From: Paenibacillus kribbensis
Lineage (GTDB): Bacteria > Bacillota > Bacilli > Paenibacillales > Paenibacillaceae
Reading direction: 5' to 3'
Length of the DNA: 64,000 bases
Assembly (NCBI RefSeq): GCF_002240415.1
Contig: NZ_CP020028.1
Coordinates: 3,621,501-3,685,500, forward strand
Within the stretch, counting starts at the first letter, position 1. Every line of letters starts with the position of its first letter. The notes below the pieces were generated by a model. It was not told the origin of the DNA. It worked only from the letters and a program-made list of their open reading frames with translations, and ran no database searches. Shown here one piece after another: positions 1-64,000 of this stretch. The position numbers and the translations under genes were made by a program.

Positions 1-968
1 ATGTAAGCTCAGAGTTCCTCTACAAAGCAAGCTCTCAGGTTTCCCCAGTGGAATCTACAAGTCCGGTCCAGAAGCGGGCTGGAACAGGGTCAATCAGCCC
101 TTCCCTTCCCTCGGGTGACGCTTCTGCTGGTTCCCCTATTCAAGAGCAAGGTGTGCCTTCGGACGTAAAACGGACTGCGGACGACACGATACAATCCCTA
201 TCGTCGCAGCCTCCTTTTGCCCAGTGGAAAGATGCCGAGCTTAGCTACCATCCACTCGGACCTGGAACCCACAGTTGGCTTGTTCAAGTGAACCGTGCGG
301 GAGAATCCATTGGCTACCTGATTATCGGAACAGACACAAATGGTGTTTATCAGCTTAACGAATACGGGAACGGTCCAGGCGGGCCATACAGTATGGATGT
401 GCTTCGCCAATCCCTTAAGTCTCTCGCAGAGACCGAATTTTCATCTAGCGACAAGCTGCAAATCACGCCTATGTATGAGGAACCGCTATTAGCCTACTGG
501 CTGGTACGTTCCTCTACAGGGAGCGAGTTATGTATTGATGCTGTAACCGGCGATCCGTTGCCGATAGAAGTAGCCGATGGAAGCTGGAAACATAAGCTCC
601 ACAATCACACCCCTCCTTCAACTGTAAATTTTTCACAAACAAAGGCACAATCTGTTACTTTCTCGGCTGATCCTTTTGACCCTTATGACGATCTTGGCTG
701 GCTTCAATCCAAGCAAAAACTTGCCATCCATAACGCAAACCAATTGATAGACACGCTGCGTATATCACCACGTATTATATTTTCTGCCACAAGCATCAAC
801 TTTGCTTTTGGCGGGCCCTTATCCATTAACGGGTATCAATCCTGGATATCCCCGGATGATCCGTCACATCCAATTTTATATGCGCTAACTCATCACAACG
901 GCCTCGCCCGTTTTGTACCCCTCAAGCAGTTGCTGTCAGCTGGTGAATTTTATCGTTTGGACTCTTAG
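1..968 (+). CDS. Unknown protein, 5'-truncated at window edge
   Basis: The frame is open to the left edge (first full codon at position 3). The first possible start, GTG at 48, has no ribosome site, so this is probably the C-terminal part of a longer protein. The visible part begins with a Ser/Pro/Gly-rich, low-complexity stretch of about 40 residues, which looks like a linker. A globular region of mixed alpha/beta character follows, with a Gly/Asn-rich patch (NEYGNGPGGPYS). I see no membrane segment or catalytic motif and do not recognise the family. It ends before a strong bidirectional hairpin at 1012-1056. The linker followed by a soluble domain would fit an extracytoplasmic region behind an upstream membrane anchor, but that part lies outside the window. 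Confidence 0.6.
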   Translation, partial: VSSEFLYKASSQVSPVESTSPVQKRAGTGSISPSLPSGDASAGSPIQEQGVPSDVKRTADDTIQSLSSQPPFAQWKDAELSYHPLGPGTHSWLVQVNRAGESIGYLIIGTDTNGVYQLNEYGNGPGGPYSMDVLRQSLKSLAETEFSSSDKLQITPMYEEPLLAYWLVRSSTGSELCIDAVTGDPLPIEVADGSWKHKLHNHTPPSTVNFSQTKAQSVTFSADPFDPYDDLGWLQSKQKLAIHNANQLIDTLRISPRIIFSATSINFAFGGPLSINGYQSWISPDDPSHPILYALTHHNGLARFVPLKQLLSAGEFYRLDS

Positions 969-1011
969 CTATTACATGACGAAGCCTTCCGAAATAATCT
1001 CTGCAACATAA

Positions 1012-1056
1012 AAAGAGACCTCAAACGGCATACCCTATGCCCATTGTGGTCTCTTT
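1012..1056. terminator. Bidirectional intrinsic terminator
   Basis: A 9-bp outer stem (AAAGAGACC/GGTCTCTTT) encloses a second hairpin (GGCATA-CCC-TATGCC). It lies between the end of the rightward unknown gene and the end of the leftward yqzE gene, with A-rich and T-rich flanks on the two sides. Confidence 0.8.
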
Positions 1057-1063
1057 GTGCAGG

Positions 1064-1255
1064 TCAATGTCGCTCCCTTCGTCTTCTGCGTGCGGATTTT
1101 ATCCACATTTTAAGAGCGAGCGGCAGCATGCCAAACCATTTGTTCATCCACGGCTCTCTGGCCCGTTTTTGGCTGCGTCGCACGTCACGCGGCGTTTCGA
1201 TATACCGAACAATCCGCTCCGTAATATATGTCACCAACTCGTCACTCTTCGCCAT
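1064..1255 (-). CDS. yqzE: YqzE family protein
   Basis: This is a 63-residue basic protein whose start (MAKSDELVTYITERIV) and core (EPWMNKWFGMLPLALKMWI) match the YqzE family. In Bacillus that family is a roughly 60-residue protein of unknown function encoded near the comG competence operon. A hydrophobic segment at about residues 41-52 followed by an Arg-rich tail suggests membrane association. The ATG at 1255 has a textbook ribosome site (AAGGAGGT) 8 bases upstream. No comG genes are visible in this window, so the usual neighbourhood is either off the left edge or absent. The gene reads toward the shared terminator at 1012-1056. Confidence 0.8.
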   Translation of the reverse strand: MAKSDELVTYITERIVRYIETPRDVRRSQKRAREPWMNKWFGMLPLALKMWIKSARRRRRERH

Positions 1256-1447
1256 CCTCCACTACCTCCTTCAATCTGCTCCTTTTAGCTTGCTCATTTT
1301 TCAAGAAGTCTAATCCCTACGAGAATAACGATGCATGGTTTCCCTTAAATGGAACATACTATCTTCAACATTATCTGTACCCGAAAGCTAATGATTTATT
1401 TGGAGGCAGCTATGCTGCAATCAATCCGTCTACTGGAGGAATAGAAC

Positions 1448-2209
1448 GTGCAAAATAAGAAATTGAACAAGATATGGCTGACAGGACTTGGGGTGACTTT
1501 ATGCATCCTTTGCAGTTCTGTATTTGCGCCCTTTGTTGATGCAGCTTCTCAGCCCGGTAAAAAAAGCACTGAACTGAACAAGACCACAGATGGTCAATCC
1601 AGCACATCTTCACCCTATCATGCATTTGCCAAGCCTGTTGTCCTAATCGATGTTGGCCATGGCGGTGTGGATGGCGGAACAAGTCACAAGAAACTTTTGG
1701 AAAAAGACATCAACCTTGCCATCGGTCAAAAACTGTACCTGATTTTGCGCTCGCAGGGCTATCCTGCTGTCCTGAATCGGGACAAGGATTACGCACTGAG
1801 TGACGATAACCGCTGGCTTCCCTCCAAATCGAGACACCTAAAAGACCTTGCCCAGCGCAAAAGTCTCACCGAGCAGCTGCCTACCTCCTTGGTTGTAAGC
1901 CTCCATGTTAATTGGGCCAAGCGCTCCGACAAACGGGGACCGATTGTTTTATATCAGGATGAAGGCGGCAGTTATCTGTTAGCTGAGCGAATTCAGCATT
2001 CATTAAACCGCTTATTTTGCATGAACAGAGAAACCATTTACGGAAAACCCTTTTATCTTCTGAATACAATCCAGCATCCCGCAGTCATTGTGGAAACGGG
2101 ATTTATCAGTAATGCACAAGACAGAGCCATGCTTTCAGCGGATCGTGGACAGAAAAACATTGCTGAGGCTATAGCCGAAGGCATTATTGCACATTTGACG
2201 GTATGGTAG
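1448..2209 (+). CDS. N-acetylmuramoyl-L-alanine amidase (Amidase_3), secreted
   Basis: This 253-residue zinc amidase should cleave the MurNAc-L-Ala bond of peptidoglycan outside the membrane. A signal peptide or anchor covers residues 1-32 (basic start, hydrophobic core, Ala-rich end). The Amidase_3 domain starts near residue 63 with VVLIDVGHGGVDGG, whose His is a zinc ligand. It continues with the acidic ligand in LLEKDIN, the His of SLHVNW and the catalytic Glu of VIVETGF. The size and single domain resemble CwlD, which makes muramic-delta-lactam in spore cortex, but general LytC-type autolysins share the fold and no SH3 or SPOR domain is present. The GTG start at 1448 has GGAGG 8 bases upstream. 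Its 3' end overlaps the convergent deacetylase gene by 26 bp. Confidence 0.85.
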   Translation: MQNKKLNKIWLTGLGVTLCILCSSVFAPFVDAASQPGKKSTELNKTTDGQSSTSSPYHAFAKPVVLIDVGHGGVDGGTSHKKLLEKDINLAIGQKLYLILRSQGYPAVLNRDKDYALSDDNRWLPSKSRHLKDLAQRKSLTEQLPTSLVVSLHVNWAKRSDKRGPIVLYQDEGGSYLLAERIQHSLNRLFCMNRETIYGKPFYLLNTIQHPAVIVETGFISNAQDRAMLSADRGQKNIAEAIAEGIIAHLTVW

Positions 2210-3137
2210 TGTTGGCCGCAGGATTCCCCTTCCATCCCCATTCAGAACGCACCAGATCGCTAATGCCAACAAACTTGGCATGATCTTTTAGCGTAGGAAC
2301 CGATGATTGGAGAGCCGAGGACGTGTACCTGCCAGCTACACCGACATGTCCAATCGTTACGCAGGTGTCGTGCTTGTCGAGCCATTCCATTACCTTTGTA
2401 ATTTGCCGATTCACATGGGCGAGCGTATGAGTATCGTCCAGAAAAATATCATTGCGCACGGGTGGCATTCCCTTTTCAGCGGCAAGTTCAGGTACCACAG
2501 ACCAATAATTTGTACGGCTATCGACAAAAAATAGCCCATGCTCCTTGCAAACATCCAGCACAATGGACATAATGCGCTTGTCTGAGGTGACTTTGGAACC
2601 CATGTGGTTATTCATCCCTATCGCATGAGGGACATTCTTAATGGCTGCTGTCACCTTGGCGCGTACTTCATCATCCGTCATATTGGCCTTGATCGCTCCC
2701 GGTCCAAGCCATTCCGGCTTTCCCTGCTTTGGCTCCATGGGAAGATGAACGATGACATCGTGACCGCGCTTATGCGCTTCGATGGCATCCTGTTGGGTTG
2801 TAGGCAGAAAGGGCATCACAGCCACCGTGATTTTAACGGGTAATTGTAAAATCTGCTCTGTCCCTTTCATGTTGTTCCCCATGTCATCGATAATGATGGC
2901 AACCATTTTTTTCTCATGTTCCTGCTTGTCTGTTGCGTTTGCAATATCAGTTCCCATGCTCCAAGCAGTCCCACACACCATGAACATCAAACAGGCCGAA
3001 ATACAGACCACAGCGGTTCTTCGTATTTTAGAGCTTGGGTGATAAACATGCGCATACGTTGGCTGGTTTCGATCACGAAATGCCTGTATCGCTTTTTTAA
3101 TGATATTTCTCATGTTCAGCTTCCGTCGTTTACTCAT
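2184..3137 (-). CDS. Divergent polysaccharide deacetylase family protein
   Basis: This 317-residue protein has a basic N-terminus and one hydrophobic segment at about residues 40-60 (VVCISACLMFMVCGTAW), so it is a secreted or anchored protein. From residue 79 the domain reads MVAIIIDDMGNN, with the paired Asp of the divergent polysaccharide deacetylase family (YibQ type, a NodB relative). The pattern HDVIVHLPMEP follows, and later FFVDSRTN. Family members are thought to act on envelope polysaccharides, but the substrate is unknown. A good ribosome site (AAGGAGG) precedes the ATG. Together with the convergent amidase this forms a small envelope-modification pair, although the two genes overlap tail to tail and are not co-transcribed. 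Confidence 0.85.
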   Translation of the reverse strand: MSKRRKLNMRNIIKKAIQAFRDRNQPTYAHVYHPSSKIRRTAVVCISACLMFMVCGTAWSMGTDIANATDKQEHEKKMVAIIIDDMGNNMKGTEQILQLPVKITVAVMPFLPTTQQDAIEAHKRGHDVIVHLPMEPKQGKPEWLGPGAIKANMTDDEVRAKVTAAIKNVPHAIGMNNHMGSKVTSDKRIMSIVLDVCKEHGLFFVDSRTNYWSVVPELAAEKGMPPVRNDIFLDDTHTLAHVNRQITKVMEWLDKHDTCVTIGHVGVAGRYTSSALQSSVPTLKDHAKFVGISDLVRSEWGWKGNPAANTTIPSNVQ

Positions 3138-3261
3138 TGTGGGTCAGCCTCCTTCTCTGTCCCTTCATTGTGTGAGTAACCTCGTCTAATTATGTATAAG
3201 GCAGACCAAGGAATTCATCCCGACCTGCCTCAGCATCGTAAACGCGTATATTTAAAATCGT

Positions 3262-3774
3262 TTACCAGTTCTTGTTGATAAACTCATCACGACCTGATTG
3301 GGCGCGATCTTCCTTATAGTGCTTCACATTTTTCTTGTGGTAATTCTGATGATACTCCTCAGCCGGATAAAATACCGAAGCCGGAAGAATTTCCGTTACG
3401 ATTGGCTTATCAAAACGTCCTCTTTGTGCCAGTTGTTGTTTTGACTGCTCTGCAAGCTCCCGCTGCTGCTCGGTATGATAAAAAATAGCAGGTTTATACT
3501 GTGTACCCCGATCCTGAAATTGACCTTCCGCATCGGTGGGATCTGTTTGTGGCCAATACAATTCCAGCAACTTTTCATATGGAAACAGTTCAGGCTCAAA
3601 CGTAATCTGCACTACCTCGTAGTGACCTGTAGTTCCTGTTTTAACCTGCTCGTAAGTCGGATCGGGAACCGTCCCTCCAGTATAGCCTGAGACAATGCCA
3701 TGAATGCCAGGCAGCTCCTCAAACGGAGTCACCATGCACCAAAAGCATCCACCTGCAAAAGTAGCTTTTTCCAT
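3262..3774 (-). CDS. msrA: Peptide-methionine (S)-S-oxide reductase MsrA
   Basis: This cytoplasmic repair enzyme reduces the S-epimer of methionine sulfoxide in proteins, using thioredoxin. The catalytic motif GGCFWC sits at residues 8-13. It is followed by the conserved [21 protein letters not shown] and the [17 protein letters not shown] block typical of MsrA. At 170 residues it is a stand-alone MsrA with no fused MsrB domain, and no msrB gene is next to it. The ribosome site is weak (GGAAAGG about 11 bases upstream). It lies 115 bp downstream of the M24 peptidase gene on the same strand, and co-transcription is possible but not shown. Confidence 0.95.
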
Positions 3775-3889
3775 TTTTAATCCAGCCTTTCCATTGATCG
3801 TCTGACTTTCGCCTCAAATTTGCATAGAATGCTACTTATCTAATCAATAATATACAATTATTCTTTCTCTATTAGCTACTCATCAAGCA

Positions 3890-4975
3890 CTATTCATAGA
3901 ACGGCAATTGGATTAGATCCTTTTTCGGAGATCCTGTCAATACTAGGCTCTTCTCTTTTCTGACCAGAACGTCATCCTCAATCCGAACTCCTCCAAGACC
4001 TGGCAAGTATAAGCCCGGTTCAACCGTCATAATCATATTCTCCACGAATTCGTCTTCAGACCGATAACTGATATAAGGCGCTTCATGGTTATCCAGTCCA
4101 ATGCTGTGGCCAGCACCATGATTAAATCGATCATTCATATTTTCTCTTACAAATGGACTACGAATCATCGAATCCAGTTCTTTGCTTTTCATTCCGTGAC
4201 AAATAGCGTCCACACCCGCCAACTCCGCCTCCAGAACCAAATCATAAATTTCACTAAGGCGTGAATCAGGCTTGCCAACCGCAATCGTTCTGGTCATGTC
4301 TGAAGAATATCCCTGGAAGGTGGCACCAAAATCCAGGATCACCATATCTCCCAGTTCGATCATTTTCTCGCTGGCCACTCCGTGGGGATAAGCAGAGCGG
4401 ATGCCGGATACAACGAGGGTTTCGAAGGGAGTCCCCTCGGACCCGATACACTTCATGAAGTACTCCATTTCCGTTGCCACCTGCTTCTCGGAAATTCCCG
4501 GGCGTATAAAATTTAAAATGTGCATAAACGTCCGATCAACTATTTTTACGGCCTCTAAAGTTTTGCAGATTTCATCCTCGTCTTTAACCGCTCTGAACGC
4601 CTCTACACAACCATCCGTTATTCTGGTCTTGATTTGGGCCAACGACTTGAAAAGCTCTCCATGGCTGTAGCTTAAATAGGAGCCTTCAAATCCAATCTCT
4701 TGAATATGATGCTTACGGATAATTTCTGCTGTTTCGTCCAGCAATGATCGATTCCAGCACACAATCTGAATCAGATCACTTAACTCTTCGCGGGCCTGTT
4801 CCACATAGCGGCTGTCAGTAATGAACAAAACAGCATCTCCAGTAAGGATCAAAGATGAATCCTCCCCTGTAAACCCGCACAGATAACGGACATTCTTCGG
4901 ATTGCTTACGTACATGGCCGGCAGCTTCCCTCCGCCATTTTCTTCAGTAAACGTTCGATTCGCTTCATCACCCAC
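3890..4975 (-). CDS. M24B Xaa-Pro peptidase; probable 1-base deletion near start
   Basis: This is a metallopeptidase of the Xaa-Pro aminopeptidase/dipeptidase group, which removes residues ahead of proline. All five metal ligands are visible: two Asp in ILDFGATFQGYSSDMTRT, His in HGAGHSIGLDNHE, Glu in MTVEPGLYLPG and Glu in GVRIEDDVLV. A creatinase-type N-terminal domain begins at AMYVSNPKNVRYLCGF. The open frame starts at GTG 4975, only 2 bases after GGAGG, which is too close. The well-placed start is ATG 4968, 9 bases after GGAGG. It is in another frame, encodes MKRIERLLKKMAEG (a typical family start) and stops after 20 codons. Adding one base in the C run at 4928-4930 joins the two frames. 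It lies 59 bp downstream of the GH127 gene. Sequencing error, real mutation or internal initiation at 4915 are the options. Confidence 0.8.
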   Translation of the reverse strand: MGDEANRTFTEENGGGKLPAMYVSNPKNVRYLCGFTGEDSSLILTGDAVLFITDSRYVEQAREELSDLIQIVCWNRSLLDETAEIIRKHHIQEIGFEGSYLSYSHGELFKSLAQIKTRITDGCVEAFRAVKDEDEICKTLEAVKIVDRTFMHILNFIRPGISEKQVATEMEYFMKCIGSEGTPFETLVVSGIRSAYPHGVASEKMIELGDMVILDFGATFQGYSSDMTRTIAVGKPDSRLSEIYDLVLEAELAGVDAICHGMKSKELDSMIRSPFVRENMNDRFNHGAGHSIGLDNHEAPYISYRSEDEFVENMIMTVEPGLYLPGLGGVRIEDDVLVRKEKSLVLTGSPKKDLIQLPFYE

Positions 4976-5000
4976 AGCCTCCGTTATAACTAGAAAGAGA

Positions 5001-5022
5001 GGGGGAATTCATTAATTCCCCC
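5001..5022. terminator. Hairpin between GH127 and M24 peptidase genes
   Basis: A 9-bp perfect stem (GGGGGAATT/AATTCCCCC) has a 4-base loop and is followed on the minus strand by a pyrimidine-rich but not pure T tract (TCTCTTTCT). It could be a weak terminator, an attenuator or an mRNA processing/stability element that lowers expression of the downstream peptidase gene. Confidence 0.45.
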
Positions 5023-5034
5023 CTTCTGGTCTAA

Positions 5035-7314
5035 TCATTTAGTCTTAATATATAGATGGTAGTGTTCATGGTTCAGTTCAGCTAGTGGCGCAAATTCGAG
5101 ATGCAGATCCTTGAAAATAAAACGGTTTGAATTTGCCACTCGCTCAAATTTTTCCGGGAGATTCCCATGATTCAACGGCAGTTCAAAATAATCTTTTTGG
5201 TCCGAGACAGCGGCCAGAATATAAGGGCCAAAGGCCAGAGATGCGATATCGGCTTTATCCGGTGTATGCTCCAGACGCAGCCGAGGTGTAAACTTCATGG
5301 TCACTTGATCTCCTTTGTTCCACTCTTGCGAAAGAACAAGGTAACCGTTCTCCTCTACAGTATTCACTTTTGTATGATTTACGAAGGTCGTGACTTCTCC
5401 TTGATGCCAGTAGGGAATGCGAACTCTTAAATTCGTTCTCGTTAACGTTTCAATGCGAATTTCGACTTCACCGTTGAAAATTTCCGGTACGGATTGTACA
5501 ACCTGCAATCCCTTACCCTCATCATTCAATACCGCTGGAACGAACAGGTTGACATATAAGGAATCGCCATCCTCGAAGAAAATCGCTTCGGCATACTTAA
5601 AGTGGTTTTCTAATCCCGTACCGTGGCAGCAGGAGTTTTCCTCATCATATCCTTTTTGTCCGCCTGGACTAGTGGGCATAAAGTACGTGCTGGCGCCCAG
5701 GCATTCATGATCTGTCGAAGAAAGAATATGGTTTAGCATTGTTCTTTCGTAATAATCCATGTACTTTGCATCGTTCTCATACACATATAGCTGTTTGGTC
5801 AATTTCAGCAAATTGTATGAAGCACAGGTTTCAGCCGTATGTTCCGTAAGATGCGTGCCTATTTTATGCGGCTGCTTAAACATTTCCCCTTCGCCGGTTC
5901 CTCCGATGGAGTAGATATGCGCGTTCACAACAGATTCCCAGAAAAACTTTGCGATATCATAATATTTTTGTTCCCCGGTAGCCTCGAAAATCTTGAATGC
6001 GCCTACGATTTGTGGAATATGCTGGTTGGCATGCATTGCGCCCAAAGCATCAACTTGTTGTTCCATCGGAAAGAACAAACGATCATTATCGAACAGCTTT
6101 GCAGCAGCAATATGATGTTCCTTTTGCGTGTAAGTAAAGAGTTCGGCCAGCGATTCATTGATGCCGCCAAATTCGCCAGCAATATACAAGCCCCACATTT
6201 TTTTCAATTGTTCATGTGGCAGTACGCTTAACCGGTTGTAAATCCAGTCCCCCACTTTGTCGGCAATAACCAGCGCCGGTTCTATTCCCGCTATATGATA
6301 ACTATCCAACAAGCCAGCTAATATTTTGTGCAAGGTATAATAAGGAGCCCAAATCTTCGGGTATCGTGTATACACTTCCAGCAAATCGAACTGCTCTTCG
6401 GAATAGGCGCTAAGAAATCCGTAATGGTAACGATCATCCGCCTCGAAGGCAAGCTGCACTTTGTTTAACTCATCGACCATGTAAGCCAATTTCTGGTGAA
6501 TCCGTTCATTCCCGGTGGATGCATAGCATAAAGCCAGAGCGGAGAGATAATGGCCGGTGGTATGCCCTTTCAGTAAGCTTTCATCCGAGTCCCACCCGAT
6601 CATGGCCGGTGCATTTAACGTATCCAAACTGGCGGCCTTCCTAAAATTGTATAGCATTTGATCATCATTGACTGTCAATAAAAATTGCAGTCTCCGATTC
6701 TGCGCGGATTTCAACAAAGAGGGGCCTTCCAGATGTACTTTTTGTGTCGAAATGTCATGCAGTTGAGGTGCTTTATTGCTCTTGTTTTCAACCTGGCTCT
6801 CAATGAAGATAACAGCCTCTACCTCATAAAGCGTATCCGTCAAATAGCCAGCAGCTTTTTGCTCCCCGACTTCCGAAAAACAACGATGTTCTCCCCCGTG
6901 CCATGTCACGGAATGGGCCAGGACATCTCCACTTACGGTTCGAATGGAGACCGCGGAAGGCAAGTAAAATTCCTTGTTCACTTCCTGCTTTATAACGATG
7001 GGAAAGACTTTTTCGACCTGGATTCTATTTTTCTCCTCCAAAATTTTAACTTCAAAAATCTTTTGAAGGCTCGACTCTCCATACTGAAAGGTAGCGGTAA
7101 TCGGAACCACCCGATCCCCCTTCCCGTACTCGGGCTGGTGTACTTTCCCCGAACCGTCAATCCAACGATCATCTTTCGACACCCAAGTAATTTTAGAACC
7201 ATTTTTGCCTTCAGTCGGCAAATGAATATCGAACTCAACCGTCTTCAAATTTCCCAGGTGCAAAACCTCAATATCCCCTTGAACGATTTCCAGATCACTC
7301 CGTTTATTTGACAT
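5035..7314 (-). CDS. GH127 beta-L-arabinofuranosidase with N-terminal Ig-like domains
   Basis: This 759-residue retaining glycosidase belongs to the HypBA1 family (former DUF1680), which releases L-arabinose from beta-L-arabinofuranosides such as those on plant hydroxyproline. The family's Cys/Glu zinc cluster is present: Glu495 and Cys497 in AETCASYN, and Cys562-Cys563 in NSCCHGTG, with one of the pair as nucleophile. Residues about 5-95 resemble an atrophied bacterial Ig domain (KITWVSKDDRWI). Residues about 100-170 resemble a group-4 bacterial Ig domain (SVTWHGG then GYLTDT). No signal peptide is present, so it is predicted to be cytoplasmic, which is unusual for Ig-linked enzymes. The ATG start has AAGGAGG upstream. 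It is divergent from the AraC gene and followed by the Xaa-Pro peptidase gene. Some GH127 members act on other sugars, for example in rhamnogalacturonan II. Confidence 0.88.
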   Translation of the reverse strand: MSNKRSDLEIVQGDIEVLHLGNLKTVEFDIHLPTEGKNGSKITWVSKDDRWIDGSGKVHQPEYGKGDRVVPITATFQYGESSLQKIFEVKILEEKNRIQVEKVFPIVIKQEVNKEFYLPSAVSIRTVSGDVLAHSVTWHGGEHRCFSEVGEQKAAGYLTDTLYEVEAVIFIESQVENKSNKAPQLHDISTQKVHLEGPSLLKSAQNRRLQFLLTVNDDQMLYNFRKAASLDTLNAPAMIGWDSDESLLKGHTTGHYLSALALCYASTGNERIHQKLAYMVDELNKVQLAFEADDRYHYGFLSAYSEEQFDLLEVYTRYPKIWAPYYTLHKILAGLLDSYHIAGIEPALVIADKVGDWIYNRLSVLPHEQLKKMWGLYIAGEFGGINESLAELFTYTQKEHHIAAAKLFDNDRLFFPMEQQVDALGAMHANQHIPQIVGAFKIFEATGEQKYYDIAKFFWESVVNAHIYSIGGTGEGEMFKQPHKIGTHLTEHTAETCASYNLLKLTKQLYVYENDAKYMDYYERTMLNHILSSTDHECLGASTYFMPTSPGGQKGYDEENSCCHGTGLENHFKYAEAIFFEDGDSLYVNLFVPAVLNDEGKGLQVVQSVPEIFNGEVEIRIETLTRTNLRVRIPYWHQGEVTTFVNHTKVNTVEENGYLVLSQEWNKGDQVTMKFTPRLRLEHTPDKADIASLAFGPYILAAVSDQKDYFELPLNHGNLPEKFERVANSNRFIFKDLHLEFAPLAELNHEHYHLYIKTK

Positions 7315-7337
7315 CGGTTTTCCTCCTTGCCCACTTT

Positions 7338-7351
7338 TAAAATCGCTTTCA
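7338..7351 (-). promoter_or_regulatory. Candidate catabolite-responsive element (cre) before GH127
   Basis: The minus strand reads TGAAAGCGATTTTA, which matches the loose CcpA-box pattern TGNAANCGNWNNCW except for one position. It lies 24-37 bp before the GH127 start codon, where CcpA binding would block expression. This is a motif match only. Confidence 0.4.
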
Positions 7352-7450
7352 CACCATTCATGTTACAAGAAAACATTTTTAAAGTAAGTAGTTTAAAAAA
7401 AGATTAGGTGGATTATATTTACTATATGGCAGATTCGATTGGAGGGTCTT

Positions 7451-8311
7451 ATGATGTACTTCGTTAATAAAGAGTATTTGGAGCAGGCCACCTTCTTGTC
7501 CGCTGGCACTTTTATTACAGATCAGCCCTGGATCCACAAAGAAAGAATCATCGATAGTTATGAAATCATCAGTCCCGTGGATTCAACCCTGTACATCGAA
7601 AGCAATAACGTTCCCTATGCTATTGAATCGGGCGAGATTCTTGTTGTTCCTCCTCACACGCTTCACCGGGGACTTAAAGTTTACCAAGGCCGTATGAAAT
7701 TTCACTGGCTTCATTTTTCGGCAAGCTGTTTAAAACTTAAAACAGAAGCGGAGGTCATCCAGGAGATTAGTGAAAACGATCTGGACCGGTTGATTATTTT
7801 GCCTGTTTATACCAACAAAGTAGACTCCAGGCGCTTCCATATCATGTTTAATCAATTGCTCGATTTATACGAGGAAAAGAAACATAAAAATTACTTAAAC
7901 GCTTATTTATCCTGCCTCTTATACGAATTGACCTCGGAAATTATGAATTATCTGATACAAAAAAATTTTAACGGAAACCAGTTGCAACCGATTCAAGACT
8001 GGATCAGAATTCATGCCTTTGAGAATATCACACTCGAACACATTGCAAATCATTTTAAATATAACAAAAACTATTTATCCCGAATTTACAAGGAAAACAC
8101 AGGAATCGGAATTTCGGAACAGATTATTAAATTCAGGCTAAAGCACGCTAAAGAGCTATTAACCGAGACAGACCTGAGCATTATCGAAATCGCTTCGGAA
8201 GTCGGGTACGATGATTCCAAATATTTCATGCGCCTGTTTAAAAAATATGAGACCGTCACCCCCACACAGTATCGAAAAACTTTTTATCGCAAGCACTTTA
8301 ACAAAAAATGA
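7451..8311 (+). CDS. AraC family transcriptional regulator
   Basis: This regulator is about 286 residues long. The N-terminal half is a cupin-like sensor (PVDSTLYIESNNVPYAIESG, then VVPPHTLHRG), the usual sugar-binding fold of AraC-type activators. The C-terminal 100 residues hold the double helix-turn-helix (ITLEHIANHFKYNKNYLSRIYKE and LSIIEIASEVGYDDSKYFMRLFKKY) with the classic ending TPTQYRK. The open frame extends to TTG 7439, but GGAGG at 7441-7445 is inside it and fits ATG 7451 with 5-base spacing, so I start there. It is divergent from GH127 across 136 bp and convergent with GH36, sharing a terminator. The position argues that it controls both enzymes and the transporter, probably as an activator responding to a released sugar. 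Confidence 0.92.
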   Translation: MMYFVNKEYLEQATFLSAGTFITDQPWIHKERIIDSYEIISPVDSTLYIESNNVPYAIESGEILVVPPHTLHRGLKVYQGRMKFHWLHFSASCLKLKTEAEVIQEISENDLDRLIILPVYTNKVDSRRFHIMFNQLLDLYEEKKHKNYLNAYLSCLLYELTSEIMNYLIQKNFNGNQLQPIQDWIRIHAFENITLEHIANHFKYNKNYLSRIYKENTGIGISEQIIKFRLKHAKELLTETDLSIIEIASEVGYDDSKYFMRLFKKYETVTPTQYRKTFYRKHFNKK

Positions 8312-8332
8312 TTGATGACGTATACCATTACC

Positions 8333-8382
8333 GATGAACAGCAAGAACCCAAACCTGACGGTTCGAGTTCTTGCTGTTCATC
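8333..8382. terminator. Bidirectional terminator between araC-type gene and GH36
   Basis: A perfect 16-bp inverted repeat (GATGAACAGCAAGAAC/GTTCTTGCTGTTCATC) has an 18-base loop. It lies 21 bp after the AraC stop codon and 5 bp after the GH36 stop codon, so it can end transcripts from both sides. Confidence 0.8.
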
Positions 8383-8387
8383 TGCTT

Positions 8388-10616
8388 TTATTCAGCTTCC
8401 AGAATAAATAATCTGGACAAAAAATCTCCCTTTGGGACTTTGGATAGATAGTCTCCGGAAGTGCTGTCATTCAGCAAGATGCCGATTTCCATCAATTCGT
8501 CTCCATAGTAGTAACGCTCGTCGGCATGGGCAATACGATACTTTTTATCCGCATCTAGCCCGACTAGTTTCAACCGCTTATACCCTACATTGACTTCGGT
8601 AAGTGTACGATAATACCCCACAATGGCGCGATTTTTATTCTTCGCCAGTATCATCCAAGCGGTTGCATTTCCTTCAAATGGACTCACCAGTCGATAGAAG
8701 ATCCCCTGATGTAATAGCTCCTGGTTCTCTTTCATAAAGTCGATCTGTTCCCTTATCGTTGCCTTTTCCGTATCGGATAGCAGGTTTAAATCCAGCTCAT
8801 ATCCGAAGGTCCCAAAATAAGCCACATCTCCTCGTGTGACAAGCGAAGTGCTGCGGTTGGTTTGATGGTTAGGGACCGCCGATACATGAGACCCCATACT
8901 GCTAATTGGATATACCATAGATGTGCCGTATTGGATTTTCAATCGCTCCATCGCATCCGTATCATCTGAGATCCAGCCTTGCGGACAGAAATACAGCATG
9001 CCTGGATCAAACCTGCCTCCTCCGCTGGCACAAGATTCAAATAGCACTTCCGGAAACTTACGGGTCAGTCGTTCGAATAGTTCATACAATCCTAAAATGT
9101 ATTGATGATACACTTTTCCTTGAAAATCACTCTCTCTGCCTGCGGAGAACACTTCCGACATCGAGCGGTTCATATCCCATTTTACGTAGGAGATGTCCGA
9201 CTCGGCCAGTATTTTACTCATAGCTTCATCCAAAAAATCAATGACTTCGGCCTTCGTCAAGTCCAATACGTATTGGTTGCGACCCGGGCTCATGGAGCGA
9301 TAAGGAACAGACAATGTCCAATCGCTGTGGTTCCGATAAAGCTCACTTTCCTTGCTAATCATCTCCGGTTCAAACCAAAGTCCGAATTTCAGGCCCAAAT
9401 CCGTTATTTTACGGGCAAGACCGGAAATCCCGTCAGGCAATTTATCCTTGTTGGGATACCAGTCCCCCAATGAGGTCGTATCCGTATTTCGCTCACCGAA
9501 CCATCCATCATCCAGCACAAATAACTCAATTCCCAACTCGGCGGCCGACCGCGCAATCCCCAATATTTTCTCTTCATTAAACTTCATGTAAGTGGCTTCC
9601 CAGTTATTAATTAAAATAGGCCGCGTCCTGTCTCTCCAAGTCCCTCTCACTAATCGTGTTCGATAGAGCTCATGAAAGGCCTGGCTCATTTGATTCAACC
9701 CTTTATCCGCATACACCATCACGACTTCAGGAGTCTGGAAGCTTTCTCCCGGCAGCAAACTCCAACTGAATCCATGCGGGTGAATCCCCATCATCACACG
9801 CGTGACATCGTAAGTATCCACCTCTACTTGAGCCAAAAAGTTGCCGCTATAGATCAGGCTCAATCCGATCACTTCCCCGAAAAATTCCGTTGTCCCCTTC
9901 CTTTTCAATCCGATGAACGGATTATAATGATGACTGCTATGTCCGCGCAAACTATAAATACTCTGAATGCCCTGATGAAGCGCGTGTGTTTGAATATGCC
10001 GCTCTCTTCCCCAAGCTCCGGTTAGTTCGATCATTTCATAATCTTTGTCCGGAAGATCCAGATTCAAGCTCATCGCGGAATCAAGCCGAATTTTCTGCTC
10101 TCCTGAGTTGCTTAACTTTATGCTTCTGGTCAATACAGGCAAGTCGCTGTATAAGGTATACTGCAATTCCACTTGACAACCAAGCCAATGGTCAATTAGA
10201 AAAACACGAAGCGTTTGAGCTTCCCCGTCAGCCTCCACATAAGTTGCAGGTAATCCTTCAAGCAAAGGTTTGCCGGAGAGAATCTCATGATTCATGTATT
10301 CAAAACACGCCGTATGGCTGCCATCTTCCTGGAGAATATGCAATCCACAATGTCTCAGATCCCCTGAGCCGAATACGGAAAGCTCTTGTTTGACCTGTTC
10401 GAGGGAAAATTTTGCGTTCCCCTCGAACACACAGGGGGACATGTCGCGGAAGCCCAGTTCCAGAAGATGCGTAAAGTCCTCGCGGTCGTGGATTTTTTTT
10501 CCATAATACAATTGCCCCGGCTGATGATTGGGCATGATGCCAAAAATATAACTGATTTCATTATTAAATAGATGAAACTGCCTAGACTTTTCATGATAGA
10601 CGATTGGCACGCCCAT
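8388..10616 (-). CDS. GH36 alpha-galactosidase, cytoplasmic
   Basis: This 742-residue retaining alpha-galactosidase hydrolyses terminal alpha-linked galactose from oligosaccharides or glycoconjugates. It shows the GH36 layout: an N-terminal beta-sandwich (to about residue 320), a central barrel with LFVLDDGWFG near 366-375, the nucleophile Asp481 in YVKWDMNR, the ESCASGGGRFD substrate loop near 527-537 and acid/base Asp551 in WISDDTDA, then a C-terminal beta domain. The length equals bacterial GH36 enzymes such as AgaN (about 730). No signal peptide is present. AAAGGGAGCG precedes the ATG. A complete intrinsic terminator (10629-10663) stands between the transporter gene and this start, so expression needs read-through or a promoter inside the transporter gene. 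Raffinose-type sugars are the usual substrate; Ser-alpha-Gal is an alternative suggested by the neighbours. Confidence 0.93.
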   Translation of the reverse strand: MGVPIVYHEKSRQFHLFNNEISYIFGIMPNHQPGQLYYGKKIHDREDFTHLLELGFRDMSPCVFEGNAKFSLEQVKQELSVFGSGDLRHCGLHILQEDGSHTACFEYMNHEILSGKPLLEGLPATYVEADGEAQTLRVFLIDHWLGCQVELQYTLYSDLPVLTRSIKLSNSGEQKIRLDSAMSLNLDLPDKDYEMIELTGAWGRERHIQTHALHQGIQSIYSLRGHSSHHYNPFIGLKRKGTTEFFGEVIGLSLIYSGNFLAQVEVDTYDVTRVMMGIHPHGFSWSLLPGESFQTPEVVMVYADKGLNQMSQAFHELYRTRLVRGTWRDRTRPILINNWEATYMKFNEEKILGIARSAAELGIELFVLDDGWFGERNTDTTSLGDWYPNKDKLPDGISGLARKITDLGLKFGLWFEPEMISKESELYRNHSDWTLSVPYRSMSPGRNQYVLDLTKAEVIDFLDEAMSKILAESDISYVKWDMNRSMSEVFSAGRESDFQGKVYHQYILGLYELFERLTRKFPEVLFESCASGGGRFDPGMLYFCPQGWISDDTDAMERLKIQYGTSMVYPISSMGSHVSAVPNHQTNRSTSLVTRGDVAYFGTFGYELDLNLLSDTEKATIREQIDFMKENQELLHQGIFYRLVSPFEGNATAWMILAKNKNRAIVGYYRTLTEVNVGYKRLKLVGLDADKKYRIAHADERYYYGDELMEIGILLNDSTSGDYLSKVPKGDFLSRLFILEAE

Positions 10617-10628
10617 TCGCTCCCTTTC

Positions 10629-10663
10629 AAAAAAGTGCTGACAAATGGCTCTGTCAGCACTTT
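10629..10663 (-). terminator. Intrinsic terminator/attenuator between transporter and GH36
   Basis: On the minus strand a perfect 12-bp stem (AAAGTGCTGACA/TGTCAGCACTTT) with an 8-base loop runs into six T. It starts 6 bases after the transporter stop codon and its T run ends 12 bases before the GH36 start codon, leaving no room for a separate promoter. Confidence 0.8.
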
Positions 10664-10669
10664 GTATTT

Positions 10670-12184
10670 TTATACCATGTCCTTTTCAATATTCTTCGAG
10701 AAACCAAAGATAAGTAAGGCCGTAACAAGCAAAAGTCCGGTCATAATAGGGAATAAATTCACTTGCTGATCCGCCGTCTGGTAAAAGCTGAATAAAATCA
10801 GGGCGATTCCGTTCCCTATCGTGCCGGCTTGCCCCCAGGCGGTCTGCATCTGGGTATCATAAGCCTCAGGTGATAATTTAGCGACCAAAGATGAACCGAT
10901 CGGCCAGACTAAATTATCCGAGAAGGTTAGAAACAGGTAATAGAATACCATCCACAGCAAGCTGTACGGAGCCTGGTCCTTAAACAGAACAATCGGAATG
11001 GTTAATAAGCCGTAGCCCAGGGCTGAAAAGATGATACCCAAGCCGTATTTATATGTGGTACGAATATGCGTTGCGCGTGTCTTTGTCCAGAGCCATACAA
11101 AGACCGGCGCCAGTACCAAACCTAAGACGGTGTAGATGGTCCCTACCGATCCCGGAGCGACCTCAAATCCCAAAATCTTACGGTCAATTTTCTGGTCTAT
11201 GAAAATAGCCACCGTCGAGGTCAACATAACTCCGCACAGCGCCATCACGATTTGCGCCGCGAACAATTTGAGGAAAGGCTTCATTCTTCTTCGATCTAGA
11301 GCTGTTAAATCTTTTTTACTCAGCAGATTGGTCAGGAAGACAATCGGAATAATAAAGGTCGCCGAAGTAATAATATTTAGTACTCCCTGGAAAGAAATTA
11401 CTTCTGCCAGGACCAATGCTACAATGGTGCCGATTACAACAATCAGGACCAGCACAAACCGGACAAATATTTTACCGAACTTCCCTTCCTCAAGAGGCTT
11501 GATCGGCTTTTCACCCAGAGGTCCAAAAAACTTGTGTTGGGTGAAAAAGATAACGGCACCATAGAGAAAAGCGGCCACGGCGGCGATAAGAAAGCCGATA
11601 TGGTAGTTTTTCATGCCAATTTGACCGACTAACACCGGAGCAACAAGTCCGGCTATATTGTTGGCAATGGTATGAATTGTAAAAGCGGCATCACGTCTTC
11701 CATTATCGGTTTTGCGATACAGTTGACCGGTCAGAGAAGCATTGCTTGCCCCCATAATTGGAAGCGACATCAAAAACAAAGCGATGAATGCAAAGATTCT
11801 TCCTTGGGTGAGGGAAAAGGCCGGAATGGCCAGGAGTCCGAAAGCCGTCCCTTTTATGATGTTCCCTATGATCAAGGCTTTACGCAGTCCCAATACCCGG
11901 TCCGCCAGCCAGCTTCCCAAAATAACGAAGATTGAATTACATGCACCCATTGCCGTCACCATAGATGCGGCCTGTCCTTGTGTAAATTCCAATCCCTTCG
12001 TAAAGGGAGAATAGAGGTAAAAAATTAAAATCGCGTACAGGGCTCCCCAAGCGAAGGAATTAAAAAAATTACCCGCCGCCAGAGCTCCCACACCCCTTGG
12101 ATGCCCAAAAAATTTGCTGTCGTCAAGGACTTCCTCTAGCCTTGAATTGTTGGAACCTGGCCCATGCTGCAATTCATCGTTCAT
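10670..12184 (-). CDS. POT/PTR2-like MFS transporter lacking the ExxER motif
   Basis: This 504-residue membrane protein has 12-14 predicted helices and is related to proton-dependent oligopeptide transporters. The start FFGHPRGVGALAAGNFFNSFAWGAL parallels the POT signature FFGHPxGL...ExxERFSYYGMR, but the proton-coupling ExxER and the following Tyr residues are replaced by a GNFFNSF stretch. An MFS loop motif is seen in GSWLADRVLGLRKAL, and FWAQ-type or PTR2 signatures are not obvious later. Substrate type and coupling may therefore differ from classical peptide uptake. A ribosome site (AAGGAAATG) precedes ATG 12184. It lies directly upstream of GH36 on the same strand, so import of the GH36/GH127 substrate, either a glycopeptide or an oligosaccharide, is the likely role. 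Confidence 0.75.
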   Translation of the reverse strand: MNDELQHGPGSNNSRLEEVLDDSKFFGHPRGVGALAAGNFFNSFAWGALYAILIFYLYSPFTKGLEFTQGQAASMVTAMGACNSIFVILGSWLADRVLGLRKALIIGNIIKGTAFGLLAIPAFSLTQGRIFAFIALFLMSLPIMGASNASLTGQLYRKTDNGRRDAAFTIHTIANNIAGLVAPVLVGQIGMKNYHIGFLIAAVAAFLYGAVIFFTQHKFFGPLGEKPIKPLEEGKFGKIFVRFVLVLIVVIGTIVALVLAEVISFQGVLNIITSATFIIPIVFLTNLLSKKDLTALDRRRMKPFLKLFAAQIVMALCGVMLTSTVAIFIDQKIDRKILGFEVAPGSVGTIYTVLGLVLAPVFVWLWTKTRATHIRTTYKYGLGIIFSALGYGLLTIPIVLFKDQAPYSLLWMVFYYLFLTFSDNLVWPIGSSLVAKLSPEAYDTQMQTAWGQAGTIGNGIALILFSFYQTADQQVNLFPIMTGLLLVTALLIFGFSKNIEKDMV

Positions 12185-12211
12185 CGCATTTCCTTCTTTC
12201 GTCAGTATTTC

Positions 12212-12225
12212 TGTTACCGCTTTCT
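12212..12225 (-). promoter_or_regulatory. Candidate cre before transporter gene
   Basis: The minus strand reads AGAAAGCGGTAACA, one mismatch from the loose CcpA-box pattern, 28-41 bp before the transporter start. A second palindrome lies just upstream at about 12246-12260 (ACCGTTT-CC-AAACGGT) and could be the AraC or another operator. Both are motif matches only. Confidence 0.35.
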
Positions 12226-12368
12226 TTTTAAAATATAGCAGATAACCGTTTCCAAAACGGTAGCGGATAGTTGGGATAGGTGGACTTTTCTTACCTGGAT
12301 TGCATTACGAAGGTCGTCTATATCGGCTGCCTGTGTTATGGGACGAAGCAAGCTTCGGCCGAAACTCC

Positions 12369-12413
12369 ACAAAAAAAGCTCTCAAATCTCCATTTAGGAA
12401 ATTCAAGAGCTTG
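12369..12413 (-). terminator. Terminator of the acetone operon
   Basis: On the minus strand an imperfect long stem (AAGCTCTTGAATTTCC pairing with GGAGATTTGAGAGCTT) has a 4-base loop and is followed by seven T. It lies 24 bp after the ctfB stop codon. A near copy lies at 16290-16331 in the same orientation. Confidence 0.8.
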
Positions 12414-12436
12414 TAAAATCGTAAGTATGATAACCT

Positions 12437-13093
12437 TTACACTGCGATGGCCTTCAGATGTGGTGAAACGATCAGCTCAGCCTCTGTTGCCATTTGAACA
12501 TCTTCCACTGTCAAACCCGGAGCAATTTCCTTCAGCATCAGGCCTCTACCCGGAATAACATCGATGACAGCCTTTTCGGTTACGATGGTCTTTACAACAT
12601 TTACAGCGGTCAGGGGGAGCTTGCATTGTGTCAGTATTTTGGGCGCCCCATTTTTGTTCACATGCTCCATGGCTACAATCACTCTCTTGGCTCCGACCAC
12701 CAAATCCATGGCTCCTCCCATACCCGGCACCTTTTTCCCTGGGATCATCCAGCTTGCCAGATTGCCTTTCGCATCGACCTCCAGGGCGCCCAAAACGGTG
12801 ATATCCACATGCCCTCCGCGGATGATGGAAAATGAAAGCGCACTGTCAAAAAAGCTTGCTCCTTCCACGGTTGTAACGTAGTTCCCGCCTGAATCGATAC
12901 AATCGAGTCTTTCTTTTCCGGGAGCCGCTTTGGGACCAACGCCGACGATTCCGTTCTCTGCCTGCAGCATAATATTAACGTTATCGGGGATATAGTCCAC
13001 CACCATTGTAGGCATTCCAACACCAAGGTTGACAACTTCGCCACTTTTGAATTCCTGGGCTATTCTTCTAGCAATTAATTCTCTATTATTCAT
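12437..13093 (-). CDS. ctfB: Acetate/acetoacetate CoA-transferase, subunit B
   Basis: This is the beta subunit (218 residues) of a 3-oxoacid CoA-transferase. With subunit A it moves CoA from acetoacetyl-CoA to acetate or butyrate, giving acetoacetate. The catalytic Glu lies in the conserved QAENGIVGVG, and the family signatures GVGMPTMVVDYIP and GGAMDLVVGAKRVIVAMEH are complete. The open frame reaches GTG 13102. I prefer ATG 13093, which overlaps the ctfA stop by 8 bp (ATGAATAA) with AGGTGGG upstream, a normal arrangement for translational coupling of subunits. Order and partners (thiolase, decarboxylase, A, B) indicate acetone formation rather than ketone-body use, although scoAB-type ketone degradation uses homologous enzymes. 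Confidence 0.92.
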   Translation of the reverse strand: MNNRELIARRIAQEFKSGEVVNLGVGMPTMVVDYIPDNVNIMLQAENGIVGVGPKAAPGKERLDCIDSGGNYVTTVEGASFFDSALSFSIIRGGHVDITVLGALEVDAKGNLASWMIPGKKVPGMGGAMDLVVGAKRVIVAMEHVNKNGAPKILTQCKLPLTAVNVVKTIVTEKAVIDVIPGRGLMLKEIAPGLTVEDVQMATEAELIVSPHLKAIAV

Positions 13094-13754
13094 TATATTC
13101 ACCCACCTTTACAATCGCATCGACAAATATTCCGGGAACGTTAATATGATTGGGGTCAATTTCCCCCGACTTTACGTATTCGTCTGTCTGAGCAACTACA
13201 TACTCTGCCGCTGTAGCCATAACCAAATTGAAGTTGCGTGAAGAACCGTTGATGACAAGATTCCCCGCTTCATCAGCTTTATGAGCTCTGATTAGCGCCA
13301 CATCCGCTTTGAGCGGGAGTTCGAGCAAATATTCCCTTTCGTCAATTTCTATTTTCTTTTTTCCTTCCTCTACAATGGTGCCTACACCTACAGGTGTTAA
13401 AACACCGCCCAAACCGGCTCCTCCTGCGCGTATTTTTTCCGCGAGCGTGCCTTGCGGAAAGAGTTGGACCTCCGCTTCTTTCGTCATAAGGAGCCTTCCC
13501 GTTTCCGGATTGGAGCCGATATAGGATGCAAAAATCCGCTTTACTCTGCCGCTTTTTACAAGTTTATAGATCGATAATTCCGGTGTGCCTGTGTCATTGG
13601 ATATAACCGTAAGATTGCTTGCGGAATTTGTGTCGACAAGCGCACGCACCAGGTCCTCCGGAAAGCCTCCTGCCAGAAAACCTCCGACCATTACCGTGTC
13701 TCCGTCTTTGACCTTCTTAACTGCTTCTTCAGCGGAGATTACTTTGTTATTCAT
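13086..13754 (-). CDS. ctfA: Acetate/acetoacetate CoA-transferase, subunit A
   Basis: This is the alpha subunit (222 residues) of the same CoA-transferase. The CoA-binding glycine-rich loop GGFLAGGFPEDLV lies near residues 23-35, and GAGLGGVLTPVGVGT near 111-125 completes the signature of the family I alpha chain. ATG 13754 has a GAAGGA ribosome site. The stop codon is embedded in the start of ctfB, so the two chains are made in equal amounts. It follows adc by 41 bp without a terminator, which supports a four-gene transcript from 15800 to 12437. Confidence 0.93.
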   Translation of the reverse strand: MNNKVISAEEAVKKVKDGDTVMVGGFLAGGFPEDLVRALVDTNSASNLTVISNDTGTPELSIYKLVKSGRVKRIFASYIGSNPETGRLLMTKEAEVQLFPQGTLAEKIRAGGAGLGGVLTPVGVGTIVEEGKKKIEIDEREYLLELPLKADVALIRAHKADEAGNLVINGSSRNFNLVMATAAEYVVAQTDEYVKSGEIDPNHINVPGIFVDAIVKVGEYNE

Positions 13755-13795
13755 GGTTCCTTCTCCTTATATATATATTTTTAGCAAAGCAAGCC

Positions 13796-14536
13796 TTATT
13801 GGAGATAATCGTAGAGGACTCTCCCATATGGAAGCGTTAAATCGGCAATAAAATGTTTTCCGCCAATATAAGATTTAACCGGCAAATCTGCCACAGGAGC
13901 GTTGACATGGGGGATCAGGCTTAATCTGGCAGGCCCTGACCAGGCTCCTTTTACAGTAATATTTTCGAGATTATACGCCACTAACTGAGCAATTTTGGGG
14001 CTACCATCAACATCAGGAATCAATTTTAAATTAACCTGCGTTTTTGCGATGGCTTTAGCCGTTTCCTGTTCATCAAGCATGTTATATTTGAAAGGCATCG
14101 TTCCCATGGCCACCAGGACGTTATTATAAAGCAGTGTACCCGTCAGTGTCTCCGTTTCCTCAACGCTCAGGCGGGGCTTCGCCCATTTTTTCGGAAATCC
14201 CCAAATTTCACGTCCCCCAAGAATAGCAGGCGCGTTATCCAAATACATTTGGGCCACAAAATTACAGGGTTCTCCATGAAAAGTACACGGAATGACAATA
14301 CCGCTTTCCTCATAGCTTCCTAAACCGGATGAATCGGGCATCTTGATCCATTCATAGGAAACCGTATTGCTTCCATCCGGCTGAAGAGGTTCCGGGACCG
14401 CCTGTCTAATCGCAGCGGGATCGGATTCATAGGTAATGATAAAAAATTCCCGGTTGATGAAGCGGCATGGCGGGCGTCCATAACTGGCGCTGGCCGCAGG
14501 CATGGATTGGAGTGAAAGTACATCTTTTTGATTCAT
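13796..14536 (-). CDS. adc: Acetoacetate decarboxylase
   Basis: This enzyme converts acetoacetate to acetone and CO2 through a lysine Schiff base. The catalytic Lys lies in GREIWGFPKKW, equivalent to the PKK site of the Clostridium enzyme. Other family landmarks are the N-terminal PPCRFINREFFIITYE and YEWIKMPDSSGLGSYEE. The open frame extends to TTG 14569, but AAGGAGAT lies 4 bases before ATG 14536. The resulting 246 residues match the usual length of about 245. It sits between thiolase and CoA-transferase genes, which is the arrangement expected for acetone production from acetyl-CoA. Confidence 0.95.
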   Translation of the reverse strand: MNQKDVLSLQSMPAASASYGRPPCRFINREFFIITYESDPAAIRQAVPEPLQPDGSNTVSYEWIKMPDSSGLGSYEESGIVIPCTFHGEPCNFVAQMYLDNAPAILGGREIWGFPKKWAKPRLSVEETETLTGTLLYNNVLVAMGTMPFKYNMLDEQETAKAIAKTQVNLKLIPDVDGSPKIAQLVAYNLENITVKGAWSGPARLSLIPHVNAPVADLPVKSYIGGKHFIADLTLPYGRVLYDYLQ

Positions 14537-14615
14537 AACGATCTCCTTTCCTTTTGAGAGGTAGTCCAAAAAGTTAGCTTTTTATCACAAAGTGGATTCG
14601 TGTCGAACACTCACT

Positions 14616-15800
14616 TTAAATGAGTGCATTTTCAACCAGCATCGCTATTCCCATTCCCGTTCCGATGCATAACGAGGCGATGCCGTAACGTGAAGATCTT
14701 CGCGCCATTTCATGAACCAACGTAACCAAAATCCTAGCACCGCTTGCACCGACAGGATGCCCGATCGCGATCGCGCCGCCATTGACGTTCACCTTCTCCG
14801 GATTGACCCCAAGCTCTTTCATTACCGCTACTGCTTGTGCGGCGAACGCTTCATTAATTTCAAAAAGATCAATGTCATCGATGGACATTCCCTGTTGCTT
14901 AAGAAGGGTCGAAATAGCTTTCACCGGTCCCATTCCCATATATGCAGGGTCAACGCCAACAAGTGAATAACCCTTGATATATGCCAACGGCTTTAACGCA
15001 TGTTCCTTGCATTTGTCTTCCGATACTACAAGCATAGCTGCCGCGCCATCATTGATTCCTGAAGCATTTCCGGCGGTAACCGTTCCGTTCTCCTTAAACG
15101 CAGTTTTTAAAGTAGCAAGTTTTTCTTTCGTTGTATTTCCTCTTATGTGTTCGTCCTCTGTGAAATAAATCGTTTCTTTTTTGGTTTTAATCATGACCGG
15201 AACAATCTGCTCATCAAAAACCTTCTTGTTTTTTGCTTCTGCAGCCTTGATCTGGCTTTCAAAGGCAAATTCATCTTGCTCAAGTCTTGAAATTCCATAT
15301 TTTTCGGCAACATTTTCTGCGGTAATTCCCATATGGTAATTGTTGATCGGGCACGTTAGGCCGTCGGCCACCAGGGAGTCTACCAATTCACCGTTGCCAA
15401 GCTTGTAGCCGTTTCTTGCATTTCTTAGCAGATAAGGGGCGTTCGACATGCTCTCCATGCCTCCGGCCAATACGATGTTTCCTTGTTCCGCCAATATTGA
15501 ATTGTAGGCTAAAGCGACGGCATGAAGTCCAGAACCGCAAACCGTGTTTATCGTTGTTTCGGGTACACCGATAGGGATACCGGCTTTTAGGGCCGCCTGT
15601 CTGGCAGGATTTTGTCCATTGCCCGCCTGAAGAACATTTCCCAAATAAATTTGATCAATCAAATCAGGCTCTAATTTACTTTGCTGAAGGCATGCTGTCA
15701 TCACGGTTGCTCCCAGTTCAGGAGCGCTTAGGGGCGCAAGGGTTTTGTTAAAAGAGCCGACCGCTGTTCTTAACGGGCTTACTAAAGCTACTTTTTTCAT
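14616..15800 (-). CDS. thlA: Acetyl-CoA C-acetyltransferase (thiolase)
   Basis: This 394-residue biosynthetic thiolase joins two acetyl-CoA to acetoacetyl-CoA. The nucleophile is Cys88 in INTVCGSGLHA. The active-site His lies in GGAIAIGHPVGASGAR and the second Cys in LCIGTGMG. NEAFAAQAVAV is also present. It is the first gene of the acetone operon, with AAAGGAATG upstream of ATG 15800, and 79 bp separate it from adc. The length fits the cytoplasmic tetrameric AtoB/ThlA group, not the longer degradative FadA type. Confidence 0.95.
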   Translation of the reverse strand: MKKVALVSPLRTAVGSFNKTLAPLSAPELGATVMTACLQQSKLEPDLIDQIYLGNVLQAGNGQNPARQAALKAGIPIGVPETTINTVCGSGLHAVALAYNSILAEQGNIVLAGGMESMSNAPYLLRNARNGYKLGNGELVDSLVADGLTCPINNYHMGITAENVAEKYGISRLEQDEFAFESQIKAAEAKNKKVFDEQIVPVMIKTKKETIYFTEDEHIRGNTTKEKLATLKTAFKENGTVTAGNASGINDGAAAMLVVSEDKCKEHALKPLAYIKGYSLVGVDPAYMGMGPVKAISTLLKQQGMSIDDIDLFEINEAFAAQAVAVMKELGVNPEKVNVNGGAIAIGHPVGASGARILVTLVHEMARRSSRYGIASLCIGTGMGIAMLVENALI

Positions 15801-16289
15801 AAAAACTCACATTCCTTTCGCTGTGTTCAAGACACTATACATCCATGACTGCACTTCAATTCGTAATTTCCACTCTTCACTTACGAAACGTAGCGATTGC
15901 AAAATACATTGGCATGCGAGCATATCATGGTGCCTAAGACGGTGAGTGTGACGATTCGATCGCCTTCTTTCTTTCATTGGAAATAAGAACCAGTTTCATC
16001 ATAGTTCCAATACGAATTTTGCTCAATGTTCAAAAAAATACATATTTTTCTATAAGGATATGTATAAAGCTATATACTCCAACATAAACAGGCCATTCTA
16101 ATGTTTTCTGTTTATTTCTTTATTTTTCTGAAAATCATGATCATAAATTGAATTTGCTGTTAAAAATGAAATTCCTAATCAACACGTGAAAAGACGAGGC
16201 CAATCGCCTGAGTTTGCCTTTAAATATTCATGATCTTCGTCATAATTGTGCCCGCTTGCTTCTTGTTAATGGTGTCACCCCAATTACGT
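15801..16289. other. AT-rich non-coding region upstream of acetone operon
   Basis: No convincing gene is visible here. The stretch presumably holds the operon promoter and control sites. One inverted repeat (ATACATAT/ATATGTAT at 16038-16045 and 16058-16065) is a possible operator. I find no riboswitch or sigma-54 type site. Confidence 0.4.
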
Positions 16290-16331
16290 AAAAAAGCTCC
16301 TGAATCTCCACAGAAGGAAATTCAAGAGCTC
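16290..16331 (-). terminator. Terminator after SDR gene, near copy of the 12369 element
   Basis: On the minus strand AGCTCTTGAATTTCC pairs with GGAGATTCAGGAGCT and runs into six T. Sequence and orientation closely match the terminator at 12369-12413, so the acetone operon is bracketed by two direct copies. Confidence 0.75.
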
Positions 16332-16406
16332 TTTCATTGCTATATCCTCACTTCTTCATACGCAAAGAGAATTAATTTGGCTGTTTGACCGTCGCCCCTT
16401 AACGTA

Positions 16407-17105
16407 TTAGGATAGCTGTGGGTATATCGCAGCAACACCGCCGGCGAGATTGCTTTGAACAGTGCGGCTTACGTCGTCGGCGACAATTTCAAAGCTATCG
16501 CACTCTATACCATCAATAGCAATTTTTGCAATATCCGCGGGGTTGGATTTGGGAGCTTCAACACCTGCCGTCATGTCTGTATCCATAAATCCCACATGCA
16601 AGCTGGCAACTCTCACATTTTGAGGATACAGATTTAAGCGCAGTACGTTTGTCAGTCCCCACTCCGCTGCCTTTGCAGCCGTATACGCGCCTTCATTTCC
16701 CATACTAACCCAAGATAATACGGAAAGAATATTCAGAATTGAACCCCCGCCATTCTTTGCAATATTAGGTGCGAAAGCACGAACCATGGATAGTGTACCA
16801 AAGACGTGTGTATTAAACTCCAAATGTATTTTATCGAGATCTCCGTCAAGCAAAGAAGCGCCTGTAGACGTGCCTGCATTATTGATCAGAAGCGTAACAT
16901 CCTTAGCTGCCACGGCAGCTGCAGCTACCTCTTGAGGGTTGGTAATATCAAGTTTTACAGGTATTACACCAGGAATGTCAACGGAATCCGGATTTCTTGC
17001 ACCAGCATAAACCTTAGCCCCTCTGGATAGAAGTTCAAGCGCAAGATGGCGACCAAGACCTCGGTTCGCACCCGTGACAAAGGCTACTTGTTCAGAGATA
17101 TTCAT
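16407..17105 (-). CDS. Short-chain dehydrogenase/reductase
   Basis: This 232-residue classical SDR has the nucleotide-binding TGANRGLGRH near residues 10-19 and NNAG near 75. The active site has Ser in ILSVLS and the YTAAK catalytic pair near 141-145. The Arg/Asn pattern after the Rossmann loop does not decide NAD against NADP. AAAGGAG lies 8 bases before the ATG. Two tandem promoter-operator modules of the local TetR type lie upstream (17143-17170 and 17237-17265), so repression by the neighbouring TetR proteins is likely. The substrate is unknown. Confidence 0.9.
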   Translation of the reverse strand: MNISEQVAFVTGANRGLGRHLALELLSRGAKVYAGARNPDSVDIPGVIPVKLDITNPQEVAAAAVAAKDVTLLINNAGTSTGASLLDGDLDKIHLEFNTHVFGTLSMVRAFAPNIAKNGGGSILNILSVLSWVSMGNEGAYTAAKAAEWGLTNVLRLNLYPQNVRVASLHVGFMDTDMTAGVEAPKSNPADIAKIAIDGIECDSFEIVADDVSRTVQSNLAGGVAAIYPQLS

Positions 17106-17142
17106 TTTTATGTGCTCCTTTTATTGTTTTTGGTTACAACAG

Positions 17143-17170
17143 ATTATAAAAGAACGGTCATTCTAGTAAA
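17143..17170 (-). promoter_or_regulatory. Promoter with TetR-type operator in spacer
   Basis: On the minus strand TTTACT, a 16-bp spacer holding AGAATGACCGTTCT, then TATAAT. The near-palindromic operator fills the spacer, a design that gives strong repression. It lies 38 bp upstream of the SDR start at 17105. Confidence 0.65.
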
Positions 17171-17236
17171 GTTAAAAAAATAAATACTGGTATTGTATCT
17201 AATAGTTTCTATGCCATTTCATTTCCCCTCATCATC

Positions 17237-17265
17237 AATATAACATATCGAGAACGATTGGTAAA
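17237..17265 (-). promoter_or_regulatory. Promoter with TetR-type operator in spacer
   Basis: On the minus strand TTTACC, a 17-bp spacer starting AATCGTTCTCGATATGT, then TATATT. It is nearly identical to the modules at 22836-22864 and 24606-24634. It is the distal promoter of the SDR gene at 16407-17105. Confidence 0.6.
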
Positions 17266-17351
17266 GAATTTTTTCTTGCATAATTCGTTATTAAAGCACC
17301 ACTGATCTTCGCTATTCAGATCAGCGGCTTTAAGATACATATTTTTCCTTT

Positions 17352-17924
17352 TCAATCTAAAATGCTCAGTGCGGTATTAATAATACCCGATAGCTTCTCT
17401 TGATTAGTTGCTGTTTTGACCATCGTACGTAATCCTAACCAAACATTCATGAAGTAATGAGAAAGAGCTTCAGGGTCAAGACGAGCTTTGATTTCACCTG
17501 TTTGTTGACCAAAAAGGATAAGATTATATAACGACTTCTCCATTTTTGAATAGCTATCTTCAACAAAGGAGGAAACTTCTGGATCTAATACTCCCAGCTC
17601 CACACCCGAATTTACGATGAAACACCCTTGGGGTTCTCCTTCTTTCTCTAGCGAGTATTCAAAAAATTGTCGAATTAATTCCTTAACCGGTTCTTGCTTC
17701 TCAACCAATAATCTCATTTCGTTACTTTGAATAGCCTCGTATCGTTTGAGTGCATTCATAAATAAAGCATGCTTATCCCCAAAAGTATCATAGATGCTTC
17801 TTCTATGAATTCCCATAAAGTCAACCAATTCTTGCATCGAGGTTTTCTCGTACCCTTGCATCCAAAAGAGTTGTACCGCTTTATCTAATACTTCATTCAC
17901 TTCAAATTCTTTATATCTTGCCAT
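17352..17924 (-). CDS. TetR/AcrR family regulator
   Basis: This 190-residue regulator has an N-terminal helix-turn-helix (YEKTSMQELVDFMGIHRRSIYDTFGDKHALF, residues about 25-55) and an all-helical ligand domain. It closely resembles the TetR protein at 22237-22815, so the two are local paralogues. It belongs to the subgroup with a GCF(I/M)VNS motif after the HTH, as in LmrA/YxaF-type repressors. The frame is open to 17942, but TGAGGTGATGATA places the start at ATG 17924. An imperfect palindrome (TGAATTG-AAAAA-CAGTTCA, 17957-17974) lies upstream and may be its own operator. It probably controls the neighbouring oxidoreductases in response to an electrophile or drug. Confidence 0.88.
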   Translation of the reverse strand: MARYKEFEVNEVLDKAVQLFWMQGYEKTSMQELVDFMGIHRRSIYDTFGDKHALFMNALKRYEAIQSNEMRLLVEKQEPVKELIRQFFEYSLEKEGEPQGCFIVNSGVELGVLDPEVSSFVEDSYSKMEKSLYNLILFGQQTGEIKARLDPEALSHYFMNVWLGLRTMVKTATNQEKLSGIINTALSILD

Positions 17925-18024
17925 TATCATCACCTCATGCATTCATTATACATTTAAGTGAATTGAAAAACAGTTCAATTGCCAACTTTATGTTGTTGAT
18001 TCTCCCGCTCGTATTATGTCACCC

Positions 18025-19038
18025 TTAAAAATTAATAATAACCTTCCCTTTTGGACGTCCATTTGCGACTAATTCTAGCGCTTCATTTACGTTGTTTATG
18101 GTAAATATTGTTGGATAAATTGGTGGAACAATGTTGTTTTTTTCAATGATTTTGGTAATTTCTTTTAGTTGTGCGCCGTCAGAACGAACGAAGATAAAGC
18201 GGTATTCCACGTCATGTTTCTTGGCTTTGTTGTCATACTTTGCGCCAACAACAGAAAATAGCTTTTGTTTCCACCATGGAAAATTATTGTCTTCTGCGAA
18301 ACGTTTATTGGGTCCTGTACGGAGAGAGAGCAATCTTCCGCCCGGTTTAATGATTTTTAATTCATTGTTAAATTCTTCGGCTCCCAAGGTATCAATCACA
18401 TAATCGACATTCGACAACAAGTCAACATAGTTTTCTTTTGTGTAATCCAAATATTGGTCTGCACCAATCTCCAAAGTGCGTTCGCGTGCTTGTGCGTTGC
18501 CACTAACAATGACATTTAGACCCATTGCCTTTGCGATTGGGACAGCCATTTGACCAAAGCTACCCGATCCACCTGGAATGAAAACAGATTTACCAGACCG
18601 TGCCTCAAGTTCTTCATGCAGACCTTGATACGCTGTGAGTCCAGTCAATGCTGCAGCAGCGGCTTCCACGTAGGATAAGTTTTTTGGCATAAGAGCAATA
18701 GCCGCAGCATCAATTGCTGCATATTCCGCAAAAGCACCAATTTTTTTCAGTGGGAGACGTGTATAGATATCGTCTCCTACGTGAAAATCTGTCACATTTT
18801 TTCCGACTTTTTCGATAACGCCTGCCAATTCATTACCAAGCGTTAATGGGAAATCATAATTTTGAATCAGTTTCACGCTACCTGTGATAACTAACATTTC
18901 GAGTGGATTGACCGCCGCGGCTTTAACCTTTACCAAAACTTCGTTGTCATTGATTTCTGGAATTGGAATATTATTAACTTCCGCATGGATCTTTTTTGAG
19001 TACTCGGTGATCTGAGCTGCTTTCATGAGTGTTTTCAT
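18025..19038 (-). CDS. Medium-chain NADP-dependent oxidoreductase, zinc-free type
   Basis: This 337-residue protein of the quinone-reductase-like branch of MDR has a GroES-like N-terminal fold (VKVKAAAVNPLE, then NELAGVIEKVG). The nucleotide loop is GGSGSFGQMAVPIAKAMG near residues 154-171. The catalytic zinc ligands (GHE and the four-Cys lobe) are absent, so reduction of enones or quinones is more likely than alcohol oxidation. A hydride-transfer role in carbonyl detoxification suits the cluster. AAAGGGTGATG precedes ATG 19038; a second ATG at 19026 is an alternative. Immediately upstream lies a fragment of an OYE gene, so the promoter region of this gene has been rearranged. Confidence 0.88.
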   Translation of the reverse strand: MKTLMKAAQITEYSKKIHAEVNNIPIPEINDNEVLVKVKAAAVNPLEMLVITGSVKLIQNYDFPLTLGNELAGVIEKVGKNVTDFHVGDDIYTRLPLKKIGAFAEYAAIDAAAIALMPKNLSYVEAAAAALTGLTAYQGLHEELEARSGKSVFIPGGSGSFGQMAVPIAKAMGLNVIVSGNAQARERTLEIGADQYLDYTKENYVDLLSNVDYVIDTLGAEEFNNELKIIKPGGRLLSLRTGPNKRFAEDNNFPWWKQKLFSVVGAKYDNKAKKHDVEYRFIFVRSDGAQLKEITKIIEKNNIVPPIYPTIFTINNVNEALELVANGRPKGKVIINF

Positions 19039-19049
19039 TTTTATTCATC

Positions 19050-19118
19050 ACCCTTTCTTTCTGCTCCAATTTCTTCGACAATAGCATTCACTACTTCAGT
19101 TAGAAAGCGAGTGCGATA
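19050..19118 (-). pseudogene. Fragment of an old yellow enzyme gene
   Basis: The minus strand encodes YRTRFLTEVVNAIVEEIGAE, matching the ENRARF...EVAKAIIDEIGAER core of the intact OYE gene just upstream (19203-20282). A stop codon precedes it and the frame runs into the MDR gene's ribosome site. It is the remnant of a second, deleted OYE copy. Confidence 0.65.
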
Positions 19119-19147
19119 TTACAAGTCGATTACTCACGGATAAGTTT

Positions 19148-19176
19148 ATGGCGTACAATTTTTAGTTGTACGCCAT
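19148..19176. terminator. Terminator after OYE gene
   Basis: A perfect 11-bp stem (ATGGCGTACAA/TTGTACGCCAT) with a 7-base loop lies 27 bp after the OYE stop codon, followed on the minus strand by an A/T-rich stretch. Confidence 0.65.
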
Positions 19177-19202
19177 TTCTTAGCATTACTGCTGAGCTAT
19201 AC

Positions 19203-20282
19203 TTACCCCTTCTGAGATTCTAATTCTTTCATTGTAGGATAATCCGTATAGCCCTTGCTTCCGCCACCAAAGAATGTTGCAGGATCTGCTTCATTCAACG
19301 GCGCACCTTTTTGAAGTCGTTCCACTAAATCTGGATTAGCCAATGACCATACACCAACGGGTACCAGATCAGCAAGACCACTATCGATATCAACGCTAAG
19401 ATCTTCCAGTGCCCGTCCAGCCCGATTTACTAACAATGGATTCGTCCATAGGGAACGAATGTCTTGAAGCAGTTCTTCGTTTCCGAGGTGCATAATATGA
19501 AGGTAAGCTAAATTCAATTTAGCTAATTCTTGCGTCAGGTAACGGTAAAGATCAGGACCTTGTTCACCATCTTGAATCCCACCAAGAGGTGTCCCTGGCG
19601 AAATACGGAAGCCTGTTCTCTCTGCTCCAATCTCGTCAATGATGGCTTTTGCTACTTCAATGGCGAAGCGAGCACGATTTTCTATAGAGCCACCATATTC
19701 ATCCGTCCGCGTATTCGAACTTTCTCCGATAAATTGATTAATCAGATAACCATTTGCTCCATGAATTTCAACACCATCAGCTCCTGCTGCAATAGCTGCC
19801 GCCGCGGCTTTACGATAATCTGCAATGGTCATTTGAATATCTTCTTTACTCAACTCACGTGGTACGGGAATGTCCTGCATGCCTGTAGCCGTAAACATTT
19901 CTACTCCTGGTGCGATTGCAGAAGGTGCAACGGGCTGCCGATGATGGGGTGTATTGTCGGGGTGCGACATACGACCGGCATGCATTAATTGGATATAAAT
20001 ATATCCGCCTGCTTCATGCACTGCATCTGTAACCTTTTTCCACCCTTCAATATGCTTTTCCGTATAGATCCCTGGTGTCCATAAGTAACCTTGACCATCA
20101 TCTGACGGTTGTACACCTTCAGTAATAATAAGTCCCATGGATGCGCGCTGGGCATAATAAAGGGAAGCCTGCTCTCCCGGTGTACCATCTTCTTGTGCTC
20201 GACTACGTGTCATTGGCGCCATCGCTAACCGATGAGGCAATTCCATTTTTCCAATTCTTGTTTTGCTCCATAATTTCCCCAC
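19203..20282 (-). CDS. Old yellow enzyme family alkene reductase (FMN)
   Basis: This 359-residue flavin enzyme of the OYE/NemA group reduces activated C=C bonds of enones, nitro-olefins and similar electrophiles with NAD(P)H. The N-terminal MAPMTRSRA, the substrate-binding HGANGYLINQF (in place of the His-Asn pair), the proton-donor loop region and RARFAIEVAKAIIDEIG are all in order, and the length is that of NemA-like proteins. GTG 20282 has GGAGG 7 bases upstream. It is 46 bp from the next SDR gene on the same strand (20329-21081), so a two-gene transcript from the promoter at 21175-21203 is likely. Confidence 0.93.
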   Translation of the reverse strand: MGKLWSKTRIGKMELPHRLAMAPMTRSRAQEDGTPGEQASLYYAQRASMGLIITEGVQPSDDGQGYLWTPGIYTEKHIEGWKKVTDAVHEAGGYIYIQLMHAGRMSHPDNTPHHRQPVAPSAIAPGVEMFTATGMQDIPVPRELSKEDIQMTIADYRKAAAAAIAAGADGVEIHGANGYLINQFIGESSNTRTDEYGGSIENRARFAIEVAKAIIDEIGAERTGFRISPGTPLGGIQDGEQGPDLYRYLTQELAKLNLAYLHIMHLGNEELLQDIRSLWTNPLLVNRAGRALEDLSVDIDSGLADLVPVGVWSLANPDLVERLQKGAPLNEADPATFFGGGSKGYTDYPTMKELESQKG

Positions 20283-20328
20283 TTTTATTCCTCCTACTCA
20301 AATCAGTTGCACAGATGTACAATTGGAT

Positions 20329-21081
20329 TTAAAATTCTGAAATTATCGGATAGATTTGCCCTCTCAAATTGAAATCATAGTTCTGGTCTACAATTCCTAC
20401 CACTTCGTTGCTATCATAAAGATCCACCATGAATCCCGCCATTTGCTTGGCAGTATGATACTTGGGCATGTTGGCTTTGTAATCATAATCTTCGACATCA
20501 ATTGATTTTTTCACAAATTCAGTTTCCGTGATGGCTGGTGCTAAAATTTTCGCCTTTAACTTTGCACCTTTCAGTTCCAGTTCTTTGGCAAGCCCTTCAG
20601 TGAAGGCACTAACATAATATTTCGATGCAGAATAAGCAACACTGCCTACAGCGATAGCATATCCAAGTGCTGAAGATACGTTAATTAACTGAGTACCTTC
20701 TACATCAGCATAGTCTCTCACATATAGTGTAGAAAGAATGGTCAAGGATTCGATGTTAACACGCAGCATAGTCTCCACTTTTTCCAGCTTCTGATCAGCA
20801 ACAAAGGAGCCTTCTCCAAGCCCTGCATTATTAATCCATGTCTCGATTTGATATTCCTTTAAATCGTTATACAGGGTATAGGCCTGATCAGTAACCGACA
20901 GGTCACTTGTAAGAATAACAACGTCTAAATCAGAATTTATTTCCTGAATTTTTGATTTAAGCTCTTCTAATTTATCCAATCTTCTAGCTACAATAATCAG
21001 GTTTTTGCCCCGAGCCGCAAACGCCAATGCTGTCTCATAACCTATTCCTGAACTTGCTCCTGTAATAACTGTATACTTCAT
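20329..21081 (-). CDS. Short-chain dehydrogenase/reductase
   Basis: This 250-residue SDR has GASSGIGYETA near residues 8-18, NNAGLG near 84, Ser in INVSSALG and YSASKYY as the catalytic Tyr-Lys pair. It belongs to the DltE/YqjQ-like branch and is clearly paralogous to the SDR at 21278-22063. AAGGGAG precedes the ATG. A promoter-operator module (21175-21203) and a perfect 14-bp palindrome AGAATGATCATTCT (21121-21134) lie upstream, placing it under the local TetR control. The substrate is unknown. Confidence 0.9.
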   Translation of the reverse strand: MKYTVITGASSGIGYETALAFAARGKNLIIVARRLDKLEELKSKIQEINSDLDVVILTSDLSVTDQAYTLYNDLKEYQIETWINNAGLGEGSFVADQKLEKVETMLRVNIESLTILSTLYVRDYADVEGTQLINVSSALGYAIAVGSVAYSASKYYVSAFTEGLAKELELKGAKLKAKILAPAITETEFVKKSIDVEDYDYKANMPKYHTAKQMAGFMVDLYDSNEVVGIVDQNYDFNLRGQIYPIISEF

Positions 21082-21120
21082 ACGATTCTCCCTTTTAAGA
21101 AATATTGTTTTGATAATTGA

Positions 21121-21134
21121 AGAATGATCATTCT
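21121..21134. promoter_or_regulatory. Perfect palindromic TetR-type operator
   Basis: AGAATGATCATTCT is a perfect 14-bp palindrome 40 bp upstream of the SDR start at 21081. The same sequence recurs at 24495-24508, and variants sit inside the other promoter modules of this cluster. Confidence 0.6.
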
Positions 21135-21174
21135 ATTTTAGTGATAAAAGAACGGTTAGATCTAACTTGGACTA

Positions 21175-21203
21175 AGCATATCATTTCTAGAACGATCAGT
21201 AAA
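21175..21203 (-). promoter_or_regulatory. Promoter with TetR-type operator in spacer
   Basis: On the minus strand TTTACT, a 17-bp spacer starting GATCGTTCTAG, then TATGCT. It drives the SDR (and probably OYE) genes downstream and belongs to the repeated module family. Confidence 0.6.
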
Positions 21204-21277
21204 GTATTTTTTATAAGAGGTAATAGTCTCTAACTTTTTATACTTATGCATTGCTTTGGATGTTATAGAAAATCAGG

Positions 21278-22063
21278 TCAGTGTCCCGTTCTGTTTTGTG
21301 TGGATCTAACCATACGAGTCACCAATTTGCGTGGCAGCAACCTCGGAATGAGCGACATTAATCGGTTTCGAGCCCCTGGTATGATGATTGTCTTGCCGCG
21401 TAAGAAGCCTCGATACCCTTCCTCAGCCACCTGACCCGCCTCCATGATAGCACCACTCTGGAACAGTTTCGAATCACCCATACCCGAACGATCAACGAAG
21501 CCGGTTGACGTAAGTCCCGGACATAGCGCCGTCACAGTCACACCCGTGCCGCTCAGCTCGTTTTCAAGAGCCTCGGTGAACGACAGCACATACGCCTTCG
21601 TCGCGTAGTAAATCGACATCATAGGTCCCGGAAAAAAAGCCACCAATGAAGCCACATTCATCACGCCCCCTTGACCCCGTTTGACCATATCTGGCAAGAA
21701 CAGCTTCGTCATAATCGTCAGAGCCTTTATATTGACATCAATCATATTCGTCTCTTGCTCCAACTTCGTCTCCAAAAATGTCCCGTACAAACCGAAGCCG
21801 GCATTATTGACAAGATAGTCAACGACGATCCCCTTCTCCTTGAGCTCCGCGAAAATCTCCTCCGGTACGCCGTGTGACGCGACATCCTTGGCGATGACCG
21901 TCGCTTGGATGCCATGTTTTTTCCGATATTCCTTCGCAAGCTCCAAAAGCTTCCCCTCACTACGCGCCACCAGTACTAAATTAAATCCATCCTTGGCGAA
22001 ACGATCCGCCAACTCTTTACCAATCCCGCCCGATACTCCCGTGATAAGTACAGTTTTTCTCAT
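21278..22063 (-). CDS. Short-chain dehydrogenase/reductase (DltE-like)
   Basis: This 261-residue SDR has TGVSGGIGKELA near residues 7-18, NNAGFGLYG near 85-93, Ser in MNVASLVAF and the YYATKAYVLSF catalytic region. A C-terminal hydrophobic and basic tail (LMSLIPRLLPRKLVTRMV) suggests membrane association. It is related to the SDR at 20329-21081. The ribosome site AAGAGGTGAG lies before ATG 22063. A promoter-operator module at 22188-22215 lies 125 bp upstream, so it is transcribed separately from the TetR gene that precedes it. Confidence 0.9.
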   Translation of the reverse strand: MRKTVLITGVSGGIGKELADRFAKDGFNLVLVARSEGKLLELAKEYRKKHGIQATVIAKDVASHGVPEEIFAELKEKGIVVDYLVNNAGFGLYGTFLETKLEQETNMIDVNIKALTIMTKLFLPDMVKRGQGGVMNVASLVAFFPGPMMSIYYATKAYVLSFTEALENELSGTGVTVTALCPGLTSTGFVDRSGMGDSKLFQSGAIMEAGQVAEEGYRGFLRGKTIIIPGARNRLMSLIPRLLPRKLVTRMVRSTQNRTGH

Positions 22064-22187
22064 CTTACAAGCTCACCTCTTTTTTAGTGTAAACGTTAAA
22101 CTGTTTTGCATCGTTTTCTAACTCGGATTGTTCATTTGAATGTTAGTTATCCGTACAAACCGAATTGTCAAGAAGCTAAAAAGACTA

Positions 22188-22215
22188 AACATATGGGAAT
22201 GATTATTCTAGTAAT
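22188..22215 (-). promoter_or_regulatory. Promoter with TetR-type operator in spacer
   Basis: On the minus strand ATTACT, a 16-bp spacer with AGAATAATCATTCC, then TATGTT. It lies between the TetR stop and the SDR gene at 21278-22063. Confidence 0.55.
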
Positions 22216-22236
22216 GCCAAAAAAATAATAATCTAA

Positions 22237-22815
22237 TTATTTTTCTAAAGTCCTCATTGATATGTTGGCTATACGGTGAAGTTTCTCTCTGGGAATCGAG
22301 GTTCTTGCCATACTCCTCAACCCAACCCCTACATTATGCAGATATTCCGCCAATTCCCCGGCGTCGTAATCAGAGGTGAATTCACCTTCCCGCTGCCCCC
22401 AAAGGATTATTTCCTTGAGCAGTTGCTCTGCTTTTGTGAACGCCTCAGTAGACTTGTCATTAACATCGGCATCGCGCGCAGCCAACTCCACCGCCGAATT
22501 TACCATTAAGCAGCCTGAAGGCGAGTCCTCTCCCCCACAGATCAGGATGCCAACAACAGATTGGAGTGCTTCCATAGCAGTTTTGGAGCGTTTAACTCCT
22601 CTTGAAAGAGAAGCACTGATTTTACTGTCATAACGATCCAGCGCCATCAGAAAAAGCGTATGTTTGTCTCCAAATGTGTCATATAAGCTTCTGCGATGGA
22701 TTCCCATATGCTTAACCAGATCTGTCATGGAGGTCTTCTCGTAGCCCTGTTCCCAAAATAGCCGCATCGCCTTATCCAATACCTCGGTTTCATCAAACTC
22801 CTTATTTCTTGACAT
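22237..22815 (-). CDS. TetR/AcrR family regulator
   Basis: This 192-residue paralogue of the TetR protein at 17352-17924 has an HTH (YEKTSMTDLVKHMGIHRRSLYDTFGDKHTLF) that differs at only a few positions. The ligand domain contains the same GCLMVNSAVE element and ends LRSMARTSIPREKLHRIANI. GGAGGGA lies 7 bases before ATG 22815. Its own promoter module (22836-22864) carries the shared operator, which suggests autoregulation. The near-identical recognition helices suggest that both TetR proteins can compete for the same operators. Confidence 0.9.
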   Translation of the reverse strand: MSRNKEFDETEVLDKAMRLFWEQGYEKTSMTDLVKHMGIHRRSLYDTFGDKHTLFLMALDRYDSKISASLSRGVKRSKTAMEALQSVVGILICGGEDSPSGCLMVNSAVELAARDADVNDKSTEAFTKAEQLLKEIILWGQREGEFTSDYDAGELAEYLHNVGVGLRSMARTSIPREKLHRIANISMRTLEK

Positions 22816-22835
22816 CTCAGTTCCCTCCTGTTAAT

Positions 22836-22864
22836 AATTTAACATATTGAGAACGATCAGTAAA
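22836..22864 (-). promoter_or_regulatory. Promoter with TetR-type operator in spacer
   Basis: On the minus strand TTTACT, a 17-bp spacer starting GATCGTTCTCAATATGT, then TAAATT. It lies 21 bp before the TetR start and fits negative autoregulation. Confidence 0.6.
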
Positions 22865-22900
22865 GAAAAAACATATTACATACGCTTTGTCATCCTCACC

Positions 22901-23001
22901 ATTAGTACAGCATTAGATTTAAAGCTGTAGGAACGAAACGTTGAGGAGTTGGCATCGAATTGATGCCATAAGCTCAGTATTAGTTCTGATGCTGTACTAA
23001 T
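22901..23001. repeat. 101-bp element with 13-bp terminal inverted repeats
   Basis: Perfect 13-bp inverted ends (ATTAGTACAGCAT/ATGCTGTACTAAT) enclose 75 bases that contain a smaller hairpin (GGCATC-GAATT-GATGCC). It adjoins the TetR fragment at 23010-23082 exactly where homology to TetR ends. No clear target-site duplication is visible. It may be a small non-autonomous mobile element or a structured RNA. Confidence 0.45.
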
Positions 23002-23009
23002 ATGCTCTC

Positions 23010-23082
23010 ATTCCCATCAATTCATGCATTGAATCTTTTCCATAACCTTGGCCAAAACAGATGCATTGCTTTACCTCATTAA
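23010..23082 (-). pseudogene. Fragment of a TetR regulator gene
   Basis: With one frameshift the minus strand encodes KAMHLFW, then QGYGKDSMHELMGM. This matches KAMRLFWEQGYEKTSMTDLVKHMG at the start of the neighbouring TetR proteins. Homology stops beside the inverted-repeat element at 22901-23001. It is a dead third TetR copy. Confidence 0.65.
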
Positions 23083-23181
23083 CTCAATTGAATGATAAGC
23101 AGCTTGAAAGTAAAACATTAAAACATAAAATCAAGCATTTCCGCTTGATTTTATGTTTTTAGAGTTGCAATCTTAATATGT

Positions 23182-24219
23182 TTACTCTTTGATTCTTCGC
23201 TTGTCTGCTTCTAACCAATCAGGAGTCCATCCTTTTTCCATTGCATCCAGGGTCACACCTGGTGGAACAATCGTATCTATCGCATCAAGTACATCATTGC
23301 TTAATCGAATGTCACTACCTTTAAAGGTTTCCCGGAGCTGCTCGATCGTTCTAGCCCCAATAATAGCAGAAGTTATGGAAGGATGGGATTGTGTAAATGC
23401 CATGGCAAGATGCGGTAAAGTTAACCCCGCTTCATCTGCTAGTATTTGAAGCTTTGCTATGACTTCAAACTTGGTCCGGTTTTCTTCCCGATTAGGGTCA
23501 ACAATTGATTTTAAGCTTCCCGCAAAGGTGGCTGCTCTTGAGTCGGAGGAGTACGATTCCCCAAATCGGTATTTACCAGTTAATAAACCACCTGAAAGTG
23601 GGCTCCAAACCAAAACGCCCATTCCGTATTTTGCTGTGGCAGCAAGCAAATCGAATTCAATACTTCGGTTTAAAATGGAATACGGGGATTGCTCAGAGAC
23701 AAAACGTGCTACATTTTTGCGTTCGCTAGTCCATTGAGCTTCTGTTACTTGCCATGCTTGAAAGTTTGATGTGCCAATGTAGCGAATCTTCCCTTCTCTG
23801 ACCAGATCCGTAAGCGCATCAAGAGTTTCTTCAATATCGGTATGAACATCCGGCAGATGTAGTTGATACAAATCGATATAATCGGTCTGAAGTCTTCGTA
23901 AACTATCCTCTACAGCTCGTTTAATCCAATATTTTGAGCTTCCAGATTGATTGGGTCCACTGCCCATGGGAAAACCACCTTTAGTGGCCAGAAGTATATC
24001 CTCCCTGCGTCCTTTTAGTAGTTCACCTAAAATTTCTTCTGCTTGACCACTTGAGTAGACATCCGCAGTATCGATCAGGTTGACTCCTGCAGCCAAAGCT
24101 TCATCCAGAATGGGTTCACACTCTTTCTTCGTGTTGTTTCCCCAAAAGCCAAATGTACCAGTACCTAATACAAAACTGCTTACTTTAAGACCTGTATTAC
24201 CTAATACACGATATTCCAT
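23182..24219 (-). CDS. Aldo/keto reductase
   Basis: This 345-residue NADPH-dependent (beta/alpha)8 reductase has the catalytic Asp in NLIDTADVYSSGQAEEILG, Lys in DILLATKGGFP and Tyr in the same Asp-Tyr segment. YIDLYQLHLPD, YIGTSNF and VSEQSPYSILNR complete the AKR signature, and IIGARTIEQL is the cofactor loop. It is closest in layout to YajO/general-stress AKRs. The frame starts at TTG 24225, but AAGGAATG fits ATG 24219. An operator variant (AGAACAATCATTCT, 24276-24289) lies 57 bp upstream, linking it to the TetR group. Confidence 0.92.
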   Translation of the reverse strand: MEYRVLGNTGLKVSSFVLGTGTFGFWGNNTKKECEPILDEALAAGVNLIDTADVYSSGQAEEILGELLKGRREDILLATKGGFPMGSGPNQSGSSKYWIKRAVEDSLRRLQTDYIDLYQLHLPDVHTDIEETLDALTDLVREGKIRYIGTSNFQAWQVTEAQWTSERKNVARFVSEQSPYSILNRSIEFDLLAATAKYGMGVLVWSPLSGGLLTGKYRFGESYSSDSRAATFAGSLKSIVDPNREENRTKFEVIAKLQILADEAGLTLPHLAMAFTQSHPSITSAIIGARTIEQLRETFKGSDIRLSNDVLDAIDTIVPPGVTLDAMEKGWTPDWLEADKRRIKE

Positions 24220-24275
24220 CTTCAATCATTCCTTTCTGTTCGTTAATATTGTTAGTTTCTTTTTATTCAAAATTT

Positions 24276-24289
24276 AGAACAATCATTCT
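24276..24289. promoter_or_regulatory. TetR-type operator upstream of aldo/keto reductase
   Basis: AGAACAATCATTCT is a one-mismatch variant of the palindromic operator, 57 bp before the aldo/keto reductase start. A weak -35 (TATACT) adjoins it but the -10 is poor. Confidence 0.5.
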
Positions 24290-24533
24290 AGTATATGGAC
24301 GGAACTTTCTCTATCCTTTACATGCCCAAGAGTTTGCTCCACTGGAATCCCTGGGGCGTTAAGGTTCTAATAGAACAGATTCCTCTACCATAACCAATAG
24401 GAACAGGTTGTACCAGGCCTCCTCTACTTGATCTGGATCAAAGCCTGTACCTTTCTTAACTGTTCATCCTTTTTTGTGCTACTCACAACATTAAAGAATG
24501 ATCATTCTAAAAAACGAGCAAGTAACTATTTCC

Positions 24534-24581
24534 TTAAGAGGTAGCAACTGCTATCTCAATAAATCCTTCACTTCTTGCCAT
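24534..24581 (-). pseudogene. TetR gene reduced to 15 codons
   Basis: A good ribosome site (AAAGGAG) and ATG open a frame reading MARSEGFIEIAVATS and then stop. The start resembles MARYKEFEVNEVLDKAV of the intact TetR. Its promoter-operator module at 24606-24634 is intact, so transcription and initiation signals survive without a gene. Confidence 0.55.
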
Positions 24582-24605
24582 TACATTCTCCTTTCTCGCG
24601 TCATC

Positions 24606-24634
24606 AGTATAACATATCGAGAACGTTCGGTAAA
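24606..24634 (-). promoter_or_regulatory. Promoter with TetR-type operator in spacer (orphan)
   Basis: On the minus strand TTTACC, a 17-bp spacer starting GAACGTTCTCGATATGT, then TATACT. It is the best -10/-35 pair of the family, and it lies upstream of the dead TetR start. Confidence 0.6.
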
Positions 24635-25115
24635 GAAATGATTTTTATAGTTCTTTGTTCATCGACAATGATCACAACTGACGCTTTCCTCTTTCCGATA
24701 TCGCATTGATTCCCATACACTGCGCCACTACATTCTTTTCGGTGAAAATTCTCATAACTTATTCAGCTCACATACTAACAGCAAGGAGTTTAAACCATTA
24801 CTACAAACACACATTCTTAGAGTACACTGCATCAACATAAATAGAGCCGAACCGGCCATCGATACCTTTACTGTGCCATTACTTATATAGCTTTTTGGTC
24901 ATTCTTATACATATTATGACAAGCCCGACATTCATTTCGTGAAAAAAACGACACAAATAGAATTGCAACTTCCATTTTTTTATTTTTTAATAAATGTTTC
25001 CTTTTTTTGATTCTGCTCCCCATTTATATAACAGGGAGCAGTCAAGAACACATGTTGTAGATTTCTCCTCTCTGCCCAAGTCATGAGCAACAGCTTGAAT
25101 CTGCAACCCACGTAA

Positions 25116-25145
25116 AAAAGGCCCGTAATTGCCTCAGCAATTACG
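25116..25145 (-). terminator. Terminator of tRNA-Leu
   Basis: A perfect 9-bp stem (CGTAATTGC/GCAATTACG) with a 4-base loop is followed on the minus strand by GGCC and then six T. Confidence 0.85.
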
Positions 25146-25165
25146 AACCATGATTGTTAAATTGA

Positions 25166-25250
<85 letters not shown>

Positions 25251-25461
25251 ATATATATTGTCGAATCTTCGAAAGATAACTTTCTTAGCGACAAGATAGA
25301 TCATACCATGCTCACATCAAGATGTCAAACCTTTTATATTTTTTTATCCCCTTGATAAATAAGGAATAATGGATTAAAATAAGAACATAGGTTCTCAAGA
25401 AAGTATGTTCTATGTTCATTCAGCCAAATATGCATTATCACCATATTCCCTAAGGCGGTGA

Positions 25462-26004
25462 ATGGTTATGATCTCTTCAGCTACTGCTCAGAATGAATTG
25501 TCTCTTGTGAAAAGTTATTTGCTTCTTACCTTTATTCAAAAAGTATTTGAGCGGGACAGTCTGATTCTTGAAGAGAGCGGTGTTCTGAAAACACCTGGTC
25601 TTTATGTCGAAATGATCAACGCAGGAGTAGATCGTACTGGAATCTTACTATCGGAAGTAAAACATGAATTCAATAAATGTCAGATTCGTGTTGTGGATAT
25701 ACAACAAAACCTCTCAGGCGTTTACGCCACCTATATAAGTAATGGAAATAAAAAGCAGTTCAGTATGGCTATGCCCGTATTCCGCAAAGAAATGTATGAG
25801 CGAATGCGCGCTTATCTGGGGCTCTCAACCTCTATGCCTCATACAGCTGCCCTTCCTTTACCTGAAAAACATCGCCCCATTCCAGATAGCCGCTCAGCTA
25901 CCAAGCCTCTACGGTTCGCTGAACGGAATCTGGTTCCCCCTTCCTCGGCCTATAAGCGTAAATCGCTTCGCCCTGCTGCTTCTGCCACAAGCGGAAGTGC
26001 ATAA
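25462..26004 (+). CDS. Conserved hypothetical protein
   Basis: The first 120 residues of this 180-residue protein look globular (LVKSYLLLTFIQKVFERDSL, then GIYVTY-like GVYATYISNGNKKQFSMAMP) and are probably an alpha/beta fold. The last 60 residues are rich in Pro, Ser, Arg and Ala and look disordered. No signal peptide or membrane segment is present. GGCGGTG precedes the start; the ATG two codons later is equally possible. A strong hairpin follows at 26029-26066. I do not recognise the family. Confidence 0.65.
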   Translation: MVMISSATAQNELSLVKSYLLLTFIQKVFERDSLILEESGVLKTPGLYVEMINAGVDRTGILLSEVKHEFNKCQIRVVDIQQNLSGVYATYISNGNKKQFSMAMPVFRKEMYERMRAYLGLSTSMPHTAALPLPEKHRPIPDSRSATKPLRFAERNLVPPSSAYKRKSLRPAASATSGSA

Positions 26005-26028
26005 TCCCCGCACGGCTCGCAAGCAAAA

Positions 26029-26066
26029 GAAGCTTCCGCAAGCATCAACCGTGCTCGGAAGCTTCT
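26029..26066. terminator. Intrinsic terminator
   Basis: An 11-bp stem (AGAAGCTTCCG/CGGAAGCTTCT) with an inner AGCA/TGCT pairing lies 25 bp after the hypothetical gene at 25462-26004. Confidence 0.7.
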
Positions 26067-26145
26067 ATGCATAATTGTCAGCTATAAGTATCCATTTCTA
26101 CCCGCTATGAGCGGGTGTATGATGAATTTCCATACATCATTCGCT

Positions 26146-26496
26146 TTATTGCAGCGCCTTCTGTACACGTGTAACCCCTTGGCTAAGTGCGTGTCCTCCG
26201 CCTACCGCTGCAGCTACAGCGATGGTTTCCATAATCTCCTGATCACTGGCTCCCTTGGATCGGGCCTCGTCCACATGATAAAAGGTACATACCTCATTGT
26301 TAGCAAATAAACCAATGCCGAGCGCAATCAGTTGCTTGGTTTTCTCATCTAGACTCCCGGCTTGAAAGCACTCTCCGGTGAAACGATGATAGGCATGAAC
26401 TACCTCCGGCAGCTTATTTTCCAAATGGCTAATTTGATCCTTGTAGGCATGTACTTTTTCATTCATAACCGTCATTGACACAGCACGTCCTCTCAT
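26146..26496 (-). CDS. Carboxymuconolactone decarboxylase/AhpD-like protein
   Basis: This all-helical protein of about 116 residues carries the family core KTKQLIALGIGLFANNEVCTFYHVDEA and the ending TIAVAAAVGGGHAL. AhpD-like members use a CxxC pair plus His. Here the Cys next to the YH is kept, but the first Cys position is Asn (NNEVC), so a disulfide-relay role like AhpD is doubtful. The start is uncertain: ATG 26496, 26475 and 26466 are all possible and none has a strong ribosome site. It stands alone in its transcription direction before the unknown gene at 26594. Confidence 0.8.
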   Translation of the reverse strand: MRGRAVSMTVMNEKVHAYKDQISHLENKLPEVVHAYHRFTGECFQAGSLDEKTKQLIALGIGLFANNEVCTFYHVDEARSKGASDQEIMETIAVAAAVGGGHALSQGVTRVQKALQ

Positions 26497-26593
26497 GTTG
26501 AGTTATTCTTCATTACTGTGTCCGGTTTGGAGTTTCTGTATGCCTGATGAGCCATCAAGTTATGATATTCAACCACATTTGAAGCACATGCTT

Positions 26594-26818
26594 CTAATTA
26601 TCCAGTTCTACCGGATTGTGACGCGGCTCACTGAACGGCTGATATGTATAACTGCGATCCAGCTTGACCACACGTCGATTCTGGCGGCGAATAAGCACTT
26701 GCTCATCATCCCACGCCAGAACAATACCAATGACATCGTTGGACTCCAATCCATCCCGCACGACACGCACTTTCTCACCGGAAAGCCGATAGGCATCCAA
26801 TTCTTCATCTAAAATCAT
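26594..26818 (-). CDS. Small conserved hypothetical protein
   Basis: This acidic/basic protein has 74 residues (MILDEELDAYRLSGEKVRVV...). The repeated short strands (VRVVRDGLESNDVIGIVLAWDDEQVLIRR) suggest a small beta-barrel, like Hfq or KOW-type folds, but I cannot assign it. The open frame is longer (to 26905), but GGGGGAG lies 8 bases before ATG 26818 and the upstream extension is low quality. It is separated from the next gene by the terminator at 26886-26916. Confidence 0.65.
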   Translation of the reverse strand: MILDEELDAYRLSGEKVRVVRDGLESNDVIGIVLAWDDEQVLIRRQNRRVVKLDRSYTYQPFSEPRHNPVELDN

Positions 26819-26885
26819 CCTGTTCTCCCCCTTTACACACTTTTTGGCACAACGATCAGCACATATATAATTAAAAAGCTTAAAA

Positions 26886-26916
26886 AAGAGACCTAAACGA
26901 ATCATCTAGGTCTCTT
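26886..26916 (-). terminator. Intrinsic terminator after 26957-27301 gene
   Basis: A perfect 10-bp stem (AAGAGACCTA/TAGGTCTCTT) with an 11-base loop continues into a six-T run on the minus strand. Confidence 0.8.
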
Positions 26917-26956
26917 CTCTCTTACTACTTATATGGATTGCCAACAGAGCGACAAA

Positions 26957-27301
26957 TTATCCCGACTGATTTACACTGTGATCATGTTCTTTTGTATCAT
27001 TCTTCTCGTACCAGAAGTCCAGCACTTGTGCAGACAACACTCGCTGATCTACATACTCCACTTGATGGGCAGTAAATTCTTCTTTCCAAGAGAAGGACAA
27101 TTCCTCGCATAGGTTAACCAACGTCAACAACTCTGACCAGGCCACATAGCGTTTATACCAAAAAAACTGAGGATGTTCAATCATATAGGGATACAAATCG
27201 TCGAATTCCGTATGCTTACAATCCAAGGCGCGTTCAAAATGTACTTTAGCCGCTGCCAGTTTTTCCAGAAAAAACTGTTCGGTCAATTGTTCTTTCCCCA
27301 T
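26957..27301 (-). CDS. Conserved hypothetical protein
   Basis: This 114-residue soluble, acidic and aromatic-rich protein is mostly helical (LEKLAAAKVHFERALD, then WSELLTLVNLCEELSFSWKEEF). No catalytic motif or membrane segment is seen and I do not recognise the family. GAGGAGG lies 8 bases before ATG 27301, so the gene is real. It is followed by a strong terminator and preceded by xpt on the same strand after about 100 bp. Confidence 0.65.
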   Translation of the reverse strand: MGKEQLTEQFFLEKLAAAKVHFERALDCKHTEFDDLYPYMIEHPQFFWYKRYVAWSELLTLVNLCEELSFSWKEEFTAHQVEYVDQRVLSAQVLDFWYEKNDTKEHDHSVNQSG

Positions 27302-27404
27302 GTTGCTGCCTCCTCTCCCAAAACCTTATCTATATTATAAGCGAAATTAAGGTTCATGCAAAGGATATTATTACAAATAAGGATCAGGAGCAGCCGAATT
27401 GTTA

Positions 27405-27977
27405 CTATTCAGCAAACTCGATCTTACCGTCAGCCAGCGATGTGATTTTGACCAATGACTCTACACGAATGCCCTGTTCGCGAATTGTTCTCGCTCCAGC
27501 TTGGAAGCATTTCTCCACCGCGACACCGAATCCGACCAGTTCGGCTCCCGAACGCTGAATGATTTTAACCATGCCTCGCGCGGCATCGCCATTGGCGATA
27601 ATATCATCAATGAACAACACACGATCCTGTTCGTGAATAAATTGACGGGATAGCATAATATCCGTGACAATCCCTTTCGTAAACGAAGGTACGCGTTCGC
27701 ACAGCGCGTCCGGATCAGCCAATAAAGTCTTTTTTCGACGAGCAAATACCAACGGTACACCCAACTCCAGCGCTGTGGCAAAGCCGACGGCAATGCCTGA
27801 AGATTCCACGGTCACGACTCTGGTGATTTTTTCTTCCCGGAAACGGGCTGCGAACTCTCGTCCCATTTCCATCGTCAGTTCCGGGTCAACTTGGTGGTTA
27901 AGCAAACCATCCAGCTTCAACACCTGATCTGACGCAATCACACCCTCATTTAAAATTCGTTTCTTTAATACTTCCAT
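27405..27977 (-). CDS. xpt: Xanthine phosphoribosyltransferase
   Basis: This 190-residue salvage enzyme converts xanthine and PRPP to XMP. The PRPP-binding loop is VLFIDDIIANGDAARG. The N-terminal LKKRILNEGVIASDQVLKLDGLLNHQVDP is diagnostic of Xpt rather than Hpt or Apt. The open frame reaches 28019, but GGGAGGTC precedes ATG 27977 and that start gives the normal family length. Bacillus xpt is controlled by a guanine riboswitch. I looked for the aptamer in the 85 bp upstream and did not find it, and no pbuX partner follows. Confidence 0.95.
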   Translation of the reverse strand: MEVLKKRILNEGVIASDQVLKLDGLLNHQVDPELTMEMGREFAARFREEKITRVVTVESSGIAVGFATALELGVPLVFARRKKTLLADPDALCERVPSFTKGIVTDIMLSRQFIHEQDRVLFIDDIIANGDAARGMVKIIQRSGAELVGFGVAVEKCFQAGARTIREQGIRVESLVKITSLADGKIEFAE

Positions 27978-28062
27978 TTCATGACCTCCCAAGGCATTCC
28001 TATGCGGTAAAAGTACCATACTTCACCTGCCGCTTTCAAGCCAAAGCCTGCTTTCCAGATGG

Positions 28063-28668
28063 TCATGTAACATTTTTTTTACGCTTGTTCCAGAACCATG
28101 CGGTGATTCCACCCAAAACGATCAAAAGAATGACGACCAAACCTACCCGATGCGTCACCTTCTCCATCAGCTTTGCCACCTGTTCCCAGTGCATGCCCAC
28201 CGCATGTCCAATCCCCAGAAACGTACCGCACCACAGCAGCGCTCCTGCTGATGCATAACTGATATAGCGAAAAACGCTTAGACGGGTTGTACCTGCCAAA
28301 TATGAGGACACATGTCTCAGGCCGGGGACAAAATAACCAAACAGAATCCCCCAGGTGCCGTAACGTCCGAACCAATTTTCGGAAGAAGCAATCCTGGAGG
28401 GGGTAAGCCTCACCCATTTACCGTATCGGTGCAACAGCGGCTTGCCCAGCAGACGACCCAGCGTGTAGCTGAGCATCATTCCCGTCATACTCCCGGAAAA
28501 TGTAACTGCCAGCGCTGCGATAAAGTTGTAGTGTCCTTGAGACACGAGCCCGCCGAAGGCGATCATCAGCACTTCGTCAGGGATCGGCATACCAGCTACT
28601 CCAAGGGCAAGCAAGCCGAACATTGCCAAATATCCGTATTCTAGTATCCATGCAAGGATTTGACCCAT
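28063..28668 (-). CDS. DedA family membrane protein
   Basis: This 201-residue inner-membrane protein of the DedA/VTT family is now linked to lipid-carrier (undecaprenyl phosphate) translocation. The motifs PIPDEVLMIAFGG near residue 28 and FGRYGTWGILFGYFVPGLRH near 100-120 contain the conserved acidic and Arg/Pro residues of the re-entrant loops. Four to five hydrophobic segments are seen and the tail is basic. CGGGAGCG precedes ATG 28668. It ends 85 bp before xpt. Confidence 0.92.
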   Translation of the reverse strand: MGQILAWILEYGYLAMFGLLALGVAGMPIPDEVLMIAFGGLVSQGHYNFIAALAVTFSGSMTGMMLSYTLGRLLGKPLLHRYGKWVRLTPSRIASSENWFGRYGTWGILFGYFVPGLRHVSSYLAGTTRLSVFRYISYASAGALLWCGTFLGIGHAVGMHWEQVAKLMEKVTHRVGLVVILLIVLGGITAWFWNKRKKNVT

Positions 28669-28808
28669 AAATTACGCTCCCGTCAAGCTATTCATTGAAT
28701 TCACTATAATTATTTCAGTATCATCCAGTCATGTCCCATTTCAGTTGAACATAGTTTGTATTATATGCTCACTGTAGCGTTATTCAAGCGTGCAAGGAGG
28801 GACTGGGG

Positions 28809-29915
28809 ATGAAACGTAATATTCATGTTTTGCAGATTGCTTTTACATACATCGGTACAATCGTCGGTGCCGGATTTGCTACCGGACAAGAAATATTGCA
28901 ATTTTTTACGCAGTATGGACGGTGGGCTACACTCACGATTATTCTGTCCACAATCATATTTGTATGGCTGGGTACGAAAATGATGCTAATCGCTCATGAT
29001 ATTTCAGCCAGGTCCTACGAGGATCTGAACAAGCACCTTTTTGGCGCCAAGGCCGGAAAATGGATCACCTGGTCCACGCTCACTGTGCTGGTCGGCGTGA
29101 ACAGCGTCATGCTGGCAGGAGCCGGCTCCGTTTTTGTGGAGCATCTTCATCTGCACTACCAGACTGGACTGCTCATTACACTGATCGGAACTTACTTGCT
29201 GCTGAATAAAGGCATTAAAGCGATTCTGCATATGAACACCATTGTTGTCCCACTGATGATTACCATATCTCTTCTGCTCGTTCACAGCACACTGTCCATG
29301 CCAAATCCGCAGAGCTTTATTACGAATACGACAGATCACAGTACATTACGGACATGGATTTCTCCACTCCTGTACACGTCCTTCAATCTGACGATGGCAC
29401 AGGCCGTGCTTGTCCCGCTTGGCAGCCAAACTTTCTCCCGCAGAACCATTCGTTGGGGCGGCATTTTGGGCGGAATTGGCGTCGGGTGCATGCTGATGGC
29501 TGCACATTTTGTCATGTCAGCGCATATGCCTGGCATTCAGCAATTTGAAATTCCGATGGGCAGCATTGCTTACCAGTTGGGCTCGATGGTCGAAATTATA
29601 TACATTGTACTTATTTTTATGGAAATCTTCAGTACCTTTGTGGCCGACATCTATGGAATCAGTCTACAAATTCGTCAGCATATCCAAATTTCGCCCAAGC
29701 TTATCACATTATTCATTATGCTCACATGTTTTCTAATCAGTCAGTTCGGTTTTAGCTCACTGTTATCCGTCCTCTATCCTATTTTCGGAATGCTCAGTCT
29801 GATGTGGATTAGTAAATTAATTATGGCAGGACGCAGGAGACCCTTTCACTCCTCACGTCCCCACTCCAGCTTTCGGCATTCAGATTCCAAACCCGATAAT
29901 ACGCGCCATGGTTAA
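28809..29915 (+). CDS. YkvI-like membrane transporter
   Basis: This 368-residue membrane protein has about ten helices of the YkvI family, which is distantly related to amino-acid/APC-fold carriers. The N-terminal segment QIAFTYIGTIVGAGFATGQEI has the glycine-rich broken helix typical of that fold. AAGGAGGGACTGGGG precedes ATG 28809. The last 30 residues are basic and probably cytoplasmic. The substrate is unknown. Its 3' end overlaps the convergent glycosyltransferase gene by 4 bp. Confidence 0.85.
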   Translation: MKRNIHVLQIAFTYIGTIVGAGFATGQEILQFFTQYGRWATLTIILSTIIFVWLGTKMMLIAHDISARSYEDLNKHLFGAKAGKWITWSTLTVLVGVNSVMLAGAGSVFVEHLHLHYQTGLLITLIGTYLLLNKGIKAILHMNTIVVPLMITISLLLVHSTLSMPNPQSFITNTTDHSTLRTWISPLLYTSFNLTMAQAVLVPLGSQTFSRRTIRWGGILGGIGVGCMLMAAHFVMSAHMPGIQQFEIPMGSIAYQLGSMVEIIYIVLIFMEIFSTFVADIYGISLQIRQHIQISPKLITLFIMLTCFLISQFGFSSLLSVLYPIFGMLSLMWISKLIMAGRRRPFHSSRPHSSFRHSDSKPDNTRHG

Positions 29916-31036
29916 CGTGGAAACTTCAAATACATTTTCTTCAGCTCATTAACCGCCTTACTCAAGGAATAACTTGATTTAGCCTTTTCGCAGGCAGATC
30001 TAGCCAGTTCGTAACGATAGGCAGGATCTGCAATAACCTTTTCCAATGCGTCTGCCAGTGCCTTCGGATTGTCGGGTGGCACGAGCAGACCATTTACCCC
30101 ATCCTCAATTTGCTCCGGTATTCCCCCCACCTCTGTACCGACCAATGCCAGACAGCTCAACGCAGCTTCCGCAAATACGGAACCAAAGGCCTCTGCCCGC
30201 GAAGGCAGAACGAACACATCAAAAAAAGGCATAAATTCTTCCGGATGAAGAGTATATCCATAAAAAATCGTCTCATGGTAAATATCCAACTGACGTGCCA
30301 TCTCTTCCAGCTCAGGGCGAATCGGACCGTCTCCGATAATATGAAGGACATAGCTCTGATTTCTTTTTTTCAATTCAGCACAGGCCTGGAGCAATATATC
30401 CAGTCCTTTGGCCGGAACGAGACGGCAGACTGTGATCAGCTGTGTCACTTCATTATCGTGTGGGATAGGCTTAAAGCGCTTCTCATCGTATCCATTCGGA
30501 ATGACCACAATATCTTCCGGATTCTGTACATACGGCGCTAAATAATGCTTGAAAGAACGAGATACCGCAATCAGGCGGTCTGCCTTATACTCCATTTCTC
30601 GATAGAGCGATATCAGAAATTGATGTTCAGGCCCGTGTTCCTCTATTTTACCGTTTAGAATGAGCTCCTTCTCATAAGAAGAGTGGATCGTCTGCACAAG
30701 CGGGATGTCAGGAAAAACATTTTTCATGGCGATCCCGGCAATAGGATGATGAGCATGAATAAGATCATAGGGCTTCTGAATGCGAAGCCGGGTCCACCAC
30801 AAATAGTCACGGTACGTCTGGATATATTTTTGTACAACTGGATACTGTCCATACTGCGTCCAGTCAAAGGTTTCAAAGTTTACTTCATCCCTACCCTTGT
30901 TACGAATCCGTTTAGGGATAGAAAATAGCTCCATCTCCCAACGGGGAGAAGCAAATCGCTCTTGCAAATATGGAATCATAGATGAAACGCCGCCCGGTTG
31001 CTCGGGTGGGAAAAAGAGAGCCTGTAGCAATTTCAT
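29912..31036 (-). CDS. GT4 family glycosyltransferase
   Basis: This 374-residue retaining transferase with GT-B fold has the acceptor-side glycine loop PPEQPGGVSSM near residue 10, the HAHHP segment, and the donor-site pattern VLPSRAEAFGSVFAEAAL with the conserved E-x7-E near 280. VGTEVGGIPEQIEDGVNGLLVP is the nucleotide-sugar loop. The sequence resembles WsaF/BshA-like lipid- or thiol-glycosylating enzymes, but the acceptor cannot be read from sequence. AAAGGGGAAG precedes ATG 31036. It is a single-gene unit with no polysaccharide operon around it. Confidence 0.9.
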   Translation of the reverse strand: MKLLQALFFPPEQPGGVSSMIPYLQERFASPRWEMELFSIPKRIRNKGRDEVNFETFDWTQYGQYPVVQKYIQTYRDYLWWTRLRIQKPYDLIHAHHPIAGIAMKNVFPDIPLVQTIHSSYEKELILNGKIEEHGPEHQFLISLYREMEYKADRLIAVSRSFKHYLAPYVQNPEDIVVIPNGYDEKRFKPIPHDNEVTQLITVCRLVPAKGLDILLQACAELKKRNQSYVLHIIGDGPIRPELEEMARQLDIYHETIFYGYTLHPEEFMPFFDVFVLPSRAEAFGSVFAEAALSCLALVGTEVGGIPEQIEDGVNGLLVPPDNPKALADALEKVIADPAYRYELARSACEKAKSSYSLSKAVNELKKMYLKFPR

Positions 31037-31231
31037 GACGTGCTTCCCCTTTCAAGCCATTGTACTGACCGGAACACAGGTTGTATGTATAGGTTTCCGG
31101 ATTTTCTGAAAGATGATATATTGAGAATAAATATTAAGTACAAAAGAAAATTATAACATTTTAATTGGGATCAATCCTGTCTATTGTATCGGAACGATAT
31201 CGCCCGTTCAATAGATTTACTATCAAGACAG

Positions 31232-32425
31232 ATGGAGTCGGTGACATTGACGTTGTTGTCCTTAATGGGAACATGGGGTTTCCCATCTTTAGCCGGGGCC
31301 GTAACTGCAGCCTGCGGTTTGTATATTATACTCATGATGGCGCTTATGTGCGTGATCATATATAGCAGACAACGAAAAAAAGCCTATATTCTTTTTTCCG
31401 TTGCCGCTATTTTTATTATGACATATGAAGCCATGAATCTCTATTCGGCGAGTGGAGGCAAGATGCTGCTGCACGGAATCGTGTGGAAAAATACGCTGGA
31501 GGCATTTGCCTTCATGCTCATCAATGCCGCCGTATTTCAACTCTATCGAAAGCTAAAACGTGCGGAAACATGGACTCTGCTGTTACTGGGCGCGTTATTG
31601 ATATTGCCGGTTCTTGCCTGGACTTTCAGCCTGCTGCCCGCTTGGATCAGCGCAGCAAAGCTGGTGGATTTTACTCTGTTTTATCGAGTATTGGTGCTCA
31701 TACTGAGTATGGTGTTCATCACCCCGAGAATCGGCCAGCCCAGAAAATTTACAGTCGGCTTGCTTCTGTATTTGCTCTGGCTTGGTTGTCTGTGGCTGGG
31801 AAGTGATATCCCTGTAGAGGAAGGCGCGGAAAATACAGTTCTGTGGATGTCATTTTTGCCGCTGCTGTATTACACCACGTTGTTTATCATTCTGTTTGAA
31901 CGGATTGTGGAGCTGCTGCAAAGGATTTACCGTTCTTCCATCACAGATGGTCTGACGGGTCTGTACAACCGCAAATACTTTTCGGGACGACTGCGACGAT
32001 ACATGGAGCAGGGAATCCGCGTATCGGTCATTTTTTGCGATATCGACAATTTCAAAAAACTGAATGATACACAGGGGCACGCCCGCGCGGATGAAGTGCT
32101 GAAGCAGGTCGCGCAGATTATGGAGGATGAGCTGGATGAAATCGGACTGACCGGGCGTTATGGCGGCGAGGAACTGGTGGCGATGGTTGTGGATCGACGT
32201 GCCAAGGTCGAACAGGTCGCAGAACGCATTCGCAAGCGGGTCGCCGAGGAAAGCATCGTGACCATCAGTGTCGGCCATAGTACAGTCAAAAATGAAATGG
32301 ACCCGGATGAACTGGTCAAGCAGGCGGATCAGGCGATGTACATATCCAAAACGACAGGTAAAAACAAGGTTACAGCTTATAAAGCAACAGAAGTGAAAAA
32401 AAGCCGAACAGCAAAGGCACAATAA
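31232..32425 (+). CDS. GGDEF diguanylate cyclase, membrane-bound
   Basis: This enzyme makes cyclic di-GMP. The N-terminal about 230 residues hold six to seven membrane helices, a sensory module of unknown ligand. The GGDEF domain follows: ITDGLTGLYNRKYF, then IFCDIDNFKKLNDTQGHARADEVL and the active-site GRYGGEEL. GGEEL is catalytically competent. No RxxD inhibitory site precedes it, so product feedback through the I-site is not expected. The frame opens at TTG 31184; ATG 31232 is the first ATG, and neither has a strong ribosome site. The gene stands alone and ends at a bidirectional terminator. Confidence 0.9.
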   Translation: MESVTLTLLSLMGTWGFPSLAGAVTAACGLYIILMMALMCVIIYSRQRKKAYILFSVAAIFIMTYEAMNLYSASGGKMLLHGIVWKNTLEAFAFMLINAAVFQLYRKLKRAETWTLLLLGALLILPVLAWTFSLLPAWISAAKLVDFTLFYRVLVLILSMVFITPRIGQPRKFTVGLLLYLLWLGCLWLGSDIPVEEGAENTVLWMSFLPLLYYTTLFIILFERIVELLQRIYRSSITDGLTGLYNRKYFSGRLRRYMEQGIRVSVIFCDIDNFKKLNDTQGHARADEVLKQVAQIMEDELDEIGLTGRYGGEELVAMVVDRRAKVEQVAERIRKRVAEESIVTISVGHSTVKNEMDPDELVKQADQAMYISKTTGKNKVTAYKATEVKKSRTAKAQ

Positions 32426-32456
32426 TTTGAGCCCTCATCCGTTATCTATATGATAT

Positions 32457-32501
32457 AAAATGACGCACAGCGAACTCTAATATGAGCCTGTGCGTCATTT
32501 T
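32457..32501. terminator. Bidirectional terminator
   Basis: A perfect 14-bp stem (AAAATGACGCACAG/CTGTGCGTCATTTT) lies between the convergent cyclase and pseudouridine synthase genes. Confidence 0.85.
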
Positions 32502-32512
32502 ATTGCATATCC

Positions 32513-33298
32513 TCATGAAGTCTCCGAGGTTGCAGATGCCAAATCCCGCCCAATCCATGCCAGCTCCTCGTGAGTCAGCTCACGATAGCTGCCCAGCGGC
32601 AGCTGTTCGTCCAGCGTTAACGGGCCCATGGCCGTTCTTTTAAGATAGGTCACCTTTTTACCAACCGCCTCGAACATACGCTTCACCTGATGAAATTTCC
32701 CTTCATGGATCACAAGCGAAATATAGGAAATGACTTCTTTATCCGCCTGCTGCAGATGTTCGTGCCGAAGAATGGTCAGCTGAGCGGGAAGGGTAACATA
32801 GCCGTCGTCCAGCTCCACTCCAGCAGCAAACTGATGAATATCCTCTTCCGTGACATGACCCGATACGGTAGCTTCATACGTTTTGGGGACATGACGTCGT
32901 GGAGACAATAGTTCATGCGCCAGCTTGCCGTCGTTGGTCAACAACAAGAGCCCTTCTGTATCTTTATCCAATCGCCCTACTGGAAAAGGCTCAAAATGTC
33001 GTTCCTCCGCACTCAGCAAATCCAGCACCGTCCGTTCCCGCGTATCCTCGGTTGCAGAAATTACACCAGGCGGCTTGTGCAACATAATATAAATATACTC
33101 CCGAAAAACAACACGTTCCCCATTCACTTCGATCTGATCGTTGTACGGATGAACCTGCAAGCCGCTATCCTTGATGGTTCGACCATTCACCGTAATGATC
33201 CCTTGCTTCACCTGTCTCTTGATATCACTGCGCGAACCATATCCCATATGGGTTAAAACTTTGTCCAAACGCTGCGTTTGTCTGCCCTTTTCACTCAT
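32513..33298 (-). CDS. Pseudouridine synthase, RsuA/RluB family
   Basis: This 261-residue rRNA-modifying enzyme has an S4 RNA-binding domain at residues 8-60 (QRLDKVLTHMGYGSRSDIKR, then ITVNGRTIKDSG). The catalytic domain has Asp in VGRLDKDTEGLLLLTNDG and KTYEATVSG. The length and one-S4 layout match RsuA (16S) or RluB/RluE (23S); the target cannot be read. The frame opens at 33310, but GGAGGT fits ATG 33298. That ATG overlaps the stop of the upstream methyltransferase by 4 bp (ATGA), so the two rRNA-modifying genes are translationally coupled. Confidence 0.92.
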   Translation of the reverse strand: MSEKGRQTQRLDKVLTHMGYGSRSDIKRQVKQGIITVNGRTIKDSGLQVHPYNDQIEVNGERVVFREYIYIMLHKPPGVISATEDTRERTVLDLLSAEERHFEPFPVGRLDKDTEGLLLLTNDGKLAHELLSPRRHVPKTYEATVSGHVTEEDIHQFAAGVELDDGYVTLPAQLTILRHEHLQQADKEVISYISLVIHEGKFHQVKRMFEAVGKKVTYLKRTAMGPLTLDEQLPLGSYRELTHEELAWIGRDLASATSETS

Positions 33299-34920
33299 AC
33301 CGATGTCCACCTCCAGCCTGTTGGATATTCATTTTTGAGCATACCGTCCTGCCACTTTCCCCATCCGGCTGTATATCCATCAATACATATGAGAACGTAG
33401 CCTTTGGGCTGTGCGTCGTTCTTCAATGTGATTCGCTGAACCGGGATGGATAAGGTTTCACCCTTCAAATAACGGATCGCTTCAGCATCTGAACTGGAGA
33501 GGTTTATGCTTCTAACCGCCTCAGACGGACGCAAAGCTACCGCTAACGGGTGTGAAGGGACAAATCGACCATTCTTGTCCGTTCCTATAAACCAGCCTGG
33601 ACGCACTACTTTAAGGCCGTTCAGACGATGTGAGGCCAGCGGCGACTGATAGATGCGATCTCCATAGACGACCGTGTAGCCTGTAAATGATATCTCAAGC
33701 TGCTCTTGTACAAACTGGCGATAGGACTCCATCACATCATGCGATGTGCGCGCAACCTTTACAGCCTCTTTGCCAGAACGGGACTTGCTACCCTCAAAGC
33801 CGCGTCCGGACGCTCCTTTACCTGGCTTCCCATCCATTCCTTTTTTATTTCGTTTAGCATCTCCACTGGCATACCTGCTCTGTCCGTTTCGAGCCAGCGA
33901 TTCCTCGACAGACAAATGCTGTTCCCTACGTGGCCGTTCTGCATCCATGTTCAAAGCCTTTTCTGCCACAGCGGCACGACTACCCTGATGCTGCAATACA
34001 GCGATAAAATGCCCCTCGCCCTCTACAAGATGCGGCCAGAGGCGTGCCGTCCCACGCAGCTCAGGGTGGGCTGCCGCAACCGTTTCACTCACCCATTCCG
34101 GATGTCCTGGTGCAAAGCCTGCTCCTGAAGGAACAGGAATAACCTCAAAATCAGGGTGAGCCGCCAGAAACTCTGCGATCATCCCCTCATTTTCCTCCGG
34201 TGCAAAGGTACAGGTCGAATAAACAATCCTTCCCCCGTCGCTCAACATCGAAGCCGCTACGCGCAAAATGTCCCGTTGCATGACCACACATTTTTCCACA
34301 GAGTGCGTTTCCCATTGCTTCGCCATGTCCTCATCCTTGCGGAACATGCCTTCTCCCGAACAAGGCGCATCAATTAAAATCTTGTCAAAAAAATGAGGAA
34401 AGGCCTCGGCGATCCGGTCCGGGCTTTCATTCAATACCACGGCATTACGCACACCGTATAATTCCACATTTTTAGCCAACGCCTTGGTTCGTTCCGCGCT
34501 AATATCATTCGTTACCAATACACCGCTTCCTTGCAGCTTGGCGGCTATTTGAGTCGATTTCCCCCCCGGTGCAGCGCACAGGTCCAATACAGTCTCATCC
34601 ACAGCTACATTTAGCAGTTCTACCGGAGACATTGCACTGGGTTCCTGCACATAATACAGCCCCGCATGGTAGTAAGGATGCAACCCGGGCTTCGTACCGT
34701 GCGGAATGTAAAAACCTGTACTACACCACGGTATCGGACGCAGCTCAAATGGCGAAATCGCCTTAAACGCCTCCACCGGAATTTTTAATGTATTGACTCG
34801 TATTCCCGCATGTGGCGTATGCTCATAAGCAGCCATAAAAGCTTCAAATTCGTCACCAAGCAGTTGCTCCATGCGCTTCACAAATGCTGTAGGAAGCTGT
34901 ACACCCATAATCGTAATCAT
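33295..34920 (-). CDS. rRNA (cytosine-C5-)-methyltransferase, RsmF type
   Basis: This 541-residue SAM-dependent NOL1/NOP2/Sun methyltransferase modifies 16S rRNA cytosines. SAM motif I is VLDLCAAPGGKSTQIA. The two active-site Cys are in DAPCSGEGMFRKDE and VYSTCTFAPEENE. The C-terminal 140 residues form the RsmF-specific PUA-like end (LNGLKVVRPGWFIG). About 70 residues between the parts (near 330-400) are very basic, Gly/Ser/Lys/Arg-rich and probably a disordered RNA-binding linker, longer than I expect for the family. ACAGG precedes the ATG. It heads a two-gene operon with the pseudouridine synthase. Confidence 0.93.
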   Translation of the reverse strand: MITIMGVQLPTAFVKRMEQLLGDEFEAFMAAYEHTPHAGIRVNTLKIPVEAFKAISPFELRPIPWCSTGFYIPHGTKPGLHPYYHAGLYYVQEPSAMSPVELLNVAVDETVLDLCAAPGGKSTQIAAKLQGSGVLVTNDISAERTKALAKNVELYGVRNAVVLNESPDRIAEAFPHFFDKILIDAPCSGEGMFRKDEDMAKQWETHSVEKCVVMQRDILRVAASMLSDGGRIVYSTCTFAPEENEGMIAEFLAAHPDFEVIPVPSGAGFAPGHPEWVSETVAAAHPELRGTARLWPHLVEGEGHFIAVLQHQGSRAAVAEKALNMDAERPRREQHLSVEESLARNGQSRYASGDAKRNKKGMDGKPGKGASGRGFEGSKSRSGKEAVKVARTSHDVMESYRQFVQEQLEISFTGYTVVYGDRIYQSPLASHRLNGLKVVRPGWFIGTDKNGRFVPSHPLAVALRPSEAVRSINLSSSDAEAIRYLKGETLSIPVQRITLKNDAQPKGYVLICIDGYTAGWGKWQDGMLKNEYPTGWRWTSV

Positions 34921-34994
34921 CCTGTCCTGTTAAAATAAAATTAATTGTACCATAATCGATCCGTTATGCCGCAATAATGCTGTGGTTTACAAAC

Positions 34995-35023
34995 TTTCAC
35001 TACACACTGTAATGTTGTATAAT
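34995..35023 (+). promoter_or_regulatory. Promoter of membrane thioredoxin gene
   Basis: TTTCAC, a 17-bp spacer, then TATAAT, 49 bp upstream of the TTG start at 35072. This is a good housekeeping sigma-A type promoter. Confidence 0.6.
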
Positions 35024-35071
35024 AATGAGATTCTTAGCTACATATTTTGAATTTTGATAGGAGAGATTATA

Positions 35072-35599
35072 TTGAACGCCCAAAAATCCAACAAGAAGAA
35101 GCTTATACCTGTCATTGGCTTTTTTGTTGTGCTGGCCATTTTGATTGGAGTGCTGCTTGCTTTAAATTCAGGCACTAAAAACAATCTGTATGGCGTATCC
35201 ACAGCTTCTTTAAAGCCAGCCACTCAAGAACTGCTGAATGATCCGAACTATCAGCAGATTATTAAGCCAGAAGATCTGAAAAGCAAAATTGATAATAAAG
35301 AAAGCTTTTTCGTATATCATTTTGCCTCCGACTGTGTTCATTGCCGCGCCACTACTCCCCAGCTAATGCCTTTGAGCAAGCAGGAGAATATCACAATGCA
35401 TGAGTTTAACCTGCGCGAGTATGAGGACGGCTGGGACAAGTACAACATTCAATATACGCCTACGCTAGTCTATTACGAAAAAGGCGTGGAAAAGGATCGT
35501 ATGGAAGGCGGCTTGAAGGAGGACCCTTCTGACAACGGCTTTACACTTGACGATTTCAAAGCCTTTTTTGAAAAATATAAAAAGAACGTGACCTCCTAG
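35072..35599 (+). CDS. Membrane-anchored thioredoxin-like protein
   Basis: This protein of about 175 residues has an N-terminal membrane anchor (LIPVIGFFVVLAILIGVLLAL) and an extracytoplasmic thioredoxin fold. The redox motif is CVHC in FASDCVHCRATTP, followed by the cis-Pro segment QYTPTLVYYEKG. The long open frame starts at TTG 35054, but AGGAG lies 8 bases before TTG 35072, giving the start MNAQKSNKKK. It is likely a thiol-disulfide exchange protein at the outer membrane face, as in cytochrome maturation or protein folding. No partner gene is adjacent. A strong terminator follows. Confidence 0.88.
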   Translation: MNAQKSNKKKLIPVIGFFVVLAILIGVLLALNSGTKNNLYGVSTASLKPATQELLNDPNYQQIIKPEDLKSKIDNKESFFVYHFASDCVHCRATTPQLMPLSKQENITMHEFNLREYEDGWDKYNIQYTPTLVYYEKGVEKDRMEGGLKEDPSDNGFTLDDFKAFFEKYKKNVTS

Positions 35600-35627
35600 A
35601 GGACGTTCGCACATTCTGGAACGATAA

Positions 35628-35662
35628 AGCAGCCCGATCCCCTCAAAATGGATCGGGCTGCT
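35628..35662. terminator. Bidirectional terminator
   Basis: A perfect 13-bp GC-rich stem (AGCAGCCCGATCC/GGATCGGGCTGCT) with a 9-base loop lies between the convergent thioredoxin and DUF309 genes. Confidence 0.85.
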
Positions 35663-35685
35663 TGCTTATTATGATGCGCTTCGAA

Positions 35686-36255
35686 TTACGTCGCGTCCTT
35701 CGTTTCGGGCGAGGCTATGCAGGAGTCGTCAGCGCCCAGTCTGCGCCTGATTGAAGCTTCCAGCGCCTGCTGACGCTGCTTATGCTTTTCCCCACGCTGC
35801 GGGCTTCGCTGCTGCGGGATATTGGCGGGAATGAGCGGCGATGCATTCTCTACGGCCTGGCGTAACGCGGGCTCGACGATTTCAATCGTCAAATCCCGAT
35901 AAACCGGTGGCCGATGTTGAAGATCTTCCTTGACAGCGGCAACAAATTCGGCTAGCTGACGGGCACAAACACGTGCTTCGTCCACCAGCTTCAACATATT
36001 AATGCCCAGCGCCTGCGGTGGAGCATGTTCCAGCCTGTGTACCGCACTGTCCAGCATCATATGCCCACCACGATAGTTCCCATTGCGAAAATGAAACAGC
36101 CCAACAGCTATTTGCAGTAAACCTTTATATACAGGGTCACGGTCCAGCTTAAGCCACAGCTCTTCCAGTACCTCATGACATTCAAAATAATCCCGATCCC
36201 GATTGAAGTATACCAAGTATGTCACGTACAACGGTTCATAGGAAAGGTTCACCAT
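35686..36255 (-). CDS. DUF309 domain-containing protein
   Basis: This 189-residue protein has the DUF309 helical core near residues 12-75: YLVYFNRDRDYFECHEVLEELWLK, with the conserved FECHEVLEELW motif, and GLLQIAVGLFHFRNGNYRGG. The C-terminal 60 residues are Gln/Arg-rich and likely disordered. Its ATG directly follows the stop codon of the alarmone synthetase gene, so translation is coupled. The function of the family is unknown. Confidence 0.9.
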   Translation of the reverse strand: MVNLSYEPLYVTYLVYFNRDRDYFECHEVLEELWLKLDRDPVYKGLLQIAVGLFHFRNGNYRGGHMMLDSAVHRLEHAPPQALGINMLKLVDEARVCARQLAEFVAAVKEDLQHRPPVYRDLTIEIVEPALRQAVENASPLIPANIPQQRSPQRGEKHKQRQQALEASIRRRLGADDSCIASPETKDAT

Positions 36256-37068
36256 TCATTGTTCATCCCTGTCTTCTTCCTTGGTTGAAGATTCCAGCAT
36301 CTGCTTGACTTCATCGTGAAGCTGCTTGATTCCTTCCATATCGTGTTGCTCCCACAGCTCATTAAACCTGCGCTGTGCCTCAATCGTTTCGCTAATCTTA
36401 TGGTAAAAATACAAGCGATGCATACCTGTCAGCACTTTGGAAACGATATTTGCTTCATCCTCAAATTTTTTCTGTGCTTCCAATATTTCAAGGCGAATGG
36501 AAGACATCTCATTATCCAATACAAAGGCTGCTTCAGCGGCCTTTTTCAACCGTGCCCGCATTTCATCCGGCAAGCTTTCACGATACTTATAGCTGAGTGA
36601 GTGCTCGATGGTGGCCCAGAAATTCATAGCCAATGTACGGATCTGAATTTCCGCCAGCACAATTTTCAATCCCAGCGCCGTTTGCACCGGATATTCTACA
36701 ATCATATGAAAGCTGCGGTAGCCGCTATCTTTATAGTTGGTGATATAGTCCTTTTCATATAGAACAGTCAAATCCTTGCGCCCTCGAATGTACTCGGCTA
36801 CCCGCCGAATATCCTCAACGAATTGACACATAATACGGATGCCCGCAATATCCTCGATTCCCGTCTCCAGCTGATCAGGAGAAACCTGCAATCTTTTCGC
36901 TTTATCGAGGATGCTTGATATTTTTTTAACCCGTCCGGTTACGAATTCGATAGGAGCGTATTCCTCGCGCTTCTTCAGCTCCGCACGCATTGTTTTGAAC
37001 TTGACCTTAAGCTCCTCCACCGCCTGATCGTATGGCAGCAAAAATGTTCCCCAGTCTCTTCCGTCCAT
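36256..37068 (-). CDS. Small alarmone synthetase (GTP pyrophosphokinase family)
   Basis: This single-domain (p)ppGpp synthetase of about 270 residues belongs to the YjbM/RelQ or YwaC/RelP group and transfers pyrophosphate from ATP to GDP/GTP. The synthetase motifs are present: IEDIAGIRIMCQFVEDI, NYKDSGYRSFHMIVEYP (the G-loop Tyr) and LAEIQIRTLAMNFWATIEHSLSYK. No hydrolase or TGS domain is present. It is somewhat longer than B. subtilis YjbM (211) because of extra C-terminal coiled coil. The frame opens at 37098, but AGGAGGT fits ATG 37068. It lies 35 bp after pyrD on the same strand. Confidence 0.93.
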   Translation of the reverse strand: MDGRDWGTFLLPYDQAVEELKVKFKTMRAELKKREEYAPIEFVTGRVKKISSILDKAKRLQVSPDQLETGIEDIAGIRIMCQFVEDIRRVAEYIRGRKDLTVLYEKDYITNYKDSGYRSFHMIVEYPVQTALGLKIVLAEIQIRTLAMNFWATIEHSLSYKYRESLPDEMRARLKKAAEAAFVLDNEMSSIRLEILEAQKKFEDEANIVSKVLTGMHRLYFYHKISETIEAQRRFNELWEQHDMEGIKQLHDEVKQMLESSTKEEDRDEQ

Positions 37069-37103
37069 CCCCGTACCTCCTGTCTCTTCCGATACCACAT
37101 TTT

Positions 37104-38210
37104 TTATCTGTGATCTGCACCAACAGCCTCGGTTATGTGTCTAAAGCCGTCCTTTCGAAGCAGTTCACGCAGACCGGCGTGTAAAGCCCGGTTGACTTCC
37201 GGTCCCTCGTAGATCAATGCTGTATAAATTTCAATCAGGCTCGCGCCTGCTTTAATTTTGTCATAGGCATCACGGCTGGTGAAAATACCGCCCGATCCGA
37301 TAATAGGCAGCTTCCCCTCCGTCTGGCGGTATACCCGCCCGATAACCTCTGTAGAACGGTCACGCAGCGGCTTGCCGCTCAGTCCTCCCGTTTCGCTCGC
37401 ATTTCGGTGTGTCAGACCAGCCCTGGATATTGTTGTATTGGTCGCAATAATACCGTCCACTCCACTGGCAGCAATCGCATCCGTCATATATTCCAGTTCC
37501 TCATCCGATACGTCTGGCGCTATTTTAACCAGCACAGACTTGGCTTCGCCAGACTTGGCCGCCTGCACGCCCATCTCTGCCCGAACCGCTTCCAGCAATG
37601 ATTTCAGTTCACTGCCATGCTGGAGCTTACGCAAATCCGGTGTATTCGGGGAGCTAATATTCACTACAAAGAAGTCCGCATATGGATATAGCGCGGATAT
37701 ACACTTTTCATAATCCTTATGTGCATCCTCATTGGGCGTGGTTTTGTTTTTGCCAATATTAACAGCGACCGGAACGGGCCGATGTTTGAGTGCAGCCAAT
37801 CGTTCGGCCATACTCTCCGCTCCCAGATTGTTAAAGCCCATCCGATTGACCAATGCCTCATCGGGAGGCAACCGGAACAAACGGGGCCGATCATTTCCGG
37901 GCTGTCCGACAGGTGTCACCGTGCCTACTTCCATAAATCCAAACCCAATCGAGGAAAAGCCGGCAACCGCTTCCGCATTTTTATCCAATCCCGCAGCCAG
38001 TCCAATCGGGTTGGGAAAATGAAGGCCGAACAGATCAACGGCAAGGTCCTCCGTTTCCTTGACTCCGTACATGCCTCGCAGCGTTGCTGCTCCACCGGGA
38101 AGCGCCCCCGCGTACTTTAAGCCACCAATGACTACATGATGGGCCGTTTCCGGACTCATTTTGAAAAAAACAGGTTTTGCAATCCTTCGATACAACACGT
38201 TATCATCCAC
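37104..38210 (-). CDS. pyrD: Dihydroorotate dehydrogenase (quinone), class 2
   Basis: This 368-residue FMN enzyme oxidises dihydroorotate to orotate with quinone as acceptor. An N-terminal amphipathic helix (RRIAKPVFFKMSPETAHHV) anchors it to the membrane. The catalytic base is Ser in VVNISSPNTPDLR, which marks class 2 (class 1 has Cys). GLAAGLDKNAE and GSGGIFTSRDAYDKIKAGASLIEIYT are FMN-site segments. The start is either GTG 38210 or GTG 38198; both are poorly spaced from CGGAG. Bacillus normally has a class 1B PyrD with PyrK inside the pyr operon, so this class 2 gene outside a pyr cluster is a Paenibacillus-like trait. Confidence 0.93.
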   Translation of the reverse strand: MDDNVLYRRIAKPVFFKMSPETAHHVVIGGLKYAGALPGGAATLRGMYGVKETEDLAVDLFGLHFPNPIGLAAGLDKNAEAVAGFSSIGFGFMEVGTVTPVGQPGNDRPRLFRLPPDEALVNRMGFNNLGAESMAERLAALKHRPVPVAVNIGKNKTTPNEDAHKDYEKCISALYPYADFFVVNISSPNTPDLRKLQHGSELKSLLEAVRAEMGVQAAKSGEAKSVLVKIAPDVSDEELEYMTDAIAASGVDGIIATNTTISRAGLTHRNASETGGLSGKPLRDRSTEVIGRVYRQTEGKLPIIGSGGIFTSRDAYDKIKAGASLIEIYTALIYEGPEVNRALHAGLRELLRKDGFRHITEAVGADHR

Positions 38211-38416
38211 TCCGTTCTATGCCCTTGCACATTCCTAAAAAACATCTTTACAAAATAGTTTAGCTTTTTCCATACCAAAAAGAAAGTAATTTGCGAGGTA
38301 CGGCAGCAGAACCATTCAGTTGTCATAGAGATGTCATTGAAAATGTATAATCAAACCATTTACAATGGACATAGTAAGACAGGGTTTTAGCCCGTCAGAA
38401 AAGAGGGATTGCTGAT

Positions 38417-38563
38417 ATGAAGACCAAGCGCAAGCCGCCCAGTCTGCAAAAGAAAAAGGACGAGGTGAACAAGAAGGCGATCGTATGGACCGCCGTCAGC
38501 TTTGTTCTCCTCATCGTTGTGATCGTCCTGGTCATTGTTTTAGCACAAGCGGGAACCCGTTAA
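38417..38563 (+). CDS. 48-residue single-pass membrane protein
   Basis: This short gene encodes 48 residues: a very basic start (KTKRKPPSLQQ-like, KPPSLQKKKDEVNKK) and then one membrane helix (AIVWTAVSFVLLIVVIVLVI). AGAGGG lies 9 bases before the ATG. Coding is supported by the clean charge/hydrophobic division. It resembles the small membrane proteins that regulate or assist larger membrane complexes, but its partner is unknown. Confidence 0.6.
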   Translation: MKTKRKPPSLQKKKDEVNKKAIVWTAVSFVLLIVVIVLVIVLAQAGTR

Positions 38564-38591
38564 ACAACAAGTAGCTCTTGCATCGAAAAGG

Positions 38592-40022
38592 TTAATTTAA
38601 CCAGTGATAGGTTTTGCGGGGATTCGTCTGATCGTGCTTCGACTCGCTCGTAAATCGGGAATCAGGCACAAGCACTTGATCAGGCAATCCCCCAGTACCA
38701 ATGACTACCTCCGTACCTGAAGGCACAAGAGCAAACAATTCCTCCACATCCCTCTTGCCCATGCGGACACAGCCCAACGACTCATTTTTCCCGATGCTGT
38801 CTGGCTCGTTGGTGCCATGGATGGCATAATTCGTTGCAGACAGCTGCATTCCACGGCTACCGAACTCACCATTGGATTTACCGTTTGGATTCACTACTTT
38901 ATCGGTAATTACAAATTTCCCTTCCGGCGTTTTTTCTCCACCCAATCCCACTGAATAATTCCGGATGAGCACATTGCCACTCAACAGTCCGAGCCTGTGC
39001 TTGGATTTGTCTACCACAATTCGCAGCGGCTGCCCCAGAAAAGGCCGTCCATGCAGCGACGATGCCAGTAAAGGACTGCTCTCAGCCGACGAGCCAGCCT
39101 GTTGATCTGATTCCTTCCCTGTCCGTTGTCCCGGTGAAGCAAGTAAATTACGCATAGGTACAAAAGCCTTCTTCATCTCCTCTGTCGTACCGTACATCAT
39201 GTTATCAGGAAAATTTCGGGTCAGCTCATCAAGGCTCCGGGGAAGACGTTGATGCTGCGAACGAAAAGCACGCATGGAGCTATTCAGCACAGCCAGTTCC
39301 TCCTGGCCGGCAGCCCATTCCAGACCTGCTTTGCGAAGATTCTCCCTGTCCGACGGCTTGCAAGCACACGCAGCGGCGTCATAAGACTGAACAGCTAATC
39401 CACCATTACCTCTGTTTTGCACACTGAGTAATGGCTGCATTCCATCTCTCCAAAGTAACCATGAGCCGCTTTGCTCCATACCCAGCACGGTGGTTTTGGG
39501 GGGCAGGCGATCCGTCTTTGTCAGCATATCAGCAAGCGCCGTTTCAGCTCCGCTCCCTTTTCGACCTTGAGCCGTAAACACGCCACCAGCATTAGTCCCA
39601 CCGATCTGAGCTGTCTCCTTTGGATCAACATCCGGTACTTCTGCAGCTTTCACGTTATCAACTGCTGTGCGCTCGGTTCCGGGTGGTACGGATGCGTTCT
39701 CATTTGAATGCTTCGGCGCATTGGCTGAGGGCACCCATATGAGCAAAAGTACCATGAGGGCAGTTAGCAGATGACGTGCACGGGCTGTTCGTCGCTCCTT
39801 CTCCTTGGACATCTGAACCAGTTTATCCTGATATTCCATCCATACGTCTGCCGGAATCTGTTTATGCTCGAAGGCTTCAAACACTTCCCCCGCGCGATTG
39901 AAGCAATAATTTGCTTTGCCCTCCTGACCGCTGCTCTCATACTCTTTACCGAGTAAATACCAGGCCATTTTATTATCAGGATGCTTTTTTACATACGATT
40001 TAAGATGAGGCGAATGGTCCAT
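38592..40022 (-). CDS. L,D-transpeptidase (YkuD) with N-terminal TPR-like region
   Basis: This protein of about 476 residues is predicted to cross-link peptidoglycan 3-3 or attach proteins. Residues about 1-70 form a TPR-like repeat (MAWYLLGKEYESSGQEGKANYCFNRAGE) on the cytoplasmic side. One membrane helix near 85-105 (LLTALMVLLLIW) follows, and then a long Ser/Gly-rich stalk. The YkuD domain near 335-450 (RPFLGQPLRIVVDKSKHRLGLL) has catalytic His in YAIHGTNEP and Cys in SLGCVRM. The frame opens at 40097, but AGGAGGATCCG fits ATG 40022. A cytoplasmic TPR on a transpeptidase is an unusual layout that may sense or recruit a partner. Confidence 0.88.
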   Translation of the reverse strand: MDHSPHLKSYVKKHPDNKMAWYLLGKEYESSGQEGKANYCFNRAGEVFEAFEHKQIPADVWMEYQDKLVQMSKEKERRTARARHLLTALMVLLLIWVPSANAPKHSNENASVPPGTERTAVDNVKAAEVPDVDPKETAQIGGTNAGGVFTAQGRKGSGAETALADMLTKTDRLPPKTTVLGMEQSGSWLLWRDGMQPLLSVQNRGNGGLAVQSYDAAACACKPSDRENLRKAGLEWAAGQEELAVLNSSMRAFRSQHQRLPRSLDELTRNFPDNMMYGTTEEMKKAFVPMRNLLASPGQRTGKESDQQAGSSAESSPLLASSLHGRPFLGQPLRIVVDKSKHRLGLLSGNVLIRNYSVGLGGEKTPEGKFVITDKVVNPNGKSNGEFGSRGMQLSATNYAIHGTNEPDSIGKNESLGCVRMGKRDVEELFALVPSGTEVVIGTGGLPDQVLVPDSRFTSESKHDQTNPRKTYHWLN

Positions 40023-40097
40023 CGGATCCTCCTGATCGTGTAATCTTGCATACTTCCTATTATGTATATCGGTCGAAGCAGGCCAGATGGACAGCAT

Positions 40098-40118
40098 AAA
40101 AAAAACGTCTATCGACGT
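40098..40118 (-). terminator. Short hairpin plus T run upstream of L,D-transpeptidase
   Basis: On the minus strand a 5-bp stem (ACGTC-GATA-GACGT) is followed by eight T. It lies 76 bp before the L,D-transpeptidase start, where it would act as an attenuator of a leader transcript. Confidence 0.5.
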
Positions 40119-40162
40119 ACTTTCACGGAAGCCAGACCGCGCTTAGCGGAAGTTTTTCTTGC

Positions 40163-40203
40163 GATTATAGAATAGTTCAGCTCCGCTGAACCATTCTATA
40201 ATC
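40163..40203. repeat. 41-bp near-perfect palindrome
   Basis: The 19-base arms differ at one position, around a 3-base centre: GATTATAGAATAGTTCAGC against GCTGAACCATTCTATAATC. It lies between the ferredoxin terminator and the short T-run hairpin. It is not followed by T, so it is more likely an operator or an RNA structure than a terminator. Confidence 0.55.
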
Positions 40204-40268
40204 TTAAAAAAACAGCACCGTCAGCATACCTTCACCGTTATACGGCGAAGGAAGCTGTCGATGCTGTG
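40204..40268 (-). terminator. Terminator of ferredoxin gene
   Basis: On the minus strand a long imperfect hairpin (ACAGCATCGACAGC against GCTGACGGTGCTGT, with an inner CCTTCGCCG stem) runs into seven T just downstream of the ferredoxin stop codon. Confidence 0.75.
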
Positions 40269-40288
40269 TCCACCCAAGAAGCCTACAC

Positions 40289-40555
<267 letters not shown>

Positions 40556-40693
40556 TCAAACAAACCAGCTTTTGCATTCTATTCACATATTAATACAAAC
40601 GAAAAATTATTACAAATTATTTTCCTTTATCCTTGATGTAAAAAACACTTATAGTATAACCTTCTGCTGTTCTGCATAAATTCACCAAAAAAT

Positions 40694-42004
40694 TCACTCA
40701 GGGGACGGAAGATTGTCTTTTTGCAGTGAAGTTCCACGCAGTTTGGAATTGCGAAGAAGCACTGAAGGATCATCTCCCAGCATCCCGGCAGTCAAAATTG
40801 CATTTTCACCAAATTTGTCGCGCAGCGCATCCATCGTCTTCAATAGACTTTCTTTCTTCGGCTGATCCTGGTATTCGAAAAGATCCAGCTGAACGGCCGC
40901 TTCCTCCTTCGGAATGAGCTGCTGCAGCGTAATTCCCAGCAAACGCACAGGCTTGTCCTCTTCCCAATGACGACGATACAGCGCACAAGCTTCCTTATAT
41001 ATGTCTTCAGCATTTTCCGTAGGAGTACTTCTAATCTGAGAACGCGTAAAAGTTTTCATATCTGGCGTCCGAATCGTCAGCTGAATACCTCCTGCCAGCA
41101 TACCGTGTCGTCGAAGCCTCCGGGCTACCTGGTCGCTAATGTTAAGAAGTACCCGCTGAGCCTCTTCCAGCTTCACCACATCCATAGGCAAAGTAGTCGT
41201 ATGACCGATGGACTTGTTAGGTTCTCGTTCCGTGCTGACTGGAGAATGATTAATCCCGTTAGCCGCCAATTTGAGCCACGATCCTGTCACGCCAAATGCG
41301 CCAATTAACATTTGTTCATCCGCCTTGGCCAGTTGCCCGATCGTGCGAATGTTCATTTGCAGGAGTTTGTCTGCCGTTTTGCGACCCACACCAAACAATT
41401 GACTGCAAGGAAGCTTCCACAAAATGCCGGGCACATCACGCAGACGCAAAACCGATATTCCACGCGGCTTTTTTAAATCAGAGGCCATTTTCGCTAACAG
41501 CTTGTTGGGCGCCACTCCGATTGAGCAGGGCAAGCCAAGCTCATCATTGACTCTGCGCTTGATTTCCTCTGCAATTTCCAGAGGTGTTCCAAACTGCCTG
41601 GAACCTGTAATGTCCAGATAACATTCATCAATCGAAGTGGCCTCCAGCATAGGCGTATACGAATAAGCAATGCTCATAAACGCTTTGGAATAACGACGGT
41701 ACAAGTGAAAATCAGGCTGTATTACGATGAGCTGTGGACAAATCCGGCGCGCCTGCTGAACAACCATCCCTGTTGAAATACCCAAGCGTCGGGCTTCGTA
41801 GGAGCAGGTTACAATTACACCTCTGCGCAGCTCACTACTGCCAGCTACGGCGGTAGGCAACCCCTTATATTTCTCCGGTTCCTCCGCTGCATGAACGGAA
41901 CAATAAAATGCATTCATATCCACATGCAAAATAACTCGCCCATCGACCGGATAATAAGCACTGACATCTTTCACGCTCAACCCTTCTTTTATCTGTAAAT
42001 TCAC
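40694..42004 (-). CDS. dinB: DNA polymerase IV (DinB, Y family)
   Basis: This 436-residue translesion polymerase has catalytic acids in LHVDMNAFYCSV and SIDECYLDIT. GSSELRRGVIVTCSYEARRLGI is the finger region, and GVGRKTADKLLQMNIRTIGQLA the thumb HhH. The beta-clamp-binding QLDLF lies near residue 387, then the C-terminal KFGENAILTAGML. The GTG start at 42004 has a weak site; an internal GTG 41974 with GAAGGG 6 bases upstream is an alternative. An N-terminal extension before VILHVDMNAF is slightly longer than usual. SOS boxes are not obvious in the 270-bp upstream region. Confidence 0.93.
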   Translation of the reverse strand: MNLQIKEGLSVKDVSAYYPVDGRVILHVDMNAFYCSVHAAEEPEKYKGLPTAVAGSSELRRGVIVTCSYEARRLGISTGMVVQQARRICPQLIVIQPDFHLYRRYSKAFMSIAYSYTPMLEATSIDECYLDITGSRQFGTPLEIAEEIKRRVNDELGLPCSIGVAPNKLLAKMASDLKKPRGISVLRLRDVPGILWKLPCSQLFGVGRKTADKLLQMNIRTIGQLAKADEQMLIGAFGVTGSWLKLAANGINHSPVSTEREPNKSIGHTTTLPMDVVKLEEAQRVLLNISDQVARRLRRHGMLAGGIQLTIRTPDMKTFTRSQIRSTPTENAEDIYKEACALYRRHWEEDKPVRLLGITLQQLIPKEEAAVQLDLFEYQDQPKKESLLKTMDALRDKFGENAILTAGMLGDDPSVLLRNSKLRGTSLQKDNLPSPE

Positions 42005-42120
42005 CCGTTCTTACGGGAATATGTCTCTTGGTTTAAATTTAGATCCGGATTCTCCTTCTATTTTACATGAGATTTTACATGAGAATAAAGACTTTCCGGC
42101 CATAAAATGATAATTATATA

Positions 42121-42149
42121 TTACATTTGAAGTCATTAGTTGATATAAT
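42121..42149 (+). promoter_or_regulatory. Promoter of citramalate synthase gene
   Basis: TTACAT, a 17-bp spacer, then TATAAT. The start codon is about 125 bp further down, leaving a leader with one hairpin (ACGCTT...AAGCGT at 42177-42198) but no T-box signature. Confidence 0.5.
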
Positions 42150-42273
42150 CGAGTATCATACGAACAAGGCAGGCTGACGCTTTCCTGTTTTTAAGCGTTA
42201 AACAACTAAACAAATCAGCTTAAAAAGCAAAGTTTCATTAAAATCTGAGCATTCCGCAAAGGAGGAGTCCCTC

Positions 42274-43890
42274 ATGTCCACCGCAATTTCTATCTTTGAT
42301 ACAACGCTGCGAGACGGTACTCAAGGAGAAGGAATTAGCTTGTCTGCTGACGACAAATTGAAAATCGCCAAAAAACTTGATGATCTCGGTGTTCATTATA
42401 TTGAAGGCGGGATTCCCGGGAGCAACAGCAAGGATATCGAATTTTTCAAACGGGTACAAGAGCTAGGACTTCAGGCCAAAATTGTCGCCTTCGGCAGCAC
42501 GCGCCGCAAGAATAGCATCGCAGCACAGGATGTCAATCTGCAGCGGATTCTGGAATCCGGCGCCCAGGCTGCTACGCTGGTAGGTAAATCATGGGACTTC
42601 CATGTAGACACCGCTTTGCAGACGACATTGGAGGAAAATTTGTCCATGATTTATGATTCCATTGCCTTTTTAAAGCAAGGAGGCATGGAGGTTATTTTTG
42701 ATGCCGAGCATTTTTTTGACGGCTATAAAAACAACCCGGAATACGCACTCGCCGTTTTGAAAAAAGCAGAAGAAGCAGGCGCGGACTGGCTCGTGATGTG
42801 CGATACAAACGGTGGCACCATGCCGCATGAAGTACAGGAAATTGTCACTACGTTGCATAGTCAATTGACAAGATCGCAATTGGGTATTCATACACACAAT
42901 GACTGTGAATTGGCAGTAGCCAACACGCTTAGCGCAGTTCAGGCAGGTGCAAGACAGGTTCAAGGCACCCTTAACGGATATGGCGAGAGATGCGGTAATG
43001 CCAACCTATGCTCCGTCATTCCAAATTTGCAACTCAAGCTCGGCTACGATTGTCTGGGTGATGACAAGCTGAAGCAACTCTATAATACAGCCCGCTTTGT
43101 TAGCGAGGTGGCCAACGTCAATATGTCTGTGAACCAGCCTTATGTCGGCAATGCAGCCTTTGCCCATAAGGGCGGCATCCATGTGTCAGCTATTTTGCGC
43201 GATTCGCGAACTTACGAGCACATCGTTCCTGAGCTGGTGGGCAACAAACAGCGGGTATTGGTCTCCGAATTGGCAGGACAAAGCAATGTTGTGTCCAAGG
43301 CGCAGGAGCTGGGCATCACCCTTGATCCGTCCAGTGATGAAGCGCGTGGCGTCATTAGCCGCATCAAGGAGCTGGAGCATCAGGGCTACCAGTTTGAAGG
43401 AGCCGATGCTTCGCTGGAATTGCTCATTCGGGAAGCAGGCGGTCAAGTGAAGGAAATGTTTTCGTTCGAGTCCTTCAAGGTGCTGGTAGAAAAAACAGCA
43501 GGCAGACCGGTCGTATCCGAGGCGTTCTTGAAGCTAAATGTCGCAGGGACGAGTGTTTATACCGCTGCTGAAGGAAATGGTCCTGTCAATGCACTCGATA
43601 ATGCACTTCGCAAGGCCCTTTCCCAATATTTCCCTGCCTTGCGGGACATGCATCTGGCTGATTACAAGGTACGTGTGCTCGACGAAAAAGATGCCACCGC
43701 GGCCAAAGTACGAGTACTCATAGAATCCAAAAATTACGAAGACGTCTGGAGTAACGTAGGCGTATCCGAAAATGTAATTGAAGCCAGCTGGGAAGCTCTT
43801 CTGGACAGCTTCCGTTATGCGTTGCTGGAAGCACCGATTCCCAAAAACGAGCAGGCAGACCTTACTCACCAGGGATTAATTAACCACTAA
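42274..43890 (+). CDS. cimA: (R)-citramalate synthase
   Basis: This 538-residue enzyme condenses pyruvate and acetyl-CoA to citramalate, a threonine-independent route to 2-ketobutyrate and isoleucine. The DRE-TIM barrel has FDTTLRDGTQGEG, the metal ligands GIHTHNDCELA and the NGYGERCGNANL loop. A C-terminal regulatory LeuA-dimer domain (residues about 395-510) allows feedback inhibition by isoleucine. Length and GIPGSNSKD mark CimA rather than LeuA or homocitrate synthase. AAAGGAGGAGTCCCTC precedes the ATG. It stands alone with its own promoter and a strong terminator. Confidence 0.93.
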   Translation: MSTAISIFDTTLRDGTQGEGISLSADDKLKIAKKLDDLGVHYIEGGIPGSNSKDIEFFKRVQELGLQAKIVAFGSTRRKNSIAAQDVNLQRILESGAQAATLVGKSWDFHVDTALQTTLEENLSMIYDSIAFLKQGGMEVIFDAEHFFDGYKNNPEYALAVLKKAEEAGADWLVMCDTNGGTMPHEVQEIVTTLHSQLTRSQLGIHTHNDCELAVANTLSAVQAGARQVQGTLNGYGERCGNANLCSVIPNLQLKLGYDCLGDDKLKQLYNTARFVSEVANVNMSVNQPYVGNAAFAHKGGIHVSAILRDSRTYEHIVPELVGNKQRVLVSELAGQSNVVSKAQELGITLDPSSDEARGVISRIKELEHQGYQFEGADASLELLIREAGGQVKEMFSFESFKVLVEKTAGRPVVSEAFLKLNVAGTSVYTAAEGNGPVNALDNALRKALSQYFPALRDMHLADYKVRVLDEKDATAAKVRVLIESKNYEDVWSNVGVSENVIEASWEALLDSFRYALLEAPIPKNEQADLTHQGLINH

Positions 43891-43918
43891 TCCTAATCAG
43901 ACGAAGGAATGCTTCTAA

Positions 43919-43966
43919 AAGGTGTCTTTAGGACCTATCGGGACCTCAAAGACACCTTCTTTTTTT
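43919..43966 (+). terminator. Terminator of cimA
   Basis: A stem of 11 bp or more (AAGGTGTCTTT/AAAGACACCTT) is followed by eight T. The 3' end of the convergent thioredoxin-like gene runs into this hairpin. Confidence 0.85.
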
Positions 43967-44534
43967 GAAGCATCTGTATTTTACGATCCAATTCCTGCTC
44001 ACTCAGCATGCCGATGATAATTTCGTGCACCTGTCCATGATGATCAACCAATACATGAGTCGGAAAAGCTGCTCCCCCAAACCGTTCAAACAATGCCCCT
44101 TGCTCATCAAGCAAAATCGGAAATTGCAGGCCCAAAGCGCGGGAAAATTTCTGCACATCCTCCAGTCGATCATAGCGAGTTACATTGATTCCATATACAT
44201 CTACATCTTGTTTGTACTTGCGATACAACTCATTCAGCATAGGCGCTTCCACACGGCACGGATCACACCATGAAGCCCAAAAGCTAATAACCAGCGGTTT
44301 GTTGCGTGTAGCCCCCACATCGTAGGAGTTACCGTTCAAACCCTTTAAAATCATAGATGGAAGCCGTTGACCGGGTTTTAGCTTTTTGATTTCCCCATCC
44401 TTATATCCCTCCTGGGAAAGTACATTTTTAATCGGCAGGCTTGTTGCATAAGCCATGTTTGCAATAACTCCCCATGCAGCCGCTCCCACAACCAGCATAG
44501 CTATCCCTAATCTCATACAATCAAGCCTTTTCAC
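43935..44534 (-). CDS. TlpA/ResA-like extracytoplasmic thioredoxin
   Basis: This 199-residue protein has an N-terminal signal anchor (LGIAMLVVGAAAWGVIANMAYA) and a thioredoxin fold outside the membrane. The redox site is CDPC in FWASWCDPCRVEAPML, cis-Pro lies in AAFPTHVLVD, and the TlpA insert follows NKPLVISF. Such proteins reduce cytochrome c or spore-coat/cortex disulfides, as ResA and StoA do. GTG 44534 has CAGGTG close upstream. It is a single gene; no ccd or res genes are nearby. Confidence 0.9.
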   Translation of the reverse strand: MKRLDCMRLGIAMLVVGAAAWGVIANMAYATSLPIKNVLSQEGYKDGEIKKLKPGQRLPSMILKGLNGNSYDVGATRNKPLVISFWASWCDPCRVEAPMLNELYRKYKQDVDVYGINVTRYDRLEDVQKFSRALGLQFPILLDEQGALFERFGGAAFPTHVLVDHHGQVHEIIIGMLSEQELDRKIQMLQKKKVSLRSR

Positions 44535-44632
44535 AATCCAATCACCTGACTTTCATTAAGCTTACCTTGAACTTCTCCATAGGATACCCAGTCTGCTCCC
44601 AACTCTAACCTTCCCCATCTGCATATGTGCAC

Positions 44633-44675
44633 AAAAAAACAGCAAACCCACGAATAGTCGCGGACTTGCTGTTTT
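44633..44675 (-). terminator. Terminator after exonuclease gene
   Basis: A stem of AACAGCAA with TTGCTGTT plus inner CC/GG pairing is followed on the minus strand by seven T. It lies 35 bp after the exonuclease stop codon. Confidence 0.75.
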
Positions 44676-44709
44676 TGGTGCAACCTGAGCGCTAGCGATG
44701 TACACGAGA

Positions 44710-45447
44710 TCAGGCATGACTTAAATGTGCATAAACATCTGCCAAATTAGTCACGTTACGCTCAAGCATTTCCTGTACATACGCCACCCACAGCTTAGCT
44801 GTCATTTTTGCATCCTCTAACGCATGATGCCGCCCCTCAATCGGAATGCTTTGATAGGTCAGCAATTCATCCAGGCTATACGTTTGGTGCTGTTGCGGCT
44901 CAAGCCACTTGGCAAGCATCATCGTATCGAGAACTCGGTGAGTCAGCTGGACTTTAGATGTTTTCCATAAAGCGGCATTCAAAAAAGCCTTGTCATGAGC
45001 ACTGGCATGCGCTACAAGTACACGCCCACCTACAAAGGACATAAAATCATGCAGCCCATTCATAAGCGGTGGAGCCTCATCTGTCATTTCCCGGGTAATC
45101 CCGGTTAGCTCAGTAATATGCTCAGGAATCACTGTACGTGGATTGACAAGCGTATAAAACTGCTCTTTTTCCATAATTGTATCCCCGACAACCCGAATCG
45201 CTCCAAACGATAAAATCTCATCACCATGCTGCGCAGAAAATCCCGTCGTCTCCAGATCAAAAACAACCGTCTCCAAACGCTCCAGCGGGGTCCGCAAAAC
45301 TTCAGAGCGCCGCTGCTCCCGGGTTAAGGAGCGAATAAACGCCATCTGCTGAGCCGTAGGAGCCCCCATTACTGAAGCGATGGCAGACGGTACTCCTCCT
45401 CTGCGGAGAGCGCTCCAAAAGCCGCCTCCCTGCGCTGGTTCCTTCAT
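44710..45447 (-). CDS. DnaQ-like 3'-5' exonuclease
   Basis: This 245-residue DEDDh nuclease has ExoI in VVFDLETTGFS, ExoII in LVAHASAHDKAFLN and ExoIII in GRHHALEDAKMTA. It is a free exonuclease domain without polymerase and probably acts on RNA or single-strand DNA ends. Its ATG overlaps the stop of the DUF294 gene (4 bp, ATGA), so it is the second gene of a coupled pair. In many bacteria a DUF294 nucleotidyltransferase and a DnaQ-like exonuclease occur together, which suggests a common pathway. GGAAGGGAG precedes the start. Confidence 0.9.
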   Translation of the reverse strand: MKEPAQGGGFWSALRRGGVPSAIASVMGAPTAQQMAFIRSLTREQRRSEVLRTPLERLETVVFDLETTGFSAQHGDEILSFGAIRVVGDTIMEKEQFYTLVNPRTVIPEHITELTGITREMTDEAPPLMNGLHDFMSFVGGRVLVAHASAHDKAFLNAALWKTSKVQLTHRVLDTMMLAKWLEPQQHQTYSLDELLTYQSIPIEGRHHALEDAKMTAKLWVAYVQEMLERNVTNLADVYAHLSHA

Positions 45448-46526
45448 GGCCTTCTCCCTTCCATAAATCGCAACTGTCTTTGCAACGCACGATGGAGCCG
45501 TCGCACCGTCGAAAGAGCCTCGCGCAGCTCGTGCCAGCCCTTGCCTTGCTTCAGCGGCTTGACGGCCAGGTAGCCGTTGCTGATCAGCAATCCATCCTTT
45601 TCCTGCACCGGAGTTGCTGTTCGAAGCTGAAGTGCAATCCGAAAGGCCCGCTCACAAGCGTCCAGCAAAGGAAGCGGCGCGGCCTCCAATTGCGCCAGGC
45701 GTCTCAGTCTTTTCAGCGTAGAGGTTTCCTCTACTCCGTGCTGCAACGCCAGAAAGCGCACTGCATTTACCAGTGGAATATACAGCCCGTATTTCACATC
45801 AAAATCGCCCGCGTGCTCCCCAAAGCGTTCGGTGACGATCTGACCCAAAATATTAAGTGTCGCTTTATGCCTGACCGTGTTCCTGAGTACCGCTATAGGC
45901 AAATCGGGATGTTTTCGGAACAGCCCATAAAAGCTACGTTTCCATTCGCATGACAACTGTTCATCTCCAGCGATATGCCTCATATCAGACGAGATGATCA
46001 GATAACGGATCGGCTCCCAGGCAAAATCATCCGACCATTTCGTTAGCTGCTCCTGCCATTCAGACAATGTACGACGCCACAACGGCTCCGAACACATCAC
46101 TTTCCCCTCACATTTGGGGTAGCCCAAATTCTCCAGAATCGCGGATACTCTGCGACCCAATTCGCTAAAATACAATTCTTTGTCCGCGGATACCATATCA
46201 CTGATAATCATACCGTTATCCTGGTCACTCCATAGCGTCGATTCCGAGCGCCCCATGCTTCCGAAGGCTATAAATGCGTAAGGGACGGGAGGGGGGCCGA
46301 AGCCATCCTCAACCATCCCTTTTTCGCACACTTGTACAGCTCTGGCCGCGATACGGTCATGCATTTCATTCGCCGTTTGTAACCAGTCTGATAACGGAGC
46401 GGAGGCTTGGGAAGCCAGCAGCCATTTTTGAGAATCGACCCTGGCCTGCCTCAGCGATTCAGGCGTGTCTGCTTGGTCAATCGCTTCGGCGGAACTCACC
46501 CAAGGGGCCATATTTTGCAGTTCCAT
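45444..46526 (-). CDS. DUF294 nucleotidyltransferase-like protein
   Basis: This GlnD-like nucleotidyltransferase has about 360 residues. The catalytic segment FIAFGSMGRSESTLWSDQDNGMI has the GS and two acidic residues, as in the uridylyltransferase domain of GlnD. A C-terminal DUF294 domain (residues about 200-345) follows. Unlike most relatives it has no CBS or cyclic-nucleotide domain. The frame opens at 46550, but GGAGG fits ATG 46526. It lies 47 bp downstream of amtB on the same strand, so ammonium uptake and a protein nucleotidylating enzyme may be co-transcribed. The substrate protein is unknown, and no PII gene is in the window. Confidence 0.88.
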   Translation of the reverse strand: MELQNMAPWVSSAEAIDQADTPESLRQARVDSQKWLLASQASAPLSDWLQTANEMHDRIAARAVQVCEKGMVEDGFGPPPVPYAFIAFGSMGRSESTLWSDQDNGMIISDMVSADKELYFSELGRRVSAILENLGYPKCEGKVMCSEPLWRRTLSEWQEQLTKWSDDFAWEPIRYLIISSDMRHIAGDEQLSCEWKRSFYGLFRKHPDLPIAVLRNTVRHKATLNILGQIVTERFGEHAGDFDVKYGLYIPLVNAVRFLALQHGVEETSTLKRLRRLAQLEAAPLPLLDACERAFRIALQLRTATPVQEKDGLLISNGYLAVKPLKQGKGWHELREALSTVRRLHRALQRQLRFMEGRRP

Positions 46527-46573
46527 ACTACCATCTCCTCCGCTCTCCATACTGGCTCTTTATATTCTACAAC

Positions 46574-47977
46574 TTAGTTTACAATACCAGAACGCTTTTC
46601 AGCCTCTGCAACCAACTTCATTTGTTCTGGATAGCCGTACGTACCGTGTTCACTGATATCCAGCCCCATGGTTTCTTCCTCTTCTGTAACGCGAATGCCC
46701 ATCATTGCTTTCATTGCACCCAGAATAATGAAGGAAATGACGAACACAAAGGTAAAGGTGCCAACCAGTCCAAGCAGTTGTACTCCTAATTGTGTAAATC
46801 CACCGCCATAGAACAGCCCCGCTTGACCTACACCTGTTACTTTTACAAGCTCAGGAGTAGCGAACAATCCTGTCGATACCGCACCCCACATCCCTGCAAT
46901 ACCATGCACAGAAAAAGCATACACCGGATCATCTACTCTTGCACGCTCAAACCATTGTGCTGTGAAGAAGGTGACAATCCCTGCTACAGCACCGATGACC
47001 AGAGCTGCCCAAGGAGCTACAAAAGCACAAGAACCAGTAATGGCAACCAACGCCGCCAGCACACCATTCAGCATCGAAGGAATATCTGCTTTTCCATATA
47101 CCATCCAGGATACGAGCAAAGCGAAAACCCCGCCTGCCGCAGCTGCAATATTGGTAGTCAACGCCACATATCCGAAAAATCCGTCATTCATAGCCGATAC
47201 TGCACTACCCGGGTTAAATCCAAACCAGCCAAACCAGAGAATAATAACGCCCAGAATCGAATACACCTGATTGTGGCCAGGAATAATGTTCGGCTTGCCA
47301 TCCTTATTAAATTTGCCCAGACGCGGTTTGAGCAGCAGCGTAGCGACAAGTGCCGCCGTAGCGCCTGTCAGATGGACTACTGTCGAACCGGCATAATCCT
47401 GCATACCCAGTTTGCCAAGCCAGCCACCGCCCCATACCCAGTGAGCTACAACCGGATAAATCACGATGGAGAACAAAATACCGAAAATAATGTATACACT
47501 TAATTTTGCACGCTCTGCCATTCCTCCACATGCGATGGAAAGAGAAACCGCAGCAAAAGCGAAATGGAATAAAAACATAATGGTGATTGGAACATCCAGA
47601 GCGGAGAGAGAATCAAATGATGCTGCAGCATCAGTACCACTCATAAAGAAACCCGTCAATCCCATAAATCCGTTGCCGCCATCGTTGCCAAAGCCGAGTC
47701 CAAATCCAAGTGCCCAGAAGGACAAGGCCGCAACTCCCGTAGTAAGAATCGTTTTACCAGCGACATGCCCCGCATTCTTCATTCGTGTAGAACCAGCCTC
47801 CAGCAACGCAAATCCCGCTTGCATGAAGAACACGAGTATAAATGCCAAGAAGGTAAATGCCGTATTTAAGCCTGCTTGAAGCTGAACATTTGTCGGACCG
47901 TCAGCAGCGAATGCACCTACCGGAAAAGCCAGTACCGTCACCATGGCCAATAATGCAACTAACCACTTTTTTCTCAT
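46574..47977 (-). CDS. amtB: Ammonium transporter AmtB
   Basis: This 467-residue channel for ammonium/ammonia has a signal peptide (MRKKWLVALLAMVTVLAFPVGAFA) and then 11 membrane helices. The pore residues are visible: Phe gates in FFMQAGFALLEAGSTR, the paired His in VVHLTGATAAL and SVHGIAGMWGAV. The conserved FGWFGFNPGS is complete. The frame opens at GTG 47986; GGGAGTGGG places ATG 47977. No glnK/PII gene is next to it, which is unusual. Upstream are a sigma-A promoter (48034-48063) and a near-consensus GlnR/TnrA box (48108-48124), so nitrogen-regulated expression is expected. Confidence 0.95.
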   Translation of the reverse strand: MRKKWLVALLAMVTVLAFPVGAFAADGPTNVQLQAGLNTAFTFLAFILVFFMQAGFALLEAGSTRMKNAGHVAGKTILTTGVAALSFWALGFGLGFGNDGGNGFMGLTGFFMSGTDAAASFDSLSALDVPITIMFLFHFAFAAVSLSIACGGMAERAKLSVYIIFGILFSIVIYPVVAHWVWGGGWLGKLGMQDYAGSTVVHLTGATAALVATLLLKPRLGKFNKDGKPNIIPGHNQVYSILGVIILWFGWFGFNPGSAVSAMNDGFFGYVALTTNIAAAAGGVFALLVSWMVYGKADIPSMLNGVLAALVAITGSCAFVAPWAALVIGAVAGIVTFFTAQWFERARVDDPVYAFSVHGIAGMWGAVSTGLFATPELVKVTGVGQAGLFYGGGFTQLGVQLLGLVGTFTFVFVISFIILGAMKAMMGIRVTEEEETMGLDISEHGTYGYPEQMKLVAEAEKRSGIVN

Positions 47978-48033
47978 GAAGCCCACTCCCTTGAATGTTA
48001 TGTTTCTTTACATTTCGTGAAATTCTTATTGTC

Positions 48034-48063
48034 ATTATAAGCAGAACACATGAAAGTTGACAA
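48034..48063 (-). promoter_or_regulatory. Promoter of amtB
   Basis: On the minus strand TTGTCA, an 18-bp spacer, then TATAAT, 57 bp upstream of the amtB start. Confidence 0.6.
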
Positions 48064-48107
48064 GATTTTTTTTACCATGTTAAAAAAACAAGCAATAAAA
48101 CTTCTCA

Positions 48108-48124
48108 TGTCACATTTACTAACT
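48108..48124. promoter_or_regulatory. Candidate GlnR/TnrA box upstream of amtB
   Basis: TGTCACATTTACTAACT matches the GlnR/TnrA consensus TGTNA-N7-TNACA at all but the last base. It lies about 45 bp upstream of the amtB -35, a little farther than typical TnrA activation sites. It is also 148 bp before the divergent MerR gene. Confidence 0.5.
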
Positions 48125-48271
48125 ATAAAAGTAGCTTGTTTCAGTCCTGAAAAAGTATAACGTTTGACTGTATGGTTGAGAATCATGTAAAATATTCTTA
48201 TTAAGCACTTGATTTGCAGATCGAAATTTTGAAGGTTGAATGAAGAGCGTGAGGTGAGGATAGATGGGGAT

Positions 48272-48703
48272 ATGAAGCTGTATCGAATTGGTGAACTAGC
48301 CAAGGCGGCTGGTGTCAGCGAACGAACCATTGATTATTACACAAAGCTCGGTTTGATCACACCTGAAGAACGATCATTGAAAAATTATCGGCTTTATAAT
48401 GATGAAACCTTAAAAAGGCTTGAACGTATTAACCAAATGAAACAAGAGAAGTATAGCCTCGAGGAAATCAAACAGACGCTTATTAAATGGAGCTCGGTTG
48501 CAGGGGAAGATCACGTCACAGACAAGCTGACGAGTCTGGAGATGCACATGCAGCGTCTGGAGCGTGAAGTCAATGAGCTACAGCCTCTTCTGGGGCAGCT
48601 CAAGCCCGTTCAAGCTCGCAAGTTACTTACGGGTCTACTCCCGCAAAGCGCTGCTTGTATCGAAGCTCTGAAGTATTTGCTGGAGCATAGCTCTTTGATG
48701 TAG
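48272..48703 (+). CDS. MerR family regulator
   Basis: This regulator has about 143 residues. The winged HTH is LYRIGELAKAAGVSERTIDYYTKLGLI with the wing LKNYRLYNDETLKRL. A long coiled-coil dimerisation helix follows (HVTDKLTSLEMHMQRLEREVNELQPL). The frame opens at TTG 48236, but MKLYRIGELAK at ATG 48272 is the standard MerR start. No metal-binding Cys pattern is seen and the C-terminal domain is short, so the signal is unknown. It lies 43 bp before the zinc-protease gene on the same strand and is likely co-transcribed with it. Confidence 0.9.
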   Translation: MKLYRIGELAKAAGVSERTIDYYTKLGLITPEERSLKNYRLYNDETLKRLERINQMKQEKYSLEEIKQTLIKWSSVAGEDHVTDKLTSLEMHMQRLEREVNELQPLLGQLKPVQARKLLTGLLPQSAACIEALKYLLEHSSLM

Positions 48704-48746
48704 GTTCCCGGGCTGTATGATGAAACAATAATGGAGGGATTGCTTT

Positions 48747-49418
48747 ATGATGGGTATGTATATATTGATTCTTCTTGCGTTCGGATTATCCTTATGGGCG
48801 CAATTTCGTGTGAAAGGTACTTTTAACAAGTGGTCTGACGTCCCCAACGAAAATGGGCTGACAGGTTATGATGCCGCCCGGCACATGCTAGATCGTAATG
48901 GTTTGCATGATGTTCCGATTGAACCGGTGCCGGGTGCGTTATCTGACCACTATGACCCGATACATCGAGTGGTACGCCTGTCCGAGCCAGTATATTATGA
49001 AAAATCCATTTCCGCGGTTGCTGTGGCTTGTCACGAGGTCGGTCATGCGATTCAGCATAAAGAGCATTATCCGATGCTGACACTGCGTCACCGTATCTTT
49101 CCGATCGTCAACTTTGCATCCGGTATTGCACCGTTTCTGCTGATTGCCGGTTTCTTGTTCAGCTTTACGAACCTGATCGGTCTGGGTATTATCTTTTTCT
49201 CGGCTACGGTTGCTTTTCAATTAATTACATTGCCGGTCGAATTTAACGCTTCCAACCGCGCACGTGAAATTATGGTTTCTGAAGGCTTTATCCGTAGTGA
49301 TGAAGAACGAGGTATCGCCAAAGTATTGAATGCAGCTGCATTAACCTATGTGGCCGCCGCTCTCGTTTCCTTGCTGGAACTGATCCGCTTGATTGGTATT
49401 TTTAACAGTCGCGACTAA
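48747..49418 (+). CDS. Membrane zinc metallopeptidase, YugP family
   Basis: This 223-residue membrane protein has the zinc motif HEVGH in VAVACHEVGHAIQH near residue 95, a third ligand downstream, and hydrophobic segments at the N-terminus and at about 120-160 and 190-210. The ASNRAREIMVSEGF segment is typical of the YugP (DUF4411/peptidase_mem) family, whose substrate is unknown. GGAGGGATTGCTTT precedes ATG 48747. It follows the MerR gene closely and ends at a strong terminator. Confidence 0.9.
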   Translation: MMGMYILILLAFGLSLWAQFRVKGTFNKWSDVPNENGLTGYDAARHMLDRNGLHDVPIEPVPGALSDHYDPIHRVVRLSEPVYYEKSISAVAVACHEVGHAIQHKEHYPMLTLRHRIFPIVNFASGIAPFLLIAGFLFSFTNLIGLGIIFFSATVAFQLITLPVEFNASNRAREIMVSEGFIRSDEERGIAKVLNAAALTYVAAALVSLLELIRLIGIFNSRD

Positions 49419-49431
49419 TCGCTTGTATTGC

Positions 49432-49480
49432 AAAAAAGGTTGTTCCTCCGCCATGTGATGGTAGAGGAACAACCTTTTTT
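49432..49480. terminator. Bidirectional terminator
   Basis: A perfect 17-bp stem (AAAAAAGGTTGTTCCTC/GAGGAACAACCTTTTTT) has a 15-base loop. It serves the zinc protease gene and also faces the convergent LysR gene. Confidence 0.9.
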
Positions 49481-49513
49481 CTATCTATGCTAATACTCTG
49501 CACTCACTTGCGT

Positions 49514-50443
49514 TCAATCTGCTTTAGCACTCCCATTCGGAGCAACTGCACTGCCTTGAAGACCAAAATAGTCCAACAAAAAAGTGCGAAACGATTTGGC
49601 AACGAGCGGAAGCTTGTCATCCCTGCGGTGAATCAAGCCAATCGTTCGCGTCACCTCCGGATCAACAATCGACACTCTTGCCGGCTGAAGTGGATTGGTC
49701 TGAAATAATGCCATTTCAGGCAAAAGACTGACCCCCATACCGGCTGCAACTAATCCGCGAATTGTATCCGTCTCCTCGCCTTCAAAAGCGATATCCGGCG
49801 TAAATCCAGCCTCCAGACAAGCCTGCCATACAATCGGACGCAGCGAATATCCGTCCCTGAACAGGATAAACTTCTCACCTTTAAGCTGACTTAGCGTGAT
49901 GTGCTTGGCTGTAGCCAAAGGATGATTAGGCGGCAGGACTGCAAACAACTCCTCAGTCAGTACCACGTCCCCCTCAACATGATCATGCCGATCCGGAAAT
50001 GGAGATACAAAAGCCAAATCCACCTCACCTGCGGACACATCACGGATTAAGCTCGGATACATCCCCTGTTTAAATCTGAATTTAACATTGGGATACCGCT
50101 TACGGAACTCAGCCACCACCGTAGGAATAAGATGAATCCCCAAACTGTGTGGAAAACCGATGCGGATTTCGCCCCTTTCAGGGTCCAAAAACTCATGCAC
50201 CTCCAAAACAGCCCGTTCCAAGTCCTTTATAATCGTTTCAACCCGTTTGCAAAATAGCTGTCCCACCGGCGTAAGTTGCAAGTTGCGGCCTTTTTGCATA
50301 AAAAGGTTAACCCCCAGTTCCTCTTCAAGCTGATGAATTTGCCGACTAACCGCAGATTGCGCCACATGTAGCTCCTCGGCTGCCTGAGTGACATGTTCTT
50401 TTTGCGCTACTTTCATGAAGTATTGCAACTGTCGTAATTCCAC
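49514..50443 (-). CDS. LysR family regulator, GltC-like
   Basis: This 309-residue regulator begins MELRQLQYFMKVAQKEHVTQAAEELHVAQSAVSRQI, which closely follows Bacillus GltC, the activator of glutamate synthase genes. GRNLQLTPVGQLF and the effector domain (EFRKRYPNVKF, GLVAAGMGVSLLPE) agree over the full length. No gltAB genes are in this window, so the target may be elsewhere or different. GTG 50443 has GGAG 11 bases upstream. It is in the region of amtB but not in its operon; a nitrogen link is therefore only suggestive. Confidence 0.88.
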   Translation of the reverse strand: MELRQLQYFMKVAQKEHVTQAAEELHVAQSAVSRQIHQLEEELGVNLFMQKGRNLQLTPVGQLFCKRVETIIKDLERAVLEVHEFLDPERGEIRIGFPHSLGIHLIPTVVAEFRKRYPNVKFRFKQGMYPSLIRDVSAGEVDLAFVSPFPDRHDHVEGDVVLTEELFAVLPPNHPLATAKHITLSQLKGEKFILFRDGYSLRPIVWQACLEAGFTPDIAFEGEETDTIRGLVAAGMGVSLLPEMALFQTNPLQPARVSIVDPEVTRTIGLIHRRDDKLPLVAKSFRTFLLDYFGLQGSAVAPNGSAKAD

Positions 50444-50540
50444 TCCGATATTCGCTCCAATCTGTTTTTCAACATCCGAAGGAAGATGTTATCGAACATC
50501 ATCCTCATTATTCCCCTGCCTACTTACGATAAAGCTGTCT

Positions 50541-51164
50541 TTAGTGACGTTTACGTTGACCAGTTAATCTAACCATCAATCCATATAGGAAAAACCCACT
50601 GAGCAAGCCGCCAAAGTGAGCGGTCCAGTTAATGTTCGCCACAGCGAAAGAAAACAGGATACCAAATCCGAGCAGCGTGTACAGTGTTTTGCGTGAAGCA
50701 TCATCCATAAATGAGCGTTGAAACAGGGCAACGTACAGAAATGCACCATAGATGCCATATATCGCTCCTGAGGCTCCTACAGAGATAGTCGTTTCCGCTA
50801 CCATGTTATAATGCGCGATGGACATCACATTCCCTACAATACCTGTGACCAGATATAGCAAAACATAGCGCAAGGAGCCCAGCAAGCGCTCCAGCGGTGG
50901 AGCAAAAACAAGGATCGCGAAGGAATTAAACAAAAGATGATCGAACCCTGCATGTAAAAATATAGCTGACACATAGCGCCATAGCTGATCAGTGAAAGGT
51001 GCCTCATTAATCAGGGCGCCATACCGAATCAGTGTTAAACTATTCTGCGATCCCCCCTGTACGGTAAGCACAATAAACATCACAATATTGATGAGCAAAA
51101 TCAGACAGGTCACCGGGTAAAAACGCAAATAACTTTTCCAGTTCTCATAACGTAAAAAAATCAA
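50541..51164 (-). CDS. Rhomboid family intramembrane serine protease
   Basis: This six-helix protease has about 207 residues. The catalytic Ser is in VGASGAIYG and the His in NWTAHFGGL; the HAGFDHLLFN motif forms the L1/helix-2 region. The frame opens at TTG 51212, but AAGGAAGG is spaced correctly for TTG 51164 (start MIFLRYENWKSYLRFYP), which looks like the family start. The C-terminus is short and basic. It is divergent from tpx, separated by about 120 bp, and the substrate is unknown. Confidence 0.92.
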   Translation of the reverse strand: MIFLRYENWKSYLRFYPVTCLILLINIVMFIVLTVQGGSQNSLTLIRYGALINEAPFTDQLWRYVSAIFLHAGFDHLLFNSFAILVFAPPLERLLGSLRYVLLYLVTGIVGNVMSIAHYNMVAETTISVGASGAIYGIYGAFLYVALFQRSFMDDASRKTLYTLLGFGILFSFAVANINWTAHFGGLLSGFFLYGLMVRLTGQRKRH

Positions 51165-51283
51165 GGCAATCCTTCCTTCACGGGGTGTCTCCACCTTATT
51201 CAAATTGGACAATGTCTTTTATAAAAGATTATAATAGATTTCGGCAACGATAACCAATCTAAAAACCAAGGAGGCTATTACAT

Positions 51284-51802
51284 ATGGCACAAGAACGTAC
51301 AGGAGCTGCTACTTTTAAAGGCAATCCATTGACTCTCTTAGGTCCTGAATTGAAAATTGGAGATCAGGCACCTGATTTCAAATTGCAGAAAAACCTGTTG
51401 GAAGCAGCTACGCTTCAAGACTTTGCAGGCAAAGTCAAACTGATCAGTGTAGTTCCTTCTTTGGATACAGGCGTGTGTGACGCACAGACTCGACGTTTTA
51501 ACCAAGAAGCAGATTCCCTTGGAGATCAAGTCGTAGTATTGACTGTCAGCGTGGACCTTCCGTTTGCACAAGCTCGTTGGTGCGGAGCTGCGGGCATTGA
51601 CCGCGTTTTGACATTGTCCGACTACAAGGATCATTCCTTCGGTGAAGCTTATGGCGTGTTCATCAAGGAATTCCATTTGGATCATCGGGCTATTTTTGTT
51701 ATTGACCAAAATGACAAAATCGCTTATGTGGAATACTTGAGCGAAATGTCCGAGCACCCTGACTATGATCAAGCGATTGCAGCGGTGAAAAAACTCGTCT
51801 AA
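51284..51802 (+). CDS. tpx: Thiol peroxidase (Tpx), atypical 2-Cys peroxiredoxin
   Basis: This 172-residue peroxidase reduces hydrogen peroxide and organic peroxides with thioredoxin. The peroxidatic Cys65 is in [13 protein letters not shown] and the resolving Cys100 in [11 protein letters not shown]. The start [22 protein letters not shown] is the Tpx hallmark. ACCAAGGAGGCTATTACAT gives an excellent ribosome site. It is a single-gene unit with a clean terminator downstream. Confidence 0.96.
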
Positions 51803-51819
51803 ATCACGAACGAATATTA

Positions 51820-51852
51820 AAAAAGCGAGTGAAGGGTTGCCTTCCTCGCTTT
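51820..51852 (+). terminator. Terminator of tpx
   Basis: The stem AAAAAGCGAG/CTCGCTTTTT with inner AAGG/CCTT pairing ends in a T run, 18 bp after the stop codon. Confidence 0.85.
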
Positions 51853-51892
51853 TTTTGACATGGGTCTGTCTCACCACTGCTCACACGTACAA

Positions 51893-52285
51893 TTACTGCA
51901 CGACCTTATAAGCGGACAGCTTCTTGTCAATCATCGTGAACAGCTGCAAAATGATACGATAATTCGCACCTAAGTCCCCCAGCGATCCGCGTGACGCGGA
52001 ATAAATATCCACCGCACTCCGAACTGGCGAAACAGATAATATAGAAACAGTAATATCGACAGTTCTGCCGAACGCCGTTCGCTTCTCCAACGTAATCTCA
52101 CCTACGGATGCTACCTCATGGAGTACCTTATAGCCAGGAATCTTTTTTAAGATCGATGTCACTTCTTCCCAAGCCTTGTCTCTCGATAAGTTATAATAGC
52201 GTGTCTTCATTTGGGGGTCCTTGACCCGGTCGCTTGTACTTTCTTGGCTGCGCACAATCCCTACCAGAGTCCTCTTCAACGACAA
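51893..52285 (-). CDS. DUF1499 domain-containing protein
   Basis: This soluble protein has about 130 residues. The DUF1499 core is KTRYYNLSRDKAWEEVTSILKKIPG near residue 30 and AVDIYSASRGSLGDLGANYR near 95. The frame opens at 52456, but AAGGAGGAAATGTC fits TTG 52285 and the upstream extension would run through the terminator of the candidate 6S RNA. No signal peptide is present. The function of the family is unknown. It is convergent with tpx. Confidence 0.85.
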   Translation of the reverse strand: MSLKRTLVGIVRSQESTSDRVKDPQMKTRYYNLSRDKAWEEVTSILKKIPGYKVLHEVASVGEITLEKRTAFGRTVDITVSILSVSPVRSAVDIYSASRGSLGDLGANYRIILQLFTMIDKKLSAYKVVQ

Positions 52286-52447
52286 GACATTTCCTCCTTC
52301 ACGATAATCGTTGCCATCATGCGGCACACCGAACCTCTTTTGCTGCAAGCGCTTTATAAAATACGATAAACAACCAAAAGTAAGCCCGATCATACCTGTG
52401 GCATGCGACCTTAGTGCCTCATGTCTTAGTTTAACATTGTTGCATAC

Positions 52448-52695
52448 AAAAAACACCCTGTTTCTGCATAAAGCAGTACCAGAGTGTGTTCATTACGTTG
52501 CGGAATACCCGCTGATGCCGTTCGACCATAGCGTCTTCTGAACCTGCTTTAGCAGGTGGGTGATCGCAGAACAAACTTTTGAAGTCCCCTTGTCAGGAAT
52601 TGACAGGGCTTTTCAGCTATTCATCCGTATTGATCTCCCTAGACATTGTCATTGGTTCAAAACAACAAATGACCGTAACGCGCATCGCAGGATGT
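52448..52695 (-). ncRNA. ssrS: Candidate 6S RNA
   Basis: A stretch of about 250 bases without a gene has its own sigma-A promoter (52702-52730) and an intrinsic terminator at its end (hairpin 52452-52490 plus six T). Its predicted fold resembles 6S RNA. It has a closing stem (CGTTACGG with CCGCAACG), a large internal region and a long apical hairpin (CCCTGTCA-ATTCC-TGACAAGGG extended by AAG/CTT). It also has a small hairpin ACCTGC-TAAA-GCAGGT within TTCTGCGATCACCC on the 3' side, a feature of Firmicute 6S. 6S RNA binds sigma-A RNA polymerase in stationary phase. Identification rests on structure and partial sequence recall. Confidence 0.62.
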
Positions 52696-52701
52696 GACCT
52701 T

Positions 52702-52730
52702 ATTATAGCGCTTCTAACTCAGAAAGTAAA
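52702..52730 (-). promoter_or_regulatory. Promoter of candidate 6S RNA
   Basis: On the minus strand TTTACT, a 17-bp spacer, then TATAAT. Transcription would begin about 7 bases further on, near 52695. Confidence 0.65.
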
Positions 52731-52748
52731 TGCTAGGAGAAATCTGTT

Positions 52749-53516
52749 TTATTTTTGGAGGTTATCACTTTTCTTGTCCTCAACGCTTTCTTGCTCCTCA
52801 TCCTTCTGCTTCATCTTTTCCATCTGATCCTGCATTTTGAGAAATGTTCCGTAAAAATTAAAGAAAGCAAACCAGGCAACAACACTGCCGATAAAGAATA
52901 AGAAGAGCACAGGATATTTGACCCCGATAAATATAACAACAGCGCTGCCGAGCATAGTGGAAAATACACGAAATGGTCGAATCAGCGTCAGTAAAACCGC
53001 ATTTTTCATAATTTGTCCGATAGACATATGGTAATGAGCTACCATCGAAAAGAAGTTAAACATAGACACGAGTAAAATAATGATAAGAATAAGCATGATA
53101 ACGCCCACGATTTGCAGGTTGCTGAGTTGTGTCATATAAACGGTATAATCCACATACATGATAACAAACAGCAACGTGTAAAAGATGCCCCCGATCAGGC
53201 TCTGCTTATAGTTTTCCTTGTAGCCTTTAAAGAAAGTACGAAACACACCGGTATCTGTGTCACCCATCACCCATTTGCGAACAACGGTAAACATAGCCGA
53301 TGTGGCCGGGAATAAGGTAAGCGGTGCCAAAATAGCCATTGCCCAGTTCATTTGTAAAGATTCATTAGCCAAATTCTGATTCATGACAAGTAGTTTGAGT
53401 ATGAGGCAGAACATAAAAGGCGACGAACATAACACCCATAATAAATTGGTAGCTGCCAGTCGGGTAATCCATTCCGTCAAGCGGTAAATACCACCCATAG
53501 CTCCTTTAAACTCCAA
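52749..53516 (-). CDS. DUF624 (YesL-like) membrane protein
   Basis: This protein of about 255 residues has five to six membrane helices, of the YesL/DUF624 family. The N-terminus (MGGIYRLTEWITRLAATNLLWVL) and FPATSAMFTVVRKWVMGDTDTGVFRTFFKGYKENYKQS are the family signature. The C-terminal 30 residues are a charged coiled coil. The frame opens at 53552, but GGAGGGAGAG fits TTG 53516. YesL-type proteins often accompany sugar ABC systems; here no transporter is nearby. The function is unknown. Confidence 0.88.
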   Translation of the reverse strand: MEFKGAMGGIYRLTEWITRLAATNLLWVLCSSPFMFCLILKLLVMNQNLANESLQMNWAMAILAPLTLFPATSAMFTVVRKWVMGDTDTGVFRTFFKGYKENYKQSLIGGIFYTLLFVIMYVDYTVYMTQLSNLQIVGVIMLILIIILLVSMFNFFSMVAHYHMSIGQIMKNAVLLTLIRPFRVFSTMLGSAVVIFIGVKYPVLFLFFIGSVVAWFAFFNFYGTFLKMQDQMEKMKQKDEEQESVEDKKSDNLQK

Positions 53517-53704
53517 TGCTAGTCTCTCCCTCCGTGAGCCTTGACAGTCCAAGACTCATGTTGCTATGCCTGTAAATTCCGGCTGTTGACTATATCATAA
53601 CGTATTTCATCCCTAATGCGCCAGTGAATTCAACAGGTAGTTCGTCACAGCAGGTCCCTTTGCCAAGCAGGGGGTTATCGGGCCTCATCTGCCACTAAAA
53701 CAAA

Positions 53705-53737
53705 AAAAAGCCGAAGCTGGTATTCACTTCGGCTTTT
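53705..53737 (-). terminator. Terminator of DEAD-box helicase gene
   Basis: The stem AAAGCCGAAG/CTTCGGCTTT with an 8-base loop is followed on the minus strand by eight T or near-T bases, 15 bp after the helicase stop codon. Confidence 0.85.
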
Positions 53738-53751
53738 CAATATATTAATGC

Positions 53752-55332
53752 TTATTCGGAAGAGGAATCTTCACGTCTTGCAGGACGACGAGTTTCTCCA
53801 TTGCTGCTCGTGCGTGGTTTGCGATCTCCACTGTAGCGGCTTCCGGAATCACGGTTGTAGCCACCGCCTTCTTTGCCACGGTTGTAACCGCCATATCCGC
53901 CTTTACCGCCACTGCCGCCAGAACGGTTGGAATTATAGCCTCCATTGCTGCGACCGCTATAGTTGGATGGCTTGCGACCGCCAGAACGAATGTCCGGTTT
54001 ACGACGTTTTGCACGGATTGGATCTTCAGGAGTCAGCTCAATTGATGCTTCTCTCTTCTCACCAGTCATCAGCTTCAGAGCTGCGGAAAGAAGTTGTACA
54101 GAATCATATTGCTCCAGCATTTGAATCGCCAAACCTTTGTACTCGTTCAACTCACCTTTTTCTACAGCTTCCAAAAGGCGTTCTGCGATGATGCGTTGTT
54201 TGCCTTCCAGAGCCTCGGCCAGTGTTGGAAGCGGCTTGCGAGGAATACGGTGACGAGTTACACGTTCGATGAAATGTAAATGATCAATTTCACGAGGCGT
54301 TACGAAAGACCATGCTTCCCCTTCTTTACCTGCACGTCCAGTACGGCCAATACGGTGAACATAGCTTTCCGGATCTTGTGGAAGGTCAAAGTTCACAACG
54401 TGAGTTACGCCGGAAACGTCCAAACCACGAGCAGCCACGTCAGTCGCTACGAGTACGTCAATGCTTCCATCGCGGAATTTGCGCATAACAGCATCGCGCT
54501 GGTTTTGAGATAAGTCACCATGCAAGCCATCTGCAGAATATCCACGTTTTTGCAGAGCTTCAGCCAGCTCGTCTACCCGACGCTTGGTACGACCGAATAC
54601 GATGGCGAGTTCTGGGGATTCCATATCGATCAGACGGCTCAATGCTTCGAATTTTTGCCGCTCAGGAACTTCAATATAGGCCTGTTCAATCAGTGGAGCG
54701 CTAACTTGTTTAGGAATAACTGAAACATGCTCAGGGTCTTTGAGGAATTGCTCAGCCAGTCTTTTAATATTAGGAGGCATTGTAGCCGAGAAGAGCATCG
54801 TTTGGCGCTCGTCCGGAACTTGCTTCAAAATGGATTGGATATCTTCCATGAAGCCCATATCCAACATTTCATCCGCTTCATCCAAAACAACCGTGTTTAC
54901 GTCTTCCAGCTTGATAGTTTTGCGGTTAATATGATCGAGCAGGCGTCCTGGTGTACCAATAATAATTTGAGGTTTCTTTTTCAAAGCGCGAATCTGGCGC
55001 ACGATATCTTGACCGCCATAGATTGGCAACGTGCGGAGACCTTTAAAGCGGGACAGTTTTTCAATTTCTTCAGCCACCTGAATTGCAAGCTCGCGTGTTG
55101 GAGCCATAATCAGGGCTCTGATTTTTTCGTCGTTTCTGGCAATTTTGCTGATCAATGGAATACCAAAGGCTGCGGTTTTACCAGTACCTGTTTGGGCTTG
55201 GCCAATCATGTCTTTGCCTTGCAGTGCAATCGGAATGGATTTGGCCTGAATTGGTGTAGCTTCTTCAAAACCCAGCTCCGTAATCGCCTGAATTACTTTA
55301 GGTTCAAGATCAAATTCTGCAAATGTCGTCAA
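53752..55332 (-). CDS. cshA: DEAD-box RNA helicase (CshA type)
   Basis: This 526-residue ATP-dependent RNA helicase takes part in RNA decay and cold adaptation. The Q motif is at [26 protein letters not shown]. Walker A is AQTGTGKT, and APTRELA, the DEAD box in [14 protein letters not shown], and SAT in LFSATMPP follow. [11 protein letters not shown] and [10 protein letters not shown] complete domain 2. The C-terminal 90 residues are Gly/Arg/Ser/Asn/Tyr-rich and disordered, typical of CshA and helpful for RNA binding. TTG 55332 is the start, with AAGGAG upstream. The 325-bp leader may carry temperature-responsive structure. Confidence 0.95.
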
Positions 55333-55657
55333 ATTTATTCATACTCCTTCATAATGGTGGATGTGGTGGACAATCCACAATGTTGTCTGTATTCTTAAGT
55401 AGCGATATTATTGTATAAGTTTTCCCCAATACAGTAACAGTTTATTTTGGCTTAAAACTGCAACTTTCTGTAATGACTCAGGGAACCCTATCCGATACAT
55501 CTTAAACGAATTTACCCTTTTTAAAACAGTTTAAATTTTAAGTGTTTCTCTGGACATAGGTCCCTACTCAAGAATATCCACATCGCATTATAGCACAGAA
55601 CAATTCATGAATACCAGCAAGTTGCTTCCCGCATAATTTAAATGAGGTGAAAAAAAG
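55333..55657. other. Divergent control region, cshA leader and yitT-type upstream
   Basis: No gene is visible. On the minus strand a possible promoter (TTACTG, 16 bp, TACAAT, about 55400-55430) precedes a leader of about 70-90 bases for the helicase. Toward the YitT gene there is only AT-rich sequence. Confidence 0.4.
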
Positions 55658-56479
55658 TTGTTAAAAATAGTGTTAAACTGCTTCACAGTCATTCTTGGAG
55701 CCGCTGCCATAGCATGCGGTTTTAATCTGTTTCTCGTGCCCCATCACCTGCTGAGCGGGGGAGTAGCCGGGCTTTCCATGTTAATCGGCTATTTCACAAA
55801 ATTCAATATCAGCACCATGTATTTTGTCATCAATATCCCGATGCTTATTGCAGGCTGGTTTATTTTGGGCAAGCGATTTATTAGCCTGAGCATCTTATCC
55901 GTTGTTGTTACAACATGGATCTTAGCCTGGGTTCCGGTGCAATCTGTCGTATCGGATACACTGCTGGCCTCCGTCTTTGGCGGGGTACTGATCGGCGTTG
56001 GAGCAGGGGTTTCCTTCCGGGTGGGAGGGTCTACTGGCGGTTTTGACATTATCGGCTCCATTGTTACCCGTTATCGTGACTTCCCCGTAGGAACTGTACT
56101 TGTCGGTTTGAATGGGCTGATCATTCTCGCGGCAGGATTTTTGAACGGAGATTGGAATATTGCGCTGGCGTCAATGCTGTCCATTTTCGTGACAGGGAAA
56201 GTCCTGGATCAAATTTATGTAAGCCATACGAAAATCACCGTCTACATCATTACAGGACACACCGAAAAACTGTTGAGCCGGATGTTGACCACGCCACGCG
56301 GTGTCAGCAAAATCAAAATTGAAGGTGCATTTTCACATACGGAAAAGGATATGCTAATGACTGTTACAACACGTTATGAGTTGGTCGAATTAAAGCGTAT
56401 CATTAAGGAAGTGGACCCGTCTGCTTTCGTTAATATTGTGGAAACCGTTGGAGTCATGGGATCCTTCCGCCGAAGATAA
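55658..56479 (+). CDS. YitT family membrane protein (DUF161/DUF2179)
   Basis: This 273-residue protein has five to six membrane helices (DUF161, to about residue 190) followed by a soluble DUF2179 domain (KITVYIITGHTEKLLSRMLTT, then TEKDMLMTVTTRYE). The segment GGSTGGFDIIG is the conserved core. The family is often in the form of paralogues and its role is unknown; a transporter-like activity is suspected. The TTG start at 55658 has GAGGTGA upstream. It is a single-gene unit. Confidence 0.9.
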   Translation: MLKIVLNCFTVILGAAAIACGFNLFLVPHHLLSGGVAGLSMLIGYFTKFNISTMYFVINIPMLIAGWFILGKRFISLSILSVVVTTWILAWVPVQSVVSDTLLASVFGGVLIGVGAGVSFRVGGSTGGFDIIGSIVTRYRDFPVGTVLVGLNGLIILAAGFLNGDWNIALASMLSIFVTGKVLDQIYVSHTKITVYIITGHTEKLLSRMLTTPRGVSKIKIEGAFSHTEKDMLMTVTTRYELVELKRIIKEVDPSAFVNIVETVGVMGSFRRR

Positions 56480-56645
56480 GCATGTACCTGAGTGTCAAAA
56501 TTCAGTTCTTGTGGTACACTATACGTGCGCTGTTCCCATCATATTTAAAAGACCGCTTTACCTGCTATTTCACAGGCACTTTGCTTTTCCGATTCGTAAT
56601 GAATGATTCTTTTGGAATGATTCCGAACAGGAAAGGGTGATTATT

Positions 56646-56840
56646 GTGGAAATGGAAACGGTAAAACTGTCCGACATCGTCTTAAGATGGTATCCTGAAA
56701 TGCTCCCTTCTCTCAAAAAGAATGAGCTGAACTCGATGATTGTCCTTCGGGACGGGATGTCCATTCTCAAGCCAACGGATGCGCTAGAAATTATTCAGTA
56801 CAGTATTTGTGAGCACCAGAACGATAATTATCTTCAATAA
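56646..56840 (+). CDS. Small conserved hypothetical protein
   Basis: This protein has about 64 residues (MEMETVKLSDIVLRWYPEMLPSL...), ending YSICEHQNDNYLQ. It is acidic and soluble, with no recognisable motif. The frame opens at GTG 56637; GTG 56646 with AGGAAAGGG upstream is preferred. It is followed by a strong terminator. The function is unknown. Confidence 0.6.
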   Translation: MEMETVKLSDIVLRWYPEMLPSLKKNELNSMIVLRDGMSILKPTDALEIIQYSICEHQNDNYLQ

Positions 56841-56854
56841 ATCGCTTCACTCAG

Positions 56855-56897
56855 TGCCGCTTCTTCCGGTTGTGCCTACAGCCGCGAAGAAGCGGCA
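56855..56897 (+). terminator. Terminator after small hypothetical gene
   Basis: A perfect 12-bp stem (TGCCGCTTCTTC/GAAGAAGCGGCA) is followed by TTATTTAT. Confidence 0.75.
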
Positions 56898-57060
56898 TTA
56901 TTTATGCAATGATATGGATTCATCGATCGATCGTTGGGTTAATCATGCAAGACTGTGCCTGATGGCCTTCACCAGTTTTGGTTACAAAGATGTTGTTTTT
57001 TGGATACCTGAATTTACGTATAATCAGGTAAGCAACAGACATAAGGGAGAGAACTGGGGA

Positions 57061-58239
57061 ATGAATATGATTTGGGCAATGATGTTAATCGCCTTGGGGA
57101 TGAGTGGAAATGGAGAACAGACAGCCAATATACCAAGTTTAAAAGATGCGGTAGCAACAACGCTCGGCAGCGCCATGATTCAGGCCCAGCACAGTAGCAT
57201 GAAGGTAGATGCATCCAATCCTCCGGTTAAATTAGACCCGCAGCCGACCACGCCAGCTATCAAAGGCATTTATGTAACGGCTTATAGCGCAGGCGGGTCG
57301 CGCATGAATCAACTGCTGGATTTGATCGATAAAACAGAGCTCAATGCTATGGTCATTGACATTAAAGATGATGCAGGTTACATAACTTATCCAACGACCA
57401 GCCCCGAACTGCTGAAATTGGGCAAGCCCCAAAAATTTATTCGCGATATTTCCGGTTTGATGGATCGTTTGAAAAAGCATAAAGTTTATCCAATCGCCCG
57501 GATCGTCGTATTTAAAGATACCGTGCTGGCTAACAAAAATCCCGAAATATCGTTCCGCAATCCTGATGGGTCGGTCTGGAAAAACGGCAAGGGAGACGGG
57601 TTCGTCAATCCTTATAACAAAGAGGTATGGGATTATAATATCGCCATTGCCAAGGAAGCAGCCCAGTTCGGTTTTAAGGAGATTCAGTTTGACTATGTAC
57701 GTTTTCCCGAAGGCTTTGAGAAAAGATCAGATAAGCTAAAATACACCAAGTCGGAGCAATCACGCTCGAATGCTGTAGCCGAGTTCGTACAATATGCTCG
57801 CAAACAGCTTGCTCCCATGGGGGTGCGGGTGTCTGTAGATATTTTCGGATATGCCGCTTCTGTTCCTGCTGCCGAGGGAATCGGACAGGATTTTACTAAA
57901 ATCTCTGAGAACGTGGACGTCATTTCGCCGATGGTCTATCCAAGCCATTACACAACAGGTTGGTTTGGTGTACAAGACCCTGATAAAAATCCTTATCAGA
58001 CGATAAAAGGCTCCATGGTCGATACACATAAAAAGCTGGATCCAACAGGCAAGCTGAAGCCGATTATTCGTCCGTGGATTCAGGATTTTACCGCCAGCTG
58101 GTTGGGCAGTGGCCATTATGCCAAGTATGGGAAAATCCAGGTCGAGGATCAAATTCGAGCGCTTAAGGATATGAAGGTGGATGAATATTTGCTCTGGAAT
58201 GCAACAAACCGCTATACGAGCGGAGTAACGTACAAGTAA
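57061..58239 (+). CDS. Putative glycoside hydrolase, DUF4015 family
   Basis: This TIM-barrel protein has about 392 residues. The family core is present: GIYVTAYSAGG, AMVIDIKDDAGYITYPT, KVYPIARIVVFKDTVLA, FKEIQFDYVRFPEG and VRVSVDIFGYA with VISPMVYPSHY. A hydrophobic start (MIWAMMLIALGM) suggests an anchored or exported protein. The frame runs back to 56809 without a ribosome site; AAGGGAGAG before ATG 57061 fits. Members are predicted polysaccharide hydrolases, perhaps acting on cell-surface glycans, but no activity is established here. Confidence 0.88.
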   Translation: MNMIWAMMLIALGMSGNGEQTANIPSLKDAVATTLGSAMIQAQHSSMKVDASNPPVKLDPQPTTPAIKGIYVTAYSAGGSRMNQLLDLIDKTELNAMVIDIKDDAGYITYPTTSPELLKLGKPQKFIRDISGLMDRLKKHKVYPIARIVVFKDTVLANKNPEISFRNPDGSVWKNGKGDGFVNPYNKEVWDYNIAIAKEAAQFGFKEIQFDYVRFPEGFEKRSDKLKYTKSEQSRSNAVAEFVQYARKQLAPMGVRVSVDIFGYAASVPAAEGIGQDFTKISENVDVISPMVYPSHYTTGWFGVQDPDKNPYQTIKGSMVDTHKKLDPTGKLKPIIRPWIQDFTASWLGSGHYAKYGKIQVEDQIRALKDMKVDEYLLWNATNRYTSGVTYK

Positions 58240-58277
58240 CGTCATAGTAACGATTATTTAGTAAATGAGGAAATAAA

Positions 58278-59648
58278 ATGCAATCAACAATTACAATGAG
58301 TCAGAAATGGAAACAGCTACTTTACATTTTGCTACCCATCCTGATTACCCAACTCGCATTATCCGCGATGACTTTTTTCGATACCAATATGTCCGGGCAC
58401 TTTTCTCCTGCCGACCTGGCTGGTGTAGCTATCGGAGTAAGTCTGTGGATTCCCGTACAAACAGGCCTCAATGGCATACTGATGGCGATCACGCCGATTG
58501 TGTCCCAACTGGTCGGGGCACAGCGCAAAGATAAAGTTTCCTACTATGTCATTCAAGCGCTTTGGCTCTCTCTTGCCTTGTCCATGATCGTTCTGATTGC
58601 AGGCATTTTTCTCGTCAATCCTATTTTGAACGGCATGAAATTGGAACCAAGGGTTCATAACGTTGCACTTTACTATCTTTGTGCGATGGCATTTGGGGTT
58701 ATTCCATTATTCGCCTACACTGTGCTCCGAAGCTTTATGGATGCCTTGGGACAAACACGATTTACAATGGCAATCACGCTGATGTCACTCCCCATCAATA
58801 TTCTGTTAAACTATTTGCTTATTTACGGAAACTGGGGTTTTCCACGTCTGGGTGGTGTGGGATCTGGGGTTGCAACCGCCGCCACCTATTGGATCATTAT
58901 GCTGGTCGCTGGCATTACTGCGCATCGAGGTAAGAATTTTGCCGAATACCGAATTTTCCGCAAAATATACGGAATTGCTGCCAGCGCCTGGAAAGAGCTT
59001 ATTCATATTGGAGTACCGATTGGATTTGCGATATTTTTTGAAACTGCCATTTTCTCTGCCGTTACTCTCTTGATGAGCAATTATAATACATCCACCATCG
59101 CGGCTCATCAGGCCGCCATGAACTTTGCAAGCACGCTGTATATGCTTCCACTTAGCATTTGTATGGCACTTACGATTCTGGTTGGTTATGAAACAGGGGC
59201 TAATCGTCCGCGGGATGCTAGAACCTATAGTATACTGGGCATCAGCACCGCAGTGGTTCTGTCACTGATTACAGCTATTGTGCTGCTCATATGGGGTGAA
59301 CAGGTGGCCAGGCTGTATTCCACCGATCCGCAAGTTATTCAGTTGACTCAGCATTTTCTAATCTATGCGATTTTCTTTCAAATCTCAGATGCGATCGCTA
59401 CACCTACTCAAGGAGCACTACGCGGGTATAAAGATGTCAATCCGGCCTTTCTGCTCACATTCCTGTCCTATTGGGTCATTGGGCTTCCCGTGGGGTATAT
59501 GCTCGCACGTTGGACATCCTGGGGTCCCTATGGCTACTGGATCGGTTTGATTACAGGTTTGGCAGTAGGCGCTGTATTGCTGCTCTGGCGTCTGATGCTG
59601 GTACAACGTCGTTTTACCGCAAAAAAACAACACGCAGAGGCTGTCTAG
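58278..59648 (+). CDS. MATE family efflux transporter
   Basis: This 456-residue exporter of the multidrug-and-toxin-extrusion family has 12 helices. The N-lobe holds QLALSAMTFFDTNMSGHFSPADLAGVA and the C-lobe AAHQAAMNFASTLYMLPLSICMALTILVG, the usual paired repeats. Drug/proton or drug/sodium antiport is expected; the substrate is unknown. TGAGGAAATAAA precedes ATG 58278. The last 4 bp overlap the convergent DUF3906 gene. Confidence 0.93.
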   Translation: MQSTITMSQKWKQLLYILLPILITQLALSAMTFFDTNMSGHFSPADLAGVAIGVSLWIPVQTGLNGILMAITPIVSQLVGAQRKDKVSYYVIQALWLSLALSMIVLIAGIFLVNPILNGMKLEPRVHNVALYYLCAMAFGVIPLFAYTVLRSFMDALGQTRFTMAITLMSLPINILLNYLLIYGNWGFPRLGGVGSGVATAATYWIIMLVAGITAHRGKNFAEYRIFRKIYGIAASAWKELIHIGVPIGFAIFFETAIFSAVTLLMSNYNTSTIAAHQAAMNFASTLYMLPLSICMALTILVGYETGANRPRDARTYSILGISTAVVLSLITAIVLLIWGEQVARLYSTDPQVIQLTQHFLIYAIFFQISDAIATPTQGALRGYKDVNPAFLLTFLSYWVIGLPVGYMLARWTSWGPYGYWIGLITGLAVGAVLLLWRLMLVQRRFTAKKQHAEAV

Positions 59649-59854
59649 CCTTTGCGTGTCTCGATAACATATGCTGTGCCTGGAGTTATTCTTTTCTTCT
59701 CCACAATAGCCACCTCATTCAGCTTGGGGGGATACAGAAAGTGTCTCTCCACATGCTGATCAATCTCCTTAAATGCCTGTTCTTCATTTTCAGCCGCGAG
59801 AATGACTGTCAAAGCACCTTCTGAGCTATCCACTTCGATTTTGAACAAATACAT
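59645..59854 (-). CDS. DUF3906 family protein
   Basis: This small soluble protein has 69 residues and the DUF3906 pattern (MYLFKIEVDSSEGALTVILAAENEEQAFKE, then ERHFLYPPKLNEVAIVEKK). It is a compact alpha/beta fold of unknown role, restricted to Bacillales. AGGAGG lies 9 bases before the ATG. Confidence 0.88.
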   Translation of the reverse strand: MYLFKIEVDSSEGALTVILAAENEEQAFKEIDQHVERHFLYPPKLNEVAIVEKKRITPGTAYVIETRKG

Positions 59855-59908
59855 GCGTTACAGCCTCCTCACAGGTTTTAAAGTTCAGGATTTTGCAAAA
59901 TCCTCAGT

Positions 59909-59944
59909 TAAAAAAATAGCGGATGACTCACTCGGGTCATCCGC
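59909..59944 (-). terminator. Terminator of pfkA
   Basis: A stem of 9 bp (GCGGATGAC/GTCATCCGC) is followed on the minus strand by an A/T stretch including seven T. A separate 18-bp palindrome (AGGATTTTGCAAAATCCT, 59887-59904) lies just beyond. Confidence 0.75.
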
Positions 59945-59999
59945 ATGATTTTACGTTTCTTCAGAGATTAGTGCCGATCTGCTATAAGTAAAAGCTCCA

Positions 60000-60971
60000 T
60001 TATTGGGACAAACGCAATGCCAGCTCGTAGAGTTCCATATTGAATTCTTTTTTCGTGCTTACTACCTTGCCAATATCTGTAGCTACCAGTTTACCATCAA
60101 TCATTCCGCAAGCCTTGTCAGATACGCCTTCGATCAATTGGCGAACAGCAAAGTCACCCAAACGGCTGGCCAGATTACGGTCAAACGCAGTTGGCGTGCC
60201 CCCACGCTGGATATGCCCAAGCACCGTAACACGCGGCTCATACGCCGGACAGTTTTCCTGAATTACTTTTGCTACATCTTCGCCTTTGCCTACACCCTCA
60301 GCAACGATAACGATACTGTGGCGTTTGCCATGCTTGAAGTTTTGTGTCATCCGATCAGCTACTTCTTGCAGGTTAAACTCTACCTCAGGCACCAAAATAG
60401 TTTCCGCGCCGGAAGCCAGCCCTGCATGCAAAGCAATATCTCCGCAATGACGTCCCATAACTTCCACAATGGAAGAACGTTCGTGGGATGACATCGTATC
60501 ACGCAGCTTATTGATCGCGTCCACTACGATACTAACCGCCGTATCAAAACCAATCGTGTAGTCCGTGAAGGAAATGTCATTGTCAATCGTACCCGGAAGA
60601 CACATGGTTTTAATTCCTTGCTTGGTCAGTTTGTTTGCACCTTGGTAGGAACCGTCGCCACCGATCACGACTACGCCATCAATTCCACGGTCACGCAAAA
60701 TTTGCGCGCCTTTCTTTTGTCCTTCCTCAGTCGTAAACTCAAGGCAGCGTGCAGATTGGAGTACCGTACCCCCACGTTGGATAATATCTCCGACGCTTCT
60801 CAGATCCATCGGGAAAATATCATCGTTCAAAAGGCCTTGGTAGCCGCGTTGAATCCCGAACACTTCCAGTCCAAAATACAAACCGCTGCGCACAACGGCG
60901 CGAACTGCTGCGTTCATCCCTTGTGAATCTCCACCACTTGTTAATACTGCAATTTTCTTAACTGCTGTCAT
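60000..60971 (-). CDS. pfkA: ATP-dependent 6-phosphofructokinase
   Basis: This 323-residue glycolytic kinase turns fructose-6-phosphate into the 1,6-bisphosphate. KKIAVLTSGGDSQGMNAAVRA is the ATP loop. GGDGSYQGA, the catalytic TIDNDISFTDYTIGFDTA and VEVMGRHCGDIALHAGLASGAE match allosteric PfkA; HIQRGG binds the effector/substrate. The frame opens at 61016, but GAGGAGG fits ATG 60971. It is 23 bp downstream of the YtpB-type gene on the same strand. Usually pfkA pairs with pyk; pyk is not seen here. Confidence 0.96.
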   Translation of the reverse strand: MTAVKKIAVLTSGGDSQGMNAAVRAVVRSGLYFGLEVFGIQRGYQGLLNDDIFPMDLRSVGDIIQRGGTVLQSARCLEFTTEEGQKKGAQILRDRGIDGVVVIGGDGSYQGANKLTKQGIKTMCLPGTIDNDISFTDYTIGFDTAVSIVVDAINKLRDTMSSHERSSIVEVMGRHCGDIALHAGLASGAETILVPEVEFNLQEVADRMTQNFKHGKRHSIVIVAEGVGKGEDVAKVIQENCPAYEPRVTVLGHIQRGGTPTAFDRNLASRLGDFAVRQLIEGVSDKACGMIDGKLVATDIGKVVSTKKEFNMELYELALRLSQ

Positions 60972-60994
60972 GAATGATGACCTCCTCAAAATAA

Positions 60995-62074
60995 TCATAT
61001 AAGCCTTCTTATCCATCGACTGTTCAATAAGAAAAACAAACGCATAAGCGGACTGTTTTTCATCAAACGTCTCGAAACAGCGCGCACATCCTGCTGCTCG
61101 CTAACTTTGGGGTCGGATAAATATAAAGCCAGCAATCCCTCGATAATCATCCGGTGAAAGGAGCTGGCAGGGACATCTGCAATATCAGCCCGCGCCCGAT
61201 TCACAACGTAGGCGATCCGGTCCAGCATCATGTCGGTATCTTTATAATAGTTGCAAAAGTTCAGATCTCCGCCCTTCCGGTCTTCGTCTTGATCGATTAG
61301 ATAATCCAGCAAAATATGAAGACTGCACACATGTGGAAAATACGATGCATGTATTGAGGCAGCCCCCGCATCTGTGAGATGCCGGTCGCTGGCAGCAAGA
61401 AACAGCATAAAGACCCCCAGGGTTGAGCCCGTAGCCGCAGCAAACTCGTTCCAGCGCAACTCCGGTGTACGATCCTTATGTAACGACCACCAGTCCAAAA
61501 GCGCTTGTTCCCGCAGCTCGGGTTTAATATGCTTGTATACTTGCAAATCCGTGTATAATCCCGCTAAATCCTGAACGTAAGGCATTGCCGCCTCATAGCC
61601 CGGAAGCCTGCTTACACAAGACTGACAGGTTGTCACCAGCCCGGTCAAATAACCGTCATCCTCCTGCTCCCGACGCAATTCATAATAGTTCACTGGCTTA
61701 GCCGCCGGATTAACCGCATCCAGCATAGACTGATGCAGCAGCCTGAAATCATCCGGGTCCATAGACGTACTGCGATCACACAAGTTGTCCAGGTAATCGC
61801 TAATGGTCTGGTACGCCACAATCAGCGGAATTAGCGTCTGCCGCGCAGACATATTGGCTGCGGCATAAACCGCGCCACCTATGCAGTGAAACGTCTTTTC
61901 CGCTATACTCGCAAGTGCCTGACCTCTCAGCTCGGGATCCGGGATCTGCTCCGCCTTGCTCTTCCAGCTGCTCAATTCTTGTTTTGTTTCAGGGAGAATA
62001 TGCTTGTACATTCGGCTCATTAGACCTATGGGGCCTCTCGGTACTTGATAACGTCCTTGCTCAACATAACTCAA
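60995..62074 (-). CDS. Tetraprenyl-beta-curcumene synthase-like protein (YtpB, DUF2600)
   Basis: This all-helical terpene synthase has about 359 residues. Members of the YtpB family cyclise tetraprenyl diphosphate in Bacillus sesquarterpene synthesis. The pattern DYLDNLCDRSTSMDPDDF has the Asp-rich metal site. HILLDYLIDQDEDRKGGDLNF is the second acidic metal-binding segment. The frame opens at ATG 62092, but GGAGG lies inside it and fits TTG 62074 with 9 bases. The upstream MATE gene is separate. It may form lipids that protect spores; the companion TPCS partner is not in the window. Confidence 0.87.
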   Translation of the reverse strand: MSYVEQGRYQVPRGPIGLMSRMYKHILPETKQELSSWKSKAEQIPDPELRGQALASIAEKTFHCIGGAVYAAANMSARQTLIPLIVAYQTISDYLDNLCDRSTSMDPDDFRLLHQSMLDAVNPAAKPVNYYELRREQEDDGYLTGLVTTCQSCVSRLPGYEAAMPYVQDLAGLYTDLQVYKHIKPELREQALLDWWSLHKDRTPELRWNEFAAATGSTLGVFMLFLAASDRHLTDAGAASIHASYFPHVCSLHILLDYLIDQDEDRKGGDLNFCNYYKDTDMMLDRIAYVVNRARADIADVPASSFHRMIIEGLLALYLSDPKVSEQQDVRAVSRRLMKNSPLMRLFFLLNSRWIRRLI

Positions 62075-62289
62075 ATGACGGTGCCTCCACATTGTTGTCT
62101 ACGTAATTATACCTATCCAAACCATATTCATTATAATATGATCGTCCTTTTAGCACAAATGAACAACCTCACTTTTTTCTTTATTATCCGAGGATTTTGC
62201 AAAATCATGATCCAAGAAAAATGGGCTATTTTTACAAAAAGAGGCACACCTGTAATATTTAATAGTCATGAATAGCACAAACGTCCTAC

Positions 62290-63705
62290 TTATCCCTCAT
62301 CCTTTGCTGGCTTCATACCTTGTGAGACCTCTACCATGCTCGCTTGCTTCCACTTCCCGGAAGCATAATAGAACACGACGGCCACCGCAGAGATAACAAA
62401 ACCAACAGGAAAGCTCCACCATACAGCATCTAGACCATACTCATCGACAAACGCATAGGCCAAAGGTATACGGATGCCCCATAATGAAATAATGGTAATT
62501 AAAAGCGGTATCATTACGGAGCCCGTAGATCGAACAACGCCTGTAATGACATTGGTGATGCCAAATATAACAAAGGACCACAAGGTAATCAGATTAATCC
62601 GCATCCCCAATTCCAATGCACCACCTGTAGAAGGAAGGAACATTAGCAGGGCCTGACGGTTAAACACGTAAATGAGTACCACAGCTCCGCCAGTCAACAC
62701 AAAATTGTACACAATCCCAATCCAGGTTGTCCTGCGCACTCGATCCCAACGTCCGGCTCCGATATTTTGGGCAGCAAAGGAAGACACTGCTGCACCTAGC
62801 GCCATTGCGGGCATCTGCACATAGCTGGACAAATTATTCGCTGCCGTATATGCCGCAGCTGCCACAGTCCCGTAGCCGTTAATCAAATTCATTAATGCAA
62901 TTGCGCTGGTGGAGACAGCAATCATTTGCAGACCCATCGGCACTCCCTTACGGATCAGGGTCCAAATAATCTTCCAGTCGAATCTCAGCAAGTGAAGCTC
63001 TGAAGAGGTAATACGCAAAAAATATTTTACACGATAAAGATAAATGAGAATCAGCACAAAACTGATCCCTTGAGCGATCAGGGTAGCCACTGCGGAACCT
63101 CCTATGCCCATTGCGGGTATCGGCCCCCATCCGAATATGAACAGCGGGTTAAGCAGTACATCCAGCACGACGGAGATGAGCAGAAAATAAAACGGTGTTT
63201 TGGAATCCCCTGCCCCTCTCATGACGGTCATAATGTAGTTATAGCCGTACAAAAAGGGCATGCCCGCGAAAATAATACGCGTATACGTGATCGCCATGTC
63301 CACCGATTCGGCAGGTGTATTAAGCACATGGAGAATCCACGGAACACCCAAAAAACCGATAATGCCTATAGCCAAAGCAAGCACTAGAAAAAAAACGGCG
63401 CTTGTGCCTACGACACGCTTGGTTTCAGCAATGTCTCCTGCTCCGATATGTTGTCCGATCAATATGGTGGCGGCCATCGTGACGCCAAAGATCGAACTGA
63501 TCAGAAAAAACATAATAATATTTCCGTTGGAAGCGGCAGTCAATGCGGCCTCGCCGAGAAACTTCCCTACCCAGATCGAATTGATGGTTCCATTCAAGGA
63601 TTGCAGAATGTTTCCGAACAGCATCGGCAAAGAGAACATAAACAGCGTTTTGGCAATGGGACCTTCAATTAAGGAAGGCTGGGGACTAGCCTCTGCTGTG
63701 CTCAT
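62290..63705 (-). CDS. MATE family efflux transporter
   Basis: This 471-residue MATE protein is distinct from the one at 58278 and closer to the NorM/YpnP branch. It has 12 helices, with SLPMLFGNILQSLNGTINSIWVGKFLGE at the start and the second lobe beginning near residue 245. AAAGGAG precedes ATG 63705, while the frame opens at 63738. It stands alone and the exported compound is unknown. Confidence 0.93.
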   Translation of the reverse strand: MSTAEASPQPSLIEGPIAKTLFMFSLPMLFGNILQSLNGTINSIWVGKFLGEAALTAASNGNIIMFFLISSIFGVTMAATILIGQHIGAGDIAETKRVVGTSAVFFLVLALAIGIIGFLGVPWILHVLNTPAESVDMAITYTRIIFAGMPFLYGYNYIMTVMRGAGDSKTPFYFLLISVVLDVLLNPLFIFGWGPIPAMGIGGSAVATLIAQGISFVLILIYLYRVKYFLRITSSELHLLRFDWKIIWTLIRKGVPMGLQMIAVSTSAIALMNLINGYGTVAAAAYTAANNLSSYVQMPAMALGAAVSSFAAQNIGAGRWDRVRRTTWIGIVYNFVLTGGAVVLIYVFNRQALLMFLPSTGGALELGMRINLITLWSFVIFGITNVITGVVRSTGSVMIPLLITIISLWGIRIPLAYAFVDEYGLDAVWWSFPVGFVISAVAVVFYYASGKWKQASMVEVSQGMKPAKDEG

Positions 63706-63771
63706 TTTATCAACTCCTTTAATTAAAATGATTTCCAACTCAGCCTCTTCATATCATAAACGTTTTTACGC

Positions 63772-63810
63772 AAAAAAGCGCAGTTCCTTAAATTTAAGGA
63801 ACTGCGCTTT
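63772..63810. terminator. Strong bidirectional terminator
   Basis: A perfect 36-bp palindrome with 17-base arms (AAAGCGCAGTTCCTTAA/TTAAGGAACTGCGCTTT) has a 2-base centre and an A/T run at both ends. It ends the cold-shock transcript. Confidence 0.9.
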
Positions 63811-63879
63811 CAATTCATTGTTTAACCGTAATATATAAGACATCCGTAGAACGGAACAATTCTTACAATTCAGTTACAC

Positions 63880-64000
63880 TTACAGTTTGATAACGTTAGC
63901 TGCTTGTGGTCCACGGTTACCTTCAGTAATTTCGAATTCAACCGCTTGACCTTCTTCCAAAGTTTTGAAGCCGTCGCCTTGGATTGCGGAGAAGTGTACG
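63880..64000 (-). CDS. Cold-shock protein, C-terminal part (cut by window end)
   Basis: The visible 39 residues read [20 protein letters not shown] then [18 protein letters not shown], with the RNP2 motif VHFSAI. It is the C-terminal part of a CspB/CspD-type single-strand nucleic-acid-binding protein of about 66 residues. The start lies beyond the right edge. Confidence 0.95.

What the first reader, a model, noticed from the sequence alone, without database searches (positions are those of the whole stretch)
3890..12184. Possible system for dismantling plant hydroxyproline-rich glycopeptides
Seen: an M24B Xaa-Pro peptidase, GH127 beta-L-arabinofuranosidase, AraC regulator, GH36 alpha-galactosidase and a POT-fold transporter in one 8.3-kb block, with both glycosidases lacking signal peptides. 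Known: extensin-type glycoproteins and some arabinosylated plant peptide hormones carry Hyp-linked beta-L-arabinofuranosides, and extensins also carry Ser-linked alpha-galactose on Pro/Hyp-rich chains. Inference: intact glycopeptides enter through the transporter and are then stripped of galactose and arabinose, after which the Xaa-Pro peptidase opens the Pro/Hyp backbone. I know of no described bacterial locus that joins these four activities with a peptide-type importer. The alternatives are a plain raffinose plus arabinoside locus, or GH127 acting on rhamnogalacturonan II.
Basis: partly seen in the sequence, partly recalled or inferred. Interest (0 to 1): 0.78.

Follow-up and report, generated by a model that had tools for sequence, protein, structure and literature searches.

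The report
Bacterial locus for plant hydroxyproline glycopeptides
A gene block shared by scattered Paenibacillus species looks built to bring in sugar-coated, hydroxyproline-rich fragments of plant cell-wall proteins, strip off the sugars and cut up the peptide; its gene company is strong evidence, but nothing has been assayed.

Summary
They form one co-inherited block with a shared operator in front of both operons. The transporter occurs in 9 of 394 Paenibacillaceae genomes; beside it AraC and the beta-L-arabinofuranosidase are kept in 9 of 9, an intact cassette-type M24B peptidase in 7 of 9, an intact GH36 in 6 of 9.

Corrections: the 'GH127' protein is GH146-like. The 'POT importer' belongs to a divergent clade lacking the proton- and peptide-binding residues of canonical POTs. 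A sixth gene, X, not found in the window's genome, encodes an HExxH protein without a signal-like N-terminus whose predicted fold matches Pro-Pro endopeptidases best.

New substrate evidence: 7 of 7 GH146 relatives at 52-56% identity in a 325-genome search, plus one on a plasmid, lie in hydroxyproline-catabolic operons; transporter, X and GH146 share contig lengths far beyond chance; one cassette carries L-serine dehydratase instead of GH36.

Best reading: cytoplasmic catabolism of Hyp-O-arabinosylated (and Ser-O-galactosylated) extensin-type material. The substrate class is well supported; the imported form and the role of GH36 on Ser-Gal are inferred. My literature searches listed no such bacterial locus.

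The parts
10670..12184 (-). POT/MFS-family transporter of a divergent clade (no ExxER, no TM4 Lys); putative importer of the glycosylated substrate
8388..10616 (-). GH36 alpha-galactosidase; cassette-specific orthologues 76-85% identical, other GH36 of the same genomes 37-51%
7439..8311 (+). AraC-family regulator (TTG start as listed; an in-frame ATG lies a few codons on), divergent from GH146
5035..7314 (-). GH146-like beta-L-arabinofuranosidase with N-terminal aBig_2 domain, no signal-like N-terminus
3890..4975 (-). M24B Xaa-Pro peptidase of the cassette type (60-81% to other cassettes; 32-41% to the other M24B of the same genomes)
7386..7412 (-). operator TCCACCTAA-N12-CTACTT, 71 nt before the GH146 start codon
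12258..12284 (-). operator TCCACCTAT-N12-CTACCG, 73 nt before the POT start codon
8312..8387 (.). 76-nt gap between AraC and GH36 where five other cassettes (L015, L016, L017, L022, L025) carry gene X (Pro-Pro-endopeptidase-like) after AraC; X is not found in this genome

Best explanation
The block is a two-operon regulon (transporter-GH36; GH146-M24B) under one AraC-family regulator for cytoplasmic catabolism of hydroxyproline-O-arabinosylated plant material, most likely short extensin-type glycopeptides. Proposed order: (1) other organisms or secreted proteases free short Ser-Hyp glycopeptides (inferred); (2) the divergent POT-like transporter imports them still glycosylated (inferred from linkage and from the lack of signal-like N-termini on the glycosidases); (3) GH146 removes beta-L-arabinofuranose from Hyp and GH36 removes alpha-galactose from Ser (inferred; the GH146 family has Araf-beta-Hyp members); (4) X, where present, opens Pro/Hyp-rich backbones and M24B cleaves Xaa-Pro/Hyp bonds (inferred from fold and family); (5) Hyp is degraded where a Hyp operon exists, as in the window's genome, and arabinose and galactose enter central metabolism. 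Shown by computation: co-conservation, shared operator, linkage to X, GH146 relatives in Hyp operons, PPEP-like fold of X. Not shown: any activity, any transport, any induction.
Against: The transporter has lost every canonical residue checked, so it may not carry peptides. One characterised GH146 (Bll3HypBA1) hardly touches Araf-Hyp (PMC10850190 passages), so the family does not fix the substrate. Three further GH146-like matches (46-47%, large ORFs, L053-L055) show neither Hyp nor SDF genes within 20 kb. The window's M24B is only 40% identical to the Hyp-operon M24B and its nearest solved relatives are ordinary Xaa-Pro dipeptidases. GH36 is nearest to ordinary alpha-galactosidases. No Hyp epimerase of this type in 4 of 9 cassette genomes. 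The window lacks X and any secreted protease in the block. The block is rare: no clade transporter in the 74 other genomes of the genus, 1 of 398 in the phylum sample, the window's own genome, X in 0 of 378 of the class sample.
Confidence: 0.66

Rival explanations
1. Glyco-amino-acid route: the transporter imports small Hyp-O-arabinosides (and perhaps Ser-O-galactoside) or very short conjugates rather than glycopeptides; the peptidases serve unrelated or secondary peptides.
For: The transporter clade lacks the residues that bind peptide termini in canonical POTs; the 45-46% GH146 group sits beside an SDF symporter, a single amino-acid/dicarboxylate type carrier; in P. cellulositrophicus the GH146/Hyp operon comes with a sugar-type ABC importer.
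Against: X and a cassette-specific M24B are co-conserved with the transporter, which a pure glyco-amino-acid system would not need.
Confidence: 0.2
2. Plain sugar locus: uptake of an oligosaccharide holding alpha-galactose and beta-L-arabinofuranose (raffinose-type plus arabinoside, arabinan or AGP fragments), with M24B a bystander.
For: GH36 is close to ordinary alpha-galactosidases; GH146 Bll3HypBA1 acts on AGP/arabinan termini (PMC10850190 passages); an AraC/GH127-146 pair with a related operator elsewhere in the genome (L032) has an MFS sugar transporter some 5 kb away.
Against: Two peptidases co-inherited with the block; Hyp-operon company of the nearest GH146 group; L-serine dehydratase in L025.
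Confidence: 0.09
3. The block targets arabinosylated plant peptide signals (CLE-type) rather than extensin.
For: CLE peptides carry the same Hyp-O-arabinosides (PMC7933510 passages); distant X relatives lie on rhizobial symbiosis plasmids, next to nodA in two of three regions opened.
Against: GH36 and serine dehydratase point to Ser-Gal and Ser-rich repeats, which are extensin features; the rhizobial relatives are only 26-28% identical over about 62-65% of X.
Confidence: 0.05

Closest known systems
Bifidobacterium longum HypAA/HypBA2/HypBA1 system (GH43-GH121-GH127 plus ABC importer)
   Same: Attacks beta-L-arabinofuranosides of hydroxyproline-rich glycoproteins, ends with an intracellular beta-L-arabinofuranosidase (passages of PMC7263609).
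   Different: There the sugar is cut off outside the cell and the disaccharide beta-Ara2 is imported; here no GH43, GH121 or ABC genes are in the block, the enzyme is GH146-like, and a POT-like transporter and peptidases are present.
Xanthomonas euvesicatoria XeHypAA/XeHypBA2/XeHypBA1
   Same: XeHypBA1 (placed in GH146 by PMC10850190) releases arabinose from Ara-Hyp; a putative prolyl oligopeptidase gene lies beside xehypAA (passages of PMC6085000).
   Different: The Xanthomonas enzymes were expressed without signal peptides they naturally carry, so they are exported; no transporter is described in the passages seen; the peptidase gene is described there as a pseudogene.
Pro-Pro endopeptidases PPEP-1, -2, -3 (closest to gene X)
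   Different: 17-19% identity; known PPEPs are extracellular (passages of PMC12828418) while X has no signal-like N-terminus and carries an extra N-terminal Ig-like domain.
Canonical POT di/tripeptide symporters (GkPOT, PepTSt)
   Same: Same family by sequence, 2e-50 to GkPOT, full-length.
   Different: E, E, R, K and E positions replaced by N, N, S, G and V/T/A throughout the clade.
trans-4-hydroxyproline catabolic operons
   Same: The nearest GH146 relatives and an Xaa-Pro peptidase are part of them.
   Different: The window block has no Hyp-degrading genes; the window's genome holds them 0.9 Mb away without a GH146 in the 14 kb read.

Membership tests
GH146 | closer to GH146 than to GH127 enzymes by sequence | tested here: met
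   268 and 154-155 bits to GH146 chains (assignment of 5opj recalled; 8k7x/8k7y matched to PMC10850190 by their names), 60 bits to a GH127-named chain, 31 to HypBA1
GH146 | Glu/Cys/Cys-Cys zinc and nucleophile motifs | tested here: met
   ETCASYN at 495, CCHGTGLEN at 562; ligand set E/C/C/C as in the passage of PMC10850190
GH146 | beta-L-arabinofuranosidase activity, on Araf-beta-Hyp in particular | not testable with these tools
   no assay; genomic company only
GH127 (HypBA1 type) | close sequence relation to HypBA1 | tested here: not met
   31 bits
Canonical POT peptide symporter | ExxER on TM1 and Lys on TM4 | tested here: not met
   clade N 81 of 86, N 86 of 86, S 84 of 86, G 87 of 87; 33 canonical POTs E 33, E 32, R 33, K 33
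POT/PTR family in the wide sense | full-length match to family models | tested here: met
   (TIGR00924 184 bits, cut-off 130)
M24B Xaa-Pro peptidase | Creatinase_N plus Peptidase_M24 domains, M24 metal motifs | tested here: met
   NCBIfam equivalog cut-offs not reached
Pro-Pro endopeptidase (gene X) | PPEP fold with HExxH | tested here: met
   HExxH in 119 of 119 homologues fetched; TM to the whole model only 0.30-0.35 in Foldseek
Pro-Pro endopeptidase (gene X) | secreted or wall-attached | tested here: not met
   crude hydropathy: signal-like N-terminus in 2 of 119 homologues
Pro-Pro endopeptidase (gene X) | cleavage between two prolines | not testable with these tools
   no assay
B. longum Hyp system | extracellular GH121 plus sugar ABC importer | tested here: not met
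   none among the genes of the block and its flanks that were scanned

The most novel reading that the evidence does not exclude
A third, inside-the-cell route for using plant hydroxyproline-rich glycoproteins: arabinosylated and galactosylated Ser-Hyp peptides are taken up whole by an undescribed clade of POT-family transporters that has given up the ExxER/Lys proton- and peptide-binding chemistry, and are dismantled in the cytoplasm by GH146, GH36, a cytosolic Pro-Pro-endopeptidase-like enzyme and an Xaa-Pro peptidase; the core (transporter, X, GH146) is shared by scattered Bacillota and probably bee- and insect-associated Actinomycetota.
Probability: 0.5. Interest if true: 0.86.

Novelty: new variant of a known kind. 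Interest (0 to 1): 0.74.

Why it matters
Extensins are among the most protease-resistant plant proteins; known bacterial systems cut their sugars off outside the cell. A cytoplasmic system would mean that glycosylated peptides themselves are nutrients, would give a transporter family annotated everywhere as 'oligopeptide:H+ symporter' a different job, and would provide enzymes (Hyp-arabinofuranosidase, Pro/Hyp endopeptidase, Xaa-Hyp peptidase) for handling plant glycopeptides. It is directly testable with a handful of recombinant proteins and synthetic Hyp-Ara and Ser-Gal peptides.

Tried and rejected
Plain raffinose/arabinoside locus and RG-II: demoted because two peptidases and Hyp operons keep company with the enzymes. 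Operon contamination or chance adjacency: rejected by recurrence in other species. GC content gives no sign of a recent foreign origin (block genes 0.386-0.463, window 0.456).

Led nowhere: viral contigs scan with the X alignment (24 stretches matched a pattern, none a relative); phmmer of X against the PDB (none at E<=1); transporter against plasmids (only <60% matches; the 25 rows shown are 24.7-29.3% identical); class-wide scan for X (0 of 378) and phylum-wide scan for the transporter (own genome only, 398). I could not fetch the neighbourhoods of the Clostridium, Bifidobacterium, Coriobacterium and metagenomic members: only contig-length coincidences stand for them, typed from lists capped at 120 rows (of 130, 174 and 3708 hits), and a shared chromosome length (for example 2,115,681 or 4,178,102) shows only the same genome. 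In the tree one row (P0255) was put in the 'linked' group without a matching contig length, so I use no count of that group; five rows have odd composition and L025b a long branch.

Structure matches: that no other fold family is listed proves nothing; the N-terminal part of X matched S-layer Ig-like domains. The residue equivalence of Y275/E282 of X with PPEP active-site residues is from recall and was not tested.
Full report
What is there. The PF07944 protein is GH146-like: 268 bits to 5opj (BT0349, the assignment recalled) and 155/154 bits to 8k7y/8k7x, but 60 bits to a chain named GH127 and 31 bits to HypBA1. The transporter passes TIGR00924 (184 bits, cut-off 130) and is 2e-50 to GkPOT, but see below. 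GH36 is closest to ordinary alpha-galactosidases, M24B to Xaa-Pro dipeptidases.

The block is a unit. The transporter was sought in 394 family genomes and found in 9, in 3 of 19 genera. In the genus sample of 75 genomes only the window's own has the clade; eight others have 26-28% POTs. At the nine loci the order is transporter - GH36 - (X) - AraC (opposite strand) - GH146 - M24B. AraC and GH146 are present in 9 of 9. M24B is intact in 7, a 128-residue piece in 1 (G124), absent in 1 (G123); cassette copies are 60-81% identical to the window's, the other M24B of the same genomes 32-41%. GH36 is intact in 6, in three pieces in G126, absent from the locus in G123 and G237; cassette copies are 76-85% identical, other GH36 37-51%. 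The transporter itself is broken in G123. This is a patchy, partly decaying, co-inherited cassette; horizontal spread is my inference.

One regulator, two operons. The promoters of the transporter and of GH146 share TCCACCTAT-N12-CTACCG in the same spacing. Searched as TCCACYYA-N13-CTACYK in the nine genomes it occurs 19 times: 17 are the cassette promoters (both in 8 genomes, one in G237, whose GH146 site has one base more in the spacer), 2 are elsewhere; the reversed pattern occurs 9 times. The pattern was derived from these promoters, so the point is the sharing between two unrelated promoters and the near absence elsewhere. One of the two other sites lies between a paralogous AraC (35% identical) and a GH127/146 gene of the window's genome (L032). 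In the window the sites are at 7386-7412 and 12258-12284.

The transporter. Of 120 homologues listed, 87 (P0001-P0087, 41-99% identical) form a set apart from 33 canonical POTs (24-28%). In the set with the window's protein the ExxER glutamates and arginine are N, N, S, TM4 lysine is G, TM7 glutamate V/T/A, TM10 glutamate mostly D or G; the 33 canonical ones keep E, E (32 of 33), R, K, E, E. The set has its own conserved GNFxNS...W and PIMGASNxSLTGQLY motifs. So it is a POT relative that cannot work by the textbook proton/peptide chemistry; what it moves is not known.

Linkage beyond Paenibacillus. The lists of transporter, X and GH146 homologues share contig lengths: 22, 17 and 27 pairwise, 15, 12 and 17 of them under 100 kb, 11 common to all three, against 0.2-0.3 by jittered lengths and 0 for 33 canonical POTs. 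Named sources include Clostridium, [Clostridium] innocuum, Enterococcus phoeniculicola, Coriobacterium glomerans, Atopobiaceae and Bifidobacterium. For Actinomycetota the small shared contigs are unnamed and are placed there only by the likeness of their transporters to the Bifidobacterium ones.

The substrate. A tblastn against plasmids found a 55% GH146 in P. cellulositrophicus inside an operon with an Xaa-Pro peptidase, two proline-racemase-family proteins, a DapA-family protein, an alpha-ketoglutaric-semialdehyde-type dehydrogenase, FAD and 2Fe-2S proteins and an ABC importer (the equivalog cut-offs are not reached, the 4-hydroxyproline epimerase model by 9 bits). That set is the known trans-4-hydroxyproline pathway (recalled). 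A search of 325 family genomes gave 25 GH146 matches at E<=1e-150: 9 in cassettes, 7 at 52-56%, 6 at 45-46%, 3 at 46-47% over the catalytic part only. All 7 of 7 lie in the Hyp operon; 6 of 6 lie beside an SDF symporter and an AraC; the last 3 show neither (L033 for the own genome). In five of the seven an ORF of about 890 residues lies between; the two scanned carry LamG and F5/8C domains and a weak matrixin match, suggestive of a protease that binds glycoproteins. In the tree the Hyp-operon GH146 form one clade (100/99) apart from the cassette ones. In L025 the cassette carries both subunits of L-serine dehydratase where GH36 would be. The window's genome holds a Hyp operon with its own M24B and ABC genes; an epimerase of this type is in 5 of the 9 cassette genomes and not in 4.

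Literature, from passages only: the GH146 enzymes XeHypBA1 and Bll4HypBA1 act on Araf-beta1-Hyp, while Bll3HypBA1 hardly does (PMC10850190); B. longum cuts outside and imports beta-Ara2 (PMC7263609); Xanthomonas has a prolyl oligopeptidase gene beside its enzymes (PMC6085000); extensins are Ser-Hyp3-5 with Ser-Gal and Hyp-Araf1-4 (PMC7933510); single beta-Araf on Hyp occurs in pollen allergens (PMC8012813); a secreted protease, Svx, recognises extensin by its arabinose chains (PMC13164431).

Verdict. Shown: co-inheritance, shared operator, linkage to X, Hyp-operon company, PPEP-like fold. Inferred: import of glycosylated peptides, deglycosylation of Hyp and Ser, peptide cleavage inside. Refuters are given under the explanations.

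Noticed in passing
L027:11833-12747, L028:11830-12738 (Rhizobium plasmids): Distant X relatives (26-28% over about 62-65%) in 51 plasmid records, 49 of them Rhizobium; next to nodA in two of the three regions opened. A possible symbiosis role of a PPEP-like protein.
   Followed up: partly
L042:10935-13616, L044:6431-9100 (also ORFs in L043, L045, L052): About 890-residue protein with LamG, F5/8C and weak matrixin domains inside the Hyp/GH146 operons; maybe a secreted protease for glycoproteins (two of five scanned).
   Followed up: partly
L033:7298-11003 (own genome): A second GH146 (46%) beside an SDF symporter and AraC, repeated in five other genomes.
   Followed up: partly
L032:2182-5467 (own genome): Paralogous AraC and GH127/146 pair with a related operator between them.
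   Followed up: partly
window 10632-10663: Terminator-like 12-bp hairpin between the transporter and GH36; could lower GH36 relative to the transporter.
   Followed up: no
L038:2849-4419 (G210): L-serine dehydratase genes (48-49% to those of L025) about 4.5 kb beyond the M24B of the G210 cassette; may be housekeeping.
   Followed up: no
window 12437-15800: Next to the block: CoA-transferase A/B, acetoacetate decarboxylase and thiolase, an acetone-type gene set.
   Followed up: no
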